64,000 nucleotides of DNA from Bdellovibrionales bacterium (GTDB taxonomy: Bacteria; Bdellovibrionota; Bdellovibrionia; Bdellovibrionales; UBA1609): contig JAHBUX010000002.1 of assembly GCA_019637855.1 (NCBI GenBank), positions 124,001 to 188,000 on the forward strand, written 5' to 3'. This document shows, in pieces, positions 1-64,000 of this stretch. Position numbers and translations under genes: made by a program. The number at the start of each line of letters is the position of its first letter. Position 1 is the first letter of the stretch. Below the pieces are notes generated by a model, which was not told where the DNA came from, ran no database searches, and worked only from the letters and a program-made list of their open reading frames with translations.

Positions 1-2
1 TG

Positions 3-767
3 ATCGCGCGTCTTACCAACGAGATCAAATTAGCACATGTGATTCAAAAGGCGTTGGTTCCCACCGAGTTTCCTCACATCAATGGTTTTGAATTCTCCAC
101 CAAGTTCGTGCCCAGCACTTTGGCCGGTGGTGATTACTTCGATATTTTTGAACACGAGGACCGTTTTCGTTTCGGCGTGATTGTATCCAGCGCTTCCGGG
201 CACTCGATGTCGGCTTTGCTTTTGACGGTGCTTTTGAAAATGACCAGTCAGTTGGAAGCCAAGAAGGGCTCGGAACCGCATCAGGTGATGTTGGAGATGT
301 TCGATCAGCTTAAAGAGAACATGGCGCCGGAGGACACGGCCGATGTTTTTTATGCCCTCATCGATCGACGCAATTACGAGATGCGTTTTGTGCGTGCGGG
401 CGAATTGGTGGCGCTGCACCAAAACTTCTCCACCGGTGAAGTGCAGTCCCTTGGTTCTGGTCTTGGACCTTTGTCGCTCGACTTTCAACCGCCTCTCACT
501 TCGGAGGGGTTGATGCTCAACCCCCGCGATCGAGTGGTGCTCTGCACTCGCGGCGTCATTGAGGCGCGCAACGCTGAGGGCGAGGCTTACGGCATGGAAC
601 GTGTGACTCGCAGTTTCTTGAGCGGACCTAAGCGCGGGGTGCATGAGCTGCGCAATCATATCTTGTACGAGGTTAGTAAGTTTTCAGGTGCGGTCGAGCC
701 GGTACGCGACCAGACTCTGGTCGTTCTCGAAGTGAAAGACAAAGTGATCAAACTCGCCAAGAGCTAG
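3..767 (+). CDS. SpoIIE/RsbU-type PP2C serine phosphatase domain protein, 5' partial
   Basis: The reading frame is open from the left edge (codon at 3), so the N-terminus lies outside the window. The visible 254 residues match the SpoIIE/PP2C fold: an EIKLAHVIQKALVP opening helix, the metal-binding GGDYFDIF segment, SASGHSMSALLL, and an LGPL followed by RVVLCTRGVIEARN near the end. Enzymes of this family dephosphorylate anti-sigma-factor antagonists or act as response-regulator outputs. The usual Asp of the D-x-x-GHG motif is replaced in VSSASGHS, which could weaken metal binding. The partner domain (receiver, GAF or HAMP) is upstream and cannot be seen. Family assignment is good; substrate unknown. 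Confidence 0.8.
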   Translation: MARLTNEIKLAHVIQKALVPTEFPHINGFEFSTKFVPSTLAGGDYFDIFEHEDRFRFGVIVSSASGHSMSALLLTVLLKMTSQLEAKKGSEPHQVMLEMFDQLKENMAPEDTADVFYALIDRRNYEMRFVRAGELVALHQNFSTGEVQSLGSGLGPLSLDFQPPLTSEGLMLNPRDRVVLCTRGVIEARNAEGEAYGMERVTRSFLSGPKRGVHELRNHILYEVSKFSGAVEPVRDQTLVVLEVKDKVIKLAKS

Positions 768-826
768 CCAAACTCCATCGCTTCCATTACTATGGGGACA
801 GTCTATTTCTCGAAAGGATTCCCCCC

Positions 827-1969
827 ATGGCGACTCAAGTCGAAGTCTACGCCGGTGCCGTCGATAAAGGCCTCGAAGGTGTGGTGGCATGTACCACCGG
901 AATTTCATCCATTGTCGATGCTACGTTGATGTATCGCGGTTACACGATCGAAGATCTGTCTGCGCACTCGAATTTCGAAGAGACGTCGTTCCTGTTGTGG
1001 GAAGACCGTTTGCCGAAAGAAGGCGATTTGAATGCCTTCCGCAAAGAGTTGGCGGAGAACATGGCGCTGACGCCGGAGCAAGTGAAGCAGCTGAAAGCGT
1101 TGCCGACCAAAGGCGTTCACCCGATGGCTTGGTTGCGCACCGCTGTTTCGATGTTGGCTTTGTGGGATGCGGACGCGCAAGCGACGGATCCGGCCGCGCA
1201 ACGTCGCGTGGCTATTCGCTTGGTGGCGAAAATGGGAACGCTGGTGGCTTTGTTTGATCGCAACCGCAACGGTAAAGACTATGTGGCGCCGAAGCCCGAC
1301 AAGAGCATCGGTTGGAACTTCCTTTACATGTTGAAAGGTGAAGAGCCTAACGCTGAGATGGCGAAGGACTTCGACACTTGCTTGATCTTGCATGCAGATC
1401 ACGAATTGAACTGCTCAGCCTTTGCCGCTCGCGTGACCGCCTCTTCTTTGAGCGATATCTATAGCGCCGTCACTTCGGCCATCTCGGCTCTGAAGGGCCC
1501 CTTGCATGGTGGTGCCAACGAGCAAGTGATGCTGATGCTGAAGAAGATCGGCTCCATGGATGCGGCTCGCACCTGGATCAAAGAGGCTTTGGCCGGTAAA
1601 CAAAAAGTGATGGGTTTCGGTCACCGCGTTTATAAAAACGGCGACCCGCGCGCCAAGGTACTCGCTCAGCTCTCACAAAAGCTGACTGCGAAGTCCGGTG
1701 AGGGCCACTGGTACGAGATGTCCAAAGAGATCGACGATGTTATGCAGAAAGAAAAGGGCCTTTTGCCCAACGTCGATTTCTACTCGGCCACTGTCTACTA
1801 CGCGATGGGCATCCCCATCGATATTTACACCCCGATTTTTGCTGTCTCCCGCGTAAGCGGCTGGTTAGCCCACATCTTCGAGCAATATTCGAAGAACCGC
1901 ATCTACCGCCCCCGCGGCGAATGGATCGGAAAAGAGGGCCTAAAATGGGTCCCCCCCGCTCAGCGGTAG
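827..1969 (+). CDS. gltA: Citrate synthase (short, methylcitrate-synthase-like type)
   Basis: Condenses oxaloacetate with acetyl-CoA in the TCA cycle. The 380-residue length and motifs fit the short CitZ/PrpC-type enzymes: LNCSAFAAR after the HADHE segment, GPLHGGANE with the active-site His, GFGHRVYK with the second His, and the C-terminal catalytic Asp in VDFYSATVYYAMGIP. The start ATG at 827 follows an AAAGGA Shine-Dalgarno. The TAG stop codon (1967-1969) lies inside a dispersed palindromic repeat that also forms the likely terminator. Sequence alone does not separate citrate from 2-methylcitrate synthase, but no prpB/prpD neighbours are present, which favours citrate synthase. Confidence 0.9.
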   Translation: MATQVEVYAGAVDKGLEGVVACTTGISSIVDATLMYRGYTIEDLSAHSNFEETSFLLWEDRLPKEGDLNAFRKELAENMALTPEQVKQLKALPTKGVHPMAWLRTAVSMLALWDADAQATDPAAQRRVAIRLVAKMGTLVALFDRNRNGKDYVAPKPDKSIGWNFLYMLKGEEPNAEMAKDFDTCLILHADHELNCSAFAARVTASSLSDIYSAVTSAISALKGPLHGGANEQVMLMLKKIGSMDAARTWIKEALAGKQKVMGFGHRVYKNGDPRAKVLAQLSQKLTAKSGEGHWYEMSKEIDDVMQKEKGLLPNVDFYSATVYYAMGIPIDIYTPIFAVSRVSGWLAHIFEQYSKNRIYRPRGEWIGKEGLKWVPPAQR

Positions 1970-2110
1970 GGCCTAACATTTCCGGAAATATATGCGATCT
2001 GATGTCCGAAGCGCGCCCTTAAGGCGCGCTTCGTCGTTTCTGCGTCCGTGTCTCGGACTGAAACACCGCCATCTCGCATATATCTCCGGAAATGTTAGCC
2101 CCTACCTTTT
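1965..2110 (+). repeat. REP-like long inverted repeat with internal hairpin
   Basis: The left arm GGTAGGGCCTAACATTTCCG (1965-1984) is matched by an inverted right arm (2087-2106, one mismatch). The arms extend inward as CGGAAATATATGCGA against TCGCATATATCTCCG. Between them sits a second perfect hairpin, CGAAGCGCGCC-CTTAA-GGCGCGCTTCG (about 2007-2033). The right arm is followed by TTTT, so it may terminate the citrate synthase transcript. The same arm sequence recurs at 58089-58184. This is a dispersed palindromic family, possibly REP/BIME-like. Confidence 0.75.
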
Positions 2111-2133
2111 GAGTTCGACAGTTTGGTGCACAT

Positions 2134-2161
2134 TAAACGACACACGGACTTTGGCCGATAG
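2134..2161 (+). promoter_or_regulatory. Candidate sigma-28 promoter for the PilZ gene
   Basis: TAAA (2134-2137) and GCCGATAG (2154-2161) resemble the FliA consensus TAAAGTTT-N11-GCCGATAA, with a spacer one base longer than in the flagellin promoters. It lies about 14 bases before the Shine-Dalgarno of the gene at 2187, which fits a short leader. Confidence 0.45.
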
Positions 2162-2186
2162 GTCTTTAGTTGTGGGAGGTTTACGG

Positions 2187-2873
2187 ATGCAACGGGTACT
2201 CTTGAGCTGCAAATCGGTAGACGATGCGCGCTTTCTTAAAAACTACATAGAAACCGAACTTCCCTACGAAGTGATCTTGTCCTTTGACCAGAAAGGGATT
2301 GAGGCCGCCATCAAGGCCAAGAATATCCACCTGCTGATGTTGCAAACAGGCAACCTGGCCGCGCAAGATATCGCCTACGCCCGCACCATCCGCCAAATGG
2401 GTTTCAACTACCCGTTGCTGATGATCACCGATGCTTTGGGCAACACCAACATCGAAGAAGTGAACGAGAAACATAAGATCTATTTCCTGGAGCGCCCCTT
2501 TGAATTGAAGACGCTCAAAGGTCTGGCCCGCAAGCTGATGATCGCGCGCACGGTGCCGCAACAGATTTTCCGTCGTTACCGCACCAACCTTAGTGCCACG
2601 CTGGAGACTTTTATCAGCGGCGAAAAATACCACACCCACATGTTCAACCTGTCACGTGGCGGGGCCTATTTTGAAATGAACAAAAAGCCTAACGTCACCG
2701 TAGGCGATTTGTTGCGCTTGAAAGTGCACCTGGCCGATATGGAGCGGGAGCATCACGTACACGGTCGTATCGTGTGGAGCACGCACAAAGGTCACGCCGC
2801 TGGCGGCTATGGCCTGGGTGTAAAATTCATGAAGAGCACAGATATCTACCGCAATCTTCTGGATAAGGTATAG
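2187..2873 (+). CDS. Receiver-like plus PilZ domain protein
   Basis: The 228-residue protein has an N-terminal half (1-120) that looks like a receiver fold, with a LLMLQTGN strand and the PLLMITD strand, but no clear phospho-acceptor Asp pair. The C-terminal half is a PilZ domain with the RxxxR c-di-GMP motif (RRYRTN) and the D/NxSxxG motif (NLSRGG), followed by GYGLGVKF. PilZ proteins bind c-di-GMP and often act on motility. The ATG at 2187 was chosen because it follows GGAGGT at 2175-2180; a longer frame open from 1992 runs through the repeat and lacks a ribosome site. A sigma-28-like promoter just upstream suggests co-expression with flagellins. Confidence 0.85.
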   Translation: MQRVLLSCKSVDDARFLKNYIETELPYEVILSFDQKGIEAAIKAKNIHLLMLQTGNLAAQDIAYARTIRQMGFNYPLLMITDALGNTNIEEVNEKHKIYFLERPFELKTLKGLARKLMIARTVPQQIFRRYRTNLSATLETFISGEKYHTHMFNLSRGGAYFEMNKKPNVTVGDLLRLKVHLADMEREHHVHGRIVWSTHKGHAAGGYGLGVKFMKSTDIYRNLLDKV

Positions 2874-2888
2874 TCCGACGCTTCGGAT

Positions 2889-3641
2889 ATGCCGGCACTG
2901 TTTTCAACCACCGAGTGGAACACTCATTTAGAAATCGCCTTTCTTGATGCCTCGAGCGCCAACGCCTTTGGTTTACCGGCGGCGCGCGAGTTCTCCGCTC
3001 TGATCAAACGTTACAAAAAATGGACAAAGCCCGTGGTTGTCCGCAGTGCGCATGCGCGTGTGTTCTGTTCGGGTGGGCAACTCTCCGACTACGCTCGCCT
3101 AAAAAGCAAAGCCGCGGGTTTAAAAATCAATCGCGAGATCACAAATGTGCTCGATAGCTTTGGTCGGTGGCCGGTGGTGAAGCTTGCGGTCGTTGAAGGC
3201 GATGTGTTCGGTGGCGGTATGGAGTGGTTGGCCCGCTTCGATTACCGCTGGAGCGCCCCTTCTGCCGTATTTGCCTTTTGGCAGCGCAAAATTGCACTGT
3301 CCACTGGCTGGGGTGGGGGCGAGTGGTGGGCGAAGCGCGTGGGTGAGGACCGAGTGCGCCAGCTTTTGCTCGAAGCCCGGCTCCTTAGTGCGGGCGAGGC
3401 GCTGCGTTTGAGACTGGTGGATCGCGTGCTGACGCGTTGGAGTTTGAAGGAAGAGGTAGAGGCTTGGGCGCGGGCGATGAGCATGGCAGGAGATGAAAAT
3501 GTCCGCTCTAGCAAGACGGCCCCCGCCTACATAAAACTCACTCAGTGGTCGAGCCGTCGCGAGAACAAGCTGTTCGCCGATCTTTGGATGGGCCCGGAGC
3601 ACCGAGCCGTTCTAGAAAAATGGAAAAATAAGAAAAAGTAG
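2889..3641 (+). CDS. Enoyl-CoA hydratase/isomerase (crotonase) family protein
   Basis: A 250-residue crotonase-fold protein. Visible hallmarks are the oxyanion-hole region FCSGGQLSDYARLK and the second GG segment, EGDVFGGGMEWLARFDYRWSAPSAVFAF, followed by the GLVDRVL-like LRLVDRVL helix. Family members act on acyl-CoA thioesters. The usual catalytic Glu positions are not obvious: the second motif reads GGGMEWLARFD. The substrate cannot be named. It starts 15 bases after the PilZ gene with no clear Shine-Dalgarno of its own, so it may be co-transcribed with it. It faces elbB tail to tail. Confidence 0.8.
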   Translation: MPALFSTTEWNTHLEIAFLDASSANAFGLPAAREFSALIKRYKKWTKPVVVRSAHARVFCSGGQLSDYARLKSKAAGLKINREITNVLDSFGRWPVVKLAVVEGDVFGGGMEWLARFDYRWSAPSAVFAFWQRKIALSTGWGGGEWWAKRVGEDRVRQLLLEARLLSAGEALRLRLVDRVLTRWSLKEEVEAWARAMSMAGDENVRSSKTAPAYIKLTQWSSRRENKLFADLWMGPEHRAVLEKWKNKKK

Positions 3642-3688
3642 GCGAACGGAAAAGTTGCGGAAATGCGGCCGAAATGCGGCGATCGCGT

Positions 3689-4345
3689 TTACGCCATCTC
3701 CACCAACTCACGCATGGCTTTACGTACGCCAGTGAAAACCTCAAACGGTTTCGCTTCACCATACATATACGCGGGAGTGGTCACCACGCGATGTTCACGA
3801 TCACTGACGAAATCGTCGACGGCACAGTTCTCATGTACGGCGCCGGTTTTAACGATCTCAGCCGCGGTGTCGCGATCATTGCCAATGGTGACAGTAATGC
3901 CCTTTTTACCCAAAACGCGCGCCACCAAAGCGGGCGCGATACAGATGGCGCCAATGGGTTTTTCGGCTTGGTAAAAGTCGTTCAGCACGCGATCGACTTC
4001 GAAGTTCACCGAGCAAGCCGCTCCTTCGCGGGCCCAGGTGCACAGGTTCAAGGCTGCACCAAAGCCTCCGGGCAAAGCCAAAGCGTCGAACTCAGAAACT
4101 TGCAGTGCACTCAGCGGACGAATCTGACCGCGTGCAATGCGTGCCGACTCCGTCAAAACGTTGCGCAGTTCTCCCGTTGGATTCGATGTCATTGGATCAT
4201 TGACAGCCAGGGTTGTGTCGGGCGCGAAGACCTCGTAGCTGGCTCCGGTCTCGCTCAACGCAATCAGAGTGCTGACGGCTTCGGTGATTTCGCTTCCATC
4301 TTTATGCCCGCATCCAGATAGGATCACGGCGATTCGTTTAGACAT
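3689..4345 (-). CDS. elbB: ElbB-type DJ-1/PfpI family glyoxalase-like protein
   Basis: A 218-residue member of the DJ-1/PfpI superfamily, closest to ElbB (isoprenoid biosynthesis protein with glyoxalase activity). The opening VILSGCGHKDGSEITEAVS and the LPGGFGAALNLCTWA segment are typical. The nucleophile-elbow Cys is in GAICIAPAL. It is the third gene of a leftward set (GNAT enzyme, lipoprotein, elbB). A hairpin in the 53-base gap upstream buries its Shine-Dalgarno. Cytosolic; its physiological substrate is not settled in the family. Confidence 0.85.
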   Translation of the reverse strand: MSKRIAVILSGCGHKDGSEITEAVSTLIALSETGASYEVFAPDTTLAVNDPMTSNPTGELRNVLTESARIARGQIRPLSALQVSEFDALALPGGFGAALNLCTWAREGAACSVNFEVDRVLNDFYQAEKPIGAICIAPALVARVLGKKGITVTIGNDRDTAAEIVKTGAVHENCAVDDFVSDREHRVVTTPAYMYGEAKPFEVFTGVRKAMRELVEMA

Positions 4346-4350
4346 AGCAA

Positions 4351-4370
4351 CCTCCGGTTCACACCGGAGG
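4351..4370 (-). promoter_or_regulatory. Shine-Dalgarno-sequestering hairpin before elbB
   Basis: On the minus strand CCTCCGGT-GTGA-ACCGGAGG forms a perfect 8-bp stem with a 4-base loop. The GGAGG at its 3' side (4355-4351) is the only Shine-Dalgarno for the elbB ATG at 4345, five bases away. A second G/C hairpin (GGCCC...GGGCC) lies just upstream. This could lower or condition elbB translation. Confidence 0.55.
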
Positions 4371-4398
4371 AGTTAGTGAGGCCCGGCAGGGCCGTCAA

Positions 4399-5250
4399 TC
4401 ATTTTTGGAAGTTTTCGAGCTGTTTGCAGACGCGCACGTAATATTTGCGGTCTTGGATGGGAATGTTGCTGCTACGGCAGTCGGTGATCATGATTCCATT
4501 CATCATGTCGAAGTAGGCCGTGCTCAAAGGCATAAACGGTGCAGCTAGACTGAAGGCAAAGTCGATGGACACCTTTTGATAGTCGGTGTCTGAGTACCAG
4601 TCGACAATATCGAAACGCACGTAGCGCACGGGCATCTCACATACGGCCAGGCCGCCGCATCCCGGTTTTGTGGAGACTGCATCCGGCGCGTTCACTTTGC
4701 CAGTCGCCACGCGCAGTTGGTGGAACGTGGTTTTTTTGGGTGCTGCGCTGGCGCGTAGACCCGCGGAATACGCCTTGAGCTCTTTGAGGGTGGGGCGGCG
4801 CCCGCCAAGAGCGGTGGCATTCAGCAAAGCGGAAGATGATGATGTTTTCGATAGAATCCAGGGATCTGTTTCGGTCACTTTGTGATCGAAGCCGCCGTCA
4901 TCTTTGCGTTCCATACGGTCGACGCGAAAGATGATCTTCTTCTGGGTCGGCGTCTCTTCGATGCTGGCCACGCTGACGCCCACTGTGCCGATCAGCATGG
5001 TCGTTTCGTTGTTTTCGACTCTTTGGGTGATCGAGTAGTCAACAAACTGATCTTTGTGAATGCCGTCGAAACTACGCCCGGCCGTCGCGGCGTTCAAAGC
5101 CTCTTCTACCGCCGCGGGGTCGGCCTCTGGTCCCAGGTCCGCTTTCTGTTCTTTGGCACGCTGACATGAAAGCAGCGCCACCAGCAGAAAAGGCAGGCTC
5201 AAAGCCAGAGTGAAGTGCATGCCACGTAAAAGTAGATTCGAATTTTTCAT
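4399..5250 (-). CDS. Predicted lipoprotein of unknown function
   Basis: The 283-residue protein begins MKNSN, then has a hydrophobic segment ending LLVALLSC, a lipobox with Cys about residue 29, so it is probably a lipoprotein. The mature part has no motif I recognise; two Cys pairs (KPGCGGLAVC and TDCRSS...VRVCK) could form disulfides. The start at 5250 was chosen because its ATG overlaps the TGA of the upstream GNAT gene (ATGA at 5250-5247), a translational-coupling arrangement. An upstream in-frame ATG run (MGMGMGF) at 5274 lies inside that gene and is less likely. Confidence 0.7.
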   Translation of the reverse strand: MKNSNLLLRGMHFTLALSLPFLLVALLSCQRAKEQKADLGPEADPAAVEEALNAATAGRSFDGIHKDQFVDYSITQRVENNETTMLIGTVGVSVASIEETPTQKKIIFRVDRMERKDDGGFDHKVTETDPWILSKTSSSSALLNATALGGRRPTLKELKAYSAGLRASAAPKKTTFHQLRVATGKVNAPDAVSTKPGCGGLAVCEMPVRYVRFDIVDWYSDTDYQKVSIDFAFSLAAPFMPLSTAYFDMMNGIMITDCRSSNIPIQDRKYYVRVCKQLENFQK

Positions 5251-6341
5251 ACGGAATCCCATCCCCATACCCACATCGGGATCGGAAAGATCTTTTCAAA
5301 AGTTTCGGAGGTCTCTTTATCAAACGGATGCAGCTGCGAGGCCTTCAGCGGGCCAAAGATCAAACGCACTAGATCGGCTTCGGCATCAGTGCTGAAGATT
5401 TCACTCTTGTAACCGAGATAGTATTTGCCATCGCGCGGTTCTAAAACTGTATCTTCCGCATTCATGGCACGGGCGTACTTTTTGATCTTGAGTAGGAAAT
5501 TAGGCGCATTCAGGATTTTGATCATACCCAACACGCCGCTGTGTTCGGTGGCGCCTGCCTCTTTGAGTTGGCGAATGAAATTTTGCGCATGTGAAGGCGA
5601 GATCAGATGCAATGGCCGCTTCGAGCTCTTCACCGCAAACTGCAGCAGTGGCAGAAGTTTAGAAACCCCGCCACCCCATTCGTGAATGTAGCCGTCGAGG
5701 TCAGCACCCTTGCCTTCCACCGCATAGGCCTGCAACTTGTTCTCCGCATCCCACGCGGTATAGACGCGCGAGTTAGGGATCTGCAAAAACTTGCGAATGT
5801 CTTCGCCGGTGCGGATGCTGCCCGTCGTGTGCTGCGAGTATAGGCGTAAAATCGCTTCGGGATCGACGCGATTGGATTGCATAAAGCGCAACCCAGCCGG
5901 GTCGGCCTGGATATTTTCCGGAATGGACAGCGACACTTCCACTCCGCCTAGTTCAAAACCGATTTTACGGTAGAAGTCGTAGAGATTCGTCCATAAAATG
6001 GCGAAGTCACAACCGTGGTCGCGGCCAGCTTCAATGCAGGCCTCAAGAACTTTTGTTGATAAACCTTTATTGCGATGGTCTGGACTGGTGACCACGCTGC
6101 CGATGGCGGCGGCTTTGAACAAACCGGCAGGGCATTTTATGATCAGTGGTTTCATCACGGCGGCCGACAAAAAGTTGCCGTCGGTTTCGCGAATGACTCG
6201 CACGTTGTTCAAATTGCTGAAATGGATGGCCAGAGGGTATTCTTCGGCGATGGACCAACCCGATTGCGGGCGAAGCTGCGTGGACAAGAACTGAACAAAA
6301 TCGCCCATTTCGTGCTCATGTAAAGGACGTGGACCTTCCAT
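5247..6341 (-). CDS. GNAT family N-acetyltransferase
   Basis: A GNAT acyltransferase with the acetyl-CoA motif GSVVTSPDHRNKGLSTKVL about residues 88-106, followed by CDFAILWTNLYDFYRKIGFE, the usual strand-turn-helix that closes the GNAT fold. The C-terminal half, with YAVEGKGADLDGYIHEWGG, resembles the second domain of Eis-like two-domain GNATs. The ATG at 6341 is preferred because it follows a strong GGAAGGAG at 6354-6347; longer in-frame starts at 6431 and 6503 have no ribosome site and crowd or overlap nth. The downstream lipoprotein overlaps its stop. Substrate unknown. Confidence 0.75.
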   Translation of the reverse strand: MEGPRPLHEHEMGDFVQFLSTQLRPQSGWSIAEEYPLAIHFSNLNNVRVIRETDGNFLSAAVMKPLIIKCPAGLFKAAAIGSVVTSPDHRNKGLSTKVLEACIEAGRDHGCDFAILWTNLYDFYRKIGFELGGVEVSLSIPENIQADPAGLRFMQSNRVDPEAILRLYSQHTTGSIRTGEDIRKFLQIPNSRVYTAWDAENKLQAYAVEGKGADLDGYIHEWGGGVSKLLPLLQFAVKSSKRPLHLISPSHAQNFIRQLKEAGATEHSGVLGMIKILNAPNFLLKIKKYARAMNAEDTVLEPRDGKYYLGYKSEIFSTDAEADLVRLIFGPLKASQLHPFDKETSETFEKIFPIPMWVWGWDSV

Positions 6342-6460
6342 GGTCGCTCCTTCCGCGAGATGAAACTCGCTTTTATCATTGTAATAAAGCGTCAGTTTCC
6401 GAGCAGTCTTGAAAGCGGAATTCCTCGACATCGGTCGGGCGATTGCATAGAAAACCAGAC

Positions 6461-7114
6461 ATGAGAGAGAGCTTTGAAAAGCGTCGGGCCAGGACGCAGA
6501 CAATCATCCAGCGACTTAAACGCTACTATCCAGACGCTCATTGCGCTCTTCATCACAGCAATCCTCTCGAGCTTCTAGTAGCCACCATTCTCAGCGCACA
6601 GTGTACGGACGAGCGGGTGAACATGGTGACGCCGGCACTGTTCAAAAAGTACAAGAAGGCTGCGGATTACGCGGCAGCCGATCTGTCGCAGCTGGAAGCA
6701 ATGATTCGTTCGACCGGATTTTTTCGCGCCAAGGCCAAAAGTTTAAAAGGCATGGGCGAAGGGTTGGTGAAAGATCATCACGGCGAGGTGCCCAAGGACC
6801 TTGAGCAGATGATGAAGCTTCCCGGCGTAGGGCGCAAAACGGCCAATGTGGTTTTGGGCAACGCGTTTGGGATGGCCACGGGCATCGTGGTCGATACGCA
6901 TGTGAAGCGCTTGTCGTTTCGCTTGGGTCTCACTAGCGCCAAGGCACCTGACAAGGTGGAGCAAGATCTGGTGCAACTGGTGCCTAAAAAGGACTGGATT
7001 AATTTTTCGCACTGGCTCATCTTTCATGGTCGTCGCATATGTAAAGCGCGTAAACCGCAGTGCGAGATCTGTCCGCTGGAAGGCGAGTGCCCAAAGAACG
7101 GCGTGAAGCATTGA
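6461..7114 (+). CDS. nth: Endonuclease III
   Basis: Base-excision-repair DNA glycosylase/AP lyase for oxidised pyrimidines. The 217-residue product has the helix-hairpin-helix LPGVGRKTANVVL with the catalytic Lys, the catalytic Asp in GIVVDTHVKRL, and the C-terminal [4Fe-4S] Cys set C-x6-C-x2-C-x5-C in CKARKPQCEICPLEGEC. Length is normal for the family. The ATG at 6461 is taken; an in-frame TTG at 6443 is possible. The gene diverges from the GNAT gene, and the 119-base gap must hold both promoters. Confidence 0.93.
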   Translation: MRESFEKRRARTQTIIQRLKRYYPDAHCALHHSNPLELLVATILSAQCTDERVNMVTPALFKKYKKAADYAAADLSQLEAMIRSTGFFRAKAKSLKGMGEGLVKDHHGEVPKDLEQMMKLPGVGRKTANVVLGNAFGMATGIVVDTHVKRLSFRLGLTSAKAPDKVEQDLVQLVPKKDWINFSHWLIFHGRRICKARKPQCEICPLEGECPKNGVKH

Positions 7115-7145
7115 CCGCCCCCGGTGAAAGGGGGAAGATGCGTCT

Positions 7146-7628
7146 ATGTTCGTAGCCTATCTGGAAAGTATTAAATACGTCGGGCATCTGTTTCCATTGG
7201 CATTGTTGAGAATTTATTTGGGCTGGTCGTTTTTATCGACCGCATGGTTGCGTTACCAAGGCGACTACTTGTCGCAGCCGCGCATTGCCGCCGCCATCAC
7301 CGAGTGGGCGCCGATGTCTTCGGCGCCGGATTGGTACAAAGACTTTTTGGATCGCGTGGTTGTGCCCAATTGGCAGTTCTTCGCCTACTGCGTGGTGTAC
7401 TTTGGCTTCTTAGTTGGAATTTCGTTTATCATCGGATTCTTTGTGCGGCCGGTGGCGCTGCTGGCGGCGTTGTTGACACTCAACTTCGTTTACAACAGTT
7501 CGCCGGATGTTATCGATCTGCACAAACTGCATATGGTGTTGTTTTTGATCCTGGCTTGGCTCGGTGCTGGTCGCTGCTTGGGCCTGGACTATTTTTTCTA
7601 TAAACGCGACCGCGGCATTTGGTGGTGA
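7146..7628 (+). CDS. DoxX-like integral membrane protein
   Basis: A 160-residue protein with about four membrane helices (LFPLALLRIYLGWSFLSTAW; FFAYCVVYFGFLVGISFIIG; VALLAALLTLNFVYN; MVLFLILAWLGAGRCLGLDYF). The pattern and the GxxF/RP loop match the DoxX/TQO small-subunit family, some of which link to quinone-dependent oxidation. GGGGGAAG precedes the ATG. Its stop overlaps the likely GTG start of the ThiB-like gene, so it probably belongs to the same transcript. Its role there is unclear. Confidence 0.7.
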   Translation: MFVAYLESIKYVGHLFPLALLRIYLGWSFLSTAWLRYQGDYLSQPRIAAAITEWAPMSSAPDWYKDFLDRVVVPNWQFFAYCVVYFGFLVGISFIIGFFVRPVALLAALLTLNFVYNSSPDVIDLHKLHMVLFLILAWLGAGRCLGLDYFFYKRDRGIWW

Positions 7629-8650
7629 GCGTGCGTAGTCGCCTAACATTGTTTTTGATCGCGGCCGTCAGTTTAGTATTCGGTCTTCTGGTGGCGCGCA
7701 CTATGGTGGACAGTCGCGATCTGCCACGTGAGATGTTTATCGAGAAAAAGCTGCGTGTATTGACCTACGGCACGTTTGTCGGCCCCACCGGCCCGGGCGG
7801 CGAGATCTTAAAACGCTTTGAGAAAGACAAGAATATCAAGATCGAGGTGGTGTCGTCCGCCGACGCCGGTCTTCTGCTCGAGCGTTTGAAGCTGACCCAA
7901 GCGGGAAACCCGGTAGATGTGGTGATCGGCCTGGATCAGCTGCTTATCGAAGAGGCCCAGCAGAAGTTTGAGTGGCAACCGATTGTGGCGGACAAATCCA
8001 AGTGGCATAAGGCGGCGGCGCAAGCGAGCAGCGATCACTTTGTGGCCTTCGACTGGAGTCCTCTCACGTTTGTCTACCGCAAATCGGCGGCGGAAGTTCC
8101 AAAGACATTCGATGACCTCACAGCCCCGGCTTATCCCAAGCAATTTGCTTTGCAGGATCCGCGCACCAGCACCCCCGGCATTCAGTTTTTCCACTGGGTG
8201 AAGGCGCTGAAAGGCGCGGGTACGCTGACCTGGCTTGAGAAATTCAAACCCAACGTCAACAGTGTCTCGCCGACCTGGGCTTTCTCTTATGGTCTGTTTA
8301 AAAAAGAACAGACGCGCTTCGTGTTCTCTTATCTGACGTCGTTGGCCTTTCATTGGGGTGATGAGAAAAATCGCGACTTTGACGTGTTGAGCTTTCCGCA
8401 AGGTCATCCGGTTCAGGTGGAGCTGGCGGCAATTCCCAAGGACTGTCGTGAATGTGAACTGGCGCAAGATCTTGTGCGCAGTTTGCATGAGGAGTGGGCG
8501 CAGCGTTTGATCATGACTAAGAACTATATGTTCCCGGTCATCGAAGGCTTGGAAAAGGGATCGATCTTTGCGGAGCTTCCGCAACTCAAAACCATATCCA
8601 CGGAAACGGGCAAAAATCTAAGTGAGTGGGACAAAGTTTTTCCACGCTGA
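7625..8650 (+). CDS. thiB: ThiB-like ABC transporter substrate-binding protein
   Basis: The periplasmic binding component of a ThiBPQ-type importer, likely for thiamine. An N-terminal hydrophobic segment (about 7-25) serves as signal or anchor. The body carries DVVIGLDQLLIEEA, AFDWSPLTFVYRK, and the strongly ThiB-like LQDPRTSTPGIQFFHWVK, then FVFSYLTSLAFHWG and NYMFPVIEG. The GTG at 7625 overlaps the doxX TGA; a TTG at 7619 and GTGs at 7622 and 7631 are alternatives. Permease and ATPase follow with overlaps. No TPP riboswitch is apparent upstream, so the ligand rests on sequence similarity alone. Confidence 0.78.
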   Translation: MSVRSRLTLFLIAAVSLVFGLLVARTMVDSRDLPREMFIEKKLRVLTYGTFVGPTGPGGEILKRFEKDKNIKIEVVSSADAGLLLERLKLTQAGNPVDVVIGLDQLLIEEAQQKFEWQPIVADKSKWHKAAAQASSDHFVAFDWSPLTFVYRKSAAEVPKTFDDLTAPAYPKQFALQDPRTSTPGIQFFHWVKALKGAGTLTWLEKFKPNVNSVSPTWAFSYGLFKKEQTRFVFSYLTSLAFHWGDEKNRDFDVLSFPQGHPVQVELAAIPKDCRECELAQDLVRSLHEEWAQRLIMTKNYMFPVIEGLEKGSIFAELPQLKTISTETGKNLSEWDKVFPR

Positions 8651-10091
8651 AGAGAGCTCGCGCCTAGGTCTGCGTTGGGCATTGGGATTGCTCCTGCTGT
8701 TTCCCTATCTGATTTGGCTCGCCGAAGTCCGCGAATGGAATTGGCCGCCTGTACATGAGTGGATGCCTTACGTTGTGTACGCCTCTTTTCAAGCTTTGCT
8801 GAGTGCGGGCCTTGCGTGTGTTGCTGGGTTTTTGATGTTTCAAGGTTTGCAGTCTTGGCATCGGCGCGGTTGGGCTGAGGCGGCGCTCTTGTTCCCCAAT
8901 ATCATTCCGCCGTTATTTTTAGTGATGGCTTTGTTTGCTGTGGTCACGCCATGGGCTGCGTTTCCCTATGGCTTAAGCGCCGTCATAGTGGCACATGTGA
9001 TTCTAAACAGTGGTCTTGTTGCCGTGGCTCTTGATCGTTTGTTGCAAGCAAAACTGGGCGGTATGACTGAGACGGCGTGGCTACTAGGTGTGCGTCCATG
9101 GGTGTTTTGGCGGCGTGTGGCGTGGCCACAGCTGCGCGGCGATCTGGCCTGCATTTTCCTTTTTGTCTTCAGTCTCTGTTTCACCAGCTTCTCTATTCCG
9201 CTGCTGCTCAGTGGTGAGCGCTCGGTGACACTCGAAGTGGCCATTTTCGATATCATTCGTACCGAGGGCCGTTGGGACAAAGCGGTTCTGCTCGCGGCTT
9301 TTCAGTCGACCGCGTTACTGGTGTTGGCGTGGCTTTTGCCGCGCCCGTTTTGGCCACAGCGCTCGTCGCGCGCATCGCTGCGCTTGCTTGAGCAACCATC
9401 TCTCAGCGTATTGGTGCTTCTGCCTGCCGCGCTGCTGGTCACCGGTTGGGGACTGGGTGTGGGCGCGAGCCTGGCCGAGGGCATTGAGCCTTTTGTGCGC
9501 GAAAACTTGCCCTCAGCGCTTCTCCTGTCGGCGGCGCTCGGTTTGAGCGTGGGTGTGCTTCACCTGATTTTATTTTTGGCCGTCGCCTATGTTCTGCCGC
9601 ACAATCGTCTTGACCGCTTTTTAAACGGTTACCTAGCTCCTAGCCCGGCGATCACTGGCTTCGGGCTTTTGCTCCTGCCGGTCAATGGTGTGATCGCGGA
9701 CTTCATAAAACTGGTTCTGGCGTTGACGTTGATTTCGTTTCCATTGCTCTATCGCTGGATCGTGCATTCGGCTCTAGCCAGTTTGCAGAATCAAATCGTG
9801 ATTGCCCGCTCACTTGGGGCTTCGTGGTCGGCGATATTGTTTAAAGTCGTGTGGCCACAGGCTGGTGCAAGCTGCTTGCGTGCCTGCGGTTTGGCGGCGG
9901 TGTGGGCCTGTGGCGATTTCGCTCTCTCAGGACTGCTTTTGGGAGAGAATGTGTCGGTGCCCATGTTGATGAATGATCTATTGGGCAACTATCGTTTTGA
10001 ACAAGCGGCGCTATTGCTGATTCCTCTCGTCTTGCTGTCTTTGGCGGTGTACTTCTTTTTTGTGAGGGCCGCACGTTATGTCGTTGGTTGA
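8622..10091 (+). CDS. thiP: ThiP-like ABC transporter permease, two fused halves
   Basis: A 489-residue membrane protein with about twelve hydrophobic segments, built as two tandem permease halves as in ThiP and FbpB. Each half has an EAA-type loop: ETAWLLGVRPWVFWRRVAWPQ about residue 148 and ARSLGASWSAILFKVVWPQA about residue 394. It overlaps the end of the binding-protein gene by 29 bases and the ATPase start by 14 bases, a compact operon. The GTG at 8622 is the first usable start; translation is probably coupled. Confidence 0.83.
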   Translation: MSGTKFFHAEESSRLGLRWALGLLLLFPYLIWLAEVREWNWPPVHEWMPYVVYASFQALLSAGLACVAGFLMFQGLQSWHRRGWAEAALLFPNIIPPLFLVMALFAVVTPWAAFPYGLSAVIVAHVILNSGLVAVALDRLLQAKLGGMTETAWLLGVRPWVFWRRVAWPQLRGDLACIFLFVFSLCFTSFSIPLLLSGERSVTLEVAIFDIIRTEGRWDKAVLLAAFQSTALLVLAWLLPRPFWPQRSSRASLRLLEQPSLSVLVLLPAALLVTGWGLGVGASLAEGIEPFVRENLPSALLLSAALGLSVGVLHLILFLAVAYVLPHNRLDRFLNGYLAPSPAITGFGLLLLPVNGVIADFIKLVLALTLISFPLLYRWIVHSALASLQNQIVIARSLGASWSAILFKVVWPQAGASCLRACGLAAVWACGDFALSGLLLGENVSVPMLMNDLLGNYRFEQAALLLIPLVLLSLAVYFFFVRAARYVVG

Positions 10092-10710
10092 AAACATGGT
10101 TCGTCAATACGACGGATTTAGACTCGAGATCCCACGTTGGGAAATTCCCGACCAGGGCATTACGGCGTTATGTGGTCCGTCGGGCGCCGGGAAGACGACG
10201 GTTTTTCGTATGTTGATCGGTTTAGAAGATTGCCCAGGCTTGAAGTGGAGTTTTCAGGGCGAGGACTTGGCCCAGCTGCCTGTGCCTGAGCGTCGATTAG
10301 GCGTGGTCTTTCAATCCCTCGAACTTTTTCCTCATATGACGGCCGAAGAGAATATTTTATTTGCCGCCGAAGCTCGCCGCTTATCGCAAGACGAAAGCAG
10401 AGATCGTTTACAAGCCTTGGCGCAGGATTTGCGTATGAGTTCGTATTTGAAGCGCAAGGCTGCGGTGTTGTCGGGTGGTGAGGCTCAGCGTGTGGCGCTG
10501 GCACGGGCGGTGATCACGCGACCACTTTTTTTATTTCTCGACGAGCCGTTTTCCAGTTTAGATGCCGAGCTGCGCAGTGAGGCGCGGGCCTTGGTGAAGC
10601 GGGTGATAGAAAAATTTCAGTTCCCGACCTTGCTCATCACCCATGATGAGGAGGATTTGCAGGCGATGGCCAACACCGTGGTGCGCTTGAAAGATGGTCG
10701 ATTGCTTTAG
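10078..10710 (+). CDS. thiQ: ThiQ-like ABC transporter ATP-binding protein
   Basis: The 210-residue ATPase of the importer. Walker A is GPSGAGKTT (about 33-41), the Q-loop lies in VVFQSLELFPHMTAEENI, the signature is LSGGEAQRVALARA, Walker B is LFLDEPFSSLDAELR, and the switch His is in TLLITHDEEDLQAMA. The short size without a C-terminal regulatory domain fits ThiQ. It starts inside the permease gene. It would energise uptake with the two preceding gene products. Confidence 0.85.
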   Translation: MSLVENMVRQYDGFRLEIPRWEIPDQGITALCGPSGAGKTTVFRMLIGLEDCPGLKWSFQGEDLAQLPVPERRLGVVFQSLELFPHMTAEENILFAAEARRLSQDESRDRLQALAQDLRMSSYLKRKAAVLSGGEAQRVALARAVITRPLFLFLDEPFSSLDAELRSEARALVKRVIEKFQFPTLLITHDEEDLQAMANTVVRLKDGRLL

Positions 10711-10736
10711 CGTCGGTCGGCCTGTAGAACCTCCGG

Positions 10737-11966
10737 ATGTTTAAAATCTTCTCGCGCATCAATCTGACTGCCTGGATTTTTATTGCTCTCTTCGCCGGTG
10801 TGGCGCTCGGCCACTTCGCGCCAGATGTCGCACACTTTATCAAACCGTTTCGAACAGTGTTCCTCAATGGTGTGAAGTGCATTATTGCTCCGTTGATTTT
10901 CGCTTCGATCGTGGTCGGTATCAATTCGTCGGGCAGCTTGAGCGGCCTTGGTCGCACGGGTTTTCGCGCCGTCATATGGTTTGAGTTTGCGACGACGGTG
11001 GCTCTCTTTGTCGGATTGTTTTTTGTGAACTGGTTAAAGCCTGGAGCGGGGCTGTCCATTGGTGGGCAGGTGAGTGAGAGTGTGGCGCAAGCGGCAGAGG
11101 TCAAGATGACCTTCGAAGGTTTTGTGGAGCATCTCTTGCCGCACAATTTCGCCGATGCGGTCGCTCGAGGGGATGTTCTGCAGATCGTGTTGTTCTCCGT
11201 GATCTTCGGTATCGCGGTGCTCATGGCTGGAGAAAAGGCTCGCCCGGTTTTGGATTTTTGCACAGGCTTGAACTACGCGATGTTCAAATTCACCGAGATC
11301 ATCATGACTTTGGCGCCGATCGGCGTGGGCGCCGCCATCGCGGGAGCAGTTGCAGAACATGGTTTCGCCGTACTTCTGCCGATGGCGAAAATGATAGGCA
11401 CACTTTATTTCGCCTTAACGGTGTTTATTTTCCTCGTTCTGATTCCTGGCTTATGGTTTGCGCGCGTGCGCATTGGCCGTTTCTTACGTGAGCTGAGACC
11501 CAGCATTTTACTCGCGTTCGCAACCACCTCGAGTGAGTCCGCCTATCCCAGCGCTTTGCAAACCCTTGAACGCATGGGTGTGTCCAACCGCGTGGCCAGT
11601 TTTGTCCTACCACTTGGTTACAGCTTCAACCTCGACGGCTCGACACTCTATCTTTCGATCGCATCCGTGTTTATCGCGCAAGCCGCCGGCATCGAACTAT
11701 CGTGGACAACACAGCTGACGATGATGCTGACGTTGATGTTGACCACCAAGGGCGTCGCTGCGGTCCCGCGTGCCTCTTTGGTCGTGCTCTCCGCCACGTT
11801 GGTGGCGTTTGGTTTACCGTTAGAGGGCATCGCATTGATCATCGGAGTCGACGAGTTCATGGACATGGCCCGCACAGCCACCAACCTGTTCGGCAACTGC
11901 GTTGCCACAACGGTCGTCTCACGCTGGGAAGGCGAGAAGTTAAATCCAGAATTTTCCCGCGACTAA
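10737..11966 (+). CDS. Dicarboxylate/glutamate:cation symporter (DAACS family)
   Basis: A 409-residue secondary transporter importing glutamate, aspartate or C4-dicarboxylates with protons or sodium. Hallmarks are the serine-rich hairpin FATTSSESAYPSALQTLE, the PLGYSFNLDGSTLYL helix, the second re-entrant loop TTKGVAAVPRASLVVLSATL, and DEFMDMARTATNLFGNCVA. Substrate choice within the family cannot be read. It is 26 bases after thiQ and overlaps the end of the convergent adenosine deaminase gene by four bases. Confidence 0.9.
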   Translation: MFKIFSRINLTAWIFIALFAGVALGHFAPDVAHFIKPFRTVFLNGVKCIIAPLIFASIVVGINSSGSLSGLGRTGFRAVIWFEFATTVALFVGLFFVNWLKPGAGLSIGGQVSESVAQAAEVKMTFEGFVEHLLPHNFADAVARGDVLQIVLFSVIFGIAVLMAGEKARPVLDFCTGLNYAMFKFTEIIMTLAPIGVGAAIAGAVAEHGFAVLLPMAKMIGTLYFALTVFIFLVLIPGLWFARVRIGRFLRELRPSILLAFATTSSESAYPSALQTLERMGVSNRVASFVLPLGYSFNLDGSTLYLSIASVFIAQAAGIELSWTTQLTMMLTLMLTTKGVAAVPRASLVVLSATLVAFGLPLEGIALIIGVDEFMDMARTATNLFGNCVATTVVSRWEGEKLNPEFSRD

Positions 11967-12973
11967 CGGGCGAGTTCTTTAGGCCAAACTTTGCGGCGCT
12001 TGGAGATGGGGATGAAACTGTGTTCAGCCGCGATTTGCGAGCACTTCTCCAACTCTTCGTGGCTCAGGCCTTGGATTTGGTGGGCGATACGGAATTCACG
12101 GTTCAGGTTGGTATTGAAGATCCCCGGATCGTCGGTGTTGATCGTCGTCAGAACGCCGTAGTCAAAAAGCTTCTTCAGAGGATGCTCTTTAAGATCGGGA
12201 ACAGCGGTGGTGAGCATGTTGCTGGTGAGACAAAGCTCAAGCGGAATCTTGCGATCGCGGACGGTCTTCATCACAGCTTCGTCGCGATAAATCTGGACGC
12301 CGTGACCGATGCGCTGAGCGCCGAGCACCTCAATGGCATCCATCACCCAGCTGGCAGCTTTGGGGTTCGGGGCTTCGCCGCTGTGAACGGTGATGCCCAA
12401 ACCAGCGGCGGCTGCGCGCTTAAAGAGAGGCGCGAACGGTTTGCTGTCGAACCCCTCTTCATTGTCGGCGATATCTAAACCGACGAACGTGTCTTTATTG
12501 GCGATGGCGAAATCCGTCACCCGTTCGGCATCTTTCACAGGCAAGATGCGCTGGATGATACACACCAGACCTACCGCCATCGGATAAACCTCTTCGGCTT
12601 TGCGCACGCCGCGCACAATGGCCTCGTGGATTTGCTCAAAAGTCATGTCGTGGCCCATGGCCACAAAGGTCGGTGAATAGCGGAATTCGACGATGCGGAG
12701 ATTTTCGTTACGATAGCAATCTTCGGCGGCTTCGAAAGCAATGCGCTCCAAGATCTCGGGGGTGGCCAAGAGCTTTTGCGTGTCTAAAAACTTATTGAGC
12801 ACCGTGCCTAGATCTTTCATCGGCTCAAGGATCATAAAGCGCTCTTGGAACTCACGTTGTGACTTCAACGAGATGCCGAAGCGGGGCGCTAGCTCCCAGA
12901 TCGTATCAGGGCGCAGGCAAAGTTCTAAGTGTCTGTGGAGCTCGGCTTTATTGATTTTTTCGATAGGCGACAT
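11963..12973 (-). CDS. add: Adenosine deaminase family protein
   Basis: A 336-residue metal-dependent deaminase converting adenosine to inosine (or adenine to hypoxanthine in related members). Zinc and catalytic motifs are in order: KAELHRHLE near the N-terminus, TVHSGEAPN about residue 196, the RIGHGVQIY His, and TINTDDPGIFNT with the Asp pair about residue 280. The bacterial adenosine type is favoured over adenine deaminase, but this is not decisive. GAGG precedes the ATG. It is divergent from transketolase. Confidence 0.87.
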   Translation of the reverse strand: MSPIEKINKAELHRHLELCLRPDTIWELAPRFGISLKSQREFQERFMILEPMKDLGTVLNKFLDTQKLLATPEILERIAFEAAEDCYRNENLRIVEFRYSPTFVAMGHDMTFEQIHEAIVRGVRKAEEVYPMAVGLVCIIQRILPVKDAERVTDFAIANKDTFVGLDIADNEEGFDSKPFAPLFKRAAAAGLGITVHSGEAPNPKAASWVMDAIEVLGAQRIGHGVQIYRDEAVMKTVRDRKIPLELCLTSNMLTTAVPDLKEHPLKKLFDYGVLTTINTDDPGIFNTNLNREFRIAHQIQGLSHEELEKCSQIAAEHSFIPISKRRKVWPKELAR

Positions 12974-13021
12974 AGTTCCTCAATCGTAAGTTTTCGACAT
13001 AACGCGCTCAAGGGGATTCTG

Positions 13022-13051
13022 TTGACGCAAAGTCTAATCTCCCGCTAGAAC
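13022..13051 (+). promoter_or_regulatory. Candidate sigma-70 promoter for transketolase
   Basis: TTGACG (13022-13027) and TAGAAC (13046-13051) are separated by 18 bases, ten bases before the transketolase ATG. Such a short leader and the imperfect -10 make this tentative. Confidence 0.35.
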
Positions 13052-13061
13052 CGCTCTCATC

Positions 13062-15077
13062 ATGGAAATCCAAAAACCACTGTCAAAGCCGTTGTTGCTG
13101 GCGGATACGCCGGCCAAAGATCCTCAATTCGCCACCAGCGTGAAGCTGGCCTCCGGTGACACCATTAAGGTGGCCGATCCGCGCGCCACACGGGCTTTGG
13201 TCGCGTTGATGGACATGAACGCCGTGATGGGCGGCGCTGCTAGCCACTGGGGTGGCCCCTCCGCTTTCGCTGATCTTATGTCGGCCGCGCATGGGCTGAT
13301 GTTCGCAGAGGCGCGCAAAGCCGGCAAACCCTGGCATGATCTGTTCTTGTTCGTCAACGACGCTGGCCACTGTGAAAACGGTCTTTACGCGCTGAAAGCC
13401 AACTACGGCTATGACAAACTCACTATCGAAGAATTGAAACACTTCCGTTCGGTGCAAAGCCGACTTACCGGTCACGGTGAGAGTCATTTGTTTCCGGAAG
13501 GCGTGTTGATCAGCAATGGTCCACTCGGCTCGGCCTTCCCGCAAGCACAGGGTTTGGCGATGGCGGATGCAATGGCCGGTCGTATGAATCGCGTGACCGT
13601 AGCCGCGATCAGTGACGGTGGTTGCATGGAAGGTGAGGCGCGTGAAGCGCTGGCTGCCATTCCCGGTTTGGCCGCGCATGGCAAGATGGCGCCGTTTGTG
13701 ATGATCATCTCCGACAACAACACCAAACTCACCGGTCGTATCGACAAAGAGTCGTTCTCGATGGCGCCGTCGTTTGCCGCACTGGCCGATATGGGTTGGG
13801 AAGTTTTGGATCTGTACGAAGCGCATGATTTGCAAGCTTGCACCACTATGCTCGAAGCCGCGTTCAAAAGCGTGCGCGAAAATCCGCACAAACCCATCGC
13901 GATTCACGCCCGCACTATCAAGGGTTACGGCGTTAAGAAAACGTCCGAGTCCTCCAGCGGAGGTCATGGTTTTCCGCTCAAGTCGCCTTCGGAGATGAAA
14001 GCGTTTCTGACGGAAATTTATAACGGGGCCGAAGTGCCGAAGCTGTTTTTAGATTGGGCTGCGGAACAAGAGGCGCAAGCCGCCGCGAAAAAGGGTGGCG
14101 ATAAACCGAGCGTGCCCGAACAAAAGGTGCAGGTCGGTGTCAGTAAAGCTTTGATCAAAAAACGGCAAGAAGGTTTGCCGGTGATCTCTGTTTCTGCCGA
14201 TCTACCTGGTTCTACCGGCGTGGCGGATTTTCAGAAAGCGTTTCCCGCCGCCACCCAAGATATCGGAGTGGCCGAAAGCAACATGATTTCGGTTGCCGCT
14301 GGTGCTTCGAAGTTAGGTTACATTCCCGTGGTCGATACGTTCGCGCAGTTCGGTGTGACCAAAGGAGCTTTGCCGATCACCATGGCTTCGCTCTCACAAG
14401 CGCCGGTGATCGCGGTTTTCTCGCACGTGGGATTTCAAGATGCGGCGGATGGCGCCTCTCACCAAGCGCTGTCATACTATGCGATGCTGTCGTCGATTCC
14501 GCATGTGAAGACCTATTCACTCACATGCAGTGACGAAGCCGAAGCTTTGGTGGGGCAAACCGTCGACGAGTTTGCCGCCGCCGTTCGCGCCGGCCAGACT
14601 CCCGACTCAACCGTGTTCTTCTTAGGACGAGAGAATTTCCCAGCCAGCTATGGCGCCAAAGAATATCGTCTCAGCAAAGCACAGGTCTTGCGCGATTCCA
14701 ACGCTCCGAAGCTGGTGATTGCCGCATCCGGCGCTTTGTTGGGACAGGCTTTGAAGGCGGCGGAAACTCTGGCCGCATCGGGTGTTGAGTGTGTTGTCAT
14801 CAATCCCGCCATCATCAATCACCCGGACGTCGCCACCTTTCGTTCCTATTTGGAAAAATGCGGCGGTCGTTTGCTGACGGTCGAAGATCATCAGGTCATC
14901 GGCGGTATGGGTTCACTTTTGATTCACGCGCTGATGCAACAGGGTGTGAGCTTGAAAGCGCATTCGCTTGGCGTAAAGGGCGAGTTTGGCCAATCGGCCT
15001 ACAACGCCATTGATCTTTACAAAAAGCATGGTCTCGACGCCGACGCGATCGCGACGGCGGCACGCAAGCTGTTGTAG
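13062..15077 (+). CDS. tkt: Transketolase
   Basis: Thiamine-diphosphate enzyme of the non-oxidative pentose phosphate pathway. The 671-residue length is normal. The N-terminal domain carries LTGHGESHLFPEGV, the GPLGSAFPQAQGLAMADAMA segment and the ThDP motif SDGGCMEGEAREA...DNN; the pyrimidine-binding domain has DIGVAESNMISVAAGASKLG; the C-terminal domain has VEDHQVIGGMGSLL. Slight departures (SDGG for GDG) mean a DXS-like or transketolase-like enzyme is a remote alternative. A thiamine importer lies 3 kb upstream, which may be coincidence. Confidence 0.88.
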   Translation: MEIQKPLSKPLLLADTPAKDPQFATSVKLASGDTIKVADPRATRALVALMDMNAVMGGAASHWGGPSAFADLMSAAHGLMFAEARKAGKPWHDLFLFVNDAGHCENGLYALKANYGYDKLTIEELKHFRSVQSRLTGHGESHLFPEGVLISNGPLGSAFPQAQGLAMADAMAGRMNRVTVAAISDGGCMEGEAREALAAIPGLAAHGKMAPFVMIISDNNTKLTGRIDKESFSMAPSFAALADMGWEVLDLYEAHDLQACTTMLEAAFKSVRENPHKPIAIHARTIKGYGVKKTSESSSGGHGFPLKSPSEMKAFLTEIYNGAEVPKLFLDWAAEQEAQAAAKKGGDKPSVPEQKVQVGVSKALIKKRQEGLPVISVSADLPGSTGVADFQKAFPAATQDIGVAESNMISVAAGASKLGYIPVVDTFAQFGVTKGALPITMASLSQAPVIAVFSHVGFQDAADGASHQALSYYAMLSSIPHVKTYSLTCSDEAEALVGQTVDEFAAAVRAGQTPDSTVFFLGRENFPASYGAKEYRLSKAQVLRDSNAPKLVIAASGALLGQALKAAETLAASGVECVVINPAIINHPDVATFRSYLEKCGGRLLTVEDHQVIGGMGSLLIHALMQQGVSLKAHSLGVKGEFGQSAYNAIDLYKKHGLDADAIATAARKLL

Positions 15078-15089
15078 AACTGCGAGCTT

Positions 15090-15126
15090 TGTCCGTGTCG
15101 CCGACCCTTCGGTCGTCGCTCGGACA
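15090..15126 (+). terminator. Stem-loop downstream of transketolase
   Basis: TGTCCG (15090-15095) pairs with CGGACA (15121-15126), and an inner CGACC-CTTC-GGTCG stem closes the loop. It is followed by an A-rich rather than T-rich stretch, so it may be a processing or Rho-type end. A related TGTCCGAGA/TCTCGGACA inverted repeat occurs at 15460-15496. Confidence 0.4.
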
Positions 15127-15179
15127 TAAAACTATCTCTATTCACGCTAGATTCTAGAAGGGCGTAGCCCCAATAATGC

Positions 15180-15246
15180 AAAAGGCGAATCTGCCCGAGC
15201 AGTTCGCCTTTTGGGATCAAGCCTCGCCACTGTGAGGAGGATCCAA
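15180..15246 (+). promoter_or_regulatory. Structured leader of micro-ORF 1
   Basis: Two hairpins in series. The first pairs AAAAGGCGAA-CTGC with GCAG-TTCGCCTTTT around a CCGA loop (15180-15212), terminator-like. The second (15211-15246) pairs TTGG-ATC with GAT-CCAA and CCTC with GAGG, burying the GAGGAGG Shine-Dalgarno (15234-15240) and abutting the ATG at 15246. Confidence 0.6.
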
Positions 15247-15353
15247 TGCGTAAAGACAAGTACTTACGTATTCGGAGAATTCTGGGGGTTATTGAAGTGC
15301 TATTGCGGATAATTTTGTACGTCGTCTTTCTTCTGCGGCAGTTTCTTTTTTAA
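15246..15353 (+). CDS. 35-residue hydrophobic peptide, copy 1
   Basis: Too short for ordinary ORF calling, but supported by a GAGGAGG Shine-Dalgarno five bases upstream and by a diverged second copy in which most changes are silent or conservative. The peptide has a basic start (MRKDKYLRIRR) followed by a hydrophobic stretch with scattered Arg (ILGVIEVLLRIILYVVFLL). A single short membrane-active helix is likely. Size, charge pattern, tandem copies and locked ribosome site are reminiscent of type I toxin peptides, which is inference. No similarity to a named family is claimed. Confidence 0.6.
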   Translation: MRKDKYLRIRRILGVIEVLLRIILYVVFLLRQFLF

Positions 15354-15365
15354 CCCACATCTAGG

Positions 15366-15382
15366 TGCTCCAATGTGTCTAA
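15366..15382 (+). repeat. 17-mer TGCTCCAATGTGTCTAA, copy A
   Basis: Lies 12 bases after the micro-ORF 1 stop. Identical copies are at 15734-15750 and 60415-60431, and the first 15 bases occur inverted at 58347-58361, at the predicted 5' end of the second flagellin transcript. Confidence 0.8.
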
Positions 15383-15547
15383 CGTGACTGAGCATCGGAC
15401 CATGGTCGTGTTCTCAAACCCAGAGGTCAGGATCCAAAGGCGGCTGCGAGGGCACTTTTGTCCGAGATACGAATCGACGTCTGCCTCTCGGACAGCATTG
15501 CGTTCGTAGTCGATCGAAAAAGCATTTCAGCATGGTTTTAAAAATGC

Positions 15548-15614
15548 AAAAGGCGAATCTGCCCGAGCAGTTCGCCTTTTGGGATCAAGCCTCGCTACTG
15601 TGAGGAGGATCCAA
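15548..15614 (+). promoter_or_regulatory. Structured leader of micro-ORF 2
   Basis: The same pair of hairpins as before micro-ORF 1: a terminator-like stem (15548-15580) and a stem covering the GAGGAGG at 15602-15608. Conservation of both stems between copies supports function at the RNA level. Confidence 0.6.
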
Positions 15615-15721
15615 TGCGTAAACAGAAGTATTTACGTATTCGGAGAGTTCTAGGGGTTATTGAAGTGCTGTTGCGGATAATTTTGTACGTCGTCTCTTTT
15701 CTGCGGCAGATTCTTCTTTAG
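15614..15721 (+). CDS. 35-residue hydrophobic peptide, copy 2
   Basis: Same length, start context and charge pattern as copy 1: MRKQKYLRIRRVLG, then a hydrophobic run IEVLLRIILYVVSFLRQ. Differences from copy 1 include several third-position changes (TAC/TAT, CTG/CTA, CTA/CTG) and Ile to Val, as expected for coding DNA under constraint. The stop changes from TAA to TAG without altering length. Likely membrane peptide of unknown role. Confidence 0.6.
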   Translation: MRKQKYLRIRRVLGVIEVLLRIILYVVSFLRQILL

Positions 15722-15733
15722 CCCTGGTCCAGG

Positions 15734-15750
15734 TGCTCCAATGTGTCTAA
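15734..15750 (+). repeat. 17-mer TGCTCCAATGTGTCTAA, copy B
   Basis: Identical to the copy at 15366-15382 and placed the same way, 12 bases after the micro-ORF 2 stop. Confidence 0.8.
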
Positions 15751-15866
15751 ACGTGACTGAGCATCGGACCATGGTCGTGTTTCTAAACCCAGAGGTTAGA
15801 ATCCAAAGGCGGCTGCGAGGGCACTTTCTCAATCCCCAGATTCACACCGCCGATAAGATATCGACT

Positions 15867-16364
15867 ATGTTTAAGCTGATCTATTTCCTTATGACTGTGT
15901 GTGGTTTTGCCATTGCGGTAGTCTTCATGGATCACGCTTTCAGTCTCAATCTCGGCACGGACACTCTGCTGAAGATGGTGCATCAGAAAACAGATGCGAT
16001 CCTCGCGCCTACGGAGGAGAGAAAGCATCCGCAAGAGGTCAGCGAAAGTTCGGCCACGCCGCCCACACCGCGTACCGTGAAGATTGAGGGCAAGCTCTAC
16101 ACCTACAACCCCCGCAACGTCTACAACGTGAATGGCGTTCCGACGTACTACGATCCTTCGGCGAATAGAAAAGCTTTCGTGGAAACCACAGGCGATGCGG
16201 CCCGCATCGTTGAACGCATGGTCGACAAGGCCCCCATGGCTGTTTACACACCTCAAGGTGTTAGCGCCACGATGGAAGGTGCTAAAGACGCGGGTCGATT
16301 GATGCAGCGGAAAAATAAAGCGCTCGAGGATTTGGATCGGCAGACCGACCCAATTAGAGAATAA
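15867..16364 (+). CDS. Hypothetical protein with N-terminal membrane segment
   Basis: A 165-residue protein starting MFKLIYFLM with one membrane helix or signal anchor (residues 2-22), so the rest is probably periplasmic. The middle is a Ser/Pro/Thr-rich linker, and a YTYNPRNVYNVNGVPTYYDP stretch follows. No family recognised. The ATG at 15867 was chosen over an in-frame ATG at 15741, which lies inside the duplicated cassette and would give a non-signal-like start. It converges with the barrel gene at 16368, three bases away. Confidence 0.6.
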   Translation: MFKLIYFLMTVCGFAIAVVFMDHAFSLNLGTDTLLKMVHQKTDAILAPTEERKHPQEVSESSATPPTPRTVKIEGKLYTYNPRNVYNVNGVPTYYDPSANRKAFVETTGDAARIVERMVDKAPMAVYTPQGVSATMEGAKDAGRLMQRKNKALEDLDRQTDPIRE

Positions 16365-16367
16365 ATC

Positions 16368-16886
16368 TTAGAAAATATAAGCCAGAGCGAACATCGGATC
16401 GAGGTTGGTCTTCTTGTACGGGTTGGTCAGCGTGGTGCCGTTGTGCTTCTTGTAGTTGTGCATTCGGTAAGAGAACTGCAAACCTACACCCATGCTGCTG
16501 ACCTTGAACATATAGCCGAAATCGAACTGCATCCCGTCACCCTCGTACTTGGAGCCGCCGCTCGCCAACGAGTTCGACACAAAGTAAACCGCGCTCACAT
16601 ACGGACCATCGCCCTTTGACGTGTACCCGCCGCCCACGCCGATGGAGGTGCGGTCGGAGTTGGTAGAATCCGTCGCGATGTTTTCCGTGCCGTAAAGCGC
16701 CAGCAAAGTCCAACCGGCAGAGGTGATATGGCCGACACCCAAGTCAATCATTCGGCGCGTGGTGGAGGACGTGCTGCCACCGGATTCGGTTTTGTCGATG
16801 GCGTAACTTAAGGCGGGACGAATCAGAATATCAGCGGAAGCGGGCAATGCACCCAAGCAGGCAAACAGAGCGATCAGAACTTTCAC
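16368..16886 (-). CDS. Predicted small outer-membrane beta-barrel protein
   Basis: The 172-residue product has a cleavable signal (MKVLIALFACLGALPASA) and then alternating polar/hydrophobic beta strands with Gly- and Ser-rich turns, for example IGVGGGYTSKGDGPYVSAVY. It ends MFALAYIF, with the terminal Phe typical of proteins handled by the BAM complex. Function unknown. It follows tatA by two bases, so it is the last gene of a pcnB-tatA-barrel set. Confidence 0.65.
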   Translation of the reverse strand: MKVLIALFACLGALPASADILIRPALSYAIDKTESGGSTSSTTRRMIDLGVGHITSAGWTLLALYGTENIATDSTNSDRTSIGVGGGYTSKGDGPYVSAVYFVSNSLASGGSKYEGDGMQFDFGYMFKVSSMGVGLQFSYRMHNYKKHNGTTLTNPYKKTNLDPMFALAYIF

Positions 16887-16888
16887 GG

Positions 16889-17080
16889 CTACCCCCTCTT
16901 GTTCTCCTCATCATCTAGGCGTTTTACCGAGTCGGTCACGTCAATATCCGCTTCACCATTAAGTCCCTTTTTAAACTGGCGCAAACCTTCGCCTATGCCG
17001 CGACCAAGGTCGGGCAGTTTGTTGCGGCCAAACACCACCACCAGTATGAGTCCGAGAATCAAAATATGGGTTAGTGACAT
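16889..17080 (-). CDS. tatA: TatA/E family Sec-independent translocase subunit
   Basis: A 63-residue protein with one N-terminal membrane helix (LTHILILGLILVVV), the invariant FG hinge, then the amphipathic helix KLPDLGRGIGEGLRQFKKG and an acidic tail. This is the standard TatA/TatE plan; TatA subunits form the pore for folded proteins. It lies three bases after pcnB. No tatB or tatC is in the window. Confidence 0.88.
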   Translation of the reverse strand: MSLTHILILGLILVVVFGRNKLPDLGRGIGEGLRQFKKGLNGEADIDVTDSVKRLDDEENKRG

Positions 17081-17083
17081 CTG

Positions 17084-18355
17084 CTATGACCTCGCACTGG
17101 CATCGTCGCTGGCGGGTGCCTTTGCAGCACCTCCACCATTGCGGCGCGGGCGCCGCGGCCGACGACGTTTCGGGCGCGCAGGGCCCATGGGATTTTCCGT
17201 TTTTAGGCGTTCGTACTTTTCATTCCAATACAGATGGTCCTCGCATGACAAGCAATAGTCGCGCCCCGCGAAACGCAAAGCCATCGGGAAAGCGTCATTC
17301 GTCAGCAAAGCGCGTTGACGACGTTCGCCTTTTTTCTGAAACTCTTTGCGGCGGCTGAGCAAGGATTCAACATGCAAAGCTTTAACGGCCAAAGCTTGCT
17401 CGAATTTAAACATACCGAGCTCATCGCGCATCCATTTCTGAAAACCTTCGTTGTCCAAAACTTCACGCGCGCGCGTATTGGCACCGGGGTCGGTTTGCAT
17501 AAAGGCCCGCACATAGGCGTGTACCAGCAAGCCAAACCAGTCGGCGGGACTCAATCCGGTTTTATCGGTCTGTCCGATCTGACGGAGCAATTGCAAAAAC
17601 ACATCGCCGTTCTCATGTTCCATCGCATCGGCCATGGTGGGGGAGAGCTGGCGTAAAATTCCGAGGTCATAGGCTTCAAGAAAAGCCGCATCAGGAGCCG
17701 GTAGGCGCAGCAGCTTCAAAATCTCTTCACGCCGACGTGGCAAGACCGTGGCTTGCAGGGTGGAGGCCATCTCCTGCATGGCTTTACGCAGATCGGGATC
17801 AAGCGCGAAGCCGATCATGTGTTTCAAGCGTAGAGCTCGAAGAATGCGGATCGGATCTTCGGCTAAGCGCTTCATCGGATCGCCGATCATGCGCACCCAG
17901 CGGTTCTCCAGATCGCTCAACCCTTCCGCGTAGTCGATCAATTGATCATTGATCGGATCATAGAACAAAGCATTGATGGTGAAGTCGCGGCGTTGAGAGT
18001 CCTCTTCGGCGGTACCGAAGATATTGTCGCCTTCAGGCAAATTCTCGCGGTTCTCATCTTCGCGCAGATCGCGCCGAAAGGTCGCCACTTCGAATTGCTG
18101 CTCTTCCCGCCGCACCAAGACGAGGCGAAAACGCTTTCCAATCACATAGGCGCGGTGAATGATCGATTTGACCTCATCAGGCTTGGCGTTGGTGGCGATA
18201 TCGTAGTCTTTGGGCTGAATATTGAGCAAAAGATCCCGAACACAGCCACCCACCAGGTACGTGGTAAAGTCCCTCTTTTGCAGGGCCCGCACAATTCCTG
18301 TGGCGTGCGGATCAATCCAGTCTTGATGCAAGTGGGGCTTTTGGGTAACGTTCAT
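17084..18355 (-). CDS. pcnB: Poly(A) polymerase I / class II nucleotidyltransferase
   Basis: A 423-residue class II nucleotidyltransferase. The head domain has YLVGGCVRDLLL, the DYDIATNA metal-binding Asp pair, and RRDFTINALFYDP; the neck follows with GDPMKRLAEDPIRILRALRL. A basic C-terminal tail (PMGPARPKRRRPRRPRR) and length above 400 residues favour PcnB over CCA-adding enzyme, though the two are hard to separate. PcnB adds 3' A tails that promote RNA decay. Divergent from the alpha/beta hydrolase. Confidence 0.8.
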   Translation of the reverse strand: MNVTQKPHLHQDWIDPHATGIVRALQKRDFTTYLVGGCVRDLLLNIQPKDYDIATNAKPDEVKSIIHRAYVIGKRFRLVLVRREEQQFEVATFRRDLREDENRENLPEGDNIFGTAEEDSQRRDFTINALFYDPINDQLIDYAEGLSDLENRWVRMIGDPMKRLAEDPIRILRALRLKHMIGFALDPDLRKAMQEMASTLQATVLPRRREEILKLLRLPAPDAAFLEAYDLGILRQLSPTMADAMEHENGDVFLQLLRQIGQTDKTGLSPADWFGLLVHAYVRAFMQTDPGANTRAREVLDNEGFQKWMRDELGMFKFEQALAVKALHVESLLSRRKEFQKKGERRQRALLTNDAFPMALRFAGRDYCLSCEDHLYWNEKYERLKTENPMGPARPKRRRPRRPRRNGGGAAKAPASDDASARS

Positions 18356-18365
18356 TCGGTCTCAC

Positions 18366-19196
18366 ATGAGCTATTTAGAGCAGTTCCATTATCAAATAAC
18401 AGGTAATCCCCAGGGACACAAACTTGTGTTTCTACATGGTCTTATGGGGGCGGGCGCCAACTGGCGACCGGTGGCTAAGGCTTTCGATGCGGAATTCAAT
18501 ATCCTCACTTTCGATCAGCGTGGCCATGGGCGCAGCTTTCAGCCGGCCACCGGATACTCGCCGCGCGACTACGCTCAAGATCTAAAACTGATTTTGGATG
18601 AGCTTGGGTGGACGGACATTGGTCTTGTTGGTCACTCGATGGGTGGACGTAACGCTTTGGAGTTCGCCCTCCATTTTTCGCAAAGAGTCAAAGGTCTGGT
18701 CATCGAGGATATCGGCCCGGAGGCCAGCAGTGAGGCCATGGGGCGTATCCAAAAGATGATCGACCTGGTGCCGGTGCCCTTCGCCTCCCGCGAACAGGCG
18801 CGTGAGTTTTTCACCAACAATTATCCGAACCTGATCTCTTGGAGTTCGCAGGCGCAAACGGTCTCGCGTTTCTTTCATAGCAATATTGTCGAGCAGCCGG
18901 ATGGCACTCACGATTGGCGCTTTTCTCGCTCTGGAATTCGCGAAACCATGGAAGCCGGCCGCCGTGAGGATCGATGGGATGCGCTTCGCAATCTGAAGAT
19001 GCCGGTTTTGCTGGTGCGGGGGGAATTTTCTACTGACCTACCACGGCCAGTATTTGATCGAATGAAGCAAGTTTTGCCACAGGCCGAAGCCGTAGAAATC
19101 GCTGGGGCCGGCCATTGGGTACATTTTGACCAATCCGCCGCGTTTATTGCTGCTTTGAAGAGCTTTTTCCACGGGGTATTCGGGACCAGCCTTTGA
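18366..19196 (+). CDS. Alpha/beta hydrolase (esterase YbfF-like)
   Basis: A 276-residue alpha/beta hydrolase. The HG oxyanion motif is FLHGLMGAGANW, the nucleophile elbow GHSMGG (Ser about residue 96), the acid probably in LLVRGEFSTDLPRP, and the His in AGHWVHFDQ. The size and the DQRGHGRS motif fit small-molecule esterases or thioesterases of the YbfF group. Substrate unknown. The 3' end contains the -35 of the promoter for the following helicase. Confidence 0.8.
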   Translation: MSYLEQFHYQITGNPQGHKLVFLHGLMGAGANWRPVAKAFDAEFNILTFDQRGHGRSFQPATGYSPRDYAQDLKLILDELGWTDIGLVGHSMGGRNALEFALHFSQRVKGLVIEDIGPEASSEAMGRIQKMIDLVPVPFASREQAREFFTNNYPNLISWSSQAQTVSRFFHSNIVEQPDGTHDWRFSRSGIRETMEAGRREDRWDALRNLKMPVLLVRGEFSTDLPRPVFDRMKQVLPQAEAVEIAGAGHWVHFDQSAAFIAALKSFFHGVFGTSL

Positions 19197-19220
19197 CTTG
19201 CCCTTCTTAATCCGTATACT
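19193..19220 (+). promoter_or_regulatory. Sigma-70-type promoter for the DEAD-box helicase
   Basis: TTGACT (19193-19198) and TATACT (19215-19220) are separated by 16 bases and lie 26 bases before the GTG start at 19247. The -35 overlaps the stop codon of the preceding gene. Confidence 0.6.
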
Positions 19221-19246
19221 GGGTTCAAATTGAGTATTCTGACAAT

Positions 19247-21031
19247 GTGAGTCAAAACGTGAAGTTTTCCGAAATTCAGCTGCATCCGCTGTTGCAGGCC
19301 AATTTAGACAAAATCCAGTTTCTTGAGTGCACTAAAATCCAAGAGCAATCCATGCCGTGGATCCGTTCCGGCAAAGACGTTGCGGGATTGGCGCAAACAG
19401 GCACGGGCAAGACCGGTGCTTTTTTTATTCCGCTGATCGATCGCTTGCTCAAAGCTTTGAAGCCTGACCCGGCCACGGCTGAGTCCGAAACGGTGCCATT
19501 CAATGAATGGAAGAAAAAGCAATTCGTACTTGTGCTTGTGCCGACCCGTGAGTTGGCCGAACAGGTGCAAGATATCTCAACCAAATTGCTCGAAGGTACT
19601 GGTCTTTCTTCGGTCTCTATATATGGAGGCACCACCTACGAAAAGCAGGTCGCCGCTTTAAAGAACGGCGTTGAGTTCGTGGTGGCCACGCCCGGCCGTT
19701 TGATCGACCTTTATAAAGAGCATGTTTGTGATCTGGGTTTAGTGCGCGCCATCGTGTTTGACGAAGCCGACCGCATGTTCGACATGGGCTTTAAAGACGA
19801 TATGAAGTTCATTTTGAAGCGCGTGCCGCGTGATCGCCAGTTCACCGTGTTCAGCGCCACGCTGAACTTTGACGTGTTGAATGTGGCCTATGAGTTTGGC
19901 TCCGATCCGGTGGAAGTGAATATCAGCCGTGATCAAGCCAAAGCCGACAACGTGAAGGATCATATCCTGCACGTCGGCCAGCAGGAGAAGCCCCAGTATT
20001 TGTTGTCTTTGTTGAAAAAGACCAATCCGCGCCAAGCCATTATCTTTAGCAATTTTAAACACAACGTAGAGAAGCTGACGCGCTTTCTGACTTCGAATGG
20101 AATTCCCGCTGTGGGGATTTCTAGCTTGATGACCCAAGCTCAGCGCTTGCGTGTGATGGAGCAGTTTCGCGGAGAGAATGATCGCAACATTCTGGTGGCC
20201 ACCGATGTGGCGGCTCGCGGACTGGACATTCTCGGCGTCGATTTAGTGGTGAACTACGAGTTGCCCGACGACGCGGAAAATTACGTGCACCGTATTGGTC
20301 GTACGGGCCGTGCCGGCCAAACCGGTAACGCCTTAAGCATGGTGAGCGATCGCGACGTGGATGCTCTCCAGCGCATAGAAGAGTACTTGAAGCACAAAGT
20401 GGAAGTCCTATGGCTCGATGACGCTGAAATCGTCAAAGAGTTTGAGCCGTTTCCGCGCGATGAAGAGCGTTTCAAGCGCCCCGGTCAAGGCCGTGGTCGT
20501 TTTGAAGGACGTGAAGGTGGTCGTAGCGGTGATCGTGGTGGCCGCGGCGGTCCTCGTCGTGAGGGTGGTCGTGGCAATGATCGTGGCCCTCGGCGTGAAG
20601 GCCGCGGCGGTCGTGACCGGGATCGTGATCAAAGACGTGAGCGTGGTGACCGTGATCAGCAGCGGCCGTTGCCGGCTGAGGCAGCTAACACGGGCGAACA
20701 GCAACCACGTCGTGAGGCGCATCGGGACCGTCACACCGGTCGTCATCGCGATCAACAGGCTGGCGGCGGACAAGCACGTGAAGGCCAACGCCGCGATGGC
20801 AATCGTGGTGGACGTGGTCGTGACCGCAACCGCGGCGGAAGCCGTGATGGTCAGCCGCGCGAACAGCGGGGCAATGGACATCCGCGCGCTCACGGCGGCG
20901 ATCAACGTCGTCCGCAAGGCGGTAGTGGATCGCGTATTCAACGCCCGGGACAGCGCCCAGCTGCCGTGGCCGCAAAGGCGGGCATTGGCGCAAAGGTCGG
21001 CGGTTTCTTTAAGAAGCTTTTTGGCGGTTAG
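19247..21031 (+). CDS. DEAD-box RNA helicase with Arg/Gly-rich C-terminal tail
   Basis: The 594-residue protein has a complete helicase core: the Q motif with FLECTKIQEQSMP, Walker A AQTGTGKTG, PTRELAEQ, TPGRLIDL, VFDEADRMFDMGF, FSATL, VATDVAARGLDI and HRIGRTGRAGQTG. After about residue 410 comes a low-complexity tail of roughly 150 residues rich in Arg, Gly and Asp, ending in a Lys/Gly-rich stub. Such tails bind RNA and can promote condensation. RhlE/CsdA-type roles in ribosome assembly or cold response are likely. The GTG start lacks a strong Shine-Dalgarno. Long open frames on both strands over the tail are compositional shadows. Confidence 0.9.
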   Translation: MSQNVKFSEIQLHPLLQANLDKIQFLECTKIQEQSMPWIRSGKDVAGLAQTGTGKTGAFFIPLIDRLLKALKPDPATAESETVPFNEWKKKQFVLVLVPTRELAEQVQDISTKLLEGTGLSSVSIYGGTTYEKQVAALKNGVEFVVATPGRLIDLYKEHVCDLGLVRAIVFDEADRMFDMGFKDDMKFILKRVPRDRQFTVFSATLNFDVLNVAYEFGSDPVEVNISRDQAKADNVKDHILHVGQQEKPQYLLSLLKKTNPRQAIIFSNFKHNVEKLTRFLTSNGIPAVGISSLMTQAQRLRVMEQFRGENDRNILVATDVAARGLDILGVDLVVNYELPDDAENYVHRIGRTGRAGQTGNALSMVSDRDVDALQRIEEYLKHKVEVLWLDDAEIVKEFEPFPRDEERFKRPGQGRGRFEGREGGRSGDRGGRGGPRREGGRGNDRGPRREGRGGRDRDRDQRRERGDRDQQRPLPAEAANTGEQQPRREAHRDRHTGRHRDQQAGGGQAREGQRRDGNRGGRGRDRNRGGSRDGQPREQRGNGHPRAHGGDQRRPQGGSGSRIQRPGQRPAAVAAKAGIGAKVGGFFKKLFGG

Positions 21032-21050
21032 TCTTTAGCCGGTCGGCCCT

Positions 21051-21590
21051 TTACTCTTGGGCCGTCCATTCAAATGATTTGATGATTTGATTGCAGTCCT
21101 GAACGGTCTTGCTGAAGGTTTGCCGTTGATCACGACATGTGAGGATGACCGCAGTCTTTTCTTTTAAGAATACCACTTGGCGCAGCTGCTTCTTTGTCTC
21201 TTTGCTAATGATATCGAGCAAGAAGGCTGAGGTTTCATTAATCTTAACTTGTTTAGCTGTCAAAACGTCGAAGCCGAAGCGAGTGTAGTCTTGCATCCAC
21301 TTTTTCACATAGGTTTTTAACGGCAAAGCCGTGCGCAGATCATCCACTCGCACCGTCAAAGCGGGCTGTTGGCCGTCGAGGGGCATCGGAGCTTTGTACA
21401 CAGTGACGAGGGACGGTATTTTTTTCGGCGGTGCCGACTGCACCCAGGCGGTGTTGGCCGCGTCGATGCGAAAGCCTTTGGAAGAATAAAACATTCCAGG
21501 TTTGGGCGCGACCAATGGCGAGGTACTGGTGCCGGGAATGGGTGCGGCACTGGCCAGCTGGGACAGAAGTAAGAAGATCAGCCCGTTCAT
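21051..21590 (-). CDS. Predicted secreted protein of unknown function
   Basis: A 179-residue protein with signal sequence MNGLIFLLLSQLASA and a mature part with WMQDYTRFGFDVLTAKQ, AFLLDI and QVVFLKEKTAVILTCRD. The pattern is that of small periplasmic proteins with a PsbP/Mog1-like alpha-beta fold, but this is weak. It lies 16 bases downstream of the TolB-like lipoprotein gene, probably in the same transcript. No catalytic motif seen. Confidence 0.6.
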   Translation of the reverse strand: MNGLIFLLLSQLASAAPIPGTSTSPLVAPKPGMFYSSKGFRIDAANTAWVQSAPPKKIPSLVTVYKAPMPLDGQQPALTVRVDDLRTALPLKTYVKKWMQDYTRFGFDVLTAKQVKINETSAFLLDIISKETKKQLRQVVFLKEKTAVILTCRDQRQTFSKTVQDCNQIIKSFEWTAQE

Positions 21591-21606
21591 GCTTTGATGT
21601 TAAGGC

Positions 21607-22671
21607 TTAGGGTGGAACGGGACAAGGTCCAGTTCTCTGAACAAAGGGCACCTGAGCAATTCTGGACCTGCCGCGATTCACCCACGTGTACGTCAGCATT
21701 TTCATGTCGGGCGTTACCACCGGGTGGCGGCGATCGCCCGTGCTGCTGAATAAAAAGCGGTGCAGACATTTGTTCGCGATGTTGTAGCCCCAGAGGCCAT
21801 ACAGCTCTGACTCGGGATCTTTTTGCGACCAAAGCAACCATTTGCCGTCGGGTGAAAACTCCGGATCTATTTTAGTGACGATCATATCGGCGGCGACGTC
21901 CGTCACCTCTTTGCCGTTGCGTAGGCGCAAGCGCGAAACACCAAAGCTCATGTCCCAGTCCACCCACGCGTTCAATCTTCCGCCCAGAGCGCTTGCAAAA
22001 GAAGTGGGATTGGTACCTAAGCCGTGCAGTGGGCGCGGCGACCCTTCGCTAGAGGCTTCTTGAATGACCACGGCCGCGCGATCTTTCGATATTCGAGTCC
22101 ACACTATTTGTTTACCATCACTCGAGAAGCGCGCTTCACCATCGAAGCCCGGGCGCGCGGTGATGCGGCGTATTTGCAGGCCATTCAGCGCATGCAAGTA
22201 GACATCAACGGGTTCGTTGTAGGGCGGCGGGAGCTTGCTGGGTTTCACCTCAGCGACGGGAACTAGGAGCGGGGAATGTTCTTTGAGTTCATCGGTCGAG
22301 CTTGAATATAGAATCCATTCACCGGTCGAGTTGTAGCGGGGATGCCAGGTCGAACCACTTTGAAAGGTGATTCGGCGCTCTTTGCCAGTGGCCATGTCGC
22401 GCTCATACACCTGCTGGGCGTTGTGGCTTGCGCGTTTGCCACTGACAAAAAGCATTTTGTCGCCCTTCGGAGAGAAGCTGGGTTGAAGGCTTTGTCCGTC
22501 GTCAACGAGGACTGTTTCGCTTCCCGCAATGGCCACGTCGGCGGCTTCCGGTGGAGGGGGCGGTCGTTTTCCTCTGGACGAGCACGCCACCATCAGCGTC
22601 AGCAGCGCCATCAAGAGCGGGAGTCGCGAGTGCTTGCGCCAGGGCCTTTTGAACCAATGAGGCTGGAACAT
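21607..22671 (-). CDS. TolB-like beta-propeller lipoprotein
   Basis: A 354-residue protein with a basic start, hydrophobic stretch and lipobox LMVACSS (Cys about residue 30). The mature part has repeated PD40/WD40-like blades: PSFSPKGDKMLFVSGKR, HPRYNSTGEWILYSSS, EARFSSDGKQIVWTRIS, DPEFSPDGKWLLWSQKD, HPVVTPDMKMLTYTWV. Such TolB-type propellers work in the periplasm as protein-binding scaffolds. Its 5' end overlaps the 3' end of mutY by 170 bases in another frame. A later ATG at 22611 would shorten the signal and lose the basic residues. Confidence 0.7.
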   Translation of the reverse strand: MFQPHWFKRPWRKHSRLPLLMALLTLMVACSSRGKRPPPPPEAADVAIAGSETVLVDDGQSLQPSFSPKGDKMLFVSGKRASHNAQQVYERDMATGKERRITFQSGSTWHPRYNSTGEWILYSSSTDELKEHSPLLVPVAEVKPSKLPPPYNEPVDVYLHALNGLQIRRITARPGFDGEARFSSDGKQIVWTRISKDRAAVVIQEASSEGSPRPLHGLGTNPTSFASALGGRLNAWVDWDMSFGVSRLRLRNGKEVTDVAADMIVTKIDPEFSPDGKWLLWSQKDPESELYGLWGYNIANKCLHRFLFSSTGDRRHPVVTPDMKMLTYTWVNRGRSRIAQVPFVQRTGPCPVPP

Positions 22672-23602
22672 GTTGTCGGATCTCCTTAAGCTGGACCCAT
22701 TTGGTCACCGCCTCCGACATTTTAGGAAGTGAGTTCTTTACCGTCACGAAAATATCGTGATGAGTGATACTGTGCTTATAGTGGTAGCTCTTAGGCTTGC
22801 TCTTCAGGCGCTCGGCGGTGCCAGGCAAAAGCCATTGCCCGCGTAAGAAGGGCGCATGTGTGTTTTTCTGAATAAGAATGCGCCCCTTTTTAATTTCGAC
22901 AGAAGGATTCCATAGCCAAAGCTCGCGCGTGCGACGCGGTTTGGGAAGGGGAAGGTTGGCGACGCGATCTTCGCGCCAAGCCACGCATTGCTCACGAATC
23001 GGGCATAGTAGACACGACGGAGACTTGGGAGTGCAAATGGTGCGGCCGAGCTCCATCAGTGCTTGATTCATTTCGTAGCTAGAGAGACCTCGGACCCATT
23101 GATCCGCGTGCGTTTGAACCTCGTCGCGGGCTTTGCTCTTCCACCATTCCCAAGCTTGCCCTTCAAAGCGTGACAGCACGCGAATCACGTTGCCGTCGAC
23201 CACTCCCACCGCTTGATCGAAAGCGAGGCTGGCCACGGAACGTGAAGTGTACGGACCGAAACCGGGAAAGGTGATCAGCTCTTCGAAGGTTTTTGGAAAG
23301 CCGCCTTTGGCATACAGCGCTTGCGCCGACTTGTGCAGATTGCGAGCGCGGCTGTAATAGCCGAGCCCGGCCCAGGCCTCCACCACGGCATTCACTGGGG
23401 CCTGCGCAAGTGTATTCAGGTCGGGAAAGCGCCCGACAAAGCGCTCGAAAAAAGGAATGACCGCGGTGGTGGTGGTCTGTTGCAACATGGTTTCCGAGAT
23501 CCAAATGCGATAGGGATCGCGGTTCTCGCGCCACGGCAAAGCGCGTTTGTTCTGCCGATACCATTCCACCAGCTTCAGTTTTGCGTCGGAAACACTCATC
23601 GA
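22502..23602 (-). CDS. mutY: A/G-specific adenine glycosylase
   Basis: Removes adenine mispaired with 8-oxoguanine. Motifs are SETMLQQTTTTAV, the helix-hairpin-helix FPGFGPYTSRSVASLAF, the catalytic Asp in GVVDGNVIRVLSR, and [4Fe-4S] Cys ligands in CTPKSPSCLLCPIREQC. A NUDIX-like C-terminal domain with RGQWLLPGTAERL reads the 8-oxoG. The last 45 or so residues are Ala/Gly/Arg-rich, unlike usual MutY ends, and are encoded in the overlap with the lipoprotein gene. The start is ambiguous between ATGs at 23602 and 23620. Confidence 0.88.
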   Translation of the reverse strand, partial: SMSVSDAKLKLVEWYRQNKRALPWRENRDPYRIWISETMLQQTTTTAVIPFFERFVGRFPDLNTLAQAPVNAVVEAWAGLGYYSRARNLHKSAQALYAKGGFPKTFEELITFPGFGPYTSRSVASLAFDQAVGVVDGNVIRVLSRFEGQAWEWWKSKARDEVQTHADQWVRGLSSYEMNQALMELGRTICTPKSPSCLLCPIREQCVAWREDRVANLPLPKPRRTRELWLWNPSVEIKKGRILIQKNTHAPFLRGQWLLPGTAERLKSKPKSYHYKHSITHHDIFVTVKNSLPKMSEAVTKWVQLKEIRQHVPASLVQKALAQALATPALDGAADADGGVLVQRKTTAPSTGSRRRGHCGKRNSPR

Positions 23603-23658
23603 TCTTTTGACTGTTAGCATTTGTTGTTTGGTCCCGCAATCGGGATTAGAATTCAGCT

Positions 23659-24264
23659 ATGTTGAGAGGAATTCTCATGCTTACCGCCGTGCTTGGCGCG
23701 GCTCTGTTGTGGCGACCTGCGGCTCATGGCGTGAAACCTGCGAAGGCGAAGACCACGTGCAACGCCAAAGAGTTGAAGGGATTCGACTGTCGTTTGATGC
23801 AAGGCGAGTACAACCTGCGTCTATTGGACAGCACGATTGCTTGGAAAAACAGTTCTCATCACACCGTGGATCCGATGCCTTTGGTCGGTGAGGGCGTGGA
23901 GTGGGAGAAAATTCGTTTTGAAATCATGGGGCATCGGCCCGTCTTGCAGATGTGGTTATGGGACAAACCTGTGGGCCAGGTGCAGTCTTTACGCTGGTAC
24001 GTGGCGGACACGCAAAATCGTAAAATGGCGGTACTGGCGCAAGGCGTGGTTCGCAAACGCAGCCTCAAGGAAGACTTGCCTGCGGGTGAGGGTGAAGCTG
24101 CCCCCGTCGCAGGTGGAAAGCCTAAGCCGCCGGCTAAGCCCAAATACATTTACGATGCCTTTGAGCCCCATTCTGTTCGTCTGTTGAAGGATGACCGTTT
24201 GGAATGGACCTTGGGGCGTGACAAAAAGATTCTAGAAAAGGCAGGTGCTGCGCATGGAATTTAA
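23659..24264 (+). CDS. Predicted secreted protein of unknown function
   Basis: A 201-residue product with an N-terminal hydrophobic segment (MLRGILMLTAVLGAALLW) and then a basic, mostly beta mature region with Cys residues at about 32 and 41 that may form a disulfide. A Pro/Lys/Gly-rich insert (about 150-165) precedes the C-terminus. No recognised motif. It overlaps the start of the agmatinase-like gene by 11 bases, so the two are likely co-translated. Confidence 0.55.
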   Translation: MLRGILMLTAVLGAALLWRPAAHGVKPAKAKTTCNAKELKGFDCRLMQGEYNLRLLDSTIAWKNSSHHTVDPMPLVGEGVEWEKIRFEIMGHRPVLQMWLWDKPVGQVQSLRWYVADTQNRKMAVLAQGVVRKRSLKEDLPAGEGEAAPVAGGKPKPPAKPKYIYDAFEPHSVRLLKDDRLEWTLGRDKKILEKAGAAHGI

Positions 24265-25180
24265 ACCGATGAGCGGCCGCGAGTTCCCGCGTTTCTCGGC
24301 CATCAAAACTTTTTTCCGTTTGCCGGTGGCGAGTCTTCAAGACGATTTCGACATCGGTTTGATCGGCGTACCTTTTGACGGCGGCGTCTCCTATCGTCCC
24401 GGAGCGCGTTTCGCGCCTACGCGGGTGCGCGAGGTCAGTGCCTTGGGCCGTGGCTACAATTGGTCGCGCGGCGAGAATGTGTTTGAGCGGTTGAGGGTTG
24501 CCGATTTAGGCGATTGTTCGACGGTGCCGATCGACATGAAGCAGACCTATGAAAAGATCGAGGCGTATTTCACCTCCGTGCTCAAGGCGGGTAAACGCTT
24601 CGTGGCTGTGGGCGGAGATCATTCAACCACGCTGCCGATTCTGCGTGCCGTTCGTAAGCATGTGGGAAAGCCGATCAGCTTGATTCACTTTGATGCGCAC
24701 CTGGACACTTATCCGGCGGCGTGGGGGCAAGAGTATCACCACGGTTCATTCGCGCGCCATGCGGTCGAAGAAGGTTTGATCGACGCCAAGAGCAGCTGGC
24801 AGTTTGGATTGCGCGGGCCATTGGCTGGCGGCGAGGATTTGGATTTCGTAAAGAAGCACGGCTTGAATAGCACTACGGTGGATGACATTCGCATCGGTGG
24901 TTTAGAGGCATTTCTAAAAAAGATCCCGGCGTTCGACGGCCCTACTTACATCACCTATGATATCGATTGTTTAGATCCGGCCTATGCTCCGGGCACAGGC
25001 ACTCCGGTTCCCGGTGGTTTGACGACCTATGAAGTGCAACGCATCTTTCGCGCTTTGAAGATCAAGAACCTTGTGGGTTGTGACACGGTCGAATTGTCAC
25101 CACCGTATGATCATGTCGATATCACCGCGATGGCTGTGGTGGACGCTGTATTTGAAATGCTATGCCTGTTCAAAAAATGA
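24254..25180 (+). CDS. speB: Agmatinase/arginase family ureohydrolase
   Basis: Binuclear manganese hydrolase of the ureohydrolase family. All metal motifs are present: VGGDHSTTLPI, LIHFDAHLDTYPA and TYDIDCLDPAYAPGTGTPVPGG. The 308-residue size and the EYHHGSFARHAVEEGLI segment favour agmatinase (agmatine to putrescine and urea) over arginase, but related guanidino-hydrolases remain possible. The ATG at 24254 is chosen; a GTG at 24245 is in frame. It overlaps the next gene by 19 bases. Confidence 0.82.
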   Translation: MEFKPMSGREFPRFSAIKTFFRLPVASLQDDFDIGLIGVPFDGGVSYRPGARFAPTRVREVSALGRGYNWSRGENVFERLRVADLGDCSTVPIDMKQTYEKIEAYFTSVLKAGKRFVAVGGDHSTTLPILRAVRKHVGKPISLIHFDAHLDTYPAAWGQEYHHGSFARHAVEEGLIDAKSSWQFGLRGPLAGGEDLDFVKKHGLNSTTVDDIRIGGLEAFLKKIPAFDGPTYITYDIDCLDPAYAPGTGTPVPGGLTTYEVQRIFRALKIKNLVGCDTVELSPPYDHVDITAMAVVDAVFEMLCLFKK

Positions 25181-25656
25181 TAACGATCGGCCCGTTTCCG
25201 CCGGCTTTAACCGACCGGTTGACGGGTCCGTTAAAAGAGCACGGCGTTTCTTTTCGCCTAATGACCGGTGAAAAAGAAGTGGCTGATTTGCAAAAGCGCA
25301 ATCGCGAACGCGAGCCCACGCAGTACCAGGCGCACAACCCGCATGACTTTATGTATTTGGAGCTCCCGTTCGAGCACATCATGCTGATTCGAGCGGAGGT
25401 TGAGCGCATGGGATTTAGCTTAACCGAATCGGATTTTGATCCTGAGTTTGAAGGCGGGGACTATCTTTGCCCGAAATGCGAACATCATTCGTTGCAGCCG
25501 GGTTTGTGCCCCAAACATCAACTGCCGCTGCTGGAGTTTTCGGCTTGGGTGGCCGCGCAACGCGAGCGCGGCACCCATGTCATGCGAAATTTAATCTGGG
25601 TCTTAGCTTTGATCGCCGCCGTAGGCGCCAGCTGGTACTACTTCGGCCCGGGCTAG
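25162..25656 (+). CDS. Zinc-ribbon protein with C-terminal membrane anchor
   Basis: The 164-residue protein has a C-x2-C...C-x2-H zinc-type motif (CPKCEHHSLQPGLCPKH, about residues 102-118) and a C-terminal membrane helix (NLIWVLALIAAVGASWYYF). The first 80 residues look like a small alpha/beta signal-type domain. Function unknown. It starts inside the end of the agmatinase gene; an in-frame ATG at 25177 is an alternative start. Confidence 0.6.
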   Translation: MPVQKMITIGPFPPALTDRLTGPLKEHGVSFRLMTGEKEVADLQKRNREREPTQYQAHNPHDFMYLELPFEHIMLIRAEVERMGFSLTESDFDPEFEGGDYLCPKCEHHSLQPGLCPKHQLPLLEFSAWVAAQRERGTHVMRNLIWVLALIAAVGASWYYFGPG

Positions 25657-25658
25657 AC

Positions 25659-26096
25659 TTACTTCACTTCCGCTAAGTACTTATCCAAGCGGTCTTTGTT
25701 CATCACGAATTTGGTCGAAAGTGTTTTGGCGGCCGCCTTAACTTCTTCCAGATTCTTCGGTTTACCGACTTGAATCACGCCGACCATCGCCATTGCGGCG
25801 TGCAAGGGGCATTCGTAAAGATAAACACCTTCCTCGGTCACCACGGTGCTGATCGGTTTGCCGATATCACCTTTCCAAGTTTTCGCGCCTTTAGGAATGG
25901 CTACCGAAGCCACGTCATGGGCCGGATCGGTCGGTACGAACTTGATGGTGTCACCTTTTTTGGCTTTCAGCACGGGCGGATCAAACACCATCAAGCTTCC
26001 ATCTTTGCCAGTGTTGAGGGTTTTAACTTCCAAGGTGGCGGCATAAGCGAACGAGGACAGAGAGGCAATCAAAGAGAATACGAATAGTCTTTTCAC
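25659..26096 (-). CDS. Pseudoazurin-like type 1 copper protein
   Basis: A 145-residue cupredoxin with signal peptide (MKRLFVFSLIASLSSFAYA). The type 1 copper ligands are visible: His in DPAHDVAS and the Cys-His-Met set in ECPLHAAMAMVGVI. Pseudoazurins are periplasmic electron carriers, often to nitrite reductase or cytochrome peroxidase; neither partner is in the window. A short C-terminal helix beyond the copper loop is also typical. It stands alone, convergent with the gene before it. Confidence 0.85.
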   Translation of the reverse strand: MKRLFVFSLIASLSSFAYAATLEVKTLNTGKDGSLMVFDPPVLKAKKGDTIKFVPTDPAHDVASVAIPKGAKTWKGDIGKPISTVVTEEGVYLYECPLHAAMAMVGVIQVGKPKNLEEVKAAAKTLSTKFVMNKDRLDKYLAEVK

Positions 26097-26203
26097 CAGA
26101 ACTCCTTTTTGTGTGCGAGACGAATGTAGGACTGCAAGCGCTTGGGCTCAAGCCAATTCTCCATTGAAAGGCAAACGAATGTTTGAGTCAGCGGGTGCGT
26201 GGC

Positions 26204-28915
26204 CTAATGACCAATAACCGCCAGCACTTTCTGACGGGCTTGGTCCAGCTCGTTACGTGACGGCACGGCGCCTTGCGCGAAATCGGGCCGGCCTCCGCCT
26301 TTGCCACCTAACGCGGCGGCGACTTCACCGAGGATTTTGCCTGCGTTCAACTTCGGCGTTAAGGATTTGCTCACGCTGACGATGAGTGGGTGAGTGGTGT
26401 CGCCCTGACCCACGATCACGATGACGGCGTCCTTCAGCTTGTCCTGCAGCCGGTCGGAAAGATCGCTCAACACCTTGCGGTCGTCCATTGGAATATCGGC
26501 GAACACGAAACGGCCATTCACGCCGGCCACGCTGAAGGCAGTGGCCGAAGAGACCAGTGAGTCCACGTCGACGTTTTTACCTTTCAGCGATTGAATTTCG
26601 CGCTGAAGGACTTTGGCGTTGTCTTGCGCAGAGGCGATCACATCGGGTAGTCGGCCGCCTTCGCCCTCCAAATATTTTTGCCAGTTCAAAGTGATTCCAG
26701 CCTGAGCGCGGGCTTGCAAAGCTTCACGGCTCAAAGCGTTCAAATACTCGGCGGCCTTTTCGCCGGTGATGGCTTCGATACGGCGCACGCCGGCGCTGAC
26801 GCCGCTTTCGCTCACGATTTTAAAGAAGCGAATCTGCGCGGTGTTGGAGACATGCGTGCCGCCGCAAAGTTCCATGGAGAACTCGCCCATCTGAATCACG
26901 CGCACCTCATCGCCGTACTTTTCACCGAACAAAGCCATGGCGCCCCGATCCAAAGCGGCTTTATGAGTCATCACTTCCGAATGCACCTGGACACCTTTGC
27001 CGATCTCGGCGTTGACCAGGTTTTCGATCTCTTCGGTCTCAGCCACCGTCAGCGGTTGGTTGTGAGTGAAGTCAAAACGCAAACGATCGGCCTCAACCAA
27101 TGAACCCGCCTGCTGCACATGCGTGCCCAGCACCTGGCGCAACGCCGAGTGCATCAAGTGTGTGGCCGAGTGGTTGTTGGCGGTGTTGCGGCGCTCGAAG
27201 CTGTTGACCACCAATTGCACCGGGTCAGTGAGTCGAATCACGCCGTCGGTGACGCGCACGTGATGCAAGAAGGTGCCGTTGAGTTTGGTGGTGTCTAAGA
27301 CCTCGGCCTCACCGCTGGGAGAACGGATCACTCCCTTGTCGCCGACCTGGCCGCCGCTTTCCGCGTAAAAGCAGGTTTTGTCGGTGATGATAACGCCGGT
27401 TTGATCGTTGTGCAGTTCGGTCACGTCTTTGCGGCCGTCGGAAAGAGCCTGCAGCTTCACTTGTGTTTCTTGTGAGGTCTCGTAGCCAGTGAACTTGGTA
27501 TCGCCGTTTTGCCTTTGCAACTGTTGCGTGTATTGGACCAGGAAGGCCTGATCGCCGGAAATATTTTTGCCTTTCCACGAAGCGCGGGCTTTTTCTTTGG
27601 CTTGCTTCAGCAAGCGTTCAAAGCCGAGTTCGTCGATCGCATGGCCTTTTTCTTGCGCCATTAAACGCGTCAAATCCACTGGAAAGCCATAGGTATCGTA
27701 GAGTTTGAACAGCACTTCGCCGGGCAGAGTGCCGCCGCTCGCGAGCCGCGACATCTCTTGCGTCAGCACCTGAGTGCCGGTGTCCAAAGTGGACAGGAAG
27801 CGCTTTTCCTCATCGACCACCGTGCGTTCGATCAAAGTGCGTTGCTGCTTGAGCTCGCCGTAAAAGCCACCCATTTTCTCGATCACTTGCGCCACCACTG
27901 CCGGCAAGATCGATTGATCTTCCGACAGTTGGCGACCATAGCGGATTGCCCGACGCATGATGCGACGTAAAACGTAACCGCGTCCTTCGTTCGAAGGCAA
28001 AACGCCGTCGGCGATCAAAAAGCCCGTGGCGCGAGCGTGATCGGCCAGCACGCGCATGGCCACATTCACGCGGTCTTGCGCCATGGCCGCATCGCGCGGC
28101 AAGCCTTTGAGAGAGGCCACATATTCTTGTTTCGATAGGCGTGCGGCCACTTGAATCAAGTCTTGAAACAGATCGGTGTCATAGTTCGAAAGTTTACCTT
28201 GGAGAACTGCGGTCATGCGCTCGAGACCGGCGCCGGTGTCGACGGAAGGCCTCGGCAGTTTTACGCGGCCGCCTTTGCCATCCTCTTCGAACTGCATAAA
28301 CACGTGATTCCAGATTTCCATAAAGCGATCGCCGTTACCGCCCATGACGTTCTCTTTCGGATCACCCGGCACGTCGGGGCCGAGATCGTAAAAGATCTCC
28401 GAGCACGGACCGCAGGGGCCAGCGTCACCCATGCGCCAAAAGTTGTCCTTTTCCCCAAAGCGGTAGATGCGGTCTTTAGACACGCCCTCTTGCTTGTGCC
28501 AGATGTCCGCGGCCTCGTCGTCGTCTTGGAAGACCGAAACGTAGAGGCGATCTTTGTCGATGCCATACACTTTGGTGATCAGTTCCCAGCCGAAATGGAT
28601 CGACTCTTTCTTGAAATAATCGCCGAAGGAGAAGTTACCCAGCATCTCGAAGAAGGTGTGGTGACGAGCGGTGTGACCGACGTTTTCCAAATCGTTGTGT
28701 TTGCCGCCGGCGCGCACGCACTTTTGCGCTGAGACGGCGCGAGTGTACGGGCGTTGTTCCAACCCCACAAACACGTTTTTAAACTGGTTCATACCGGCAT
28801 TGGTGAAGAGCAGGGTGGGGTCGCCCTCAGGAATCAGACGTGAGCTTGGCACCGGCTGATGACCGTGTTGGGCGAAGTAGTCGATAAACTTTTGGCGAAC
28901 CTCATGGCTTTTCAT
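26204..28915 (-). CDS. alaS: Alanyl-tRNA synthetase
   Basis: A full-length, 903-residue class II synthetase charging tRNA-Ala. Motifs run from the N-terminal SSRLIPEGDPTLLFTNAGMNQFK through the catalytic domain (VSAQKCVRAGGKHNDLENVG), the editing domain with zinc-type HSATHLMHSALRQVLG and MELCGGTHVSNT, and the C-terminal GGKGGGRPDFAQG of the C-Ala domain. Its start overlaps the end of recX by 14 bases, the recX-alaS order seen in many bacteria. Confidence 0.96.
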   Translation of the reverse strand: MKSHEVRQKFIDYFAQHGHQPVPSSRLIPEGDPTLLFTNAGMNQFKNVFVGLEQRPYTRAVSAQKCVRAGGKHNDLENVGHTARHHTFFEMLGNFSFGDYFKKESIHFGWELITKVYGIDKDRLYVSVFQDDDEAADIWHKQEGVSKDRIYRFGEKDNFWRMGDAGPCGPCSEIFYDLGPDVPGDPKENVMGGNGDRFMEIWNHVFMQFEEDGKGGRVKLPRPSVDTGAGLERMTAVLQGKLSNYDTDLFQDLIQVAARLSKQEYVASLKGLPRDAAMAQDRVNVAMRVLADHARATGFLIADGVLPSNEGRGYVLRRIMRRAIRYGRQLSEDQSILPAVVAQVIEKMGGFYGELKQQRTLIERTVVDEEKRFLSTLDTGTQVLTQEMSRLASGGTLPGEVLFKLYDTYGFPVDLTRLMAQEKGHAIDELGFERLLKQAKEKARASWKGKNISGDQAFLVQYTQQLQRQNGDTKFTGYETSQETQVKLQALSDGRKDVTELHNDQTGVIITDKTCFYAESGGQVGDKGVIRSPSGEAEVLDTTKLNGTFLHHVRVTDGVIRLTDPVQLVVNSFERRNTANNHSATHLMHSALRQVLGTHVQQAGSLVEADRLRFDFTHNQPLTVAETEEIENLVNAEIGKGVQVHSEVMTHKAALDRGAMALFGEKYGDEVRVIQMGEFSMELCGGTHVSNTAQIRFFKIVSESGVSAGVRRIEAITGEKAAEYLNALSREALQARAQAGITLNWQKYLEGEGGRLPDVIASAQDNAKVLQREIQSLKGKNVDVDSLVSSATAFSVAGVNGRFVFADIPMDDRKVLSDLSDRLQDKLKDAVIVIVGQGDTTHPLIVSVSKSLTPKLNAGKILGEVAAALGGKGGGRPDFAQGAVPSRNELDQARQKVLAVIGH

Positions 28916-29348
28916 TCAACACCTGCTTGATCCCGCGGTCGTCAAAACCGCGGTACTTTAAAAATCGATACACTTTCGTACGCTCTTCGAATGTCAATTC
29001 GGAGGGAGAGCCAAACTTGCGCTCAACCAACGTGCGAATAGCCGTCACTTCGGCTTCATCATCACGCGGCGGTACCGGCAATCCCTTTTTGCGCAACTGC
29101 CCCTCGATGTAGCGGCGGCTTTTCAAACTGTGGCGGTAAGCCGCGGTGGCGCGCTGAGCGAGCTCTTCCTCGGGCGGGATCCAACCGTTTTCTGCGGCTT
29201 CATTCAAGGCTTTTTCGACGATTTCAGGATTGTACAGGCGGGAGAGTTTGCTGTGCAGTTCGTGGCGGGAGTGATCGCGCATGGCCAGGTACCGGGTGAT
29301 CCGGTCCAAAGCCTGCGCATATTCGGATCTATTTGTCGTCTCCGTCAC
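28902..29348 (-). CDS. recX: Regulatory protein RecX
   Basis: A 148-residue RecX that restrains RecA filament growth. Typical features are ALDRITRYLAMRDHSRHELHSKL at the N-terminus, the AAENGWIPPEEELAQRATAAYRH helix, and three-helix repeats ending FLKYRGFDDRGIKQVL. It sits between pilT and alaS rather than next to recA, which is 3 kb away on the other strand. It overlaps the end of the pilT gene by 20 bases. Confidence 0.85.
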   Translation of the reverse strand: MTETTNRSEYAQALDRITRYLAMRDHSRHELHSKLSRLYNPEIVEKALNEAAENGWIPPEEELAQRATAAYRHSLKSRRYIEGQLRKKGLPVPPRDDEAEVTAIRTLVERKFGSPSELTFEERTKVYRFLKYRGFDDRGIKQVLNEKP

Positions 29349-30543
29349 TACCTGTTTTCCGCGTTTTTTTGATTTCGGTGGGCATAACGATTTCCACCTC
29401 GGTAATGTTATGCCACTTATCGTTCACCTTTCTATCATACAAGCCTGTTTGCGACCATTTTTTCCCGTCCATAGCGGTAAAACCTTCGACCCGAATGCGG
29501 AAGTCTTCAGGGCGAGCGCAGTGCAGCAGGGCCTCTTCGTAGGTGATCAAATCCTTGTTCAGAAGTTCCATCAGGCTTTGATCGAAACCCTGCATACCGT
29601 AAACGGCGCCTTCCTCGATAGCCTGGGGGATGCCGGTGGTTTCTTTTGGGTCTTCGATCAGGTCGCGCACACGGGCGCTGTTGATCATAATTTCAACCGC
29701 AGGCACCAAACCGGCACCGTCTTTACGCCGACATAGGCGTTGCGAGATCACGGCCTTCAAAGTGGCGCCGAGCTGCATGCGCACTTGAGCCTGTTGGGAG
29801 GCTTCGAAGGCGGCCAGAATGCGGTTGATGGTTTCGGTGGCGTCAAGAGTGTGCAAAGTAGAGAGCACCAAGTGTCCGGTCTCAGCCGCCAGAAGAGCGC
29901 TTTCAATAGTTTCGCGATCGCGCATTTCACCGATCAGAATCACGTCGGGATCTTGGCGCAGACCGGCCCTGAGTGCGCGTGCGAAAGAGTAAGAGTCGAT
30001 GCCGATCTCACGTTGAGTGATCAGACTCTTGCGGTCGCGGATCAAGTACTCGATGGGGTCTTCAATCGTCAGAATATGTTTGCTGTCGCGTTTGTTGATG
30101 TCATCGATGAGCGCCGCCAAAGTGGACGATTTGCCCGAGCCGGCCACGCCGGTCACTAACACGAGGCCGCGTTCTTGCTGAGCGATCTTACTGACCATGG
30201 CCGGCAGAGTGAGTTCCTCGAAAGTGGGCACTTTGAAGGGGATATTGCGGATCACCATGCGCGTGGTCCCGCGCTGGCGGAAGACGCTGATACGAAAGCG
30301 GCCTAAACCGGAAATCCCGTAGCCGAGATCGATCTCGCGGAACTCTTCAAAATGCGCGCGTTGCTTTTCGTCTAAGAGTCCCATGGCCATTTCGAGGATT
30401 TGGTTGCCATTGAGTATGGGAGCGCTCGAGCCGAGCGGGCGCAAAACGCCATTGCGGCGAATGACAGGCATCACGCCCGCCTTCAGGTGCACGTCGGTGG
30501 CGCCTTTCTCCAGCGCCTTTTTTAAAATCTCCTCGAGTGTCAC
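29329..30543 (-). CDS. pilT: PilT/PilU-type twitching motility ATPase
   Basis: A hexameric retraction ATPase of type IV pili. It opens TLEEILKKALEKGATDVHL, has Walker A GVAGSGKSSTL, the Asp box, Walker B DPDVILIGEMRD, the His box TLHTLDATETI, and an RVRDLIEDPKET segment where PilT has its AIRNLIRE motif. That last difference and a 45-residue extension after the core lean towards a PilU-like or second-PilT role. The GTG at 30543 follows GAAGAGAGA and is preferred to an upstream ATG at 30579 with no ribosome site. Confidence 0.85.
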   Translation of the reverse strand: MTLEEILKKALEKGATDVHLKAGVMPVIRRNGVLRPLGSSAPILNGNQILEMAMGLLDEKQRAHFEEFREIDLGYGISGLGRFRISVFRQRGTTRMVIRNIPFKVPTFEELTLPAMVSKIAQQERGLVLVTGVAGSGKSSTLAALIDDINKRDSKHILTIEDPIEYLIRDRKSLITQREIGIDSYSFARALRAGLRQDPDVILIGEMRDRETIESALLAAETGHLVLSTLHTLDATETINRILAAFEASQQAQVRMQLGATLKAVISQRLCRRKDGAGLVPAVEIMINSARVRDLIEDPKETTGIPQAIEEGAVYGMQGFDQSLMELLNKDLITYEEALLHCARPEDFRIRVEGFTAMDGKKWSQTGLYDRKVNDKWHNITEVEIVMPTEIKKTRKTGSDGDDK

Positions 30544-30740
30544 AGCTCTCTCTTCGGAGAATGAGGCGCAAATCTTCACATCTCAAAATGAGACAAAACA
30601 GTACGAATACGTCCAGTGACAGTCGAAATTTCGGTCAAATGTAAATAGACTATTCAGGTGACCACTGCGGCGACGACTTAAGCGCTAGAACCGCGGCGTT
30701 GGCCTTGCAAATTGAAAGAGATAGCCAGGGGGGCTGATCT

Positions 30741-31580
30741 GTGAAGACAAAACTCTCGCGACTTATTTCGATACGCACGCTTGTTATACTCAGCGTAGCC
30801 ATGGGCTTAGGACTCTTTCAGAACTGCTCGCAGGCCAAATTCTCGGCCGGTGCCAGCGACCAAGGGAGCAACGGCTACAATGATCAATGGCGCGATGGCC
30901 TTGATCAGCCCAATTTGAATCCCGGCTCTTGCTACAACGTTTTGCACCAACTGGCGACCGACGCCAAAGTGGTGTTCGTGGTGGACAACTCGGGTTCAAA
31001 CACCAGCACCGATCCGATGAAAACTATGCGCGCCGGTTCCATCGAGGCCTTCTTCAACGACTTTAAAAGCAAACAGAATTTCTGGTATGGATTCATCACT
31101 TTTAAGGGAGTGGGAGCTTCGGCCCTGATCAACAACGGCAATAGCAGCCAACCGACCATCACCAATTTATTGCCGCCCATGCAGAGCGCGATCGCCACCT
31201 TCAAGGCCGCGGCGGACAACGGCAATACGCCTTACAAGGCCGCCACCGATATGGCCATGCTCGCCCTGCAAAATGACACCAACGTGAATGCCAACACTAA
31301 GTGGATTGTGGTTTTCTTGTCGGATGGTCAGCCCACTCCGATGCGCACAGACGAGCAGCTCAAAGCCGACGTCGAAGGCCTTCTGGCTGTCAAGCCCGGT
31401 AAGGTCAGCTTCAATACGATCTACTACGGTTCCGCCGATCTCGAAGCCACCGAGCGTTTGCGCATGATGGCTCAGGTCGGAGGCGGAAAGTTTCTCGACA
31501 CCAACGCCAATCCGTCGGGCAAATCTTTCTTGATCTCCAACGTGATCAACGTCCCCGGCATGCCGGCTTGCCAACCCTAG
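30741..31580 (+). CDS. Von Willebrand factor A domain lipoprotein
   Basis: A 279-residue secreted protein with a signal segment ending GLGLFQNCSQ, where the Cys in an FQNC context is probably lipidated, a form common in Bdellovibrio lipoproteins. From about residue 78 a VWA domain follows with the MIDAS motif VVDNSGSNT, the conserved Thr in NGNTPYKAATDMA, and Asp in VVFLSDGQPTP. VWA domains bind proteins through a metal ion, often at the cell surface. The ligand is unknown. Starts with GTG; stands alone upstream of pgpA. Confidence 0.75.
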   Translation: MKTKLSRLISIRTLVILSVAMGLGLFQNCSQAKFSAGASDQGSNGYNDQWRDGLDQPNLNPGSCYNVLHQLATDAKVVFVVDNSGSNTSTDPMKTMRAGSIEAFFNDFKSKQNFWYGFITFKGVGASALINNGNSSQPTITNLLPPMQSAIATFKAAADNGNTPYKAATDMAMLALQNDTNVNANTKWIVVFLSDGQPTPMRTDEQLKADVEGLLAVKPGKVSFNTIYYGSADLEATERLRMMAQVGGGKFLDTNANPSGKSFLISNVINVPGMPACQP

Positions 31581-31615
31581 ACCTGAGCTTGGCGGCGTGT
31601 TAGCTCTTTACGAGC

Positions 31616-32092
31616 ATGACGCCGCTACATCGTTACTCTCTTAAAATTTTGGCCACTTGGTTTGGTTGTGGGCACGCGCCCAAAGTGCCGGGCACTATCG
31701 GTACTCTTGGCGCCATTCCCCTGGTCTGGTGGTTCTCTTCTTTTAGTGAACTCAAATATCTAGTGGTCACCCTATGTTTCGCGGGTTTTGCCATTATGGT
31801 GGCTCATCTCTACGAGATGGAGATCGCCGGCGGCGAACATGACTCACCGGAGCTGGTCATCGATGAGGTGGCGGGTTTTTTGGTGACTATGGCTTTGGTG
31901 CCTTTCACCTGGTCTTGGGTGCTCTTGGGTTTTGTATTGTTTCGCGCTTTGGATATGCTCAAACCTTTTCCCATCTCTTACGTCGACAAAAAGGTGTTGG
32001 GCGGCGTAGGGGCGGTCGGCGATGATCTTCTGGCCGGTGTGATCGCGAACCTCATTCTACAAGTGATTCTGCAAAACGGCTGGATGCCGTAG
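31616..32092 (+). CDS. pgpA: Phosphatidylglycerophosphatase A
   Basis: A 158-residue inner-membrane phosphatase making phosphatidylglycerol. Motifs are ATWFGCGHAPKVPGTIGTL at the N-terminus, LVIDEVAGFLVTMALVP in the middle, the FRALDMLKPFPI segment and GDDLLAGVIANL at the end, with about four membrane helices. Followed at 12 bases by the cinA-like gene and then recA, the pgpA-cinA-recA order common in Gram-negative bacteria. Confidence 0.9.
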   Translation: MTPLHRYSLKILATWFGCGHAPKVPGTIGTLGAIPLVWWFSSFSELKYLVVTLCFAGFAIMVAHLYEMEIAGGEHDSPELVIDEVAGFLVTMALVPFTWSWVLLGFVLFRALDMLKPFPISYVDKKVLGGVGAVGDDLLAGVIANLILQVILQNGWMP

Positions 32093-32104
32093 GGGAGCTA
32101 TAAC

Positions 32105-32593
32105 GTGAACGCCGAGCTGTCAGGCCGGATTCAAGAGCTGGAAAAACTATGTCTGTTGCGCGGTTGGAAAATCGGCTCGGCCGAGAGCTGTACGGGCGGC
32201 CTACTGGCCAGCTGGATTTGCGCGTGGCCGGGAGTCTCCAAGTTCTTTCAAGGTGCTGTGGTGAGTTATGCGCGCTCTGTCAAAGAGGATGTGCTGGGAG
32301 TTCCTCGCGCTTTGATTTTGGCCCACGGCGAAGTGAGTTTGCCGGTGGCGCGCCAAATGGCTTTAGGAGCCCGCTCCGTTCTTGCGGCGGATTGGACGGT
32401 GAGCATCACAGGCATTGCAGGTCCGAGTGGCGGAAGTCCCGGCAAGCCGGTGGGCACTGTATGCTTTGCGGTGACTGGTCCAGGCTTTGAAAGGTTGTCC
32501 CAGCAAGCGTTTCCGGCGGGAGCGGGCCGGGAAGACATCCAGCGCCAAGCCGCTCTTTTTGCTTTCGATTTTCTCCTAAGTGCGATGAGATGA
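32105..32593 (+). CDS. pncC: CinA C-terminal-type NMN amidohydrolase
   Basis: A 162-residue stand-alone CinA C-terminal domain (PncC family, nicotinamide-nucleotide amidase, pyridine nucleotide salvage). Visible are GSAESCTGGLLASWI with the catalytic Ser, FFQGAVVSYARSVKEDVLGV, and SITGIAGPSGGSPGKPVGTVCFAV. The N-terminal COG1058 domain of full CinA is absent. The start is GTG at 32105. It precedes recA by 71 bases. Confidence 0.88.
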   Translation: MNAELSGRIQELEKLCLLRGWKIGSAESCTGGLLASWICAWPGVSKFFQGAVVSYARSVKEDVLGVPRALILAHGEVSLPVARQMALGARSVLAADWTVSITGIAGPSGGSPGKPVGTVCFAVTGPGFERLSQQAFPAGAGREDIQRQAALFAFDFLLSAMR

Positions 32594-32664
32594 CGAAAGT
32601 TGGAAGCTGGGTAAAACATCGGTGGGTCTCACGGGGACGTGGACTCCCAGGTTAGGAGAAAGTA

Positions 32665-33819
32665 ATGGCAATTCACGTGGGCACAGGCGGCGACAACAAG
32701 GGCAAAGCCTTGGAACTCGCGATCGCCTCGATCGAGAAGCAGTTTGGTAAAGGCTCGATCATGAAGCTCGGCGGAGATAAAGGTCTGTACGAAAATGTTC
32801 CCGTATTTTCCACGGGCGCATTGAGTCTGGACATTGCTCTCGGTATTGGCGGTCTGCCGAAAGGCCGCATTGTTGAAGTCTATGGACCGGAAAGCTCCGG
32901 TAAAACCACTCTGGCATTGAGCACTGTGGCTCAAGCCCAAAAGGCGGGCGGCTCGGTCGCGTATGTGGATGCAGAGCATGCTTTGGATATCGGTTACGCT
33001 CGTAAACTGGGCGTGAAGGTTGAAGACATGTTGGTCTCGCAACCCGACACTGGCGAACAGGCCCTCGAGATCGTTGAGACTCTGGTGCGCTCGGGCGCGG
33101 TCGATGTGTTGGTGGTCGACTCGGTAGCGGCTTTGACCCCGCGGGCAGAGATCGAAGGCGAGATGGGCGATAGCCATATGGGTCTGCAAGCGCGCTTGAT
33201 GTCGCAGGCTCTGCGTAAGCTGACGGCGGCGATTTCTCGCAGCAACACTTTGGTGATCTTCATCAACCAAATCCGTATGAAGATTGGCGTGATGTTCGGT
33301 AATCCGGAAACCACTACCGGTGGTAACGCTCTGAAGTTCTACGCCTCTGTACGTTTGGACGTGCGCCGTATCGGTGCCATTCAAGCTGGTGAAGAGGTGG
33401 TGGGTAATCGCACCGCCGTGAAAGTGGTGAAGAATAAAATGGCTCCTCCGTTTGCGAAGGTGGAATTCGACCTGATGTACGGTGAAGGCATTTCGGCCGA
33501 AGGTGATGTGCTCGATATCGGCGTCAAGAAAGAGATGATCGATAAATCCGGCGCTTGGTATTCGGTCAATGGTGAACGCATGGGACAAGGTCGTGATCAG
33601 GCCAAGCAGTTTCTGAAAGACAATCCCAAACTGATGACTGAGCTGCGCGAGAAAATTCTTACCGCTTACGGAATTGGCGCTAAGGGTTCGGCTCCGAAGG
33701 CAGAGGCTGTGGCGAGTTTGGTCGATAAGGCCAAAGCGGCGCCGGTGGCCGAGAAAGCTCCTGCAGCGGTGTCGGCCGCCGCCTCCAAAGGCATGGACAA
33801 GAAACCGGCTCGCAAATAG
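32665..33819 (+). CDS. recA: RecA recombinase
   Basis: A 384-residue RecA for homologous recombination and SOS activation. It has Walker [10 protein letters not shown], the AEHALD segment, [20 protein letters not shown], the L2 loop [16 protein letters not shown] and a long Ala/Lys-rich C-terminal tail (about 40 residues) longer than usual. AGGAGA precedes the ATG. I found no clear LexA-type palindrome in the 71 bases upstream. A strong hairpin terminator follows. Confidence 0.97.
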
Positions 33820-33845
33820 TCGCTTCGTTTAAAAAGCAGAGAAAT

Positions 33846-33875
33846 AAAAAGGGTCGCATAAATGCGACCCTTTTT
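33846..33875. terminator. Bidirectional rho-independent terminator after recA
   Basis: AAAAAGGGTCGCAT (33846-33859) pairs perfectly with ATGCGACCCTTTTT (33862-33875) around two A residues. A and T runs on the two sides let it work for recA and for the convergent gene, whose TAA stop overlaps its T run. Confidence 0.9.
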
Positions 33876-34254
33876 ATTTACCCTCGCTCGCCGCTTGGAT
33901 CGAAAGATCCGTGTGGCAGGAGGGGCAGCGGCAGGCATAAGGCCAGCTCTCCGTCTCTTGCGGCAAGACGATGGGCTTTTTGCAGCTGGGGCAGGGGATT
34001 TCTCCTCCGAGCATCATCCCGTTCTCCATCCACGTGGTGATTCCGAAACCAATTCCACCCAGGAGCAAAAGCGGTGGCAGGATAAAGTGCAGGATCGGAA
34101 TAAAGATCGTGAAGGCTGCTACGACCCAGAGAATGCCCACCACTTTTCCTGCCCGTAGCCCGCGTTCGCCGCGGGTTAAGTCGCGGCGGAGAGCGAAGCC
34201 GTGCGTGGTTTCACCAAACTTCTCGCATTTTAGTGCAATCTTTGTAGGTTCCAT
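33874..34254 (-). CDS. Membrane protein with C-terminal zinc ribbon
   Basis: A 126-residue protein with two hydrophobic segments (GKVVGILWVVAAFTIFIPIL and PPLLLLGGIGFGITTW) and a C-terminal double Cys motif, CPSCKK...CRCPSCH, likely a zinc ribbon. Function unknown. The ATG at 34254 is used; a GTG at 34263 is in frame. It ends in the shared terminator after recA. Confidence 0.6.
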   Translation of the reverse strand: MEPTKIALKCEKFGETTHGFALRRDLTRGERGLRAGKVVGILWVVAAFTIFIPILHFILPPLLLLGGIGFGITTWMENGMMLGGEIPCPSCKKPIVLPQETESWPYACRCPSCHTDLSIQAASEGK

Positions 34255-34330
34255 ATCCGTCACTATAGATCGGACTTGGCGGCAGCGGCAATTGCGGTTA
34301 GGAGGTTAGGATAAACACACTGGGAATAGC

Positions 34331-35878
34331 GTGAGCGTCGAAGAGATTCGTAAATGCCTTGAAATGCTTGAGCGTCTGAACAAAGACGGCGCGTTGCTTG
34401 CCCATGTGCCTAAAGAGCTGCGTGAGTCCTTAATGTCCGAAGCAGGGCGTCTATCGCGCCCCTCGCGCTTAGAGCAACGTTTGCGCCAGCGCGAAGTGAA
34501 GAAGGCTTTGCGCCAAGTGCGGGTGAATGCGGATCGTCGCACACGCAGCACGTCGGGTATCCGCGAAGCCCGCAAGGAGACTGTGTTCACTGCCCCCAAG
34601 CAGATCGGCGAGCGGCCGGCGGAAGAGCGTATCCTACATTCGCCGCGCAACTGTTACGTCTGTAAATCCGAGTACGATCGTCTTCACTTTTTTTACGATT
34701 CCATGTGTTCGAGCTGTGGCGACTTCAACTACAAGAAGCGTTTTCAAACGGCGCGTTTGGATGGACAGGTGGCGCTGATCACAGGCTCGCGATTGAAGAT
34801 CGGCTACCATGCGAGTTTGATGATGTTGCGGGCCGGAGCGCGGGTGATTGCGACCACCCGTTTTCCGGTGGACTCGGCTTGGCGTTACAGTCAGGAGTCC
34901 GACTTTAGTGAGTGGCGGGATCGCTTGCATATTCATGGTTTGGATTTGCGTCACACACCCAGTGTGGAGATCTTCGCTTCTTATATCGCGCAGACGATGG
35001 AGCGTTTGGATATTCTGATCAACAACGCGGCTCAGACCGTGCGTCGTCCACCGGGATTTTATGGCCATCTGCTGGCGCGCGAGAACACGGCGTTTGCGGA
35101 TCTACCACCGGATGTGCGTCATCTTCTGCGTGGGTATCGAGAGTGCGTGGAGCAGCTGGATGCAAGTGGTGGTTTGGTCGAGCTTGGTAAGGGCGATGCC
35201 GCGGGCCTAGTGAGTCATGAGAGCGCTCAAGCTATGCCGGTGACTTGGCATGGGCAGAAACCCGGTGTCGGTATTCGTGCGTCGGCTAAGCTTTCGCAGA
35301 TTCCGTACTCTTATGATGACTCGCTGACTTCAGAGGAGATTTTTCCCGAAGGTCGTTTAGATGCCGATCTTCAGCAAGTGGATTTACGCAAAACCAATAG
35401 CTGGCGTTTGACCTTGGCCGAGGTGCCCACGCCTGAGTTGTTGGAGGTGCAGTTGGTGAACTCGATTGCGCCGTTTGTGTTGTGCAGTCGCTTGGCGCCG
35501 CTTATGCGCAAAGACAACACTGGCAAGAAACACGTGGTGAACGTGTCGGCGATGGAAGGCAAGTTCACGCGTTACACCAAGACCGACAAACATCCTCACA
35601 CCAATATGGCCAAGGCGGCGTTGAATATGATGACGTTGACTTCAGCTCCGGATTTGGCCAAAGACGGCATTTTTATGAATGCAGTCGATACTGGGTGGGT
35701 GACCGATGAGGACCCCGCTGAACTGTCGGCCCGCAAACAGGCGGAGCACGACTTTCAACCGCCCCTCGATATCGTCGATGGGGCCGCGCGAATTTGTGAT
35801 CCGTTCTTCGACGGTATCAACACCGGCCAACACTGGTGCGGAAAATTCCTGAAAGACTATTTTCCCACCGAGTGGTGA
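34331..35878 (+). CDS. SDR family oxidoreductase with N-terminal coiled and zinc-type region
   Basis: A 515-residue protein. Residues 1-95 are charged and helical; 108-130 contain CYVCKSE...CSSCGD, probably a zinc site; from about 143 a short-chain dehydrogenase domain begins with [20 protein letters not shown] (TGxxxGxG), [10 protein letters not shown], and an [12 protein letters not shown] region. The expected YxxxK is H-x-N-M-A-K in [16 protein letters not shown], so the catalytic Tyr may be the upstream RYTK. About 120 extra residues are inserted before it. The whole is about twice a normal SDR. Substrate unknown. Confidence 0.72.
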
Positions 35879-35902
35879 CGGCGCTGCACTCGCCGTCAGT
35901 TA

Positions 35903-36466
35903 TTAGTCCTCGCTGCTGTAGGTGAAAAACGTATTGGTGTCGGCGATATTCATAAAGAACAGCACGCACTGAACCAGGCCCACGGCAGCCGTGATCAATA
36001 GCACCACCAGGTAATAAGACATCGTGCCTTGATAGTCTTCGAACGGAACCAAGAGGCCCCCAATGGAGGCCATGATCAGAGTGGCGGACAGCCAGCAGTT
36101 GCGCAGAAAACGTCTTTTGATTTTGCGCATGTCTTCGATTTCGTTCAGCAGAGCGTCGTAGCGCGAGCGCATGCGCGAGTATTTGTCGGCGTGAATGCGC
36201 GCTTTGAGCGTCTCCAATGCGCGGCCAAAGTCGGCCATCGATGAGATATGAACATTGAGAGAAGCAGTCGCAGGATCTTTTTCCAAAACCTTCATTTCGC
36301 GGGTGAAATCGTAGCCCAAACCCTCGGTCAACTGACCAACGTTGCGCTCTTTGGCCTCGACCACGCGTACAAACGCCAGACCCACCAAACCTAAAAGCGC
36401 GCCGAAGATCTGCGCGTTGGCAGACAGAATCTCCATGGCGTTGGCAGGTGGGAATTTCAGCATCAA
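35903..36466 (-). CDS. Predicted integral membrane protein of unknown function
   Basis: A 187-residue protein with an N-terminal hydrophobic segment ([17 protein letters not shown]), a long charged helical middle (about 35-125) and two C-terminal membrane helices ([15 protein letters not shown] and [22 protein letters not shown]). The middle may be a cytoplasmic coiled region. No family is claimed. Its ATG overlaps the aspartokinase stop by four bases, implying co-translation. Confidence 0.6.
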
Positions 36467-37656
36467 ACCACCAAAGCGTGCAGCGCTTGCACGGTGGCTT
36501 CACGCTGAGTGGGCGCTACGAACACGGTCATGGTGTGGGGCGAGAGAATGTATTTTTCGGCGCGGATCTTTTGCGCGCTTAAAATCTGCAAAGCGCGATG
36601 GGCTAAATCGGAAGCCACGCCGCCAAAGCATGTGACGCTGACCGAGCTGACTGTCTCGCGCAGCTTCTTCATATCCTTGCTCTTCTCCACCGTGCGCAGC
36701 AAAGTGTCCAGCGACTCGCCGTCCGAGGTGAGCATGATCCGGCATTGCGCACCCTCGTAGGTGGAAGCCAAAATCTGCGGCCAGGACAAACCATTTTGTT
36801 TCAAATGCGAAGAGAGTCTATCGAAACCTTGATTCAGATCCGTCGAGTCGATGCCGATATGTTCGACCCGCGCCATGGAATTCACCGACAAAACTTTTCC
36901 ACTCTCCATCTCTTTTACCTCTTTAGTGATCAGCGTACTTTCAGAAGCCGCACCCCAGCGTTTGATGACTAAGGGCACGTTCTGACTTTGTGCCATCTCG
37001 ACGCAGCGAAAATGCAAAACTTTAGCGCCCCAGAAACACATCTCTGACAGACTGGCGAAATCCAAAACGCGCAGGGGTTGCGAGCTGGTGACCAAACGCG
37101 GATCCGCAGTGCAAACGCCGTCAACCTCTTTGACGATCTCGCAACGCTCGGCTTTCAAAGCCGCCGCCATGGCCACGGCCGTGGTGTCGGAACCGCCACG
37201 GCCAAGAGTGGTGATTTCTTTGCTGACCGGGTTTACACCTTGAAATCCGGCAAGCACCACCACACGCCCGCGTTCAAGTTCTTCACGCACGCGAATCGGG
37301 CGCACGTCCACGATGCGTGCCTGGGAGTGCGAATCGTCGGTCATCACCCCGGCCTGACTCCCGGTAAAGCTGATCGCGGGTACACCGAGATCAGACAACG
37401 CCATGCTCATCAGCGACATGCTGATGCGTTCACCGGTGGTCAAAAGCATATCGAGTTCGCGGCGATTGGGATGCGGACTAACTTGGTAAGCGAGCTTGAT
37501 CAACTCGTCGGTCGTTTTGCCCATGGCCGATACAATCACCACCACGCGATGACCTTTGGCGTGCAAAGACGCCAAGTGACTGGCGACGGCACGCAGTTTT
37601 TCGGGCGTTTCTAGGCAGGCGCCGCCGTATTTTTGAACAATCGTGGTGTTGGCCAT
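36463..37656 (-). CDS. lysC: Aspartate kinase
   Basis: A 397-residue aspartokinase, the first step towards lysine, methionine and threonine. The kinase domain has [40 protein letters not shown] and [17 protein letters not shown]; two ACT domains follow from about residue 265. The usual KFGGTS at the N-terminus reads KYGGAC here, altering two residues of the ATP/aspartate-binding loop. Likely monofunctional. It overlaps the membrane protein gene downstream. Confidence 0.87.
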
Positions 37657-37674
37657 TCTTGCCCAGTTATAGCA

Positions 37675-38625
37675 CTACAACTGAGCGCGTACAAACTGCG
37701 AGACGCGGGCCGTTTGACCCTTCGGGATACGAATTTTATGACTACCCACATTGGCCGGCACGAAACCGCGTAGCAGCTCGGGATTGAGTCGTGTCAGTTC
37801 GGTGGGTGTCACTTTTAGGTAAGCGGCCAGATTGTGCAGATCGGTGCCGCCCGGCACATGGAAATAGTCATAGCTATAAGGCTCTTTTGGTTTGAGCTCA
37901 TGGAAGCCATAGAGTTTGGGCGCCTTGGCAATCAGCATGGCGGCGAGCATTTTCGGAATGTACTGTTTGGTTTCGTCGGGGAAGTCGGGACGTTTGGACA
38001 ACACCCAGAAGTTCTTGGTGCCATATTTGGTAATCAGGCGCTGCATGCGCCCTTCACCCATGTTGTAGGCCGCTGCGGTCAAATACCACGAACCGAATTG
38101 ACGAAACAGGTCGCCCAGGTAACGGCTGGCCGCCGTTGTGCTCTTGTTAAAGTCGCGGCGTTCATCCAACCACCAGTTGGTTTTCAAGCCGTAGCGATTG
38201 GCGGTGGGAGTGATGAACTGCCAATAGCCCACGGCGGCCGCGGTCGATGTGGCGTGCGCGGAGAACCCGCTCTCAATCATGGCGACATAGGCCAGATCCT
38301 GCGGCAGCCCCTTTTGCGCCAACATGCTCTGCATACCGGGAAGGTAGGCGTGCGAGCGCTCCAACCAGGTGCGGAACCATTTGCGTCCGCTGGTTTGAAA
38401 GTAGTTGATCCACCATTTCACCTTGGTGTTGTAGGTGACGGGAATGTCGAAGTACGGAGAGGTGTCCACGGGAGTGAACGTGGTGCTGCGTTCCTTGGCC
38501 ATCTTCTGTACCAGGCCGCGCAGCTCTTCGGCATCGCTATTCAGCTTCGAGCCCGGAGCCGCATTCGCGACGATCGGTAATATCAACAAAATACCTAGAA
38601 TACGCAAACGAACATCCTTGTTCAT
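37675..38625 (-). CDS. MltD-type lytic transglycosylase with LysM-like end
   Basis: A 316-residue periplasmic peptidoglycan lyase. It has a signal (LRILGILLILPIVANA), then a GH23 SLT domain with the catalytic Glu in YVAMIESGFSAHATSTAAAVGYWQFI and AAAYNMGEGRMQRLI, and a C-terminal LysM-like repeat (FHVPGGTDLHNLAAYLKV...HKIRIPKG). The ATG at 38625 follows GGAGGAAC; a longer frame open to 38811 runs through the divergent promoter region. Its neighbour across 246 bases is the flagellar rod operon, so a role in wall opening for the rod is possible. Confidence 0.83.
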   Translation of the reverse strand: MNKDVRLRILGILLILPIVANAAPGSKLNSDAEELRGLVQKMAKERSTTFTPVDTSPYFDIPVTYNTKVKWWINYFQTSGRKWFRTWLERSHAYLPGMQSMLAQKGLPQDLAYVAMIESGFSAHATSTAAAVGYWQFITPTANRYGLKTNWWLDERRDFNKSTTAASRYLGDLFRQFGSWYLTAAAYNMGEGRMQRLITKYGTKNFWVLSKRPDFPDETKQYIPKMLAAMLIAKAPKLYGFHELKPKEPYSYDYFHVPGGTDLHNLAAYLKVTPTELTRLNPELLRGFVPANVGSHKIRIPKGQTARVSQFVRAQL

Positions 38626-38805
38626 GTTCCTCCATTGTGCCGCTAGCCCCGCCCGCGGGTCGAGTCCAACTGTCATAATTATTGAACGCCGGTGACAAAA
38701 GCCTGACGCCATCTTCCCGACCTTGGTCCCGCGCGTAGCGGAGTTTTCGGCAATTGGGCACTCGGACTTGAACGTTTCCCGACCAAGCGCGCGTCTGGAT
38801 TTTAA

Positions 38806-38821
38806 TGGCACATCGCTTGCT
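38806..38821 (+). promoter_or_regulatory. Sigma-54 promoter of the flgF operon
   Basis: TGGCACATCGCTTGCT matches the -24/-12 consensus TGGCAC-N5-TTGC, with exactly 10 bases between GG and GC. It lies about 50 bases before the flgF start and implies an enhancer-binding activator, not seen in the window. Confidence 0.75.
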
Positions 38822-38871
38822 CAACATGAAAGTGAGAGAAAGCTTTTTGTCTAGTCGAGGGGGAGGGGACT

Positions 38872-39675
38872 TTGAGTTCTAAAGGATTATTCTCCGCAGT
38901 TAGCGGTGCCATGGCTCAATCGTCGCGCCTCGACACCATTGCCAACAATCTGGCCAACGTAAATACGACCGGTTTCAAGAAAGACCGCCAGGTGTTCAGT
39001 GAATATCTGAGCGCCAACGAAAAACCCAACGACGTGATCAATGTGCCGCGCGTGCCGGCATCCATCGAAAGCTTTTACGATATGCAGGGCGGCGACAATG
39101 CCTATGTGAATCCGGCCGGCACCTATACCAATTTTGATCAGGGCTCTTTGCGCGCCACTGGAAATTCTTTGGATATCGCTCTTGAAGGAAAGGGTTTCTT
39201 TGAAGTTCTCACACCTCAGGGCGTGCGCTGGACCCGCAGCGGCTCTTTGCAAACGGACTCCAACGGTCGTTTGGTCACCAAAGAAGGTCACCCTGTCCTG
39301 CGTGAGGGGCAAAACGATCCCTCTCAACGTATGATTCAAGTAACCTCGAACAATCTGACCATCGCGCAAGGTGGCGATATCTTTGATGGTGGCAATGCGG
39401 TTGGCCGCATCGCCGTGGTGGACTTCGCTAATGTGGATGATTTGCAGAAGGTGGGTGGTTCGCTTTACGCCTTAAAAGGCAATGCCACGTCGCAACCGAC
39501 ACCGACCATTGAAGCTCGCGTGCAGCAGGGTTTTGTTGAAACCAGCAACGTCAATGTTGTGGAAGAGATGACCGACATGATCGCCGCCAACCGCGTGTTT
39601 GAGGCCACTCAACATGTGATCAAGGCGCACGATCAAATGGATGACAAACTGATCAATCAAGTCGGAAAAGTGTGA
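38872..39675 (+). CDS. flgF: Flagellar basal-body rod protein FlgF
   Basis: A 267-residue proximal rod protein. The N-terminal helix region GLFSAVSGAMAQSSRLDTIA and NNLANVNTTGFKK are typical of rod/hook proteins; the C-terminal helix VNVVEEMTDMIAANRVFEAT pairs with it in the rod. FlgF is preferred to FlgG because the next gene is the better FlgG match and has the FlgG-like length and order. Starts with TTG after a G-rich ribosome site. First gene after the sigma-54 promoter. Confidence 0.88.
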   Translation: MSSKGLFSAVSGAMAQSSRLDTIANNLANVNTTGFKKDRQVFSEYLSANEKPNDVINVPRVPASIESFYDMQGGDNAYVNPAGTYTNFDQGSLRATGNSLDIALEGKGFFEVLTPQGVRWTRSGSLQTDSNGRLVTKEGHPVLREGQNDPSQRMIQVTSNNLTIAQGGDIFDGGNAVGRIAVVDFANVDDLQKVGGSLYALKGNATSQPTPTIEARVQQGFVETSNVNVVEEMTDMIAANRVFEATQHVIKAHDQMDDKLINQVGKV

Positions 39676-39683
39676 GGTAAAAG

Positions 39684-40469
39684 ATGATTCGCTCTTTAAA
39701 CACTGCTGCCACCGGAATGAAAGCGCAGCAGGCGAACATGGACGTCGCGGCCAACAATATCGCCAACGTCTCCACCAATGGCTTCAAAAAGGCGCGCGCC
39801 GAATTCGAAGATCTGATGTATCACACTCAGGTCGAACCGGGGGCGCCCACAGGACAAAACTCGATCTCGCCCACCGGTGTGCAAGTGGGCCTGGGCGTCA
39901 AGACAGCGGCGGTGGCAAAAGACTTCGAACAAGGTACGCCGAAGCTGACCAACAATCCCTTCGATCTGCAGATCAGCGGCAACGGTTTTTTTCCCGTGCA
40001 GTTGCCCAACGGGCAGATTGCCTACACGCGTGATGGTGCTTTCAAACGTGGACCCGATGGCCGATTGCAAGATCGTAACGGCAATGTTCTGCAGCCTGAA
40101 ATCACTTTTCCCTCCAGCGCCACGGGTGTCGAGTTCGGCGCCGCGGGCCAGGTGTCGATCATGCTCGAAGGCAATATCACGCCGCAAAGCATTGGTCAGA
40201 TTCAGCTGGTGTCGTTCGTCAATCCGGCCGGTTTGAAGAGCATTGGTCAAAACCTGTTTATGCCGACCAACTCCAGCGGCCTGCCGCAACAAGGTAATCC
40301 CGGACAGAACGGGTTGGGCAGCATTGCGCAGGGACAGCTCGAAAACAGCAACGTGAATATCGTGGATGAGATGGTGGGAATGATCACCACTCAACGTGCC
40401 TATGAGACCAACTCCAAAGTGATTCAGGCCTCCGATCAAATGCTTCAGGCCATCAATTCATTGAGGTAA
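39684..40469 (+). CDS. flgG: Flagellar distal rod protein FlgG
   Basis: A 261-residue rod protein with MIRSLNTAATGMKAQQANMD, NNIANVSTNGFKKARAEFED, the GVKTAAVAKDFEQGTPKLT segment and the C-terminal ENSNVNIVDEMVGMITTQRAYE, all standard for FlgG. AGGTAAAAG precedes the ATG. It lies eight bases after flgF and seven before flgA. Confidence 0.95.
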   Translation: MIRSLNTAATGMKAQQANMDVAANNIANVSTNGFKKARAEFEDLMYHTQVEPGAPTGQNSISPTGVQVGLGVKTAAVAKDFEQGTPKLTNNPFDLQISGNGFFPVQLPNGQIAYTRDGAFKRGPDGRLQDRNGNVLQPEITFPSSATGVEFGAAGQVSIMLEGNITPQSIGQIQLVSFVNPAGLKSIGQNLFMPTNSSGLPQQGNPGQNGLGSIAQGQLENSNVNIVDEMVGMITTQRAYETNSKVIQASDQMLQAINSLR

Positions 40470-40475
40470 TTTGCA

Positions 40476-41414
40476 GTGAAGTTGGTATGGGTTTTCATCC
40501 TTCTCACTAGTGTCACGGCCCACACCGACGTGTTGGTGCGGGTGCGTCCACATGTGGTGGTGGCGCCCGAATCCGAGGTCAATCTCGCTCAGTTGATTGA
40601 TGCCCCGAACTTGTCTGAAGACAGTCAGAAGAAATTGGCGACAATCGCCATCTCGCGTGCACCGGCCTACGGTGAAAAACAAGAGTTGGCCAGCGCCGGC
40701 ATTATGCCCTTGGTGCGCTCAGTGATTGAAAATGAGCGTTCCCGCAACAAAGACCGTGTGCATCTGGTTCTACCCAGGAGTGTGGTCATCGACACTTTAC
40801 GTCGCTCGCTCAGCGCCGATCTGGTGAGCACCGAATTGACGCAAGCATGGCAACCACTGTGCTCGGACTGTCAACTGTCGATCGAAAATCTTAGCCTGCC
40901 CAAAGTGGAGGGCATCCGCGATTGGACTTTGAAGATCAAAGGCGAGCTGCCGCGCGGCTCTTTTGCCGTGGCCGTGGATTTGATCCGCGAAAATGGCAGC
41001 CTATTGCCGGCGTGGGTTAATGGCCGTTTGATTACCAAACGCAAAGTGCCGGTAACTAAGCGTATGATGGCGCCGAGCGAACGCGTGCAGCCGCAAGATG
41101 TGACTTGGGAATATCGCGACACCTCTATGTCCTATGATGGAATTCCTGCAGCCGATGAGTTGGTGGGCAAGCGTCTACGTCAGGGCTTAAAGGCCGGCGA
41201 TATTTTATGGCGTTCGCAATTAGAGAAAGAAAAGGCCATTCACCGTGGTGAGATGGTGCAAGTGCGCTCCTCTGAGGCGATGTGGGAAGTTTCGATCAGC
41301 CTAGTGGCGCAACAAGATGCGTACATTGGCGATGTGGTGAATTTGAAGAACCCCAAAACCAATAGCACTATCGTGGGCGAAGTGGTCGGTCAGGGTGAGG
41401 TGGAGTTACGATGA
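40476..41414 (+). CDS. flgA: Flagellar P-ring assembly chaperone FlgA
   Basis: A 312-residue FlgA with signal sequence (VWVFILLTSVTAHTDVLV) and a C-terminal SAF domain: VPVTKRMMAPSERVQPQDV, GKRLRQGLKAGDILWRSQLE, and the final LKNPKTNSTIVGEVVGQGEVEL. It assists P-ring formation by FlgI in the periplasm. Longer than the E. coli protein, with an extended N-terminal half that is less recognisable. GTG start; its end overlaps the flgH start. Confidence 0.85.
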   Translation: MKLVWVFILLTSVTAHTDVLVRVRPHVVVAPESEVNLAQLIDAPNLSEDSQKKLATIAISRAPAYGEKQELASAGIMPLVRSVIENERSRNKDRVHLVLPRSVVIDTLRRSLSADLVSTELTQAWQPLCSDCQLSIENLSLPKVEGIRDWTLKIKGELPRGSFAVAVDLIRENGSLLPAWVNGRLITKRKVPVTKRMMAPSERVQPQDVTWEYRDTSMSYDGIPAADELVGKRLRQGLKAGDILWRSQLEKEKAIHRGEMVQVRSSEAMWEVSISLVAQQDAYIGDVVNLKNPKTNSTIVGEVVGQGEVELR

Positions 41415-42190
41415 GCATGCGTCAGCTGTTTCTAATCGGCTTTTTACTGGTGTTCGGTCTGACTCAGGCTGGCTGCGCCAGTTTCAATCGCAAACTCAAA
41501 GCCTGGCTGGGAGGCGGCAGCTCGGTCGAAGCTCCGAAGCAGCAGGCCTCGCTAACCAAATTTTCGGACTCTCCCGACTTCTCTCCGCGTGTGCGTCGTC
41601 AATACAAGCGCACCACAAAGGAGTCTTTGGCCGATCAATCGGCTCTGGATTCGCGCTCCGGTTCGCTTTGGGTGATGGAGGGCCAAGGTGCCTACCTGTT
41701 CTCGCAAAACATCGTACGTCTGGTCGGCGACCCTCTCGCGGTGACGCTTGAGGGCGACCCGCGTGATCAGCTGACATCCAAGGTCAGTGTGATCAAAAAA
41801 CTTTTGGCCCGCATCGATGAGAAAAATCGTTTGCGTCAACGTGATCCCGCCGGCGCCGATGGCGAGGGCGACGATAAAGACGACAAGGGCAAAGGTAAGA
41901 AGAAAGACGACAAGGCGGCACAGCAGGCCGCCAACCAAGAAAAGGCGGCCGAAACCCCTGCCGAGCTGGCTGTCAAGACGGTGCCCACGCGCATCGTCGA
42001 GCGTACGATTGACGGGAACTATCGGGTGAAAGGCTCGCAACCGTTTATGATCGGCAATCGTGAATACAAAATCATTGTGACGGGTATTGTGCGCGCCGAA
42101 GAATTCAACGACGAAGGAATTCCGGCGACAAAACTTTTAGATCCCAAGTTCGACATTGTGAGTGCTCGTCAAAAAGTGGGTGAGATGTGA
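41411..42190 (+). CDS. flgH: Flagellar L-ring lipoprotein FlgH, with charged insertion
   Basis: A 259-residue outer-membrane L-ring subunit. The lipobox is LTQAGCAS (Cys about 22). SGSLWVMEGQGAYLFSQNIVRLVGD and the C-terminal KGSQPFMIGNREYKIIVTGIVR match FlgH. Between about residues 140 and 180, where FlgH normally continues, there is a Lys/Asp/Ala-rich low-complexity stretch not seen in typical FlgH. Overlaps flgA and flgI by four bases each. Confidence 0.88.
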   Translation: MSMRQLFLIGFLLVFGLTQAGCASFNRKLKAWLGGGSSVEAPKQQASLTKFSDSPDFSPRVRRQYKRTTKESLADQSALDSRSGSLWVMEGQGAYLFSQNIVRLVGDPLAVTLEGDPRDQLTSKVSVIKKLLARIDEKNRLRQRDPAGADGEGDDKDDKGKGKKKDDKAAQQAANQEKAAETPAELAVKTVPTRIVERTIDGNYRVKGSQPFMIGNREYKIIVTGIVRAEEFNDEGIPATKLLDPKFDIVSARQKVGEM

Positions 42191-43191
42191 TACGCGGTCT
42201 GATTCTTCTCTGCGCTTTGCTGTCGATACAAGCTCAGGCCGCGCGCCTGAAGGATATTGCCAATATTCGCGGTGTGCGCTCGAACCAATTGGTGGGTTAC
42301 GGCGTAGTGGTTGGATTGAATGGCTCGGGTGACAGCAAGTCCGAATTCACCAACAAGAGTATTGAGCGCATGCTCGATCGTTTGGGCGTAAAGGTGCAAG
42401 GCAAGGACATCTCATCAAAGAGCGTGGCGGCGGTGATTGTGACTGCCGATCTGCCTCCGTTTGCGCGTTCGGGGAACAAACTGGATATCACGGTGAGTAC
42501 TCTGGGCGATGCTTCCAGCCTTAAGGGCGGGACTTTGATCCAAACGCCGCTGCGCGCGGCCGATCAACAAGTCTATGCGGTGGCGCAAGGTTCAGTGGTG
42601 GTGGGCTTTTCCGGCGCCGGTGTGCATGAAACGGTGGCCCGTTTGCCCAACGGAGCCATGATTGAACGCGACATTGGCCAAGAGTTTGCCAGCCGGAAGA
42701 TGTTTAGGCTCACGCTGCATAACCCGGACTTCACAACGGCCGCGCGAGTCGTCAAAGTTATAAATAAGGAACTCGCTGGAAAGTATTCATCGGCCGCCGA
42801 TGCTGGGACTGTCGATGTGGTGTCGCCACCCCCTTACGAGGGTAAGGGAGTTGAGCTGCTCGCCATGATCGAAAGTCTCGAAATCAATCCCGATCAAGCC
42901 GCCCGTGTGGTGGTCAACGAGAAGACGGGAACTGTGGTGATCGGCGCCGGAGTGAAGATTTCTAAAGTGGCGATTAGCCACGGTGATTTGACTGTAAAGG
43001 TCGGCGGTGATGGAGCCGCTGGGGCCGCCAAGAAGGACGGCGAACGGATCATGGTCATGGAGGACTCGGCCAATGTGGGCGACATCGTGAAAGCGATGAA
43101 TCGGCTCGGCGTAACCCCCAAAGACTTGATCACGATACTTCAGAGCATAAAGGCTGCTGGAGCTTTGCATGGGGATTTGGAGATTTTGTAG
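42187..43191 (+). CDS. flgI: Flagellar P-ring protein FlgI
   Basis: A 334-residue P-ring subunit in the periplasm. Signature segments are ARLKDIANIRGVRSNQLVGY, GVVVGLNGSGDS, ATVSTLGDASSLKGGTL-type ITVSTLGDASSLKGGTLIQT, and ARVVVNEKTGTVVIGAGVKI. It ends LQSIKAAGALHGDLEIL, as usual. Starts GTG inside the flgH stop (GTGA). The operon then has a 310-base gap before flgJ. Confidence 0.95.
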   Translation: MIRGLILLCALLSIQAQAARLKDIANIRGVRSNQLVGYGVVVGLNGSGDSKSEFTNKSIERMLDRLGVKVQGKDISSKSVAAVIVTADLPPFARSGNKLDITVSTLGDASSLKGGTLIQTPLRAADQQVYAVAQGSVVVGFSGAGVHETVARLPNGAMIERDIGQEFASRKMFRLTLHNPDFTTAARVVKVINKELAGKYSSAADAGTVDVVSPPPYEGKGVELLAMIESLEINPDQAARVVVNEKTGTVVIGAGVKISKVAISHGDLTVKVGGDGAAGAAKKDGERIMVMEDSANVGDIVKAMNRLGVTPKDLITILQSIKAAGALHGDLEIL

Positions 43192-43445
43192 TTCGATTTT
43201 TAAAGTACGAGGACAGGATGTTTTCGTACGGGGGGGCGGTGAGTTAGAGTCTAAGGGACCAGGACGGTTCAAAAGGTTTGTTTAGTATTTCTTTCGCAGG
43301 AAACACAAAGACAACGGATCCAAGTGCGGGCCAAGGAATGGCTTAAACTAGGGTTGCTCGAAAAGCGCAGGATGCGCGAATAAACCTGACTCACTTACCC
43401 CTTTTTTTGTTTACTTGAGGACCCGGAGTCGGGTTGCGGGCCACC

Positions 43446-43485
43446 GGCCTCAGGCCTCAGGCCTCAGGCCCCGGGCCCCTGGCCT
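43446..43485 (+). repeat. Short GC-rich tandem repeat (GGCCTCA units)
   Basis: Three perfect GGCCTCA heptamers followed by degenerate GGCC units and a GGCCCCGGGCCCC palindrome, ending 15 bases before the flgJ GTG. The 310-base flgI-flgJ gap contains no other feature I can support apart from a T-rich stretch near 43402-43412. Confidence 0.7.
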
Positions 43486-43500
43486 CGGGCTGGAGATCTT

Positions 43501-44193
43501 GTGAAGATTCAGAATGGTTTTTCTCTTAAGCCTCCCACTATTGAAGAACGGAATGCTCAGCGTGAGACGCAGCTGCGGGAAGCGGCGAAGATGTATGAGA
43601 CTCATTTTCTCAATGAGATGGTGAAGTCCATGCGTAAGACCGTGGGTGGGGAAGACGGGCTGATAAAGAAGAATATGGCGGAGAAGATCTTTTCCGAGCA
43701 GCTCGATGGACAATATGTCGACAACTGGGCCGCTAAGGGCGGCGTTGGTTTGGCCGACATGATTTACAATCAGATTGCTGAGCGCTATTTGCAGGGAACA
43801 AAGAACAACCTTCCCAAGCAGCCCGGCGTGATGCCGATTGCACCGAAGCAAGAGCGATCGCAGGGCATTCAGCCTACGGATTCCATCCAGATGAAAATGA
43901 TTCCGCCGTCAGCGGGACACAAACTCGAGTATCGCTTTGAGGTTCCGGATGCTTCGGGAGGGTTCGAGGCGCAGGCTCCGCTGGCTGGGCAGGTGGTGGA
44001 AAGTGCACGCCTTGGTGAAAATTGGAGCGTGGTAAAACTGGACCATGGGCGAGGTTTGACCAGCGAACTGACTTTTCCCGGCAGGCTCACGCCAATTGAC
44101 GCCGGAACCGCTGTGGGCGCTGGACATAGGTTGGGTATGCTCGATCCTGAGCGTCCGGTTTTGGCCTGGAAATTGGATTGGACTGAGGTATAA
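43501..44193 (+). CDS. flgJ: FlgJ-like rod-binding protein with M23-like C-terminal domain
   Basis: The N-terminal 110 residues match the FlgJ rod-capping domain: AAKMYETHFLNEMVKSMRKT, then MAEKIFSEQLDGQYV and GGVGLADMIYNQI. The C-terminal half is not the usual glucosaminidase. It reads like a degenerate LytM/M23 fold (APLAGQVVESARLGENWSVV, VKLDHGRGLTSELT, DAGTAVGAGHRLGM) in which the zinc-binding HxxxD and HxH motifs are missing. It may bind rather than cut peptidoglycan. GTG start with GGAGA upstream. Confidence 0.8.
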   Translation: MKIQNGFSLKPPTIEERNAQRETQLREAAKMYETHFLNEMVKSMRKTVGGEDGLIKKNMAEKIFSEQLDGQYVDNWAAKGGVGLADMIYNQIAERYLQGTKNNLPKQPGVMPIAPKQERSQGIQPTDSIQMKMIPPSAGHKLEYRFEVPDASGGFEAQAPLAGQVVESARLGENWSVVKLDHGRGLTSELTFPGRLTPIDAGTAVGAGHRLGMLDPERPVLAWKLDWTEV

Positions 44194-44271
44194 GTCTTGG
44201 ATCTAACTTCAGAAATTTGCGGCTCTTTGTCTCAATATGATACGCTTAAATAAACGCGGAGGATGCGCGGA

Positions 44272-44601
44272 ATGAAAGTCTCAAACAACAGAATCGGTTC
44301 GCCCCAACCGGGTATCGATGCTGGAAAAACAGGCAAAACGGACACGGCTGGCGCATTGTCGAAAGACGTAAAGGCCGGAGCGCTAAACAATAAAGAGGCG
44401 ATCAAAAATTCCGCGAAGGTGGATGTTTCTGACCGCGCTCAGATGATGCAAAAAGCGAAAGACATTGCCACCTCCACGGACACTGTGGATGAAGCCAAAG
44501 TCGCGCGCTTGCAAAAATTGATTGATGAAGGAAAATACAAAACAGACGCCGCTGCCATCGCCGACAAGCTCGTCGATCAGCATCTGTTGATACCGGACTA
44601 A
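44272..44601 (+). CDS. flgM: Anti-sigma-28 factor FlgM
   Basis: A 109-residue FlgM that holds sigma-28 inactive until exported through the finished hook. The N-terminal half is disordered and polar; the sigma-binding C-terminus has VDEAKVARLQKLIDEGKYK and AAAIADKLVDQHLL. ATG 44272 is used, nine bases after GGAGGA; the ATG at 44263 overlaps that site. Its target promoters are found at the flagellin genes 13-17 kb away. Confidence 0.88.
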   Translation: MKVSNNRIGSPQPGIDAGKTGKTDTAGALSKDVKAGALNNKEAIKNSAKVDVSDRAQMMQKAKDIATSTDTVDEAKVARLQKLIDEGKYKTDAAAIADKLVDQHLLIPD

Positions 44602-44615
44602 TACAGGGGTTTTAA

Positions 44616-45113
44616 GTGGGGGATAATATAACCGGCTTGCTCTTGACTCTAGAGGATCAGATCAAGGTTTACCGGCATCTACTCGACGTCGTTCGCAAGG
44701 AAAAAGAAATCCTTGTGGCGGCCAATTTGGACGAGCTCAACGAGAACAATAAGAGCAAAGAGGCCATGCTTATCCGCATTCGCGCGCTCGAGTCCGACCG
44801 CGTGAAATGGGCCGAGGAAGTGCAAAAAGAACTGGGCCTAAAAGGCGAACCCCGTTTGCTCGACATCGCCCGCCACCTGGACAGCGAGCCCGCGGAAAAA
44901 CTAAGAAACGTACACAGCGTACTCGAGCTCTTGTTACGCCGGGTGCAAGAATACAATCGTCAAAACGAAGAACTCGTGCAATCCGCCCTAACCAACATCA
45001 CGGGCGCCATGAAAGCAATAAAGGGAACGTTGGAAGAAAAGCCAACATACAAAAAGAAAGGCGAAGTTGAGGGGCACGCCTCAGCTGGCCAACTCGTAAG
45101 CCGCGAGGCTTAA
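44616..45113 (+). CDS. flgN: FlgN-like flagellar export chaperone
   Basis: A 165-residue helical protein, ITGLLLTLEDQIKVYRHLLD then LDELNENNKSKEAML and LLRRVQEYNRQNEELVQSAL. This is the FlgN fold that escorts FlgK and FlgL to the export gate. Its position between flgM and flgK supports the call more than the low sequence conservation does. Starts GTG. Confidence 0.8.
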   Translation: MGDNITGLLLTLEDQIKVYRHLLDVVRKEKEILVAANLDELNENNKSKEAMLIRIRALESDRVKWAEEVQKELGLKGEPRLLDIARHLDSEPAEKLRNVHSVLELLLRRVQEYNRQNEELVQSALTNITGAMKAIKGTLEEKPTYKKKGEVEGHASAGQLVSREA

Positions 45114-45168
45114 GGCGCTGAAAACCAGCGCAGTCACAGCAAGGATGCCGTGACGGAAAGACAAAGGA

Positions 45169-46596
45169 ATGTCGCGTATCTGGTCAATGATGGACGTCGG
45201 CCGCCGTTCAATGATGAACAGCCAAACGGCTTTGCAGACGACCTCACACAACATCGCCAACAAGTCCACTGAGGGCTATTCGCGCCAGCGTGTAGAGATG
45301 TTGACCAATCAACCCATCGGCGAAGGCAAACTCCGTATGGGTATGGGCGCGCGCGCCGGCCTTGTCACTCGCACCAACAATGAATTCTTAGAAAAAAACA
45401 TCGAACGAGAATCCAACCAGATGGGCTATCTGGACGCGCGCTCCGAACTCCTCGGCCGCGTCGAGCAAGTGTACAACGAGCAGGTCAACAAAGGCCTCAA
45501 TCACTCGCTTGGCAGCTTCTTCAACTCGTTCCGCGAGTTGTCGAACAACCCTGAGAGTCTGGCCACGCGCACGCAAGTGAAAGAGGCGGCCCTCGGGATC
45601 GCCAATGACTTTAAGAAGGTGCATGACCAGCTGGAAGCCATTAAGAGCGACGCCGATTTCCGTATCCGTACGCGTATTGAAGAGGTCAACCAACTGACCA
45701 AAGAGATCGCCAATCTGAATGAAAAGGTGCAGACCGTCGAACTCACGGGCGTGCCGGCCAACGACGAGCGTGATCGCCGTGAAGTGCTGTTGAAGCAGCT
45801 TGGTGAAAAGATAAACATCCGCTACGCCGAAGGTAAAGACGGACAACTGACCATCACCGCCGGCAACACGGCGGTTCTCGTGAGCGGTTATTCGCAGCGC
45901 GACCTGATTGCTCAGCAAACGCCGGAGCGCGAGGGCAAACGCGAAGGCAATTTGGATATCTTCTACAAATCCACCGACAACTCCACACCTGTTCTGGTCA
46001 GCGGCCAGCTTACGGGTGGCGAGGTTGGCGCCATGCTCGAAGTGCGCGACAAAATGATTGGTGAGATCAGCGACGGAATGGATCAAGTCGCCTACGCTTT
46101 AGCCACTGAGGTCAACACGGCGCACGCGCAAGGTTACGATCGCGCTGGCCGGACAGGCAACTTCCTGTTTGAGCAGCCACAGGACGTACGCGATGCCGCC
46201 TTCTATCTGAAGGTCAGCGATGAGGTGTTGAATGACGTTGGCCGCGTCGCTGCCGCCGGTGCTCCCGGTGCTCCGGGTGACAACCGCATTGCCAATATTC
46301 TTTCAGGCTTGGAGTACAAGCAGGTGATGGACGACGGCACGTCGACGTTCAATGACTACTACGCCTCCGTGGTTGGCCGTATCGGTATCGAAACCCAACG
46401 CGCCAATTCGGCGGCCTCGGCGCAAAGAGACATTGTCGGGCAGTTAAAGAACATTCGTGAAAGCATCAGTGGCGTAAGCTTAGATGAAGAGACCACGAAG
46501 ATGATCGAGTTCCAAAAGGCCTTCGATGCGTCGGCGCGCCTGATTAAGACCGCTGATGAAATGCTGGACACAGTTTTACGACTGAAGCCGATGTAA
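45169..46596 (+). CDS. flgK: Flagellar hook-associated protein 1 FlgK
   Basis: A 475-residue hook-filament junction protein. The N-terminus MMDVGRRSMMNSQTALQTTS and NIANKSTEGYSRQRVEM and the C-terminus SGVSLDEETTKMIEFQKAFDASARLIKTADEML are standard. The length is at the short end for FlgK. It lies 55 bases after flgN and 13 before flgL. Confidence 0.95.
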   Translation: MSRIWSMMDVGRRSMMNSQTALQTTSHNIANKSTEGYSRQRVEMLTNQPIGEGKLRMGMGARAGLVTRTNNEFLEKNIERESNQMGYLDARSELLGRVEQVYNEQVNKGLNHSLGSFFNSFRELSNNPESLATRTQVKEAALGIANDFKKVHDQLEAIKSDADFRIRTRIEEVNQLTKEIANLNEKVQTVELTGVPANDERDRREVLLKQLGEKINIRYAEGKDGQLTITAGNTAVLVSGYSQRDLIAQQTPEREGKREGNLDIFYKSTDNSTPVLVSGQLTGGEVGAMLEVRDKMIGEISDGMDQVAYALATEVNTAHAQGYDRAGRTGNFLFEQPQDVRDAAFYLKVSDEVLNDVGRVAAAGAPGAPGDNRIANILSGLEYKQVMDDGTSTFNDYYASVVGRIGIETQRANSAASAQRDIVGQLKNIRESISGVSLDEETTKMIEFQKAFDASARLIKTADEMLDTVLRLKPM

Positions 46597-46609
46597 GGTG
46601 ACGTGAAGT

Positions 46610-47704
46610 ATGCGTATCGCGGATAAAATGCAGTACGAGCAGGTGAAGGGCAACATCGCCAAGAACCGCACGCAAATGTCTGAGCTGCAGAATCAAGCGG
46701 CCACGCAAAAGCGCGTGACTAAGCCTTCTGATGATCCGCTGGCGGCATCGCGTGTACTCACCAATCGCATTGATTTGCAGGGCAATCGTCAATTCAGCAA
46801 GAGTTTGAACTACGCCAAGTCCTTTCTTGAGTTCACAGACCAATCGCTCGGCGATTTGAGTGAAGTTCTGATGCGCGCAAAAGAATTGGCTATCAGTCAG
46901 AGTAACGACGGTTCGGCTAATGAAGAGAGCCGTCGCGTGGTGGCCACCGAGGTCGAACAGTTGCACAATTCCATGATCAATATCGGTAACCGCAAGCTAG
47001 GTGACCGTTTTATCTTCGGCGGATTTAAAACGCAGACCGCACCCTTTGACGGTCAAGGCCGTTTCAATGGCGATGACGGCGAGATGAACATCCATATCGA
47101 TAAAGAAGCCTTCGTGCCGATGAATATTTCCGGTGGGCGCGTGTTCTTGGGCGATGGCATTGATGCGGACGGCATGGCCAAGCAGGGACCGCGGCAGGCC
47201 AAAACGATCGAAGAGTTCAACGAGCAGCAGCTGCGCGATGCCTTTCCGAATAGCGTGCGCCAGCCGGGCGAAGGCAATAACGGTAGTCAGGTGCGAGGGC
47301 CGGCGAGCGTGACGGGTCTTGAAGCCGATTACGGTTTAAAATCCGAAGTGGAAGAGGGCGATCCGGCCGGAATAAACATCTTTAGTGTGATGCGTAATTT
47401 AGAGATCGCATTGAAAACCAACGACAAAGAGGCTGTTCAAGGAACTTTGGATGATCTCGACACCGCTCTCAATCAGGTGGTGCTGACACGCTCGCAAGTC
47501 GGCTCGCGTGGAATGACGTTGGACAACTGGATGCAGACTTTGGAAAAAGCCAAAGTTGATAACCAAACGAGCATCTCTTCCCTCGAAGATGCAGATATTT
47601 TTGCTACCGTGAGCGATATCAATAAGACCGAAAGCACGTTGCAGGCGACGCTGCAGACTTCCGGCAAACTGATCACGCCAAGTCTGCTCGATTTCCTCCG
47701 CTAA
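46610..47704 (+). CDS. flgL: Flagellar hook-associated protein 3 FlgL
   Basis: A 364-residue junction protein next to FlgK. It has the flagellin-like N-terminus MRIADKMQYEQVKGNIAKNR, KRVTKPSDDPLAASRVLTNR, GDRFIFGGFKTQTAPF, and a C-terminal helix ETSLQAT-like KTESTLQATLQTSGKLI. The order flgK-flgL-csrA-fliW is a common late-flagellar arrangement. A 219-base gap follows before csrA. Confidence 0.93.
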   Translation: MRIADKMQYEQVKGNIAKNRTQMSELQNQAATQKRVTKPSDDPLAASRVLTNRIDLQGNRQFSKSLNYAKSFLEFTDQSLGDLSEVLMRAKELAISQSNDGSANEESRRVVATEVEQLHNSMINIGNRKLGDRFIFGGFKTQTAPFDGQGRFNGDDGEMNIHIDKEAFVPMNISGGRVFLGDGIDADGMAKQGPRQAKTIEEFNEQQLRDAFPNSVRQPGEGNNGSQVRGPASVTGLEADYGLKSEVEEGDPAGINIFSVMRNLEIALKTNDKEAVQGTLDDLDTALNQVVLTRSQVGSRGMTLDNWMQTLEKAKVDNQTSISSLEDADIFATVSDINKTESTLQATLQTSGKLITPSLLDFLR

Positions 47705-47783
47705 CGTCGGGGCAAGATGCCCTGAACAATGAAAAATTGGCTAGAAGCGGGACCTTTGGGCCACACCCTTGGGAGTCGCTTTC

Positions 47784-47812
47784 TTGACTTTCGTCATGAA
47801 CGCTACTACCTA
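47784..47812 (+). promoter_or_regulatory. Candidate sigma-70 promoter for csrA
   Basis: TTGACT (47784-47789), 17 bases, then TACCTA (47807-47812). The -10 is imperfect. It would allow csrA-fliW expression independent of the upstream flagellar genes, with a leader of about 105 bases. Confidence 0.35.
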
Positions 47813-47923
47813 AGGTTTTCTCTCGGTTATGCCGTATAGGGATTCGCTTGGGGCGATACACGTGTACATCCGCTCCCCGCCACCAAGCGTAGCTTTGACT
47901 AGGATGTTGAAGGAGTCTTTTCT

Positions 47924-48154
47924 ATGTTGGTCCTTACGCGAAAGCTCGGCGAAAGTATCGCGATCGACGATCACATCAAAATTCGCGTGGTCCAGATTAA
48001 GGGCAAACAAGTGCGCCTGGGCATTGAAGCTCCTAAGGACACCAAGATCCACCGCGAAGAAGTCTACTTGGCAATTCAGAATCAGAACCAAGAGTCTGCC
48101 AGCACCTCATCCGACAGCACCAAGGCTGTGGCTGAACTGCTTAAATCTAAGTAG
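47924..48154 (+). CDS. csrA: RNA-binding translational regulator CsrA
   Basis: A 76-residue CsrA: MLVLTRKLGESIAIDDHIKI, VVQIKGKQVRLGIEAP and the DTKIHREEVYL helix, including the RNA-binding Leu4/Arg6 and Arg44-type (HREE) positions, followed by an extra Ser-rich tail of about 20 residues. CsrA blocks translation at GGA-loop hairpins near ribosome sites; such hairpins are present in three flagellin leaders downstream. fliW follows by 86 bases, forming the usual regulator-antagonist pair. Confidence 0.95.
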   Translation: MLVLTRKLGESIAIDDHIKIRVVQIKGKQVRLGIEAPKDTKIHREEVYLAIQNQNQESASTSSDSTKAVAELLKSK

Positions 48155-48240
48155 GATTTGTACGCCGCATTATTAACCCGCTTTAGGTCTTGAAGTGTCG
48201 GCTCTTTTAGGGGCATCCTGAACCTGAAGGGGGAAGTCGA

Positions 48241-48771
48241 GTGGTTATTCATACCAGCCGTTTTGGTGCTGTTTCGCTGACATCCGATGACGTCATTCAC
48301 TTTCCCGAGGGGTTGTTGGGTTTCAATGAACTCCGTCGCTTCGTTCTCTTGGACGATCCGACCGATGAAATCTTCGCCTGGCTACAAAGCTGCGAGGAGC
48401 CTGGAATCGCTTTTCCTCTGCTCGAGCCAGAGCTTTTCACCGCCGGCTACAACTGCCAGTTGACCAAGCACGATCTTGAGATTTTGCAGGTACCCAATAA
48501 AGAGGGACTGCGCTACTTCACGATCATCACCATTCCGCAAGATCCCACGCAAATGACCGCCAACCTCAAAGCTCCAATTGTGATCAACGTGGCGAAGAGA
48601 GTGGCGCGCCAATGCGTATTGCAAGACAACAGTCTTGCTATCCGCGAGCCGATCTTTACCCGCTTACAACAACGGGTGGTGCAGAACCCAACGGCGGCGA
48701 TCAAAGCGCAGGGTGGTTTCGGTGAAGTGGCCGTGCGGATTGGCAAGCGTCCGCCCGAAGTGGAAGGCTAA
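48241..48771 (+). CDS. fliW: Flagellar assembly factor FliW (CsrA antagonist)
   Basis: A 176-residue FliW with ITF-type opening DVIHFPEGLLGFNELRRFVLLDD, the core WLQSCEEPGIAFPLLEPELF, and APIVINVAKRVARQCVL. FliW binds CsrA and, alternatively, flagellin, so that flagellin secretion releases FliW to free flagellin translation. Starts GTG with GGGGGAAG upstream. About 25 residues longer than typical FliW at the C-terminus. Confidence 0.93.
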   Translation: MVIHTSRFGAVSLTSDDVIHFPEGLLGFNELRRFVLLDDPTDEIFAWLQSCEEPGIAFPLLEPELFTAGYNCQLTKHDLEILQVPNKEGLRYFTIITIPQDPTQMTANLKAPIVINVAKRVARQCVLQDNSLAIREPIFTRLQQRVVQNPTAAIKAQGGFGEVAVRIGKRPPEVEG

Positions 48772-48778
48772 AAGCCGC

Positions 48779-48817
48779 CTTTGGTCCGGTAAAGTCCCGG
48801 CAAAAAATTCCCGAATA
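48779..48817 (+). promoter_or_regulatory. Candidate sigma-28 promoter with CTTTGGTCC box
   Basis: TAAAGTCC (48790-48797), 12 bases, then CCCGAATA (48810-48817), a partial FliA match. CTTTGGTCC (48779-48787) lies just upstream; its inverse GGACCAAAG flanks the sigma-28 promoter of the second flagellin gene. The gene at 48843 starts 25 bases after. Confidence 0.4.
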
Positions 48818-48842
48818 GAGACAGTGTAAACAAGGATGTTTT

Positions 48843-49397
48843 ATGAAAACACTCTCTCTAGTCCTGTTGTTCGCGTTTTTGCCGCTGAGCGCCCAAGCCG
48901 ACCTTACCATCTTCGATGTGCGTCGCACTCTGCGCATGGCCAATACCGATCCTATTTATCACGATTATTATATTAACGGTGGAAACGAGTCAGGTCTGTC
49001 GAATGGCATGATTCTTACCGTGACGCGTAAACTACCTTTGTATGATAACTACCAAAACCACTCGGCCGGTGATCTGAATTTGAAGGTGGCCAAGCTGAAG
49101 ATCATTCATGTGCAAAAAGGTTTGGCTGTGGGACGCCTACAGTCTGAATTCACTCGTGAGAACGCCCCTTTGCTTGAAGATGCTTTTATCATGGTCGGGG
49201 ACAGTTTGGATCTATCGACGGCAACGCACGACGGCAAGAAGGGTACGGCCGCTGACGCCAGCTCTTCGGGTGGTGGCACTGAAGCCAGTACGCCTGAAGC
49301 CGCAAAGCCCGTGGCGCAGATCACTGTGAACTCGGTGGAATTGTCTTCACAGTCGGCACCGACGCCGGCTCCTGTGGATACGCCCACTCTGCAATAG
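48843..49397 (+). CDS. Predicted periplasmic protein, possibly flagellum-associated
   Basis: A 184-residue protein with a clear signal (MKTLSLVLLFAFLPLSAQA), then about 110 conserved-looking residues (FDVRRTLRMANTDPIYHDYY, INGGNESGLSNGMILTVTRK, VAKLKIIHVQKGLAVGRL) and a Ser/Ala/Pro-rich tail. The middle resembles the C-terminal part of Vibrio FlgT-like periplasmic flagellar proteins, but this is tentative. The location after fliW and a possible sigma-28 promoter fit a flagellar role. Confidence 0.6.
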   Translation: MKTLSLVLLFAFLPLSAQADLTIFDVRRTLRMANTDPIYHDYYINGGNESGLSNGMILTVTRKLPLYDNYQNHSAGDLNLKVAKLKIIHVQKGLAVGRLQSEFTRENAPLLEDAFIMVGDSLDLSTATHDGKKGTAADASSSGGGTEASTPEAAKPVAQITVNSVELSSQSAPTPAPVDTPTLQ

Positions 49398-49444
49398 GAA
49401 AAAAACATAGCCCGAACGCGGACCTTGTTCTACATACTGCTTTC

Positions 49445-50377
49445 ATGACGAAAGAAGTCCGTATCGAGCATTATCTTCTGCAGCTGGACCGTGAGCTGCA
49501 AGCGCTACCTGTCGGTCAGCGCGCAGAGATCATCACCGAAATCAAAACTCACATCCGCGTGGCCTGCGAGCGTGAACCTGAGCGTGAATTGCAAAGCATA
49601 CTGGCGGACCTTGGCACCGCCCCCCAGGTGGCGGAGAGATTTTTGGCTGCCAAGGGCCTGTCGCGTACGGCGCCACCGGCGTCGACGGGTGGTTTGTGGA
49701 TCAAATGGTTGGCGATCAGCACCGTTGTTTTGTTCGGGCTGATTTTCGTGGGTGGCATTGCCGCGTTTTACTACTTGGATCCATTGGTGAATATCGATGG
49801 CGAGAAAGGCCGATTGTCGCTTTTGGGCGGCACCGTGAACTTTAGTGTCGATGAGGATTTGGCCGGAGTGAAGGTAGGCGGCGTTCCCGTTTCCGATGCG
49901 TTCAAGGATGGCGAAAAGGTCGTCGGCGAAGCCGACTTGAGTTCGCGTTCTTTACGACTGCTGCGCATTCCTTTCAATACGGCCAAGATTGAGTTTATCG
50001 CTGGTGTGGGACGTCGTTTGGAATGGGCCTGTCGTTCGACGACGGGTGATCGCGCGCCACAAGTGGAAGTCAGTGCCGGGGTGGCGACCTTGAATCTAGA
50101 TCAGCTCAATATCGCCCGCTGTTTGATCAGCCTGCCGGCGGAGCTGACCGCCGAAATCCGCGGTGTGAATGGAAAGCTGCACGTCAAGAATCCGGCGAGC
50201 CATCTGACCATCGAGTTGAGTAACGGCAAGGTGAATATCGATGCCGATCCCACACGCACCTATGATTTCGATGTGCATGTGAAGAACGGTTTGCAGGACT
50301 TCTTTCCGCGCTCCAATCAGAGCGATGCGGTCAAAGTCAGAGTCAATGTGACCAACGGTTTGGTTAAAAAGAAGTGA
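49445..50377 (+). CDS. HAAS-domain membrane protein with DUF4097-like beta region
   Basis: The 310-residue protein starts with an HAAS-type cytoplasmic helical domain (EHYLLQLDRELQALPVGQRA, then EITEIKTHIR and ILADLGTAPQVAERFLAAKG), one membrane helix about residues 85-110, and an exported beta-helix-like domain (VEVSAGVATLNLDQLNIARC, LTIELSNGKVNID). HAAS proteins usually work with PadR-type regulators, but none is adjacent. Its stop overlaps the prmA start (GTGA), suggesting co-translation. Confidence 0.7.
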   Translation: MTKEVRIEHYLLQLDRELQALPVGQRAEIITEIKTHIRVACEREPERELQSILADLGTAPQVAERFLAAKGLSRTAPPASTGGLWIKWLAISTVVLFGLIFVGGIAAFYYLDPLVNIDGEKGRLSLLGGTVNFSVDEDLAGVKVGGVPVSDAFKDGEKVVGEADLSSRSLRLLRIPFNTAKIEFIAGVGRRLEWACRSTTGDRAPQVEVSAGVATLNLDQLNIARCLISLPAELTAEIRGVNGKLHVKNPASHLTIELSNGKVNIDADPTRTYDFDVHVKNGLQDFFPRSNQSDAVKVRVNVTNGLVKKK

Positions 50378-51258
50378 GCGCGTATTTCGTTGTTCATTTG
50401 CAGGGCATCGATGATGCCGCCGAGACCTGGTTGAGTGATGCGGCTTTTGAGCATGGCGCGCTCGGCATGAGTGAAGCCTTGGCCTTTGATCAACCTGAAG
50501 GGGAAGAGGACGTATTCACGCGCATTCCTGACCGCCGAGCTGTTGACGTTTATTTCGCCCAAGCTCCGGCTCGCGAATTCCTCGAAGAGTTGCGTTCGCG
50601 CTTCCCACAGGTGGAATTGACCGTAAAGACGGAGCAAGAGCGGGATTGGCTGGCCGAATGGAAAAAGAGCTTTCAGCCGTTTTCCCTGGTTGAAGATCAC
50701 TGGGTGATTCCGTCATGGTGCGAACCACCGCCGCAAGCGAAACATAAAATTTGGATCGATCCGGGAATGGCGTTTGGCACGGGCACGCACGAAACCACAC
50801 AGCTAGTGGCGGCGGCGTTGATCGAGGTGTTGCCCGGCTTCAAAGCCCAGTCGTTGCTTGATGTGGGAACGGGCACCGGGATCTTAGCGATCTTGGCGCG
50901 CCAGTTGGGGATCAAGAGCATTCGTGGTACCGAGATCGAAGAAGAAGCACGGCGCGTGGCCAAAGAGAATTTCGCGTTGAATAGCTGCGCCGACATCCGT
51001 TTGGATGAAACACAAGTGCAAGATTTGAACGAAACCTATGACGTGGTCGTGGCCAATATCATCGACGGTGTTTTGGTGCGCCTGCAAGACGCCTTGAAGG
51101 CGCGCGTACGTGCGGGCGGTTGGCTGGTTCTCTCAGGAATTATCGGCGAGCGAGAAAAAGACTTTTTGTCCGGCTTTCAGCTGCCGGCGGGGCGCGCTTG
51201 GGATATGCGCCGACAGAAAGGCGATTGGATTTTGTACGCCTTGAAAATGGAAAGTTGA
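50374..51258 (+). CDS. prmA: Ribosomal protein L11 methyltransferase
   Basis: SAM-dependent trimethylation of ribosomal protein L11. The N-terminal substrate domain is followed by the PrmA-specific IDPGMAFGTGTHETTQL, motif I LLDVGTGTGILAILA, and VVVANIIDGVLV where most PrmA have an N-I-L-A catalytic-pocket motif. Length (294) is typical. First of a compact run prmA-rsmE-RDD-rfaE2 with overlaps or gaps of a few bases. Confidence 0.9.
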   Translation: MSAYFVVHLQGIDDAAETWLSDAAFEHGALGMSEALAFDQPEGEEDVFTRIPDRRAVDVYFAQAPAREFLEELRSRFPQVELTVKTEQERDWLAEWKKSFQPFSLVEDHWVIPSWCEPPPQAKHKIWIDPGMAFGTGTHETTQLVAAALIEVLPGFKAQSLLDVGTGTGILAILARQLGIKSIRGTEIEEEARRVAKENFALNSCADIRLDETQVQDLNETYDVVVANIIDGVLVRLQDALKARVRAGGWLVLSGIIGEREKDFLSGFQLPAGRAWDMRRQKGDWILYALKMES

Positions 51259-51262
51259 GCGC

Positions 51263-52030
51263 GTGGCTTACCGACGTTTTTACATTGAAGATATCCAAGC
51301 CGATGGTGTGCGCATCAGCGGTGACCTGTTTCATCACATCCGCGATGTTTGCCGTTTTCAGGAAGGGGATCGTTTTGAGGTGCTCCCCGGTAATAAACAG
51401 GCCGTGTTGGTGGAGATCGCTTCTTTGGGAAAAAAAGAGCTCTTTGCCAAAGCCGTGTCCACACGTGCATTGCCGGAACTGCCGCGGCCTTATATTACAT
51501 TGGCGCTGTCGATTCCCAAGCTTCCCAAAGTGGATTGGATTATTGAAAAGTGTGTGGAGCTCGGTGCTTTTGAAATTCGTCCGTTCGTTTCGGATTTCAG
51601 TTTTCTGCGCAAGACTTCGGAGGTCTCCGAGAATCGTTTGGCCCGCTGGAACAAGCTGGTGCAGGCGGCCACCCAGCAATCGGGCCGCGGCGATCTTATG
51701 CGTATTCAACCGGCCACCACTTTAGAGAAGCTGTTGAGTGAATTTAACCGAACTCCCGCCACCGGCGGTCTATTTCCTTATGAGGGAGAAGCGCGTGTGG
51801 CGCTGCCTCAAGCCTTGCGTGAGCTCAAGGCGAAAAACCACCAAAACCTTTGGGTGTTTGTGGGTAGTGAGGGCGGCTTCTCGGCCCGTGAAGTGGAGCT
51901 TTTTGCCAGCCATGGGCTCGGCCCTGTGTCGCTCGGTGAACAGATCCTACGCGTCGAAACGGCTTGCGTGGCTTTGGTCAGCATCATAAAGTATGAATAT
52001 GAGCAATTCGAATATGGATCCATTCGATGA
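51263..52030 (+). CDS. rsmE: 16S rRNA m3U1498 methyltransferase RsmE
   Basis: A 255-residue SPOUT-class methyltransferase for U1498 of 16S rRNA. Motifs are the N-terminal PUA-like part (SGDLFHHIRDVCRFQEGDRF), LALSIPKLPKVDWIIEKCVELG, VFVGSEGGFSAREVELF and the knot LGEQILRVETACVALVSII. GTG start four bases after prmA; its end overlaps the RDD gene by 38 bases. Confidence 0.93.
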   Translation: MAYRRFYIEDIQADGVRISGDLFHHIRDVCRFQEGDRFEVLPGNKQAVLVEIASLGKKELFAKAVSTRALPELPRPYITLALSIPKLPKVDWIIEKCVELGAFEIRPFVSDFSFLRKTSEVSENRLARWNKLVQAATQQSGRGDLMRIQPATTLEKLLSEFNRTPATGGLFPYEGEARVALPQALRELKAKNHQNLWVFVGSEGGFSAREVELFASHGLGPVSLGEQILRVETACVALVSIIKYEYEQFEYGSIR

Positions 52031-52877
52031 GTTTGAGTTTAAACCCCTGACCGACGGCCTCGGCTTTCATAAAAAAGCCGTCAGCTTGAAAGAGGGTTTG
52101 AAGAGCAGCGGCGTTTTGGAAGACGAGCTGCAAACGGTCCCTGCTTCCATTCCTAAAAGCCTTTTGGAAGACAAGCCTAAAGCCAGCGCAAAGAAACACA
52201 GCTTTGAAGATGTGCTCTCGGCTTTAGAAAAAACGCCGCTCAATCGCCCCGCCGATCTTGAGTTTACTGAGACTCTGCCGCGCGAAGCTAAAAAGACTCC
52301 CGTGCAATCTCCGTTTCCGCGCAACGAGGCGTACAAAGCGCCGTTGCCCGGTACGCCCGCTGTTCCTGAAGTTAAAAAAGTACCGAAGCAAGTCGAGCAG
52401 GCAGCTGTCGGCACTCGTCGTGGTGCTGCGGATTCGCCAGTGACCCGCAGGCTTGAAAGCGCCACTATAAGTGTGCCTTCCGCCTTTTTGGATTTCGTGA
52501 TTGTGTTGGCCTTGTCCTTGGTTTTTTTGGTGGCGTTGTTGATGGTCACTAAGGTCGACATCAATGTGGTCCTACGCAATCTAAGCCGCGATCAAATGAC
52601 TCAGATCGCTTTGGGCATTATGTTCTTAGCTGTAATGCAAATGTACGTGGTGATTGCGCGCTCTTTCTTTGGCGCCACTTTGGGCGAATGGACATTCGAT
52701 CTGCAAGTGGGCGAAGAGAAGCAGCAGAAGGCCGAGAGCTATCCGCTGCGCGTGGCTTTTCGCAGTCTCTTGACCACGATCACTGGCCTTATCTTCTTAC
52801 CGCTCGTCTCCGCTCTTCTTCGCCGCGATATCGCGGGAAGCCTAAGTGGTGTGAAGCTTTACCGTCATAATCCATAA
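51993..52877 (+). CDS. RDD family membrane protein with long N-terminal tail
   Basis: A 294-residue protein. Residues 1-160 are polar and Pro/Lys-rich, probably disordered and cytoplasmic. From about 165 there are three or four membrane helices (FLDFVIVLALSLVFLVALLM; IALGIMFLAVMQMYVVIARSFF) with FGATLGEWTFDLQVG and YPLRVAFRSLLTTITG, which resemble an RDD domain. Role unknown. An in-frame ATG at 51999 or later within the overlap is possible. rfaE2 begins directly after its stop. Confidence 0.68.
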   Translation: MNMSNSNMDPFDEFEFKPLTDGLGFHKKAVSLKEGLKSSGVLEDELQTVPASIPKSLLEDKPKASAKKHSFEDVLSALEKTPLNRPADLEFTETLPREAKKTPVQSPFPRNEAYKAPLPGTPAVPEVKKVPKQVEQAAVGTRRGAADSPVTRRLESATISVPSAFLDFVIVLALSLVFLVALLMVTKVDINVVLRNLSRDQMTQIALGIMFLAVMQMYVVIARSFFGATLGEWTFDLQVGEEKQQKAESYPLRVAFRSLLTTITGLIFLPLVSALLRRDIAGSLSGVKLYRHNP

Positions 52878-53360
52878 GTGGGTCAAGTCGTCACGCTTTC
52901 CCAACTCATCGCTGAGCTGGGGCGACGCAAAAGCATGTCGCCTCGCAAACCACCGCGTGTGGTTTTCACCAATGGTTGTTTCGATATTTTGCATGTCGGT
53001 CACTCGCGCTACCTGCGCGATGCGCGGGCGTTGGGGGAACTGTTGGTTGTCGGCATCAATTCGGACGCCAGTGTGCGCCGCTTGAAAGGTCCGGAGCGAC
53101 CGATTCAAACCGAATCCGATCGCGGTGAGCTGTTGGCGGCATTGGCCGCGGTGGACTACGTGGTTGTGTTTGATGAAGAGACGCCGGCCGAGCTCATCGA
53201 GCGCGTGGAGCCTGATATTCTGGTCAAGGGCGGCGATTGGCCCGTCGAGAAGATTGTCGGATCTAAGTTTGTTCTGGCGCGCGGGGGCGAAGTGAAGTCG
53301 CTGCCGTTTCATCCCGGTCATAGCACGACTAGTCTGATCGAGCGTATCGACAAGCGCTAA
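52878..53360 (+). CDS. rfaE2: D-glycero-beta-D-manno-heptose 1-phosphate adenylyltransferase
   Basis: Stand-alone nucleotidyltransferase domain of HldE, making ADP-heptose for lipopolysaccharide core. The 160 residues include [18 protein letters not shown] with the HxGH nucleotide-binding motif, [31 protein letters not shown] and the C-terminal [11 protein letters not shown]. No kinase domain is fused. GTG start immediately after the RDD stop codon. Confidence 0.93.
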
Positions 53361-54169
53361 AAGCGCAAACCCACTTTCATTGAATAGACCGCATCTCGAT
53401 AGCGGTCGACCTGCGCCGCTGCGAACAGGTTTTCAAAGTGCAGACTGAATCCCACCACAGTGTGCGTTTCGCGAACCGTGCTGGTGACGGTGCGAGTGAG
53501 TGGATTGACGGAACCATCCGTACCGTCGGCGGTACAATCGGGTTCGGTGGCGGGGCAGTAGCCCGTGGTGCTCCCGATAAAAGTACCTTGCGATTCGAGG
53601 AATCCCCCGCCGAAGTAAAGTGCGAAATTGTCGACATTGACGCCGACAATGATCTCTCCGCCCAAATTGCGATCGACAAAAGAATCGTTGAAGTTCATCT
53701 GGTTGCCATGCGCGACCAGCGACACGTTGATGGGTAAGAACTCGGCTTGATAGACCGACCAGCGCACCATGCCGCCATAGTCTGACAGACGCACGCCGCC
53801 CGTGGGCGCAACGAAGGAGAAAAACACATCGAGGTCGTTGTACAAACCTTTGCCGATGGTGATGCGCGAGTAGCGCCATTCGGTTTCGTCGCTCAGGCTG
53901 GTGTTCGGACAACCGGGATCGCTGGCTTGACAGCCTAGGCGGCGAATGTCGCGTACGTTGACAAATTCCACCGAATAGCCGATTTCAAAACCGGAATAAC
54001 CGCCCAGAGGGTAAGGATTGCTGAGCACTTTGGTGGCCGAATTCAACCCCAGGATGCGCACCACCTCTTCGCGATCGGCGTTTTTTAATCCCTTGGGGAT
54101 TTCAAACGCGCCCGCGCTGTTCATAAAAAAAGTGAGGAGCAAAAGAAGAGGACCGAGCCAGAGCTGCAT
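53357..54169 (-). CDS. Predicted outer-membrane beta-barrel protein
   Basis: A 270-residue protein with signal ([19 protein letters not shown]) followed by many amphipathic strands with aromatic girdles ([39 protein letters not shown]) and a C-terminal strand YSMKVGLRF ending in Phe. Extracellular loops hold two Cys pairs ([12 protein letters not shown] and [12 protein letters not shown]). Function unknown. It ends convergently with rfaE2, overlapping by four bases. Confidence 0.68.
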
Positions 54170-54201
54170 GTCCTCAGATTATGTGAGAATCTCGTCTTCG
54201 T

Positions 54202-55482
54202 CTAGAAGCCAGAGGCGTCGATCGACTGTGCGGCGATCGGGCCTTGGTCATCCGGTTGGCCAGTGATAGGGCCGGGGCCTGATTGAGTGCCTGTCACGGC
54301 CGACAGCAGAGTCGTTAGATTGGTTAGCGTGCGGCCAGCTTGGTCTTTCACTGTGGCGTCAGGCGCTTTGGATAATTCCGTCAACACCAGAACAAAACGT
54401 TGGAAGTAGCTGGCATTGCGTTTCATAGAGGCTGTTTGTGCGGCCTGCTGTTGTGCCTGCTGAGTGGGCGTACCTGTCGATGGAGCGGTGTCTTTTTTCT
54501 GCAAGAAGCGATGCGCGGCCAAATCCAGCTTTTGAGTGGCTAAAACTGTGGCAAAGCTGGTGTTTGAGGCGCGCATCACGCGCTCCAAAATCGTCAGACT
54601 GTTGATGTCTGTGTAGCGGGTCATAAAGCCTTCCGCATCAGTGCGGGCGGCCGAACCCGAGTGCTCATTTTTAATCAGATCGGCCAGCAATTGAAAGCTC
54701 AGTACGGACGGCGTAAGGCCGGCGCACATCACGCCCAGCTGTTTCATTTGCGAGCGTGAGTCGTTGAGCATCATTTCTGTGATCTTGTAGTAGATCTCCG
54801 CACTCACCAGGTTGCGCTGGTAATGATCGATAAAGCGTTTGGTTTCTTCTTTATCGGGGAAGTTGAGCAGGCGTTTCATCCACTCTTCCAAAGTGTTGAA
54901 GGCGTCATCGGGCTTATCGTTGGCGATAGGCTGCGGGATTTCTCCCGTTGCAATCGCTTGACCGATCATCGCGTCGATATCGTCAGAGGGTTTGCGCGGC
55001 TCTTCTTTTTTGTTGTCGGCAACGGCCGGTTTTTCTTCTTCCTTTTTCTCTTTCTTCTTTTTGCAGATCAGGGGTTTACCAGTCTGTGCATGCACCATGG
55101 GTTTACCGGTCTTCAAGTCGATGCGCTGGTTGTGTTCGTCGCACTTGTAGTCTTTCTTCTTTTTCTCTTCGCCTTTGTCCTTGTCTTTGGCTTTGTCGAA
55201 GGTGGTGCTAGCTGGAGAGTGTTGTTCGGCGAACTTCTGCATCATCTCGCGGGTGATACCACCCGTTTGTGCGGCTACTTGGACGGCTTGAGGACGCACC
55301 ACGGGCGCACGATGCGATTGCACCAAAGTGCGCTGTTTCACAGCGTAAGGACGACCTTGCGCGAGGCCCTCACGTGGAGTGACTTTGTTGAAGCCTCCGC
55401 CCAACGACTTCAGCAGCTCGAAGCTGATGCCGATCGCGACCAGAAACAATAGGCCCCAGGTTTTCCAATTCGTGTCCTGCAT
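54202..55482 (-). CDS. Membrane-anchored Lys/Glu-rich protein of unknown function
   Basis: The 426-residue protein has one N-terminal membrane helix (WGLLFLVAIGISFELL), then a Gln/Pro region and a strongly charged low-complexity stretch (about 105-175) containing repeated TGKP units and two Cys, and then a helical domain. It ends in a Gly/Pro/Gln tail. The ATG at 55482 follows GAGGAG; an upstream in-frame ATG at 55545 has none. No family recognised. Confidence 0.62.
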   Translation of the reverse strand: MQDTNWKTWGLLFLVAIGISFELLKSLGGGFNKVTPREGLAQGRPYAVKQRTLVQSHRAPVVRPQAVQVAAQTGGITREMMQKFAEQHSPASTTFDKAKDKDKGEEKKKKDYKCDEHNQRIDLKTGKPMVHAQTGKPLICKKKKEKKEEEKPAVADNKKEEPRKPSDDIDAMIGQAIATGEIPQPIANDKPDDAFNTLEEWMKRLLNFPDKEETKRFIDHYQRNLVSAEIYYKITEMMLNDSRSQMKQLGVMCAGLTPSVLSFQLLADLIKNEHSGSAARTDAEGFMTRYTDINSLTILERVMRASNTSFATVLATQKLDLAAHRFLQKKDTAPSTGTPTQQAQQQAAQTASMKRNASYFQRFVLVLTELSKAPDATVKDQAGRTLTNLTTLLSAVTGTQSGPGPITGQPDDQGPIAAQSIDASGF

Positions 55483-55685
55483 AAAGGACTCCTCTTCTTC
55501 TATGCAGAGATGGATTTCACTGTTCGTGCCTGGCGAAGGCTGCACAAGTGGACGGAAGGATTGAGGTTTTTTAGGCCGTCAGAAGTGCCCCCTCATGCAC
55601 CCTGTCGCGAGGCTGGACAGCTGGACAAGAGGGGAAAAATTCCTTAGACTTTCTGGGTACTTAGGTTAACACCCGGGGATGTGGC

Positions 55686-56579
55686 ATGAGTGCCCAAGAA
55701 GGCTCAGACAAGCTGGCGCAGGCGAAAGCCGGGGACTTTCAGGCTTTTAGCAAGTTTTTAACCTGGTTAGAAAAGGCGCCGGCCAAGGACGTTTTCGCTC
55801 TCAAGGAGCTGATTGAGCCTTCGCGCACGGCCTTTCGCTTTGGCATCACCGGACCTCCGGGCGCTGGCAAATCCACTCTAGTGGGACGACTGATCAGTCA
55901 CCTTCGTAAACAAAATTTGAAGATAGGCGTCTTGGCCGTGGATCCATCGAGTCCGTTTTCGCAAGGCGCGATCTTGGGCGATCGTATTCGTTACTCGGAG
56001 CACTTTTTAGATCCTGCTGTTTTCATTCGTTCGTTAGGGACACGTGGCAGCCTGGGAGGCTTGTCCAGCGCGGCTTTCCTGATGGCGCGCGCTTTCGATG
56101 TGTGTGCCTTTGATGTGCTGTTGATTGAAACAGTGGGTGTGGGGCAAACCGAGCTGGATGTTTTGCATGTGGCCGATCAGGTGTGTGTGGTGTTGGTGCC
56201 GGAGAGCGGCGATTCGGTGCAGGCTATGAAGGCCGGGCTGATGGAGATCGCCGACGTCTATGTTGTCAACAAGGCGGATCGGCCGGGAGCTGACGGTTTG
56301 GTGCGTGAGATTGAAGCCGCTCAGCACGATGGCGGTTCAAGTACAAGTAAGCCTGTGCTCAAGGCTGTGGCCAGTGAAGACAAAGGGGTTGAGGAGTTGG
56401 CGCGTTTGATTTTGGCCGATATAAAGTCCGAGCGCCCGGCTGCCAATCGCCGTGATCCTAAGCGCCTGCGTGAAGAGGCGCGCTCTATTTTGAGACGCGA
56501 GTGGGAGAATCGCATCGATCAGCAGCTCTCGCATGTGAGTGACCCTGCCGCCTTCGCTAAGCTCTTTCAAACAAAATGA
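55686..56579 (+). CDS. meaB: MeaB/ArgK-family G3E GTPase
   Basis: A 297-residue GTPase that protects and reloads cobalamin-dependent acyl-CoA mutases. The P-loop is GPPGAGKSTLVG, followed by VLAVDPSSPFSQGAILGDRI, the switch region TRGSLGGLSSAA, LIETVGVGQTELDV and the NKAD specificity motif. No mutase gene is in the window, so the partner is unknown. A divergent gap of about 200 bases separates it from the Lys/Glu-rich protein. Confidence 0.9.
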   Translation: MSAQEGSDKLAQAKAGDFQAFSKFLTWLEKAPAKDVFALKELIEPSRTAFRFGITGPPGAGKSTLVGRLISHLRKQNLKIGVLAVDPSSPFSQGAILGDRIRYSEHFLDPAVFIRSLGTRGSLGGLSSAAFLMARAFDVCAFDVLLIETVGVGQTELDVLHVADQVCVVLVPESGDSVQAMKAGLMEIADVYVVNKADRPGADGLVREIEAAQHDGGSSTSKPVLKAVASEDKGVEELARLILADIKSERPAANRRDPKRLREEARSILRREWENRIDQQLSHVSDPAAFAKLFQTK

Positions 56580-56648
56580 ATCAATAAACTGTTTCAGTTT
56601 GGTACACCATTAACGCGGCGAGTAAAAATCCTGCTATTCTGAGCGGGA

Positions 56649-56978
56649 ATGATCTATTCGGGTGCCGATCTCATTCGAAATTCAAGCGCTTTGACAGAAC
56701 GTTTGGAGCGTCTTGAAACGCAAGGACCTAGTGTTCAGCCGGTCGCCGCGCCGGAAAACCCCAAAGGTTCCTTGGACGAGCAATCGCAGAATTCGGCTTT
56801 GCTGCGTTTCGCCCGCTTCGTCCATAAGGAAGGTGAGAAGAAAAAGCGCCGACCAAAACGGGGACTAGAGTTGCCGTCTTCTTCTGAGACAAAACCGTCG
56901 CTGAATCCCTATCGAGCGGCCGAGGAGCGCGAGGGTTACCTATTCGGCCGAGGCCAATCCCTCGACGTCTATATATAA
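56649..56978 (+). CDS. Small hypothetical protein
   Basis: A 109-residue polar protein without signal or membrane segments: a short helix (DLIRNSSALTERLERLETQG), a linker, and a basic patch (KEGEKKKRRPKRG). No family recognised. The ATG at 56649 lacks a strong Shine-Dalgarno. It sits between meaB and the first flagellin gene; coding status rests on frame length and composition only. Confidence 0.45.
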   Translation: MIYSGADLIRNSSALTERLERLETQGPSVQPVAAPENPKGSLDEQSQNSALLRFARFVHKEGEKKKRRPKRGLELPSSSETKPSLNPYRAAEEREGYLFGRGQSLDVYI

Positions 56979-57120
56979 AGAAGATAGAGATAGATAAGAG
57001 AAGCTTAAATAGAAGTCTCACTTCAGATCTCGGGTAGCCTTCTCCTTTCCCTTATAGAGGCTTGGTCTCTTGCCTTTATTTAACAAATTCAAATAAATAA
57101 CGCGGCACATAAGAAAGTAC

Positions 57121-57147
57121 TAAAGTCTTAGTGCGTCGCGTCGATAA
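57121..57147 (+). promoter_or_regulatory. Sigma-28 promoter of the first flagellin gene
   Basis: TAAAGTCT (57121-57128), 11 bases, GTCGATAA (57140-57147), close to TAAAGTTT-N11-GCCGATAA. The start point would be near 57154, leaving a leader of about 100 bases. Confidence 0.8.
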
Positions 57148-57153
57148 GTTCTA

Positions 57154-57170
57154 TGACTGCTGAATTGAAC
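57154..57170 (+). repeat. 17-nt segment complementary to the second flagellin leader
   Basis: TGACTGCTGAATTGAAC is the exact reverse complement of 58371-58387. It begins at about the predicted transcription start of the first flagellin gene. Confidence 0.85.
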
Positions 57171-57255
57171 CATGTCTGTGGGCGCTAAAACTTTCTTTGT
57201 CTCGTGATAGGGCGGGGGTCATATCGCGAGCTTGGGAGAGAAGGAGGGTGCCCAC

Positions 57256-58086
57256 GTGTCTTTTAGGATCTCAACCAGTTCGGTACCGCTACAGGCGGCC
57301 CGACATCTATCAAATGCTCAAGCCCAAATAGATCGATCATTGGCCGCTCTGGCGTCAGGTTCGCGTGTGGTGCGCGCGGGCGATGATGCCGCCGGATTTG
57401 CAATATCAGAAAACTTACGTGGGCAACTTGGTGGTACAAAACAAGCCAAGTTTAATGCGGAGTCTGCAGCTAGTTTGGTGCAGACCGCCGAGGGCGGGCT
57501 AAACGAACAGAACAATATTCTCGTGCGTTTGCGCGAGCTGGCGGTGTACGCCGCCTCTGACACCATCGGTGATGATGAACGTCAGTTTCTGGATACGGAA
57601 TTCCAACAGTTAACCGACGAGTTCGATCGTATCGCCAAGACGACGCGCTATGGGAATAAGTCTTTGCTGACGGGGACTGGCGAGGAGTTTTCCTTCCAAG
57701 TCGGAGCCTTCAAGGGCGAAGAGAACGTGATTAAGTTCAAACTCGACGCCGACACCACTTCGAGCGATGTGGGCATCGACGGGCTGGATATTGAAGATCA
57801 AGATGCGGCTTTAGATGCGTTGAACAGTTTGGACGATGCGATCTTGCATGTGGCGGGAACTCGCTCCACCTTTGGTGCCATGCAGAGTCGTCTGCAGCAT
57901 GCGGTGGGAGCTCTGGACGTCCAAGCCGAAAACTTAGATGCTGCCCGCGGCCACATCACCGACGTTAATGTCGCCGAGGAGACCGCGAAGCTAGCTCAAG
58001 CCCAAATTCAACAGCAGGCCGGCATAGCCGTCCTCGCCCAAGCCAACGCCGCCAATGCCCGCGCCATCCACCTACTAGACATCTAA
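57256..58086 (+). CDS. fliC: Flagellin, divergent paralogue 1
   Basis: A 276-residue flagellin with only the conserved D0/D1 ends and a very short middle. The N-terminus reads SFRISTSSVPLQAARHLSNA and SGSRVVRAGDDAAGFAISENL, where the other three paralogues have SGSRI-KAADDAAGL. The C-terminus ends NARAIHLLDI instead of the A-L-K-L-I ending of the others. GTG 57256 is chosen because AAGGAGGG is seven bases upstream; TTG 57232 would add eight residues. It may be a minor or positional filament subunit. Confidence 0.88.
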   Translation: MSFRISTSSVPLQAARHLSNAQAQIDRSLAALASGSRVVRAGDDAAGFAISENLRGQLGGTKQAKFNAESAASLVQTAEGGLNEQNNILVRLRELAVYAASDTIGDDERQFLDTEFQQLTDEFDRIAKTTRYGNKSLLTGTGEEFSFQVGAFKGEENVIKFKLDADTTSSDVGIDGLDIEDQDAALDALNSLDDAILHVAGTRSTFGAMQSRLQHAVGALDVQAENLDAARGHITDVNVAEETAKLAQAQIQQQAGIAVLAQANAANARAIHLLDI

Positions 58087-58088
58087 AA

Positions 58089-58184
58089 GGTAGGGCCTAA
58101 CATTTCCGGGCGTATATTCGTTCTGGGGGTAGGGCCTAACATTTCCGCGAATGTATTCGCGGAAATGTTAGGCCCTACCTTTTT
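58089..58184 (+). repeat. REP-like palindrome, one partial and one perfect copy
   Basis: GGTAGGGCCTAACATTTCCG occurs at 58089-58108 and again at 58128-58147. The second copy extends to CGCGAA and forms a perfect 24-bp inverted repeat (58128-58151 with 58156-58179) around TGTA, followed by five T residues. It can act as the terminator of the first flagellin gene. Same family as 1965-2110. Confidence 0.85.
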
Positions 58185-58298
58185 CCGGACACTGCATTTA
58201 GTCATGACGCTATGTGGCTTATGGGGTCCAGCGCAAAAAAATTTTCATCTGACTCTGTGAGTGGATTCGTGCACTAGACGCGCCGCGTACCGGTGTGA

Positions 58299-58339
58299 CC
58301 TGGACCAAAGGCTAAAGCTTCCTGGACCAAAGCCGAGAA
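58299..58339 (+). promoter_or_regulatory. Sigma-28 promoter of the second flagellin gene, with direct repeats
   Basis: TAAAGCTT (58313-58320), 11 bases, GCCGAGAA (58332-58339) is a near-consensus FliA promoter. CCTGGACCAAAG occurs at 58299-58310 and 58321-58332, 22 bases apart, the second copy filling the spacer. Confidence 0.85.
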
Positions 58340-58346
58340 GTTACCC

Positions 58347-58449
58347 AGACACATTGGAGCAACTCAAGCAGTTCAATTCAGCAGTCACTGATTGAACCCG
58401 CCTAAGTAACTCCAGAGGTGAAGGGACAGTCACCCCTTCGCCTCCGGAG
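58347..58449 (+). promoter_or_regulatory. Structured leader of the second flagellin gene
   Basis: From the predicted start point it contains AGACACATTGGAGCA (58347-58361, complement of the 15-mer at 60415 and of the micro-ORF cassettes). Next is a hairpin GTTCAAT/ATTGAAC (58371-58397) whose arm and loop complement 57154-57170, and then a strong stem GAGGTGAAGGG/CCCTTCGCCTC (58410-58449). The rest of the 503-base gap holds the repeat, the promoter and a CsrA-type hairpin. Confidence 0.6.
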
Positions 58450-58553
58450 GCCTCCAATAAAGCAAAAACTAATAACCCGACAGGGACCGTCCTGTTCAGT
58501 TCGTCTTATTCAGCCGCTGTGAAAGCGTCTGTTGGGCGGATGAGCTGGGCAGT

Positions 58554-58570
58554 GGCTCGAGGAATGAGCT
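58554..58570 (+). promoter_or_regulatory. CsrA-type GGA-loop hairpin, second flagellin leader
   Basis: GGCTC-GAGGAAT-GAGCT places GGA in the loop of a 5-bp stem, 20 bases before the ATG. A second GGA is in the Shine-Dalgarno AGGAGG (58578-58583). Two such sites, one over the ribosome site, is the CsrA repression layout. Confidence 0.6.
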
Positions 58571-58589
58571 AAGTACTCAGGAGGCTACA

Positions 58590-59420
58590 ATGGGCTTACG
58601 GATCAATACAAACGTTGCGTCGATTTCCGCGCAACGCGTGCTGAACAAACAGCAGTCCCGCATGGAGCATGCACAGCAGGCTCTCGCATCAGGTTCCCGC
58701 ATCGTTAAGGCTGCCGACGACGCCGCCGGTCTGGCCGTTTCCGAAAACATCCGCGGACAGGTCGCGGGTATCAAAATGGCGCGTATGAACGCGTTCAATG
58801 CACAATCATTGATTCAAGTGTCCGAAGGCGGACTCAATGAGATCAGCAACATCTTGATTCGTTTGCGCGAATTGGGTGTGCAAGCTGCATCCGACACAGT
58901 GAGCGATGTGGAAAGATCCTTCTTGAATCAAGAAGCCACACAGCTCGTGGCGGAATCCGAACGGATTGCCAAGTCCACGCGCTTCGGTAACAAAGCTCTA
59001 CTCGACGGCAACGGCGAAGAGTTTGAATACCACGTCGGTCCTTTCGCCGACGAAGAGCAGAACACGATTAAGTATAAGATTGAGGCAGATGCCACCACCG
59101 GCACTCTGGGAATCGACGGTGTCGATATCTCGGATCGCTCGGGTGCACGTGATACGTTGCAGTCGGTGGATGATGCTCTTGTGAAAATCGGTCAAATGCG
59201 CGCCGACTTCGGTGCCGTGCAAAGCCGATTGCAGATCACGACCAGCAACTTGGACATCCAGTATGAAAACCTCTCGGCCGCGAAATCGCGCATCTCGGAT
59301 GCCGACATCGCTTACGAGAGCGCTGAGATGACTTCCGCTCAAATTCTTCAGTCCGCGTCGGTGAGTGTGTTGGCGCAAGCTAACCAAAACGGCGCCGCGG
59401 CTCTGAAGCTGATCGCCTAA
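58590..59420 (+). CDS. fliC: Flagellin paralogue 2
   Basis: A 276-residue filament subunit: MGLRINTNVASISAQRVLNK, ASGSRIVKAADDAAGLAVSEN, ISNILIRLRELGVQAASDTV, and the C-terminal helix SISDADIAYESAEMTSAQIL-like ISDADIAYESAEMTSAQIL, ending ALKLIA. The variable D2/D3 domains are absent, as in short flagellins. AGGAGG precedes the ATG. Control is likely layered: sigma-28 promoter, CsrA hairpin and the structured leader. Confidence 0.95.
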   Translation: MGLRINTNVASISAQRVLNKQQSRMEHAQQALASGSRIVKAADDAAGLAVSENIRGQVAGIKMARMNAFNAQSLIQVSEGGLNEISNILIRLRELGVQAASDTVSDVERSFLNQEATQLVAESERIAKSTRFGNKALLDGNGEEFEYHVGPFADEEQNTIKYKIEADATTGTLGIDGVDISDRSGARDTLQSVDDALVKIGQMRADFGAVQSRLQITTSNLDIQYENLSAAKSRISDADIAYESAEMTSAQILQSASVSVLAQANQNGAAALKLIA

Positions 59421-59548
59421 TTGATTCAAAATTGAACGCGTGCGGGGCCGAAAGGCCCTGTGCGTAGGTTTCCAAAGTATTCCGCATTTGAATACGGTAG
59501 AGTCGCGCGCGCCCACAGACAAACGCGCGGTTCGAGACCGTAAGCCCG

Positions 59549-59585
59549 CCCTTGGGGTCGTCCCACACGCCCCAGGGGTTTTTTT
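59549..59585 (+). terminator. Rho-independent terminator after flagellin 2
   Basis: CCCTTGGGG (59549-59557) pairs with CCCCAGGGG (59570-59578, one wobble) and is followed by seven T residues. A second hairpin, GGGCC-GAAA-GGCCC near 59441-59455, lies closer to the gene without a T run. Confidence 0.75.
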
Positions 59586-59704
59586 GGGTAGATAAAGTTA
59601 GAGCAAGAGAGAGTTAGGGCGCAAAAGATCGGTGAAGGCAGTAGCGGGGCCCGAAGCCGAAACCACAGCCGAAACCGTCCCAGCGGAAGCTGCAAGGGAA
59701 GAGG

Positions 59705-60181
59705 CTATCTGATAGCCGCCGCCGGGCCTTGAGATGTCATTCCCACGTTCTTTCCGCGTTTATAGGCAACACCTTCAACCCGCGTGTTCATAAATATCGG
59801 GGTCGCCATCAGCGGCCACAAAATCACATATAGCCATTTACGCTCACAGCCCGCCTCAGAGGTACCTGTCGAATCCCACCGAATTTCTCCCACCGCATCG
59901 GCGCCAAGCGCTTCGGCGTTTTCAATCAACTCATTCAGAGACATCTCAGCTCGGGCAACACAGCCGGACCAAGCAAAGCCGCCGGCTTCTCCAGTGACGA
60001 AACCTAGACGTTTGCCTGTATTCACCTTTTCACCTGACAAAGGGATTTCGCTCTTCAACTTTTTGTAGTCGATGTTAAGGCGTGTGGTCGAACACCCGGC
60101 TACAAAAACGCTCATACATATAGAGAGCAGTCTGCCCACGACCTGGCCTTTTGTACTTCGAGCTAAAGTCTGGTGGTCCAT
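59705..60181 (-). CDS. Predicted lipoprotein of unknown function
   Basis: A 158-residue protein whose hydrophobic start (VVGRLLSICMSVFVAGC) ends in the lipobox VAGC. The mature part contains LGFVTGEAGGFAWSGCVARA, GADAVGEIRWDSTGTSEAGC and a hydrophobic LYVILWPLMATPIFM. No family recognised. It is the only gene between the flagellins and is read against them. An earlier in-frame ATG at 60235 and one within the signal are alternatives to the ATG at 60181. Confidence 0.6.
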   Translation of the reverse strand: MDHQTLARSTKGQVVGRLLSICMSVFVAGCSTTRLNIDYKKLKSEIPLSGEKVNTGKRLGFVTGEAGGFAWSGCVARAEMSLNELIENAEALGADAVGEIRWDSTGTSEAGCERKWLYVILWPLMATPIFMNTRVEGVAYKRGKNVGMTSQGPAAAIR

Positions 60182-60284
60182 GGTCCAAACACTCCAAGTC
60201 ATTCCGTCTATCACTTCTCTTCTCAAATTCCCCATCGAAGGTCTAGTTCGAATCCGACCATAGTCCAGTTTCGCTAGACCCGAC

Positions 60285-60311
60285 TTTAGTTCGCCCAGAC
60301 CTGGCCGATCA
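60285..60311 (+). promoter_or_regulatory. Sigma-28 promoter of the third flagellin gene
   Basis: TTTAGTTC (60285-60292), 11 bases, GCCGATCA (60304-60311). The surrounding bases (GACCCGACTTTAG, GCTAGTC) resemble those at the fourth flagellin promoter. The leader is about 240 bases; the 324-base gap before the gene contains this promoter, the 17-mer and the GGA hairpin. Confidence 0.75.
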
Positions 60312-60414
60312 GCTAGTCAAGCAAGCAGTGGATTGGGTGAATCGGAGACGAGAACCCCGGTGGAGTGACTGCCCCGGTAAAGTTCGTTTGCAATCTCCAA
60401 AGCATTTTTTCAAC

Positions 60415-60431
60415 TGCTCCAATGTGTCTAA
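60415..60431 (+). repeat. 17-mer TGCTCCAATGTGTCTAA, copy C
   Basis: Identical to the copies in the micro-ORF cassettes. It lies about 100 bases into the third flagellin leader. Its first 15 bases are complementary to the 5' end of the second flagellin leader (58347-58361). Confidence 0.85.
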
Positions 60432-60523
60432 CCCAAGCCGCAAGGAAGCGTCGCTTTTCTCACTGACTCCCGGAGTAGGTTCCGGGCGAGAGGAGCCGGG
60501 CTCTAACCGTCCGACAGGACGAA

Positions 60524-60543
60524 AGTACAGGATGGCCCGTACT
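60524..60543 (+). promoter_or_regulatory. CsrA-type GGA-loop hairpin, third flagellin leader
   Basis: AGTAC-AGGATGGCCC-GTACT puts GGA (60530-60532) in the loop of a 5-bp stem, 16 bases before the ATG. GTACAGGAT is close to the selected CsrA site. Another GGA pair is in the AAGGAGGA ribosome site. Confidence 0.65.
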
Positions 60544-60559
60544 GCAAAGGAGGACCCTC

Positions 60560-61393
60560 ATGGGTCTGAGAATCACAACGAACTTGCCGAGTATCTCGGC
60601 GCAAAGAACAATGGCCACCAGCCAGCGCGAAATCAATAAATCCTTCGCGCAAATGTCGAGCGGCAGCCGCATCACTAAAGCTGCTGACGACGCCGCCGGA
60701 TTGTCTATCAGCGAAACGCTGAAGTCGACCATCCGCGGTTACACACAAGCACAACGCAACTCGAACGACGGTATCTCGATGGTGCAGGTGTCTGAGGGTG
60801 GCTTGGCTGAAATCTCTAACATCCTGACTCGCATGCGTGAGTTGGGCGTACAAGCCGCTTCCGACACTGTGGGTGACGTTGAGCGCGGTTTCGTCGACAA
60901 AGAGGTTCAGCAACTTAAGAGCGAGATGGAGCGTATTGCGAAGACCACTCGTTGGGGCAGCCAAACTCTGCTCGACGGTACAGGTACTGAGTACTCGTTC
61001 CAAGTGGACATCAACAATGACGACTTCAACGATCGCATTGCCTTCGATGCCTCCCAACAAGACGCCACTATCGCCACCTTGGGTGTAGATGGCTTTGATT
61101 TTTCAACCAAAGACGGCGCTCGCGAAGCTCTTGAAATCCTCGAAGGCTCGCAACGCCAAGTGAACGGTTATCGCGCCAACTTGGGTGCGATCCAAAACCG
61201 CTTGATCTCCACCGCCGAAAACCTCGGTGTGGCGATTGAGAACTTCAGCGGCGCCAACTCACGCGTTCGCGATGCCGACATCGCACAGAGCTCGGCGGAA
61301 TCCACTCGCAACAACATCTTGTTGAATGCGTCGGTTGGAGTTCTTGCGCAAGCTAACCAACAGCCGGCTATGGCCTTGAAGCTGATCGGTTAA
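60560..61393 (+). CDS. fliC: Flagellin paralogue 3
   Basis: A 277-residue flagellin: MGLRITTNLPSISAQRTMAT, SGSRITKAADDAAGLSISET, LKSTIRGYTQAQRNSNDGIS and ending PAMALKLIG. It shares long near-identical stretches with paralogue 4, for example the first 60 codons and the QVDINNDDF segment. AAGGAGGA lies before the ATG. Lacks the variable outer domains. Confidence 0.95.
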   Translation: MGLRITTNLPSISAQRTMATSQREINKSFAQMSSGSRITKAADDAAGLSISETLKSTIRGYTQAQRNSNDGISMVQVSEGGLAEISNILTRMRELGVQAASDTVGDVERGFVDKEVQQLKSEMERIAKTTRWGSQTLLDGTGTEYSFQVDINNDDFNDRIAFDASQQDATIATLGVDGFDFSTKDGAREALEILEGSQRQVNGYRANLGAIQNRLISTAENLGVAIENFSGANSRVRDADIAQSSAESTRNNILLNASVGVLAQANQQPAMALKLIG

Positions 61394-61400
61394 CTGTGAA

Positions 61401-61445
61401 GAGTCCTGCGCACCCTCTAGGTGAGGGCGCGGGACTTGTTCTTTT
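61401..61445 (+). terminator. Rho-independent terminator after flagellin 3
   Basis: AGTCC..GCGC.CCCTC pairs with GAGGG.CGCG.GGACT (61401-61435, small bulges) and is followed by TTGTTCTTTTT. The rest of the 550-base gap up to the fourth flagellin holds direct repeats (61653-61685), the sigma-28 promoter and a GGA hairpin; I see no gene in it. Confidence 0.7.
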
Positions 61446-61739
61446 TATATAAAAAATGTTTACGTAAGAAAAAGGGAGAGTCTCCTTCTCTCCCGGTACC
61501 TTACCTACCCGGGTGGTGTTTTCCCGCTCGGGGTACTAATACGGGTACTAATATAATGAGCGTTTGAGCTCGACGAGACTGCTAAAAGGTCTGCGCCTCC
61601 CTAAGTCGCGGCGCCTTAGGTCTTAACCCCAAGGTCTTAGGACGCGCGAAACGTCCTGAATTTGCACACCTTTGGTCCTGAATTTCCGCACTAACGGCCA
61701 GAAACCATACACCCTTCGTCCAGATTCACCAGACGCGAC

Positions 61740-61766
61740 TTAAGCCGCCCACGGACTCGCCGATTA
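61740..61766 (+). promoter_or_regulatory. Sigma-28 promoter of the fourth flagellin gene
   Basis: TTAAGCCG (61740-61747), 11 bases, GCCGATTA (61759-61766). A CTTTGGTCC box (61670-61678) and two GTCCTGAATTT copies 22 bases apart (61653-61663, 61675-61685) lie upstream. Confidence 0.72.
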
Positions 61767-61828
61767 ACTAGCTGTGTGAAGCACAGGACCTAGATGGTCC
61801 AGCGCCAAACATACAAATTAATAACATT

Positions 61829-61848
61829 AGCTCAAGGACAAATGAGCT
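61829..61848 (+). promoter_or_regulatory. CsrA-type GGA-loop hairpin, fourth flagellin leader
   Basis: AGCTC-AAGGACAAAT-GAGCT exposes AAGGA in a 10-base loop on a 5-bp stem, about 95 bases before the ATG. A further GGA lies in the AAAGGAGAA ribosome site. Confidence 0.6.
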
Positions 61849-61943
61849 CTCCCATGCAGGACCGAGTAGGTACGGAAATGCGCGGGTGAGAGAGGGATTT
61901 CTTTTACCAAAGCCTGTCACCCATCAGGCAAAAGGAGAACACC

Positions 61944-62777
61944 ATGGGAATGAGAGTCACAACAAACTTAGCGTCTATCAATGCTCAAAAGAGCATGATG
62001 AGCAGCCAGCGCGAAATCAACAGAAGCTTCGCGCAATTGTCGAGCGGCAGCCGCATCACGAAAGCCGCCGACGACGCGGCTGGATTGTCGATCAGCGAAA
62101 CCTTGAAGTCGACCATCCGCGGATATGCACAAGCTCAACGTAACGCCAACGACGGTATGTCGATGGTCGCGGTGGCAGAAGGTGGTTTGGGCGAAATCTC
62201 CAACATCTTGACCCGCTTGAGAGAGTTGGGCGTACAAGCCGCTTCTGATACAGTCGGCGATATCGAACGCTCTTTTATCAATAAAGAAGTTCAACAATTG
62301 ATCTCGGAAACGGATCGTATCGCGCAAACCACGCGTTTCAACAAAACGACTCTGCTGAACGGCGAAGGCCAACGCTTCGAGTTCCAGGTCGATATTAACA
62401 ATGATGATTTCAAAGATCGCATCGGTTTCGAACCGGCTGAAATCAAAGCCACCACTGACGCTCTCGGTGTTTCGGGCTTCGATTTCTCCGACAAAATGGA
62501 TGCGCGCCAAGCCTTGGAAGTTTTGGAGGATGCTCAGCGTACCGTTAACGGTTACCGCGCCACTCTAGGAGCTATCCAGAACCGCCTCGTGTCGACAACG
62601 GACAACTTGGGTGTTGCCGTCGAGAACTTCTCGGCCGCGAACTCGCGCATCCGTGACGCCGACGTCGCCCAGAGCTCGGCTGAACTGGCACGCAACAACA
62701 TCCTGTTGAATGCCTCTGTGGGTGTGTTGGCACAAGCTAACCAAATGCCCGCTGCAGCCCTGAAACTGGTCGGCTAA
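61944..62777 (+). CDS. fliC: Flagellin paralogue 4
   Basis: A 277-residue flagellin: MGMRVTTNLASINAQKSMMS, SGSRITKAADDAAGLSISET, LGEISNILTRLRELGVQAAS, ending MPAAALKLVG. Very similar to paralogue 3, indicating recent duplication or gene conversion. AAAGGAG precedes the ATG. The 3' end is followed by a strong hairpin terminator. Confidence 0.95.
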   Translation: MGMRVTTNLASINAQKSMMSSQREINRSFAQLSSGSRITKAADDAAGLSISETLKSTIRGYAQAQRNANDGMSMVAVAEGGLGEISNILTRLRELGVQAASDTVGDIERSFINKEVQQLISETDRIAQTTRFNKTTLLNGEGQRFEFQVDINNDDFKDRIGFEPAEIKATTDALGVSGFDFSDKMDARQALEVLEDAQRTVNGYRATLGAIQNRLVSTTDNLGVAVENFSAANSRIRDADVAQSSAELARNNILLNASVGVLAQANQMPAAALKLVG

Positions 62778-62834
62778 TTTAATCCTGATGTTCCAAAGCG
62801 GGTAAGATTTCTCCCTTGCCCGCCGCCCTACCTA

Positions 62835-62864
62835 CCCGGGGATTTCGGTCCCCGGGGTGTTTTT
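62835..62864 (+). terminator. Rho-independent terminator after flagellin 4
   Basis: CCCGGGGA (62835-62842) pairs perfectly with TCCCCGGG (62849-62856) around TTTCGG, followed by GTGTTTTT. Confidence 0.85.
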
Positions 62865-62873
62865 GCGGCGAAG

Positions 62874-64000
62874 ATGAAGTATGTTGGAGAAGTGATAACG
62901 TTACCGATTGATCCTTTACTGCCCGAGATTGTCGAAAGCGTTCGCCATAATGCGAACGTCATTCTGACAGCGACGCCAGGTGCCGGGAAAACAACCCGAC
63001 TTCCGCCCGAGCTGTTGAATGCAGTCGCTGGCAAAGTTTTGGTTTTGGAACCGCGGCGTATGGCCACGGTGGCAGCTTGCACCCGCATCGCACAAGAGCG
63101 TGGATGGAGTGTGGGAGCTGAAGCGGGATATCAAGTCCGCTTTGAAAGTCGAATCGGTCGCGACACGCGACTTATCTTTATGACCGACGCACTTTTGCTG
63201 CGGCGGATGATTGACGATCCCGAACTGGACGGCGTTGATCTGGTCGTTATCGATGAATTCCACGAACGCAATCTCAATCAAGATCTCATCCTAGGTGCCA
63301 TTCGCGAGTTGCAGGAGCTCGGTCGTCCGATCAAGCTTTTAGTAATGTCAGCGACACTGGATGTAGACCGCCTTGCCCGTTTTTTGCCGGGCGCTAAAGT
63401 GGTCGATGTTCCCGGCAAAGTCTTTCCGCTTGAAGTGCGATATGGCCAGCAGCCTTTGCGTTTGCAAACTGACGGCGCTTTTTATGACCGGGTTAGCGAG
63501 GCCGTGCAGATGTCCGCCCGCGAGACCAATGGGGACATATTAGTTTTTCTTCCAGGCACCGGTGAAATCGCTCGCACGCAAGAGCGTCTCTTGGGGCGGG
63601 TGGCTCGCGATATTGTCATTCTGCACGGATCACTCCCTTTGCAAGAGCAGCAAAAAGTTTTACAACCGCCGTCCCGGCCCCGAGTGATCCTGTCAACCAA
63701 TGTGGCGGAAGCCTCCGTGACCGTCCAAGGCGTCGACCGGGTAATCGACACGGGTTTAGCCAAGGTCATGGATATGAATTGGCGCACAGGTTTCTCGTCT
63801 TTGGAGACGACACGGATTTCGTTGTTCAATGCGCGCCAACGTGCGGGTCGCGCCGCTCGTCAAAAAGACGGCGTATGCGTGCGCCTGTGGACTTCGCATG
63901 AGGAGGTCACCCAGGTCAATGAACCGACTCCGGAATGTCAGCGCTCGGACCTGAGTTCGGCTTTGCTGTGGCTTGCCCATTTAGGAGTGAGTGATTTTGC
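62874..64000 (+). CDS. hrpB: ATP-dependent helicase HrpB, 3' partial
   Basis: A DExH-box helicase cut by the right edge, with 375 codons visible. Motifs: Walker A ATPGAGKTTRLP, EPRRMATVAA, FMTDALLLRR, the DEFHERN box typical of HrpB, VMSATLDVDRL, LVFLPGTGEI, ILSTNVAEASVTV and RQRAGRAAR. HrpB resembles the RNA helicase HrpA; its function is poorly known, with links to envelope proteins in some species. ATG 62874 is used; a GTG at 62892 preceded by GGAGAA is an alternative start. Confidence 0.9.
   Translation, partial: MKYVGEVITLPIDPLLPEIVESVRHNANVILTATPGAGKTTRLPPELLNAVAGKVLVLEPRRMATVAACTRIAQERGWSVGAEAGYQVRFESRIGRDTRLIFMTDALLLRRMIDDPELDGVDLVVIDEFHERNLNQDLILGAIRELQELGRPIKLLVMSATLDVDRLARFLPGAKVVDVPGKVFPLEVRYGQQPLRLQTDGAFYDRVSEAVQMSARETNGDILVFLPGTGEIARTQERLLGRVARDIVILHGSLPLQEQQKVLQPPSRPRVILSTNVAEASVTVQGVDRVIDTGLAKVMDMNWRTGFSSLETTRISLFNARQRAGRAARQKDGVCVRLWTSHEEVTQVNEPTPECQRSDLSSALLWLAHLGVSDF

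Follow-up and report, generated by a model that had tools for sequence, protein, structure and literature searches.

Flagellin genes and predicted transcripts

The window analyzed here, a stretch of DNA 64,000 nt in length, lies within a 3.37-Mb genome (G000) whose relatives in public records are named Bdellovibrionales. It contains four flagellin genes in tandem, which we named fliC1 to fliC4 by gene order; these names are our own. fliC1 (57256-58086, + strand) has a GTG start and encodes a DDAAGF-type flagellin, fliC2 (58590-59420, +) has an ATG start, and fliC3 (60560-61393, +) and fliC4 (61944-62777) follow. Sigma-28-like promoters for fliC1 and fliC2 were found where the initial annotation had expected them. 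That of fliC1 is TAAAGTCT-N11-GTCGATAA (57121-57147, +), with one mismatch in the scanned positions, and that of fliC2 is TAAAGCTT-N11-GCCGAGAA (58313-58339, +), with a predicted start at about 58347; a weaker match precedes fliC3 (60285-60311, +). All transcription start sites given here are predictions from such promoters, with no transcript or start-site data behind them. In B. bacteriovorus, most attack-phase genes are reported to be driven by sigma-28 promoters (PMC3627812).

A strong hairpin, formed by a terminator-like inverted repeat, is located between fliC1 and fliC2 (58127-58179, +), and the two genes are therefore expected to give separate transcripts. The region after fliC1 (58089-58179) contains two direct copies and one inverted copy of GTAGGGCCTAACATTTCCG, a repeat that is used here as the terminator-like hairpin and has another copy at 1966. 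Throughout the order, the -35 element and spacer of the fliC2 promoter are straddled by repeats of the type CTGGACCAAAG / CTAGACC (58300-58332 in the window; L001-L026 in relatives), with similar motifs ahead of fliC3; these repeats are possibly an activator site or a sigma-specific feature. A further motif, GAGTAGG, recurs in the leaders of fliC3 (about 60480-60500) and fliC4 (about 61865-61880) and in their orthologues, and in fliC3 it is found within a small hairpin loop.

Complementarity between the fliC1 and fliC2 leaders

According to the initial annotation, the leaders of the first two flagellin genes are complementary over 17 nt, and the second copy is part of a hairpin. Both statements were confirmed. 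The sequence TGACTGCTGAATTGAAC at 57154-57170 (+), hereafter fliC1 site A, is the exact reverse complement of 58371-58387, which makes up the 5' arm and loop of a GTTCAAT/ATTGAAC hairpin in the fliC2 leader (hairpin 1, 58371-58397, +). The fliC1 promoter places the predicted start at about 57154, the first base of this segment, so that site A corresponds to the predicted first 17 nt of the fliC1 RNA. A search of the 64-kb window with up to three mismatches gave only two matches to TGACTGCTGAATTGAAC, while shuffled sequences gave an average of 0.09, and the whole of G000 contains the same two sites only, at fewer than two mismatches. The net energy of this contact (contact 1) in the window sequence, after the opening cost, is -11.5 kcal/mol; it is still favourable after paying for the opening of local structure.

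To see how this complementarity behaves in relatives, we assembled a set of 30 fliC1/fliC2 pairs representing several families of the order Bdellovibrionales. In 28 of these 30 pairs, the fliC1 mRNA at its predicted 5' end complements the fliC2-leader hairpin in its loop and 5' arm; this hairpin lies 25-45 nt into the leader, and the sequences vary on both sides. The fliC1 segments GTTCATTTCAGCAGTCA, CATCATTTCAGCAGAT, GGTTCATTTAGCAGTCA, GGTCGTTTATAGTCA and CAGGTCTTTTACAGT are each matched by their own complement in fliC2. Over the 30 pairs, the mean duplex energy is -33.1 kcal/mol, compared with -23.9 kcal/mol for permuted partners and -17.1 kcal/mol for shuffled sequence. Changes on both sides were observed at 13 of the 17 base pairs, and parsimony on the fliC2 protein tree gave about 44 joint compensatory steps, a count for which there is no null model. 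Given that the best complementary run was used to align the sites, a choice that favours pairing, we also carried out permutation, sliding and additional-genome tests. None of 20,000 permuted pairings was as good as the cognate one (the permutation tests used in this study take no account of the tree), and 94.6% of the cells in the aligned sites are paired, against 21-43% when the sites are slid by 1-3 nt. Five genomes outside the 30-pair set, examined afterwards (G007, G010, G015, G114 and G116), all pair over 15-21 nt. Two genomes (L179 and L180) have lost both partners: the fliC2 leader is short and has no hairpin, and the fliC1 segment is also missing. Thus, covariation of both sites in relatives, which the initial annotation had itself proposed as the test for pairing, is strongly present.

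The complementary segments lie in the untranslated regions of two separate mRNAs, as mRNA-mRNA pairing would require. In the window this separation is indicated by the two promoters and the terminator-like hairpin, and in some relatives the genes are on different contigs (G007 and G114) or are divergent (G010). The further expectation for a regulatory pairing of this kind, that complementarity is maintained by compensatory change, is also met.

It is also conceivable that the element acts in DNA, as an operator at which one regulator binds the same sequence in opposite orientation at two promoters, a reading that had been rated equal to RNA pairing. The element does lie near two promoters, and hairpin 1 is palindromic. 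However, an operator should be recognizable as a conserved DNA sequence or palindrome, usually with more genomic copies, and this was not the case: G000 has just two copies, their positions are unlike (+1 and about +25), the sequences drift widely while complementarity is kept, and across species the 17-mer shows palindromic symmetry only at the level of chance (2.2 of 8 positions, with 2 expected). Moreover, fliC1 and fliC2 are arranged head-to-head in G010, so that the elements are direct repeats in the DNA and only the RNAs stay complementary. The three other flagellin contacts described below show the same behaviour. The operator reading is thus not supported, and we regard it as very unlikely. 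Because a DNA-level element is not expected to follow transcript sense, we consider the orientation in G010, together with the covariation, decisive for RNA pairing as the selected property of contact 1.

The same observations bear on two other explanations. Since fliC1 is flanked by 17-bp inverted repeats, the repeats might serve DNA inversion, as in flagellar phase variation. They are, however, short and diverge freely between species, the spacing of the genes varies from about 0.2 to 7.4 kb where they are not on separate contigs, and the repeats are direct in G010; inversion is therefore hardly conceivable. Both the inversion and the operator readings were rejected after testing. Alternatively, the match might reflect chance or neutral shared ancestry, one leader being derived from the other by duplication. 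Such copying in the distant past is possible, since site A has the same sequence in its 3' half as hairpin 1 in its 3' arm, but the many compensatory changes and the co-loss of both partners require ongoing selection, so that ancestry or chance alone is extremely improbable.

Further predicted contacts among the fliC1, fliC2 and fliC3 transcripts

We also found a second exact match, which is absent from the initial annotation. The predicted first 15 nt of the fliC2 RNA (AGACACATTGGAGCA, 58347-58361, +) are the exact reverse complement of TGCTCCAATGTGTCT in the fliC3 leader (60415-60429, +). This contact 2 has a net energy of -16.1 kcal/mol in the window sequence after the opening cost, and it likewise remains favourable once local structure has been opened. 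The corresponding sequences are GAACACGTTGGAGCA / TGCTCCAACGTGTTC in relatives of the same genus, and ...CATGTTGG / CCAACATG..., TAAGTAAGTTGGAGC / GCTCCAACTTACTTA and TGTTGTACACGTTGG / CCAACGTGTACAACA in other relatives. Among 39 genomes, the mean cognate run is 13.0, compared with 10.2 for permuted partners (0 of 20,000 permutations), and 11 of the 14 pairs have changes on both sides. The match was not found in the tested leaders of six genomes (G019, G021, G076, G077, G135 and G139); in two of these, G135 and G139, a match of the fliC2-fliC3 type is present before another gene.

The fliC2 5' end has another potential partner within its own leader, which is about 246 nt long and highly structured (z -4.0), with separate contact hairpins. 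Its ATTGGAG can close the leader by pairing with CTCCAAT at 58452-58458 (+); the equivalent pair is GTTGGAG/CTCCAAC in most genomes and GTTGAAG/CTTCAAC in G009. The cis strand and the fliC3 leader may therefore compete for the fliC2 5' end. RNAalifold gave only weak support on a single global leader alignment because the stems vary in length, whereas the local folds are clear.

Contact 3 is formed by a second hairpin of the fliC2 leader (58415-58444, +), with an 11-bp stem and the loop ACAGTCAC. The loop sequence CAGTCAC is complementary to GTGACTG (60365-60371), part of the motif GAGTGACTGCC (60363-60373, +); in fliC3 leaders, GTGACTG is found upstream of contact 2. Covariants are CAATCAC/GTGATTG in G009, G030, G037, G042 and G048, TAGTCAC/GTGACTA in G007 and G033 (6 nt in G025), and CGTCAC/GTGACG in G032. 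Contacts 2 and 3 are collinear in the antiparallel sense and are able to coexist in one complex.

Contact 4 connects the fliC1 leader with the other end of the fliC2 transcript. In the window, fliC1 site B (TGTCTGTGGGCGC, 57173-57185, +) is complementary to GCGCCCACAGACA in the fliC2 3' UTR (59509-59521, +). Across genomes the contact takes the form of TGTCTGTGGGC, usually about 20-30 nt into the fliC1 RNA, and GCCCACAGACA of the fliC2 3' UTR, and in many genomes the latter is located inside a hairpin loop before the fliC2 terminator. The run averages 12.0 nt, against 10.8 nt in permuted pairings (0 of 20,000), and the changed pairs include GGTCTATGGGC/GCCCATAGACC, TGTCTTTGGGC/GCCCAAAGACA and GATCCGTGGGC/GCCCGCGGATC. 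The last of these is present in both genomes without contact 1, indicating that the contacts are separable. Contacts 2, 3 and 4 therefore all covary.

Other possible pairings were also considered. Site B can pair with the fliC1 start region over 9-10 bp in the window genus, and we asked whether it is kept to mask its own ribosome-binding site; this cis pairing is not conserved, and permuted sequences are equal overall (7.5 vs 7.4), so this candidate was rejected. The fliC2 3' UTR paired no better with the leader of its own mRNA than permuted partners did. The other flagellin leader pairs of this genome and of an HD100-like genome (G042, see below) showed no clear excess of complementarity, except for one unreplicated 13-nt run between fliC2 and the flagellin at C1:825877.

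Proteins and small RNAs that may act on the leaders

Two genes of the flagellar cluster in the window, csrA (47924-48154) and a FliW-like gene (48241-48771), raise the possibility that flagellin is additionally controlled by CsrA-FliW in this organism. Given that flagellin mRNA is under such control in Campylobacter and Bacillus (PMC4894983, PMC6529632), the leaders could be mainly CsrA/FliW targets, with their conserved GGA-containing motifs as protein sites. This notion leaves the complementarity between separate genes unexplained; in addition, the GGA is lost in G009, and yet the partner changes along with it (GTTGAAG / TTCAAC). We therefore think it unlikely as the main explanation, although CsrA/FliW could act in addition to RNA pairing.

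A different question is which molecule carries the contacts. Instead of whole mRNAs, the acting molecule may be a small RNA that arises from one leader by cleavage or termination, for instance from the structured fliC2 leader or from the hairpin of the fliC2 3' UTR, which would use the same contacts. The length and structure of the fliC2 leader, with its separate contact hairpins, would fit such a source, and E. coli is known to have sigma-28-dependent small RNAs, derived from UTRs, that base-pair with fliC mRNA (PMC10578931). However, no termination or processing site has been shown, and every contact has both partners within flagellin mRNAs. A small-RNA carrier thus remains possible, although we are inclined to doubt it. 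A search of Rfam gave no match at the gathering score and only chance-level matches below it, so that the leaders do not correspond to a described RNA family, as might be expected of a UTR-derived small RNA. Likewise, no Pfam match for Hfq was found in four genomes, though controls gave matches, and the encoded Hfq on which Hfq-dependent small RNA regulation relies was therefore not detected in these four.

Proposed mechanism

From the complementarity, its conservation and the compensatory changes, all of which are directly observed, we propose that site A and its complement in fliC2 have been selected to pair as RNA, each on its own flagellin mRNA, and that this contact couples flagellin expression within a network that has the fliC2 mRNA as its hub. 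We consider this proposal likely to be correct, with the reservation that the start sites, pairing in vivo, its consequence and the sign of that consequence are all inferred. In this scheme, the mRNAs of fliC1, fliC2 and fliC3 would be made together under sigma-28. Pairing would be seeded between the free 5' end of the fliC1 RNA (site A) and the loop GCAGUC that fliC2 hairpin 1 exposes, and would then zip through the 5' arm of this hairpin, giving a duplex of 12-23 bp, and site B would contact the fliC2 3' UTR. Instead of closing its own leader, as it also can, the fliC2 5' end would pair with the fliC3 leader, helped by the 7-nt contact between fliC2 loop 2 and the fliC3 motif.

The contact sites are not over conserved ribosome-binding sites and so suggest no obvious direct effect on translation; we therefore favour, with low certainty, an effect on stability or leader folding. 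The likeliest consequence may be that the amounts or timing of adjacent flagellins are coupled, either by opening of the leaders or by way of mRNA stability, with masked 5' ends or RNase III substrates as possible means. In the window genus, site B is predicted to pair with and close the start region of fliC1, and binding of the fliC2 3' UTR could therefore open fliC1, although this is not general. A more far-reaching version, which we put forward only as speculation and think rather unlikely, is a specific multi-mRNA complex, with fliC2 as its hub and held by four covarying contacts, that couples or sequences flagellin translation, so that filament blocks are produced in the right order and ratio. 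If this were true, a gene-order programme would be written in mRNA-mRNA pairing.

Relation to known systems

mRNA-mRNA pairing itself is already known, as PMC7821165 describes for Listeria, where the hly 3' UTR pairs with the prsA2 5' UTR (Ignatov 2020). As in that case, two protein-coding mRNAs here would pair through untranslated ends, and their products act together. According to the same source, hly-prsA2 involves one contact that shields one mRNA from RNase J1, whereas the flagellin system has four separate covarying contacts among three mRNAs, mostly from 5' end to leader, and its effect is only inferred. MotR, FliX, FlgO and UhpU of E. coli are sigma-28-dependent UTR-derived small RNAs (PMC10578931), and they resemble the present system in sigma-28 control (here predicted) and in base pairing with flagellin mRNA. 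In E. coli, however, separate small RNAs pair inside the fliC coding region, with no pairing between paralogous flagellin leaders (PMC10578931), and Hfq is present, unlike in the four genomes without a match. The dual-function flaA mRNA of Campylobacter (CsrA-FliW) is similar in that a flagellin leader is a regulator besides being a message, but it titrates a protein and RNA-RNA covariation is not involved (PMC4894983). We found no published precedent for pairing between flagellin mRNAs in the open-access literature; subscription papers were outside the search.

It is an open question how bacteria that have many flagellins control the amount and order in which these are produced. In Bdellovibrio, the multi-flagellin filament is ordered FliC3-5-1-2-6, and that report gives no mechanism for the ordering, while the parts of it that were available describe no RNA regulation (PMC2791853). 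The window fliC2 and fliC3 are homologous to a gene pair at 562-565 kb of G042, whose six flagellin genes form two pairs and two isolated genes, the arrangement described for B. bacteriovorus HD100. Thus, G042 is probably HD100, an equation that we infer, and the window fliC2 and fliC3 probably correspond to the adjacent fliC1 (Bd0604) and fliC2 (Bd0606) there. The fliC2-fliC3 contacts extend to this genome, although contact 2 is only 12 nt long in it and, taken alone, is not above shuffled leaders. FliC1 and FliC2 of B. bacteriovorus form neighbouring filament blocks (PMC2791853), so that a role of the contacts in ratio or order is plausible but untested.

The change of both partners together across Bdellovibrionales points to flagellin mRNAs that may regulate each other while the multi-flagellin filament is built. 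A network of mutually pairing protein-coding mRNAs, compensatory across an order, would be a clear case of mRNAs regulating mRNAs, and the contacts provide exact, evolution-backed nucleotides to mutate in organisms without detected Hfq.

Additional copies of the fliC3-type site

The window also contains extra copies of the fliC3-type site. They are found at 15366-15380 (+) and 15734-15748 (+), one in each copy of a tandemly repeated element that carries a 35-aa reading frame, and the first is a possible extra partner of the fliC2 5' end. In each of the element copies (15172-15458, 15540-15827, and a third at G000:C1:779640, locus L051), a basic/hydrophobic reading frame of 35 aa precedes TGCTCCAATGTGTCT, which matches the fliC3 site exactly and is hence complementary to the fliC2 5' end. 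GTGACTG occurs just after TGCTCCAATGTGTCT in two of the three copies. Among 47 genomes of the family that were searched, G000 alone gave convincing examples of this element. It is possible that the element is a decoy or an extra regulator. In L051, a long inverted repeat, GGTCGGAATTTCGCAGGCGCGGAAGGAGCTTCGTCGAC, adjoins the third small-ORF element.
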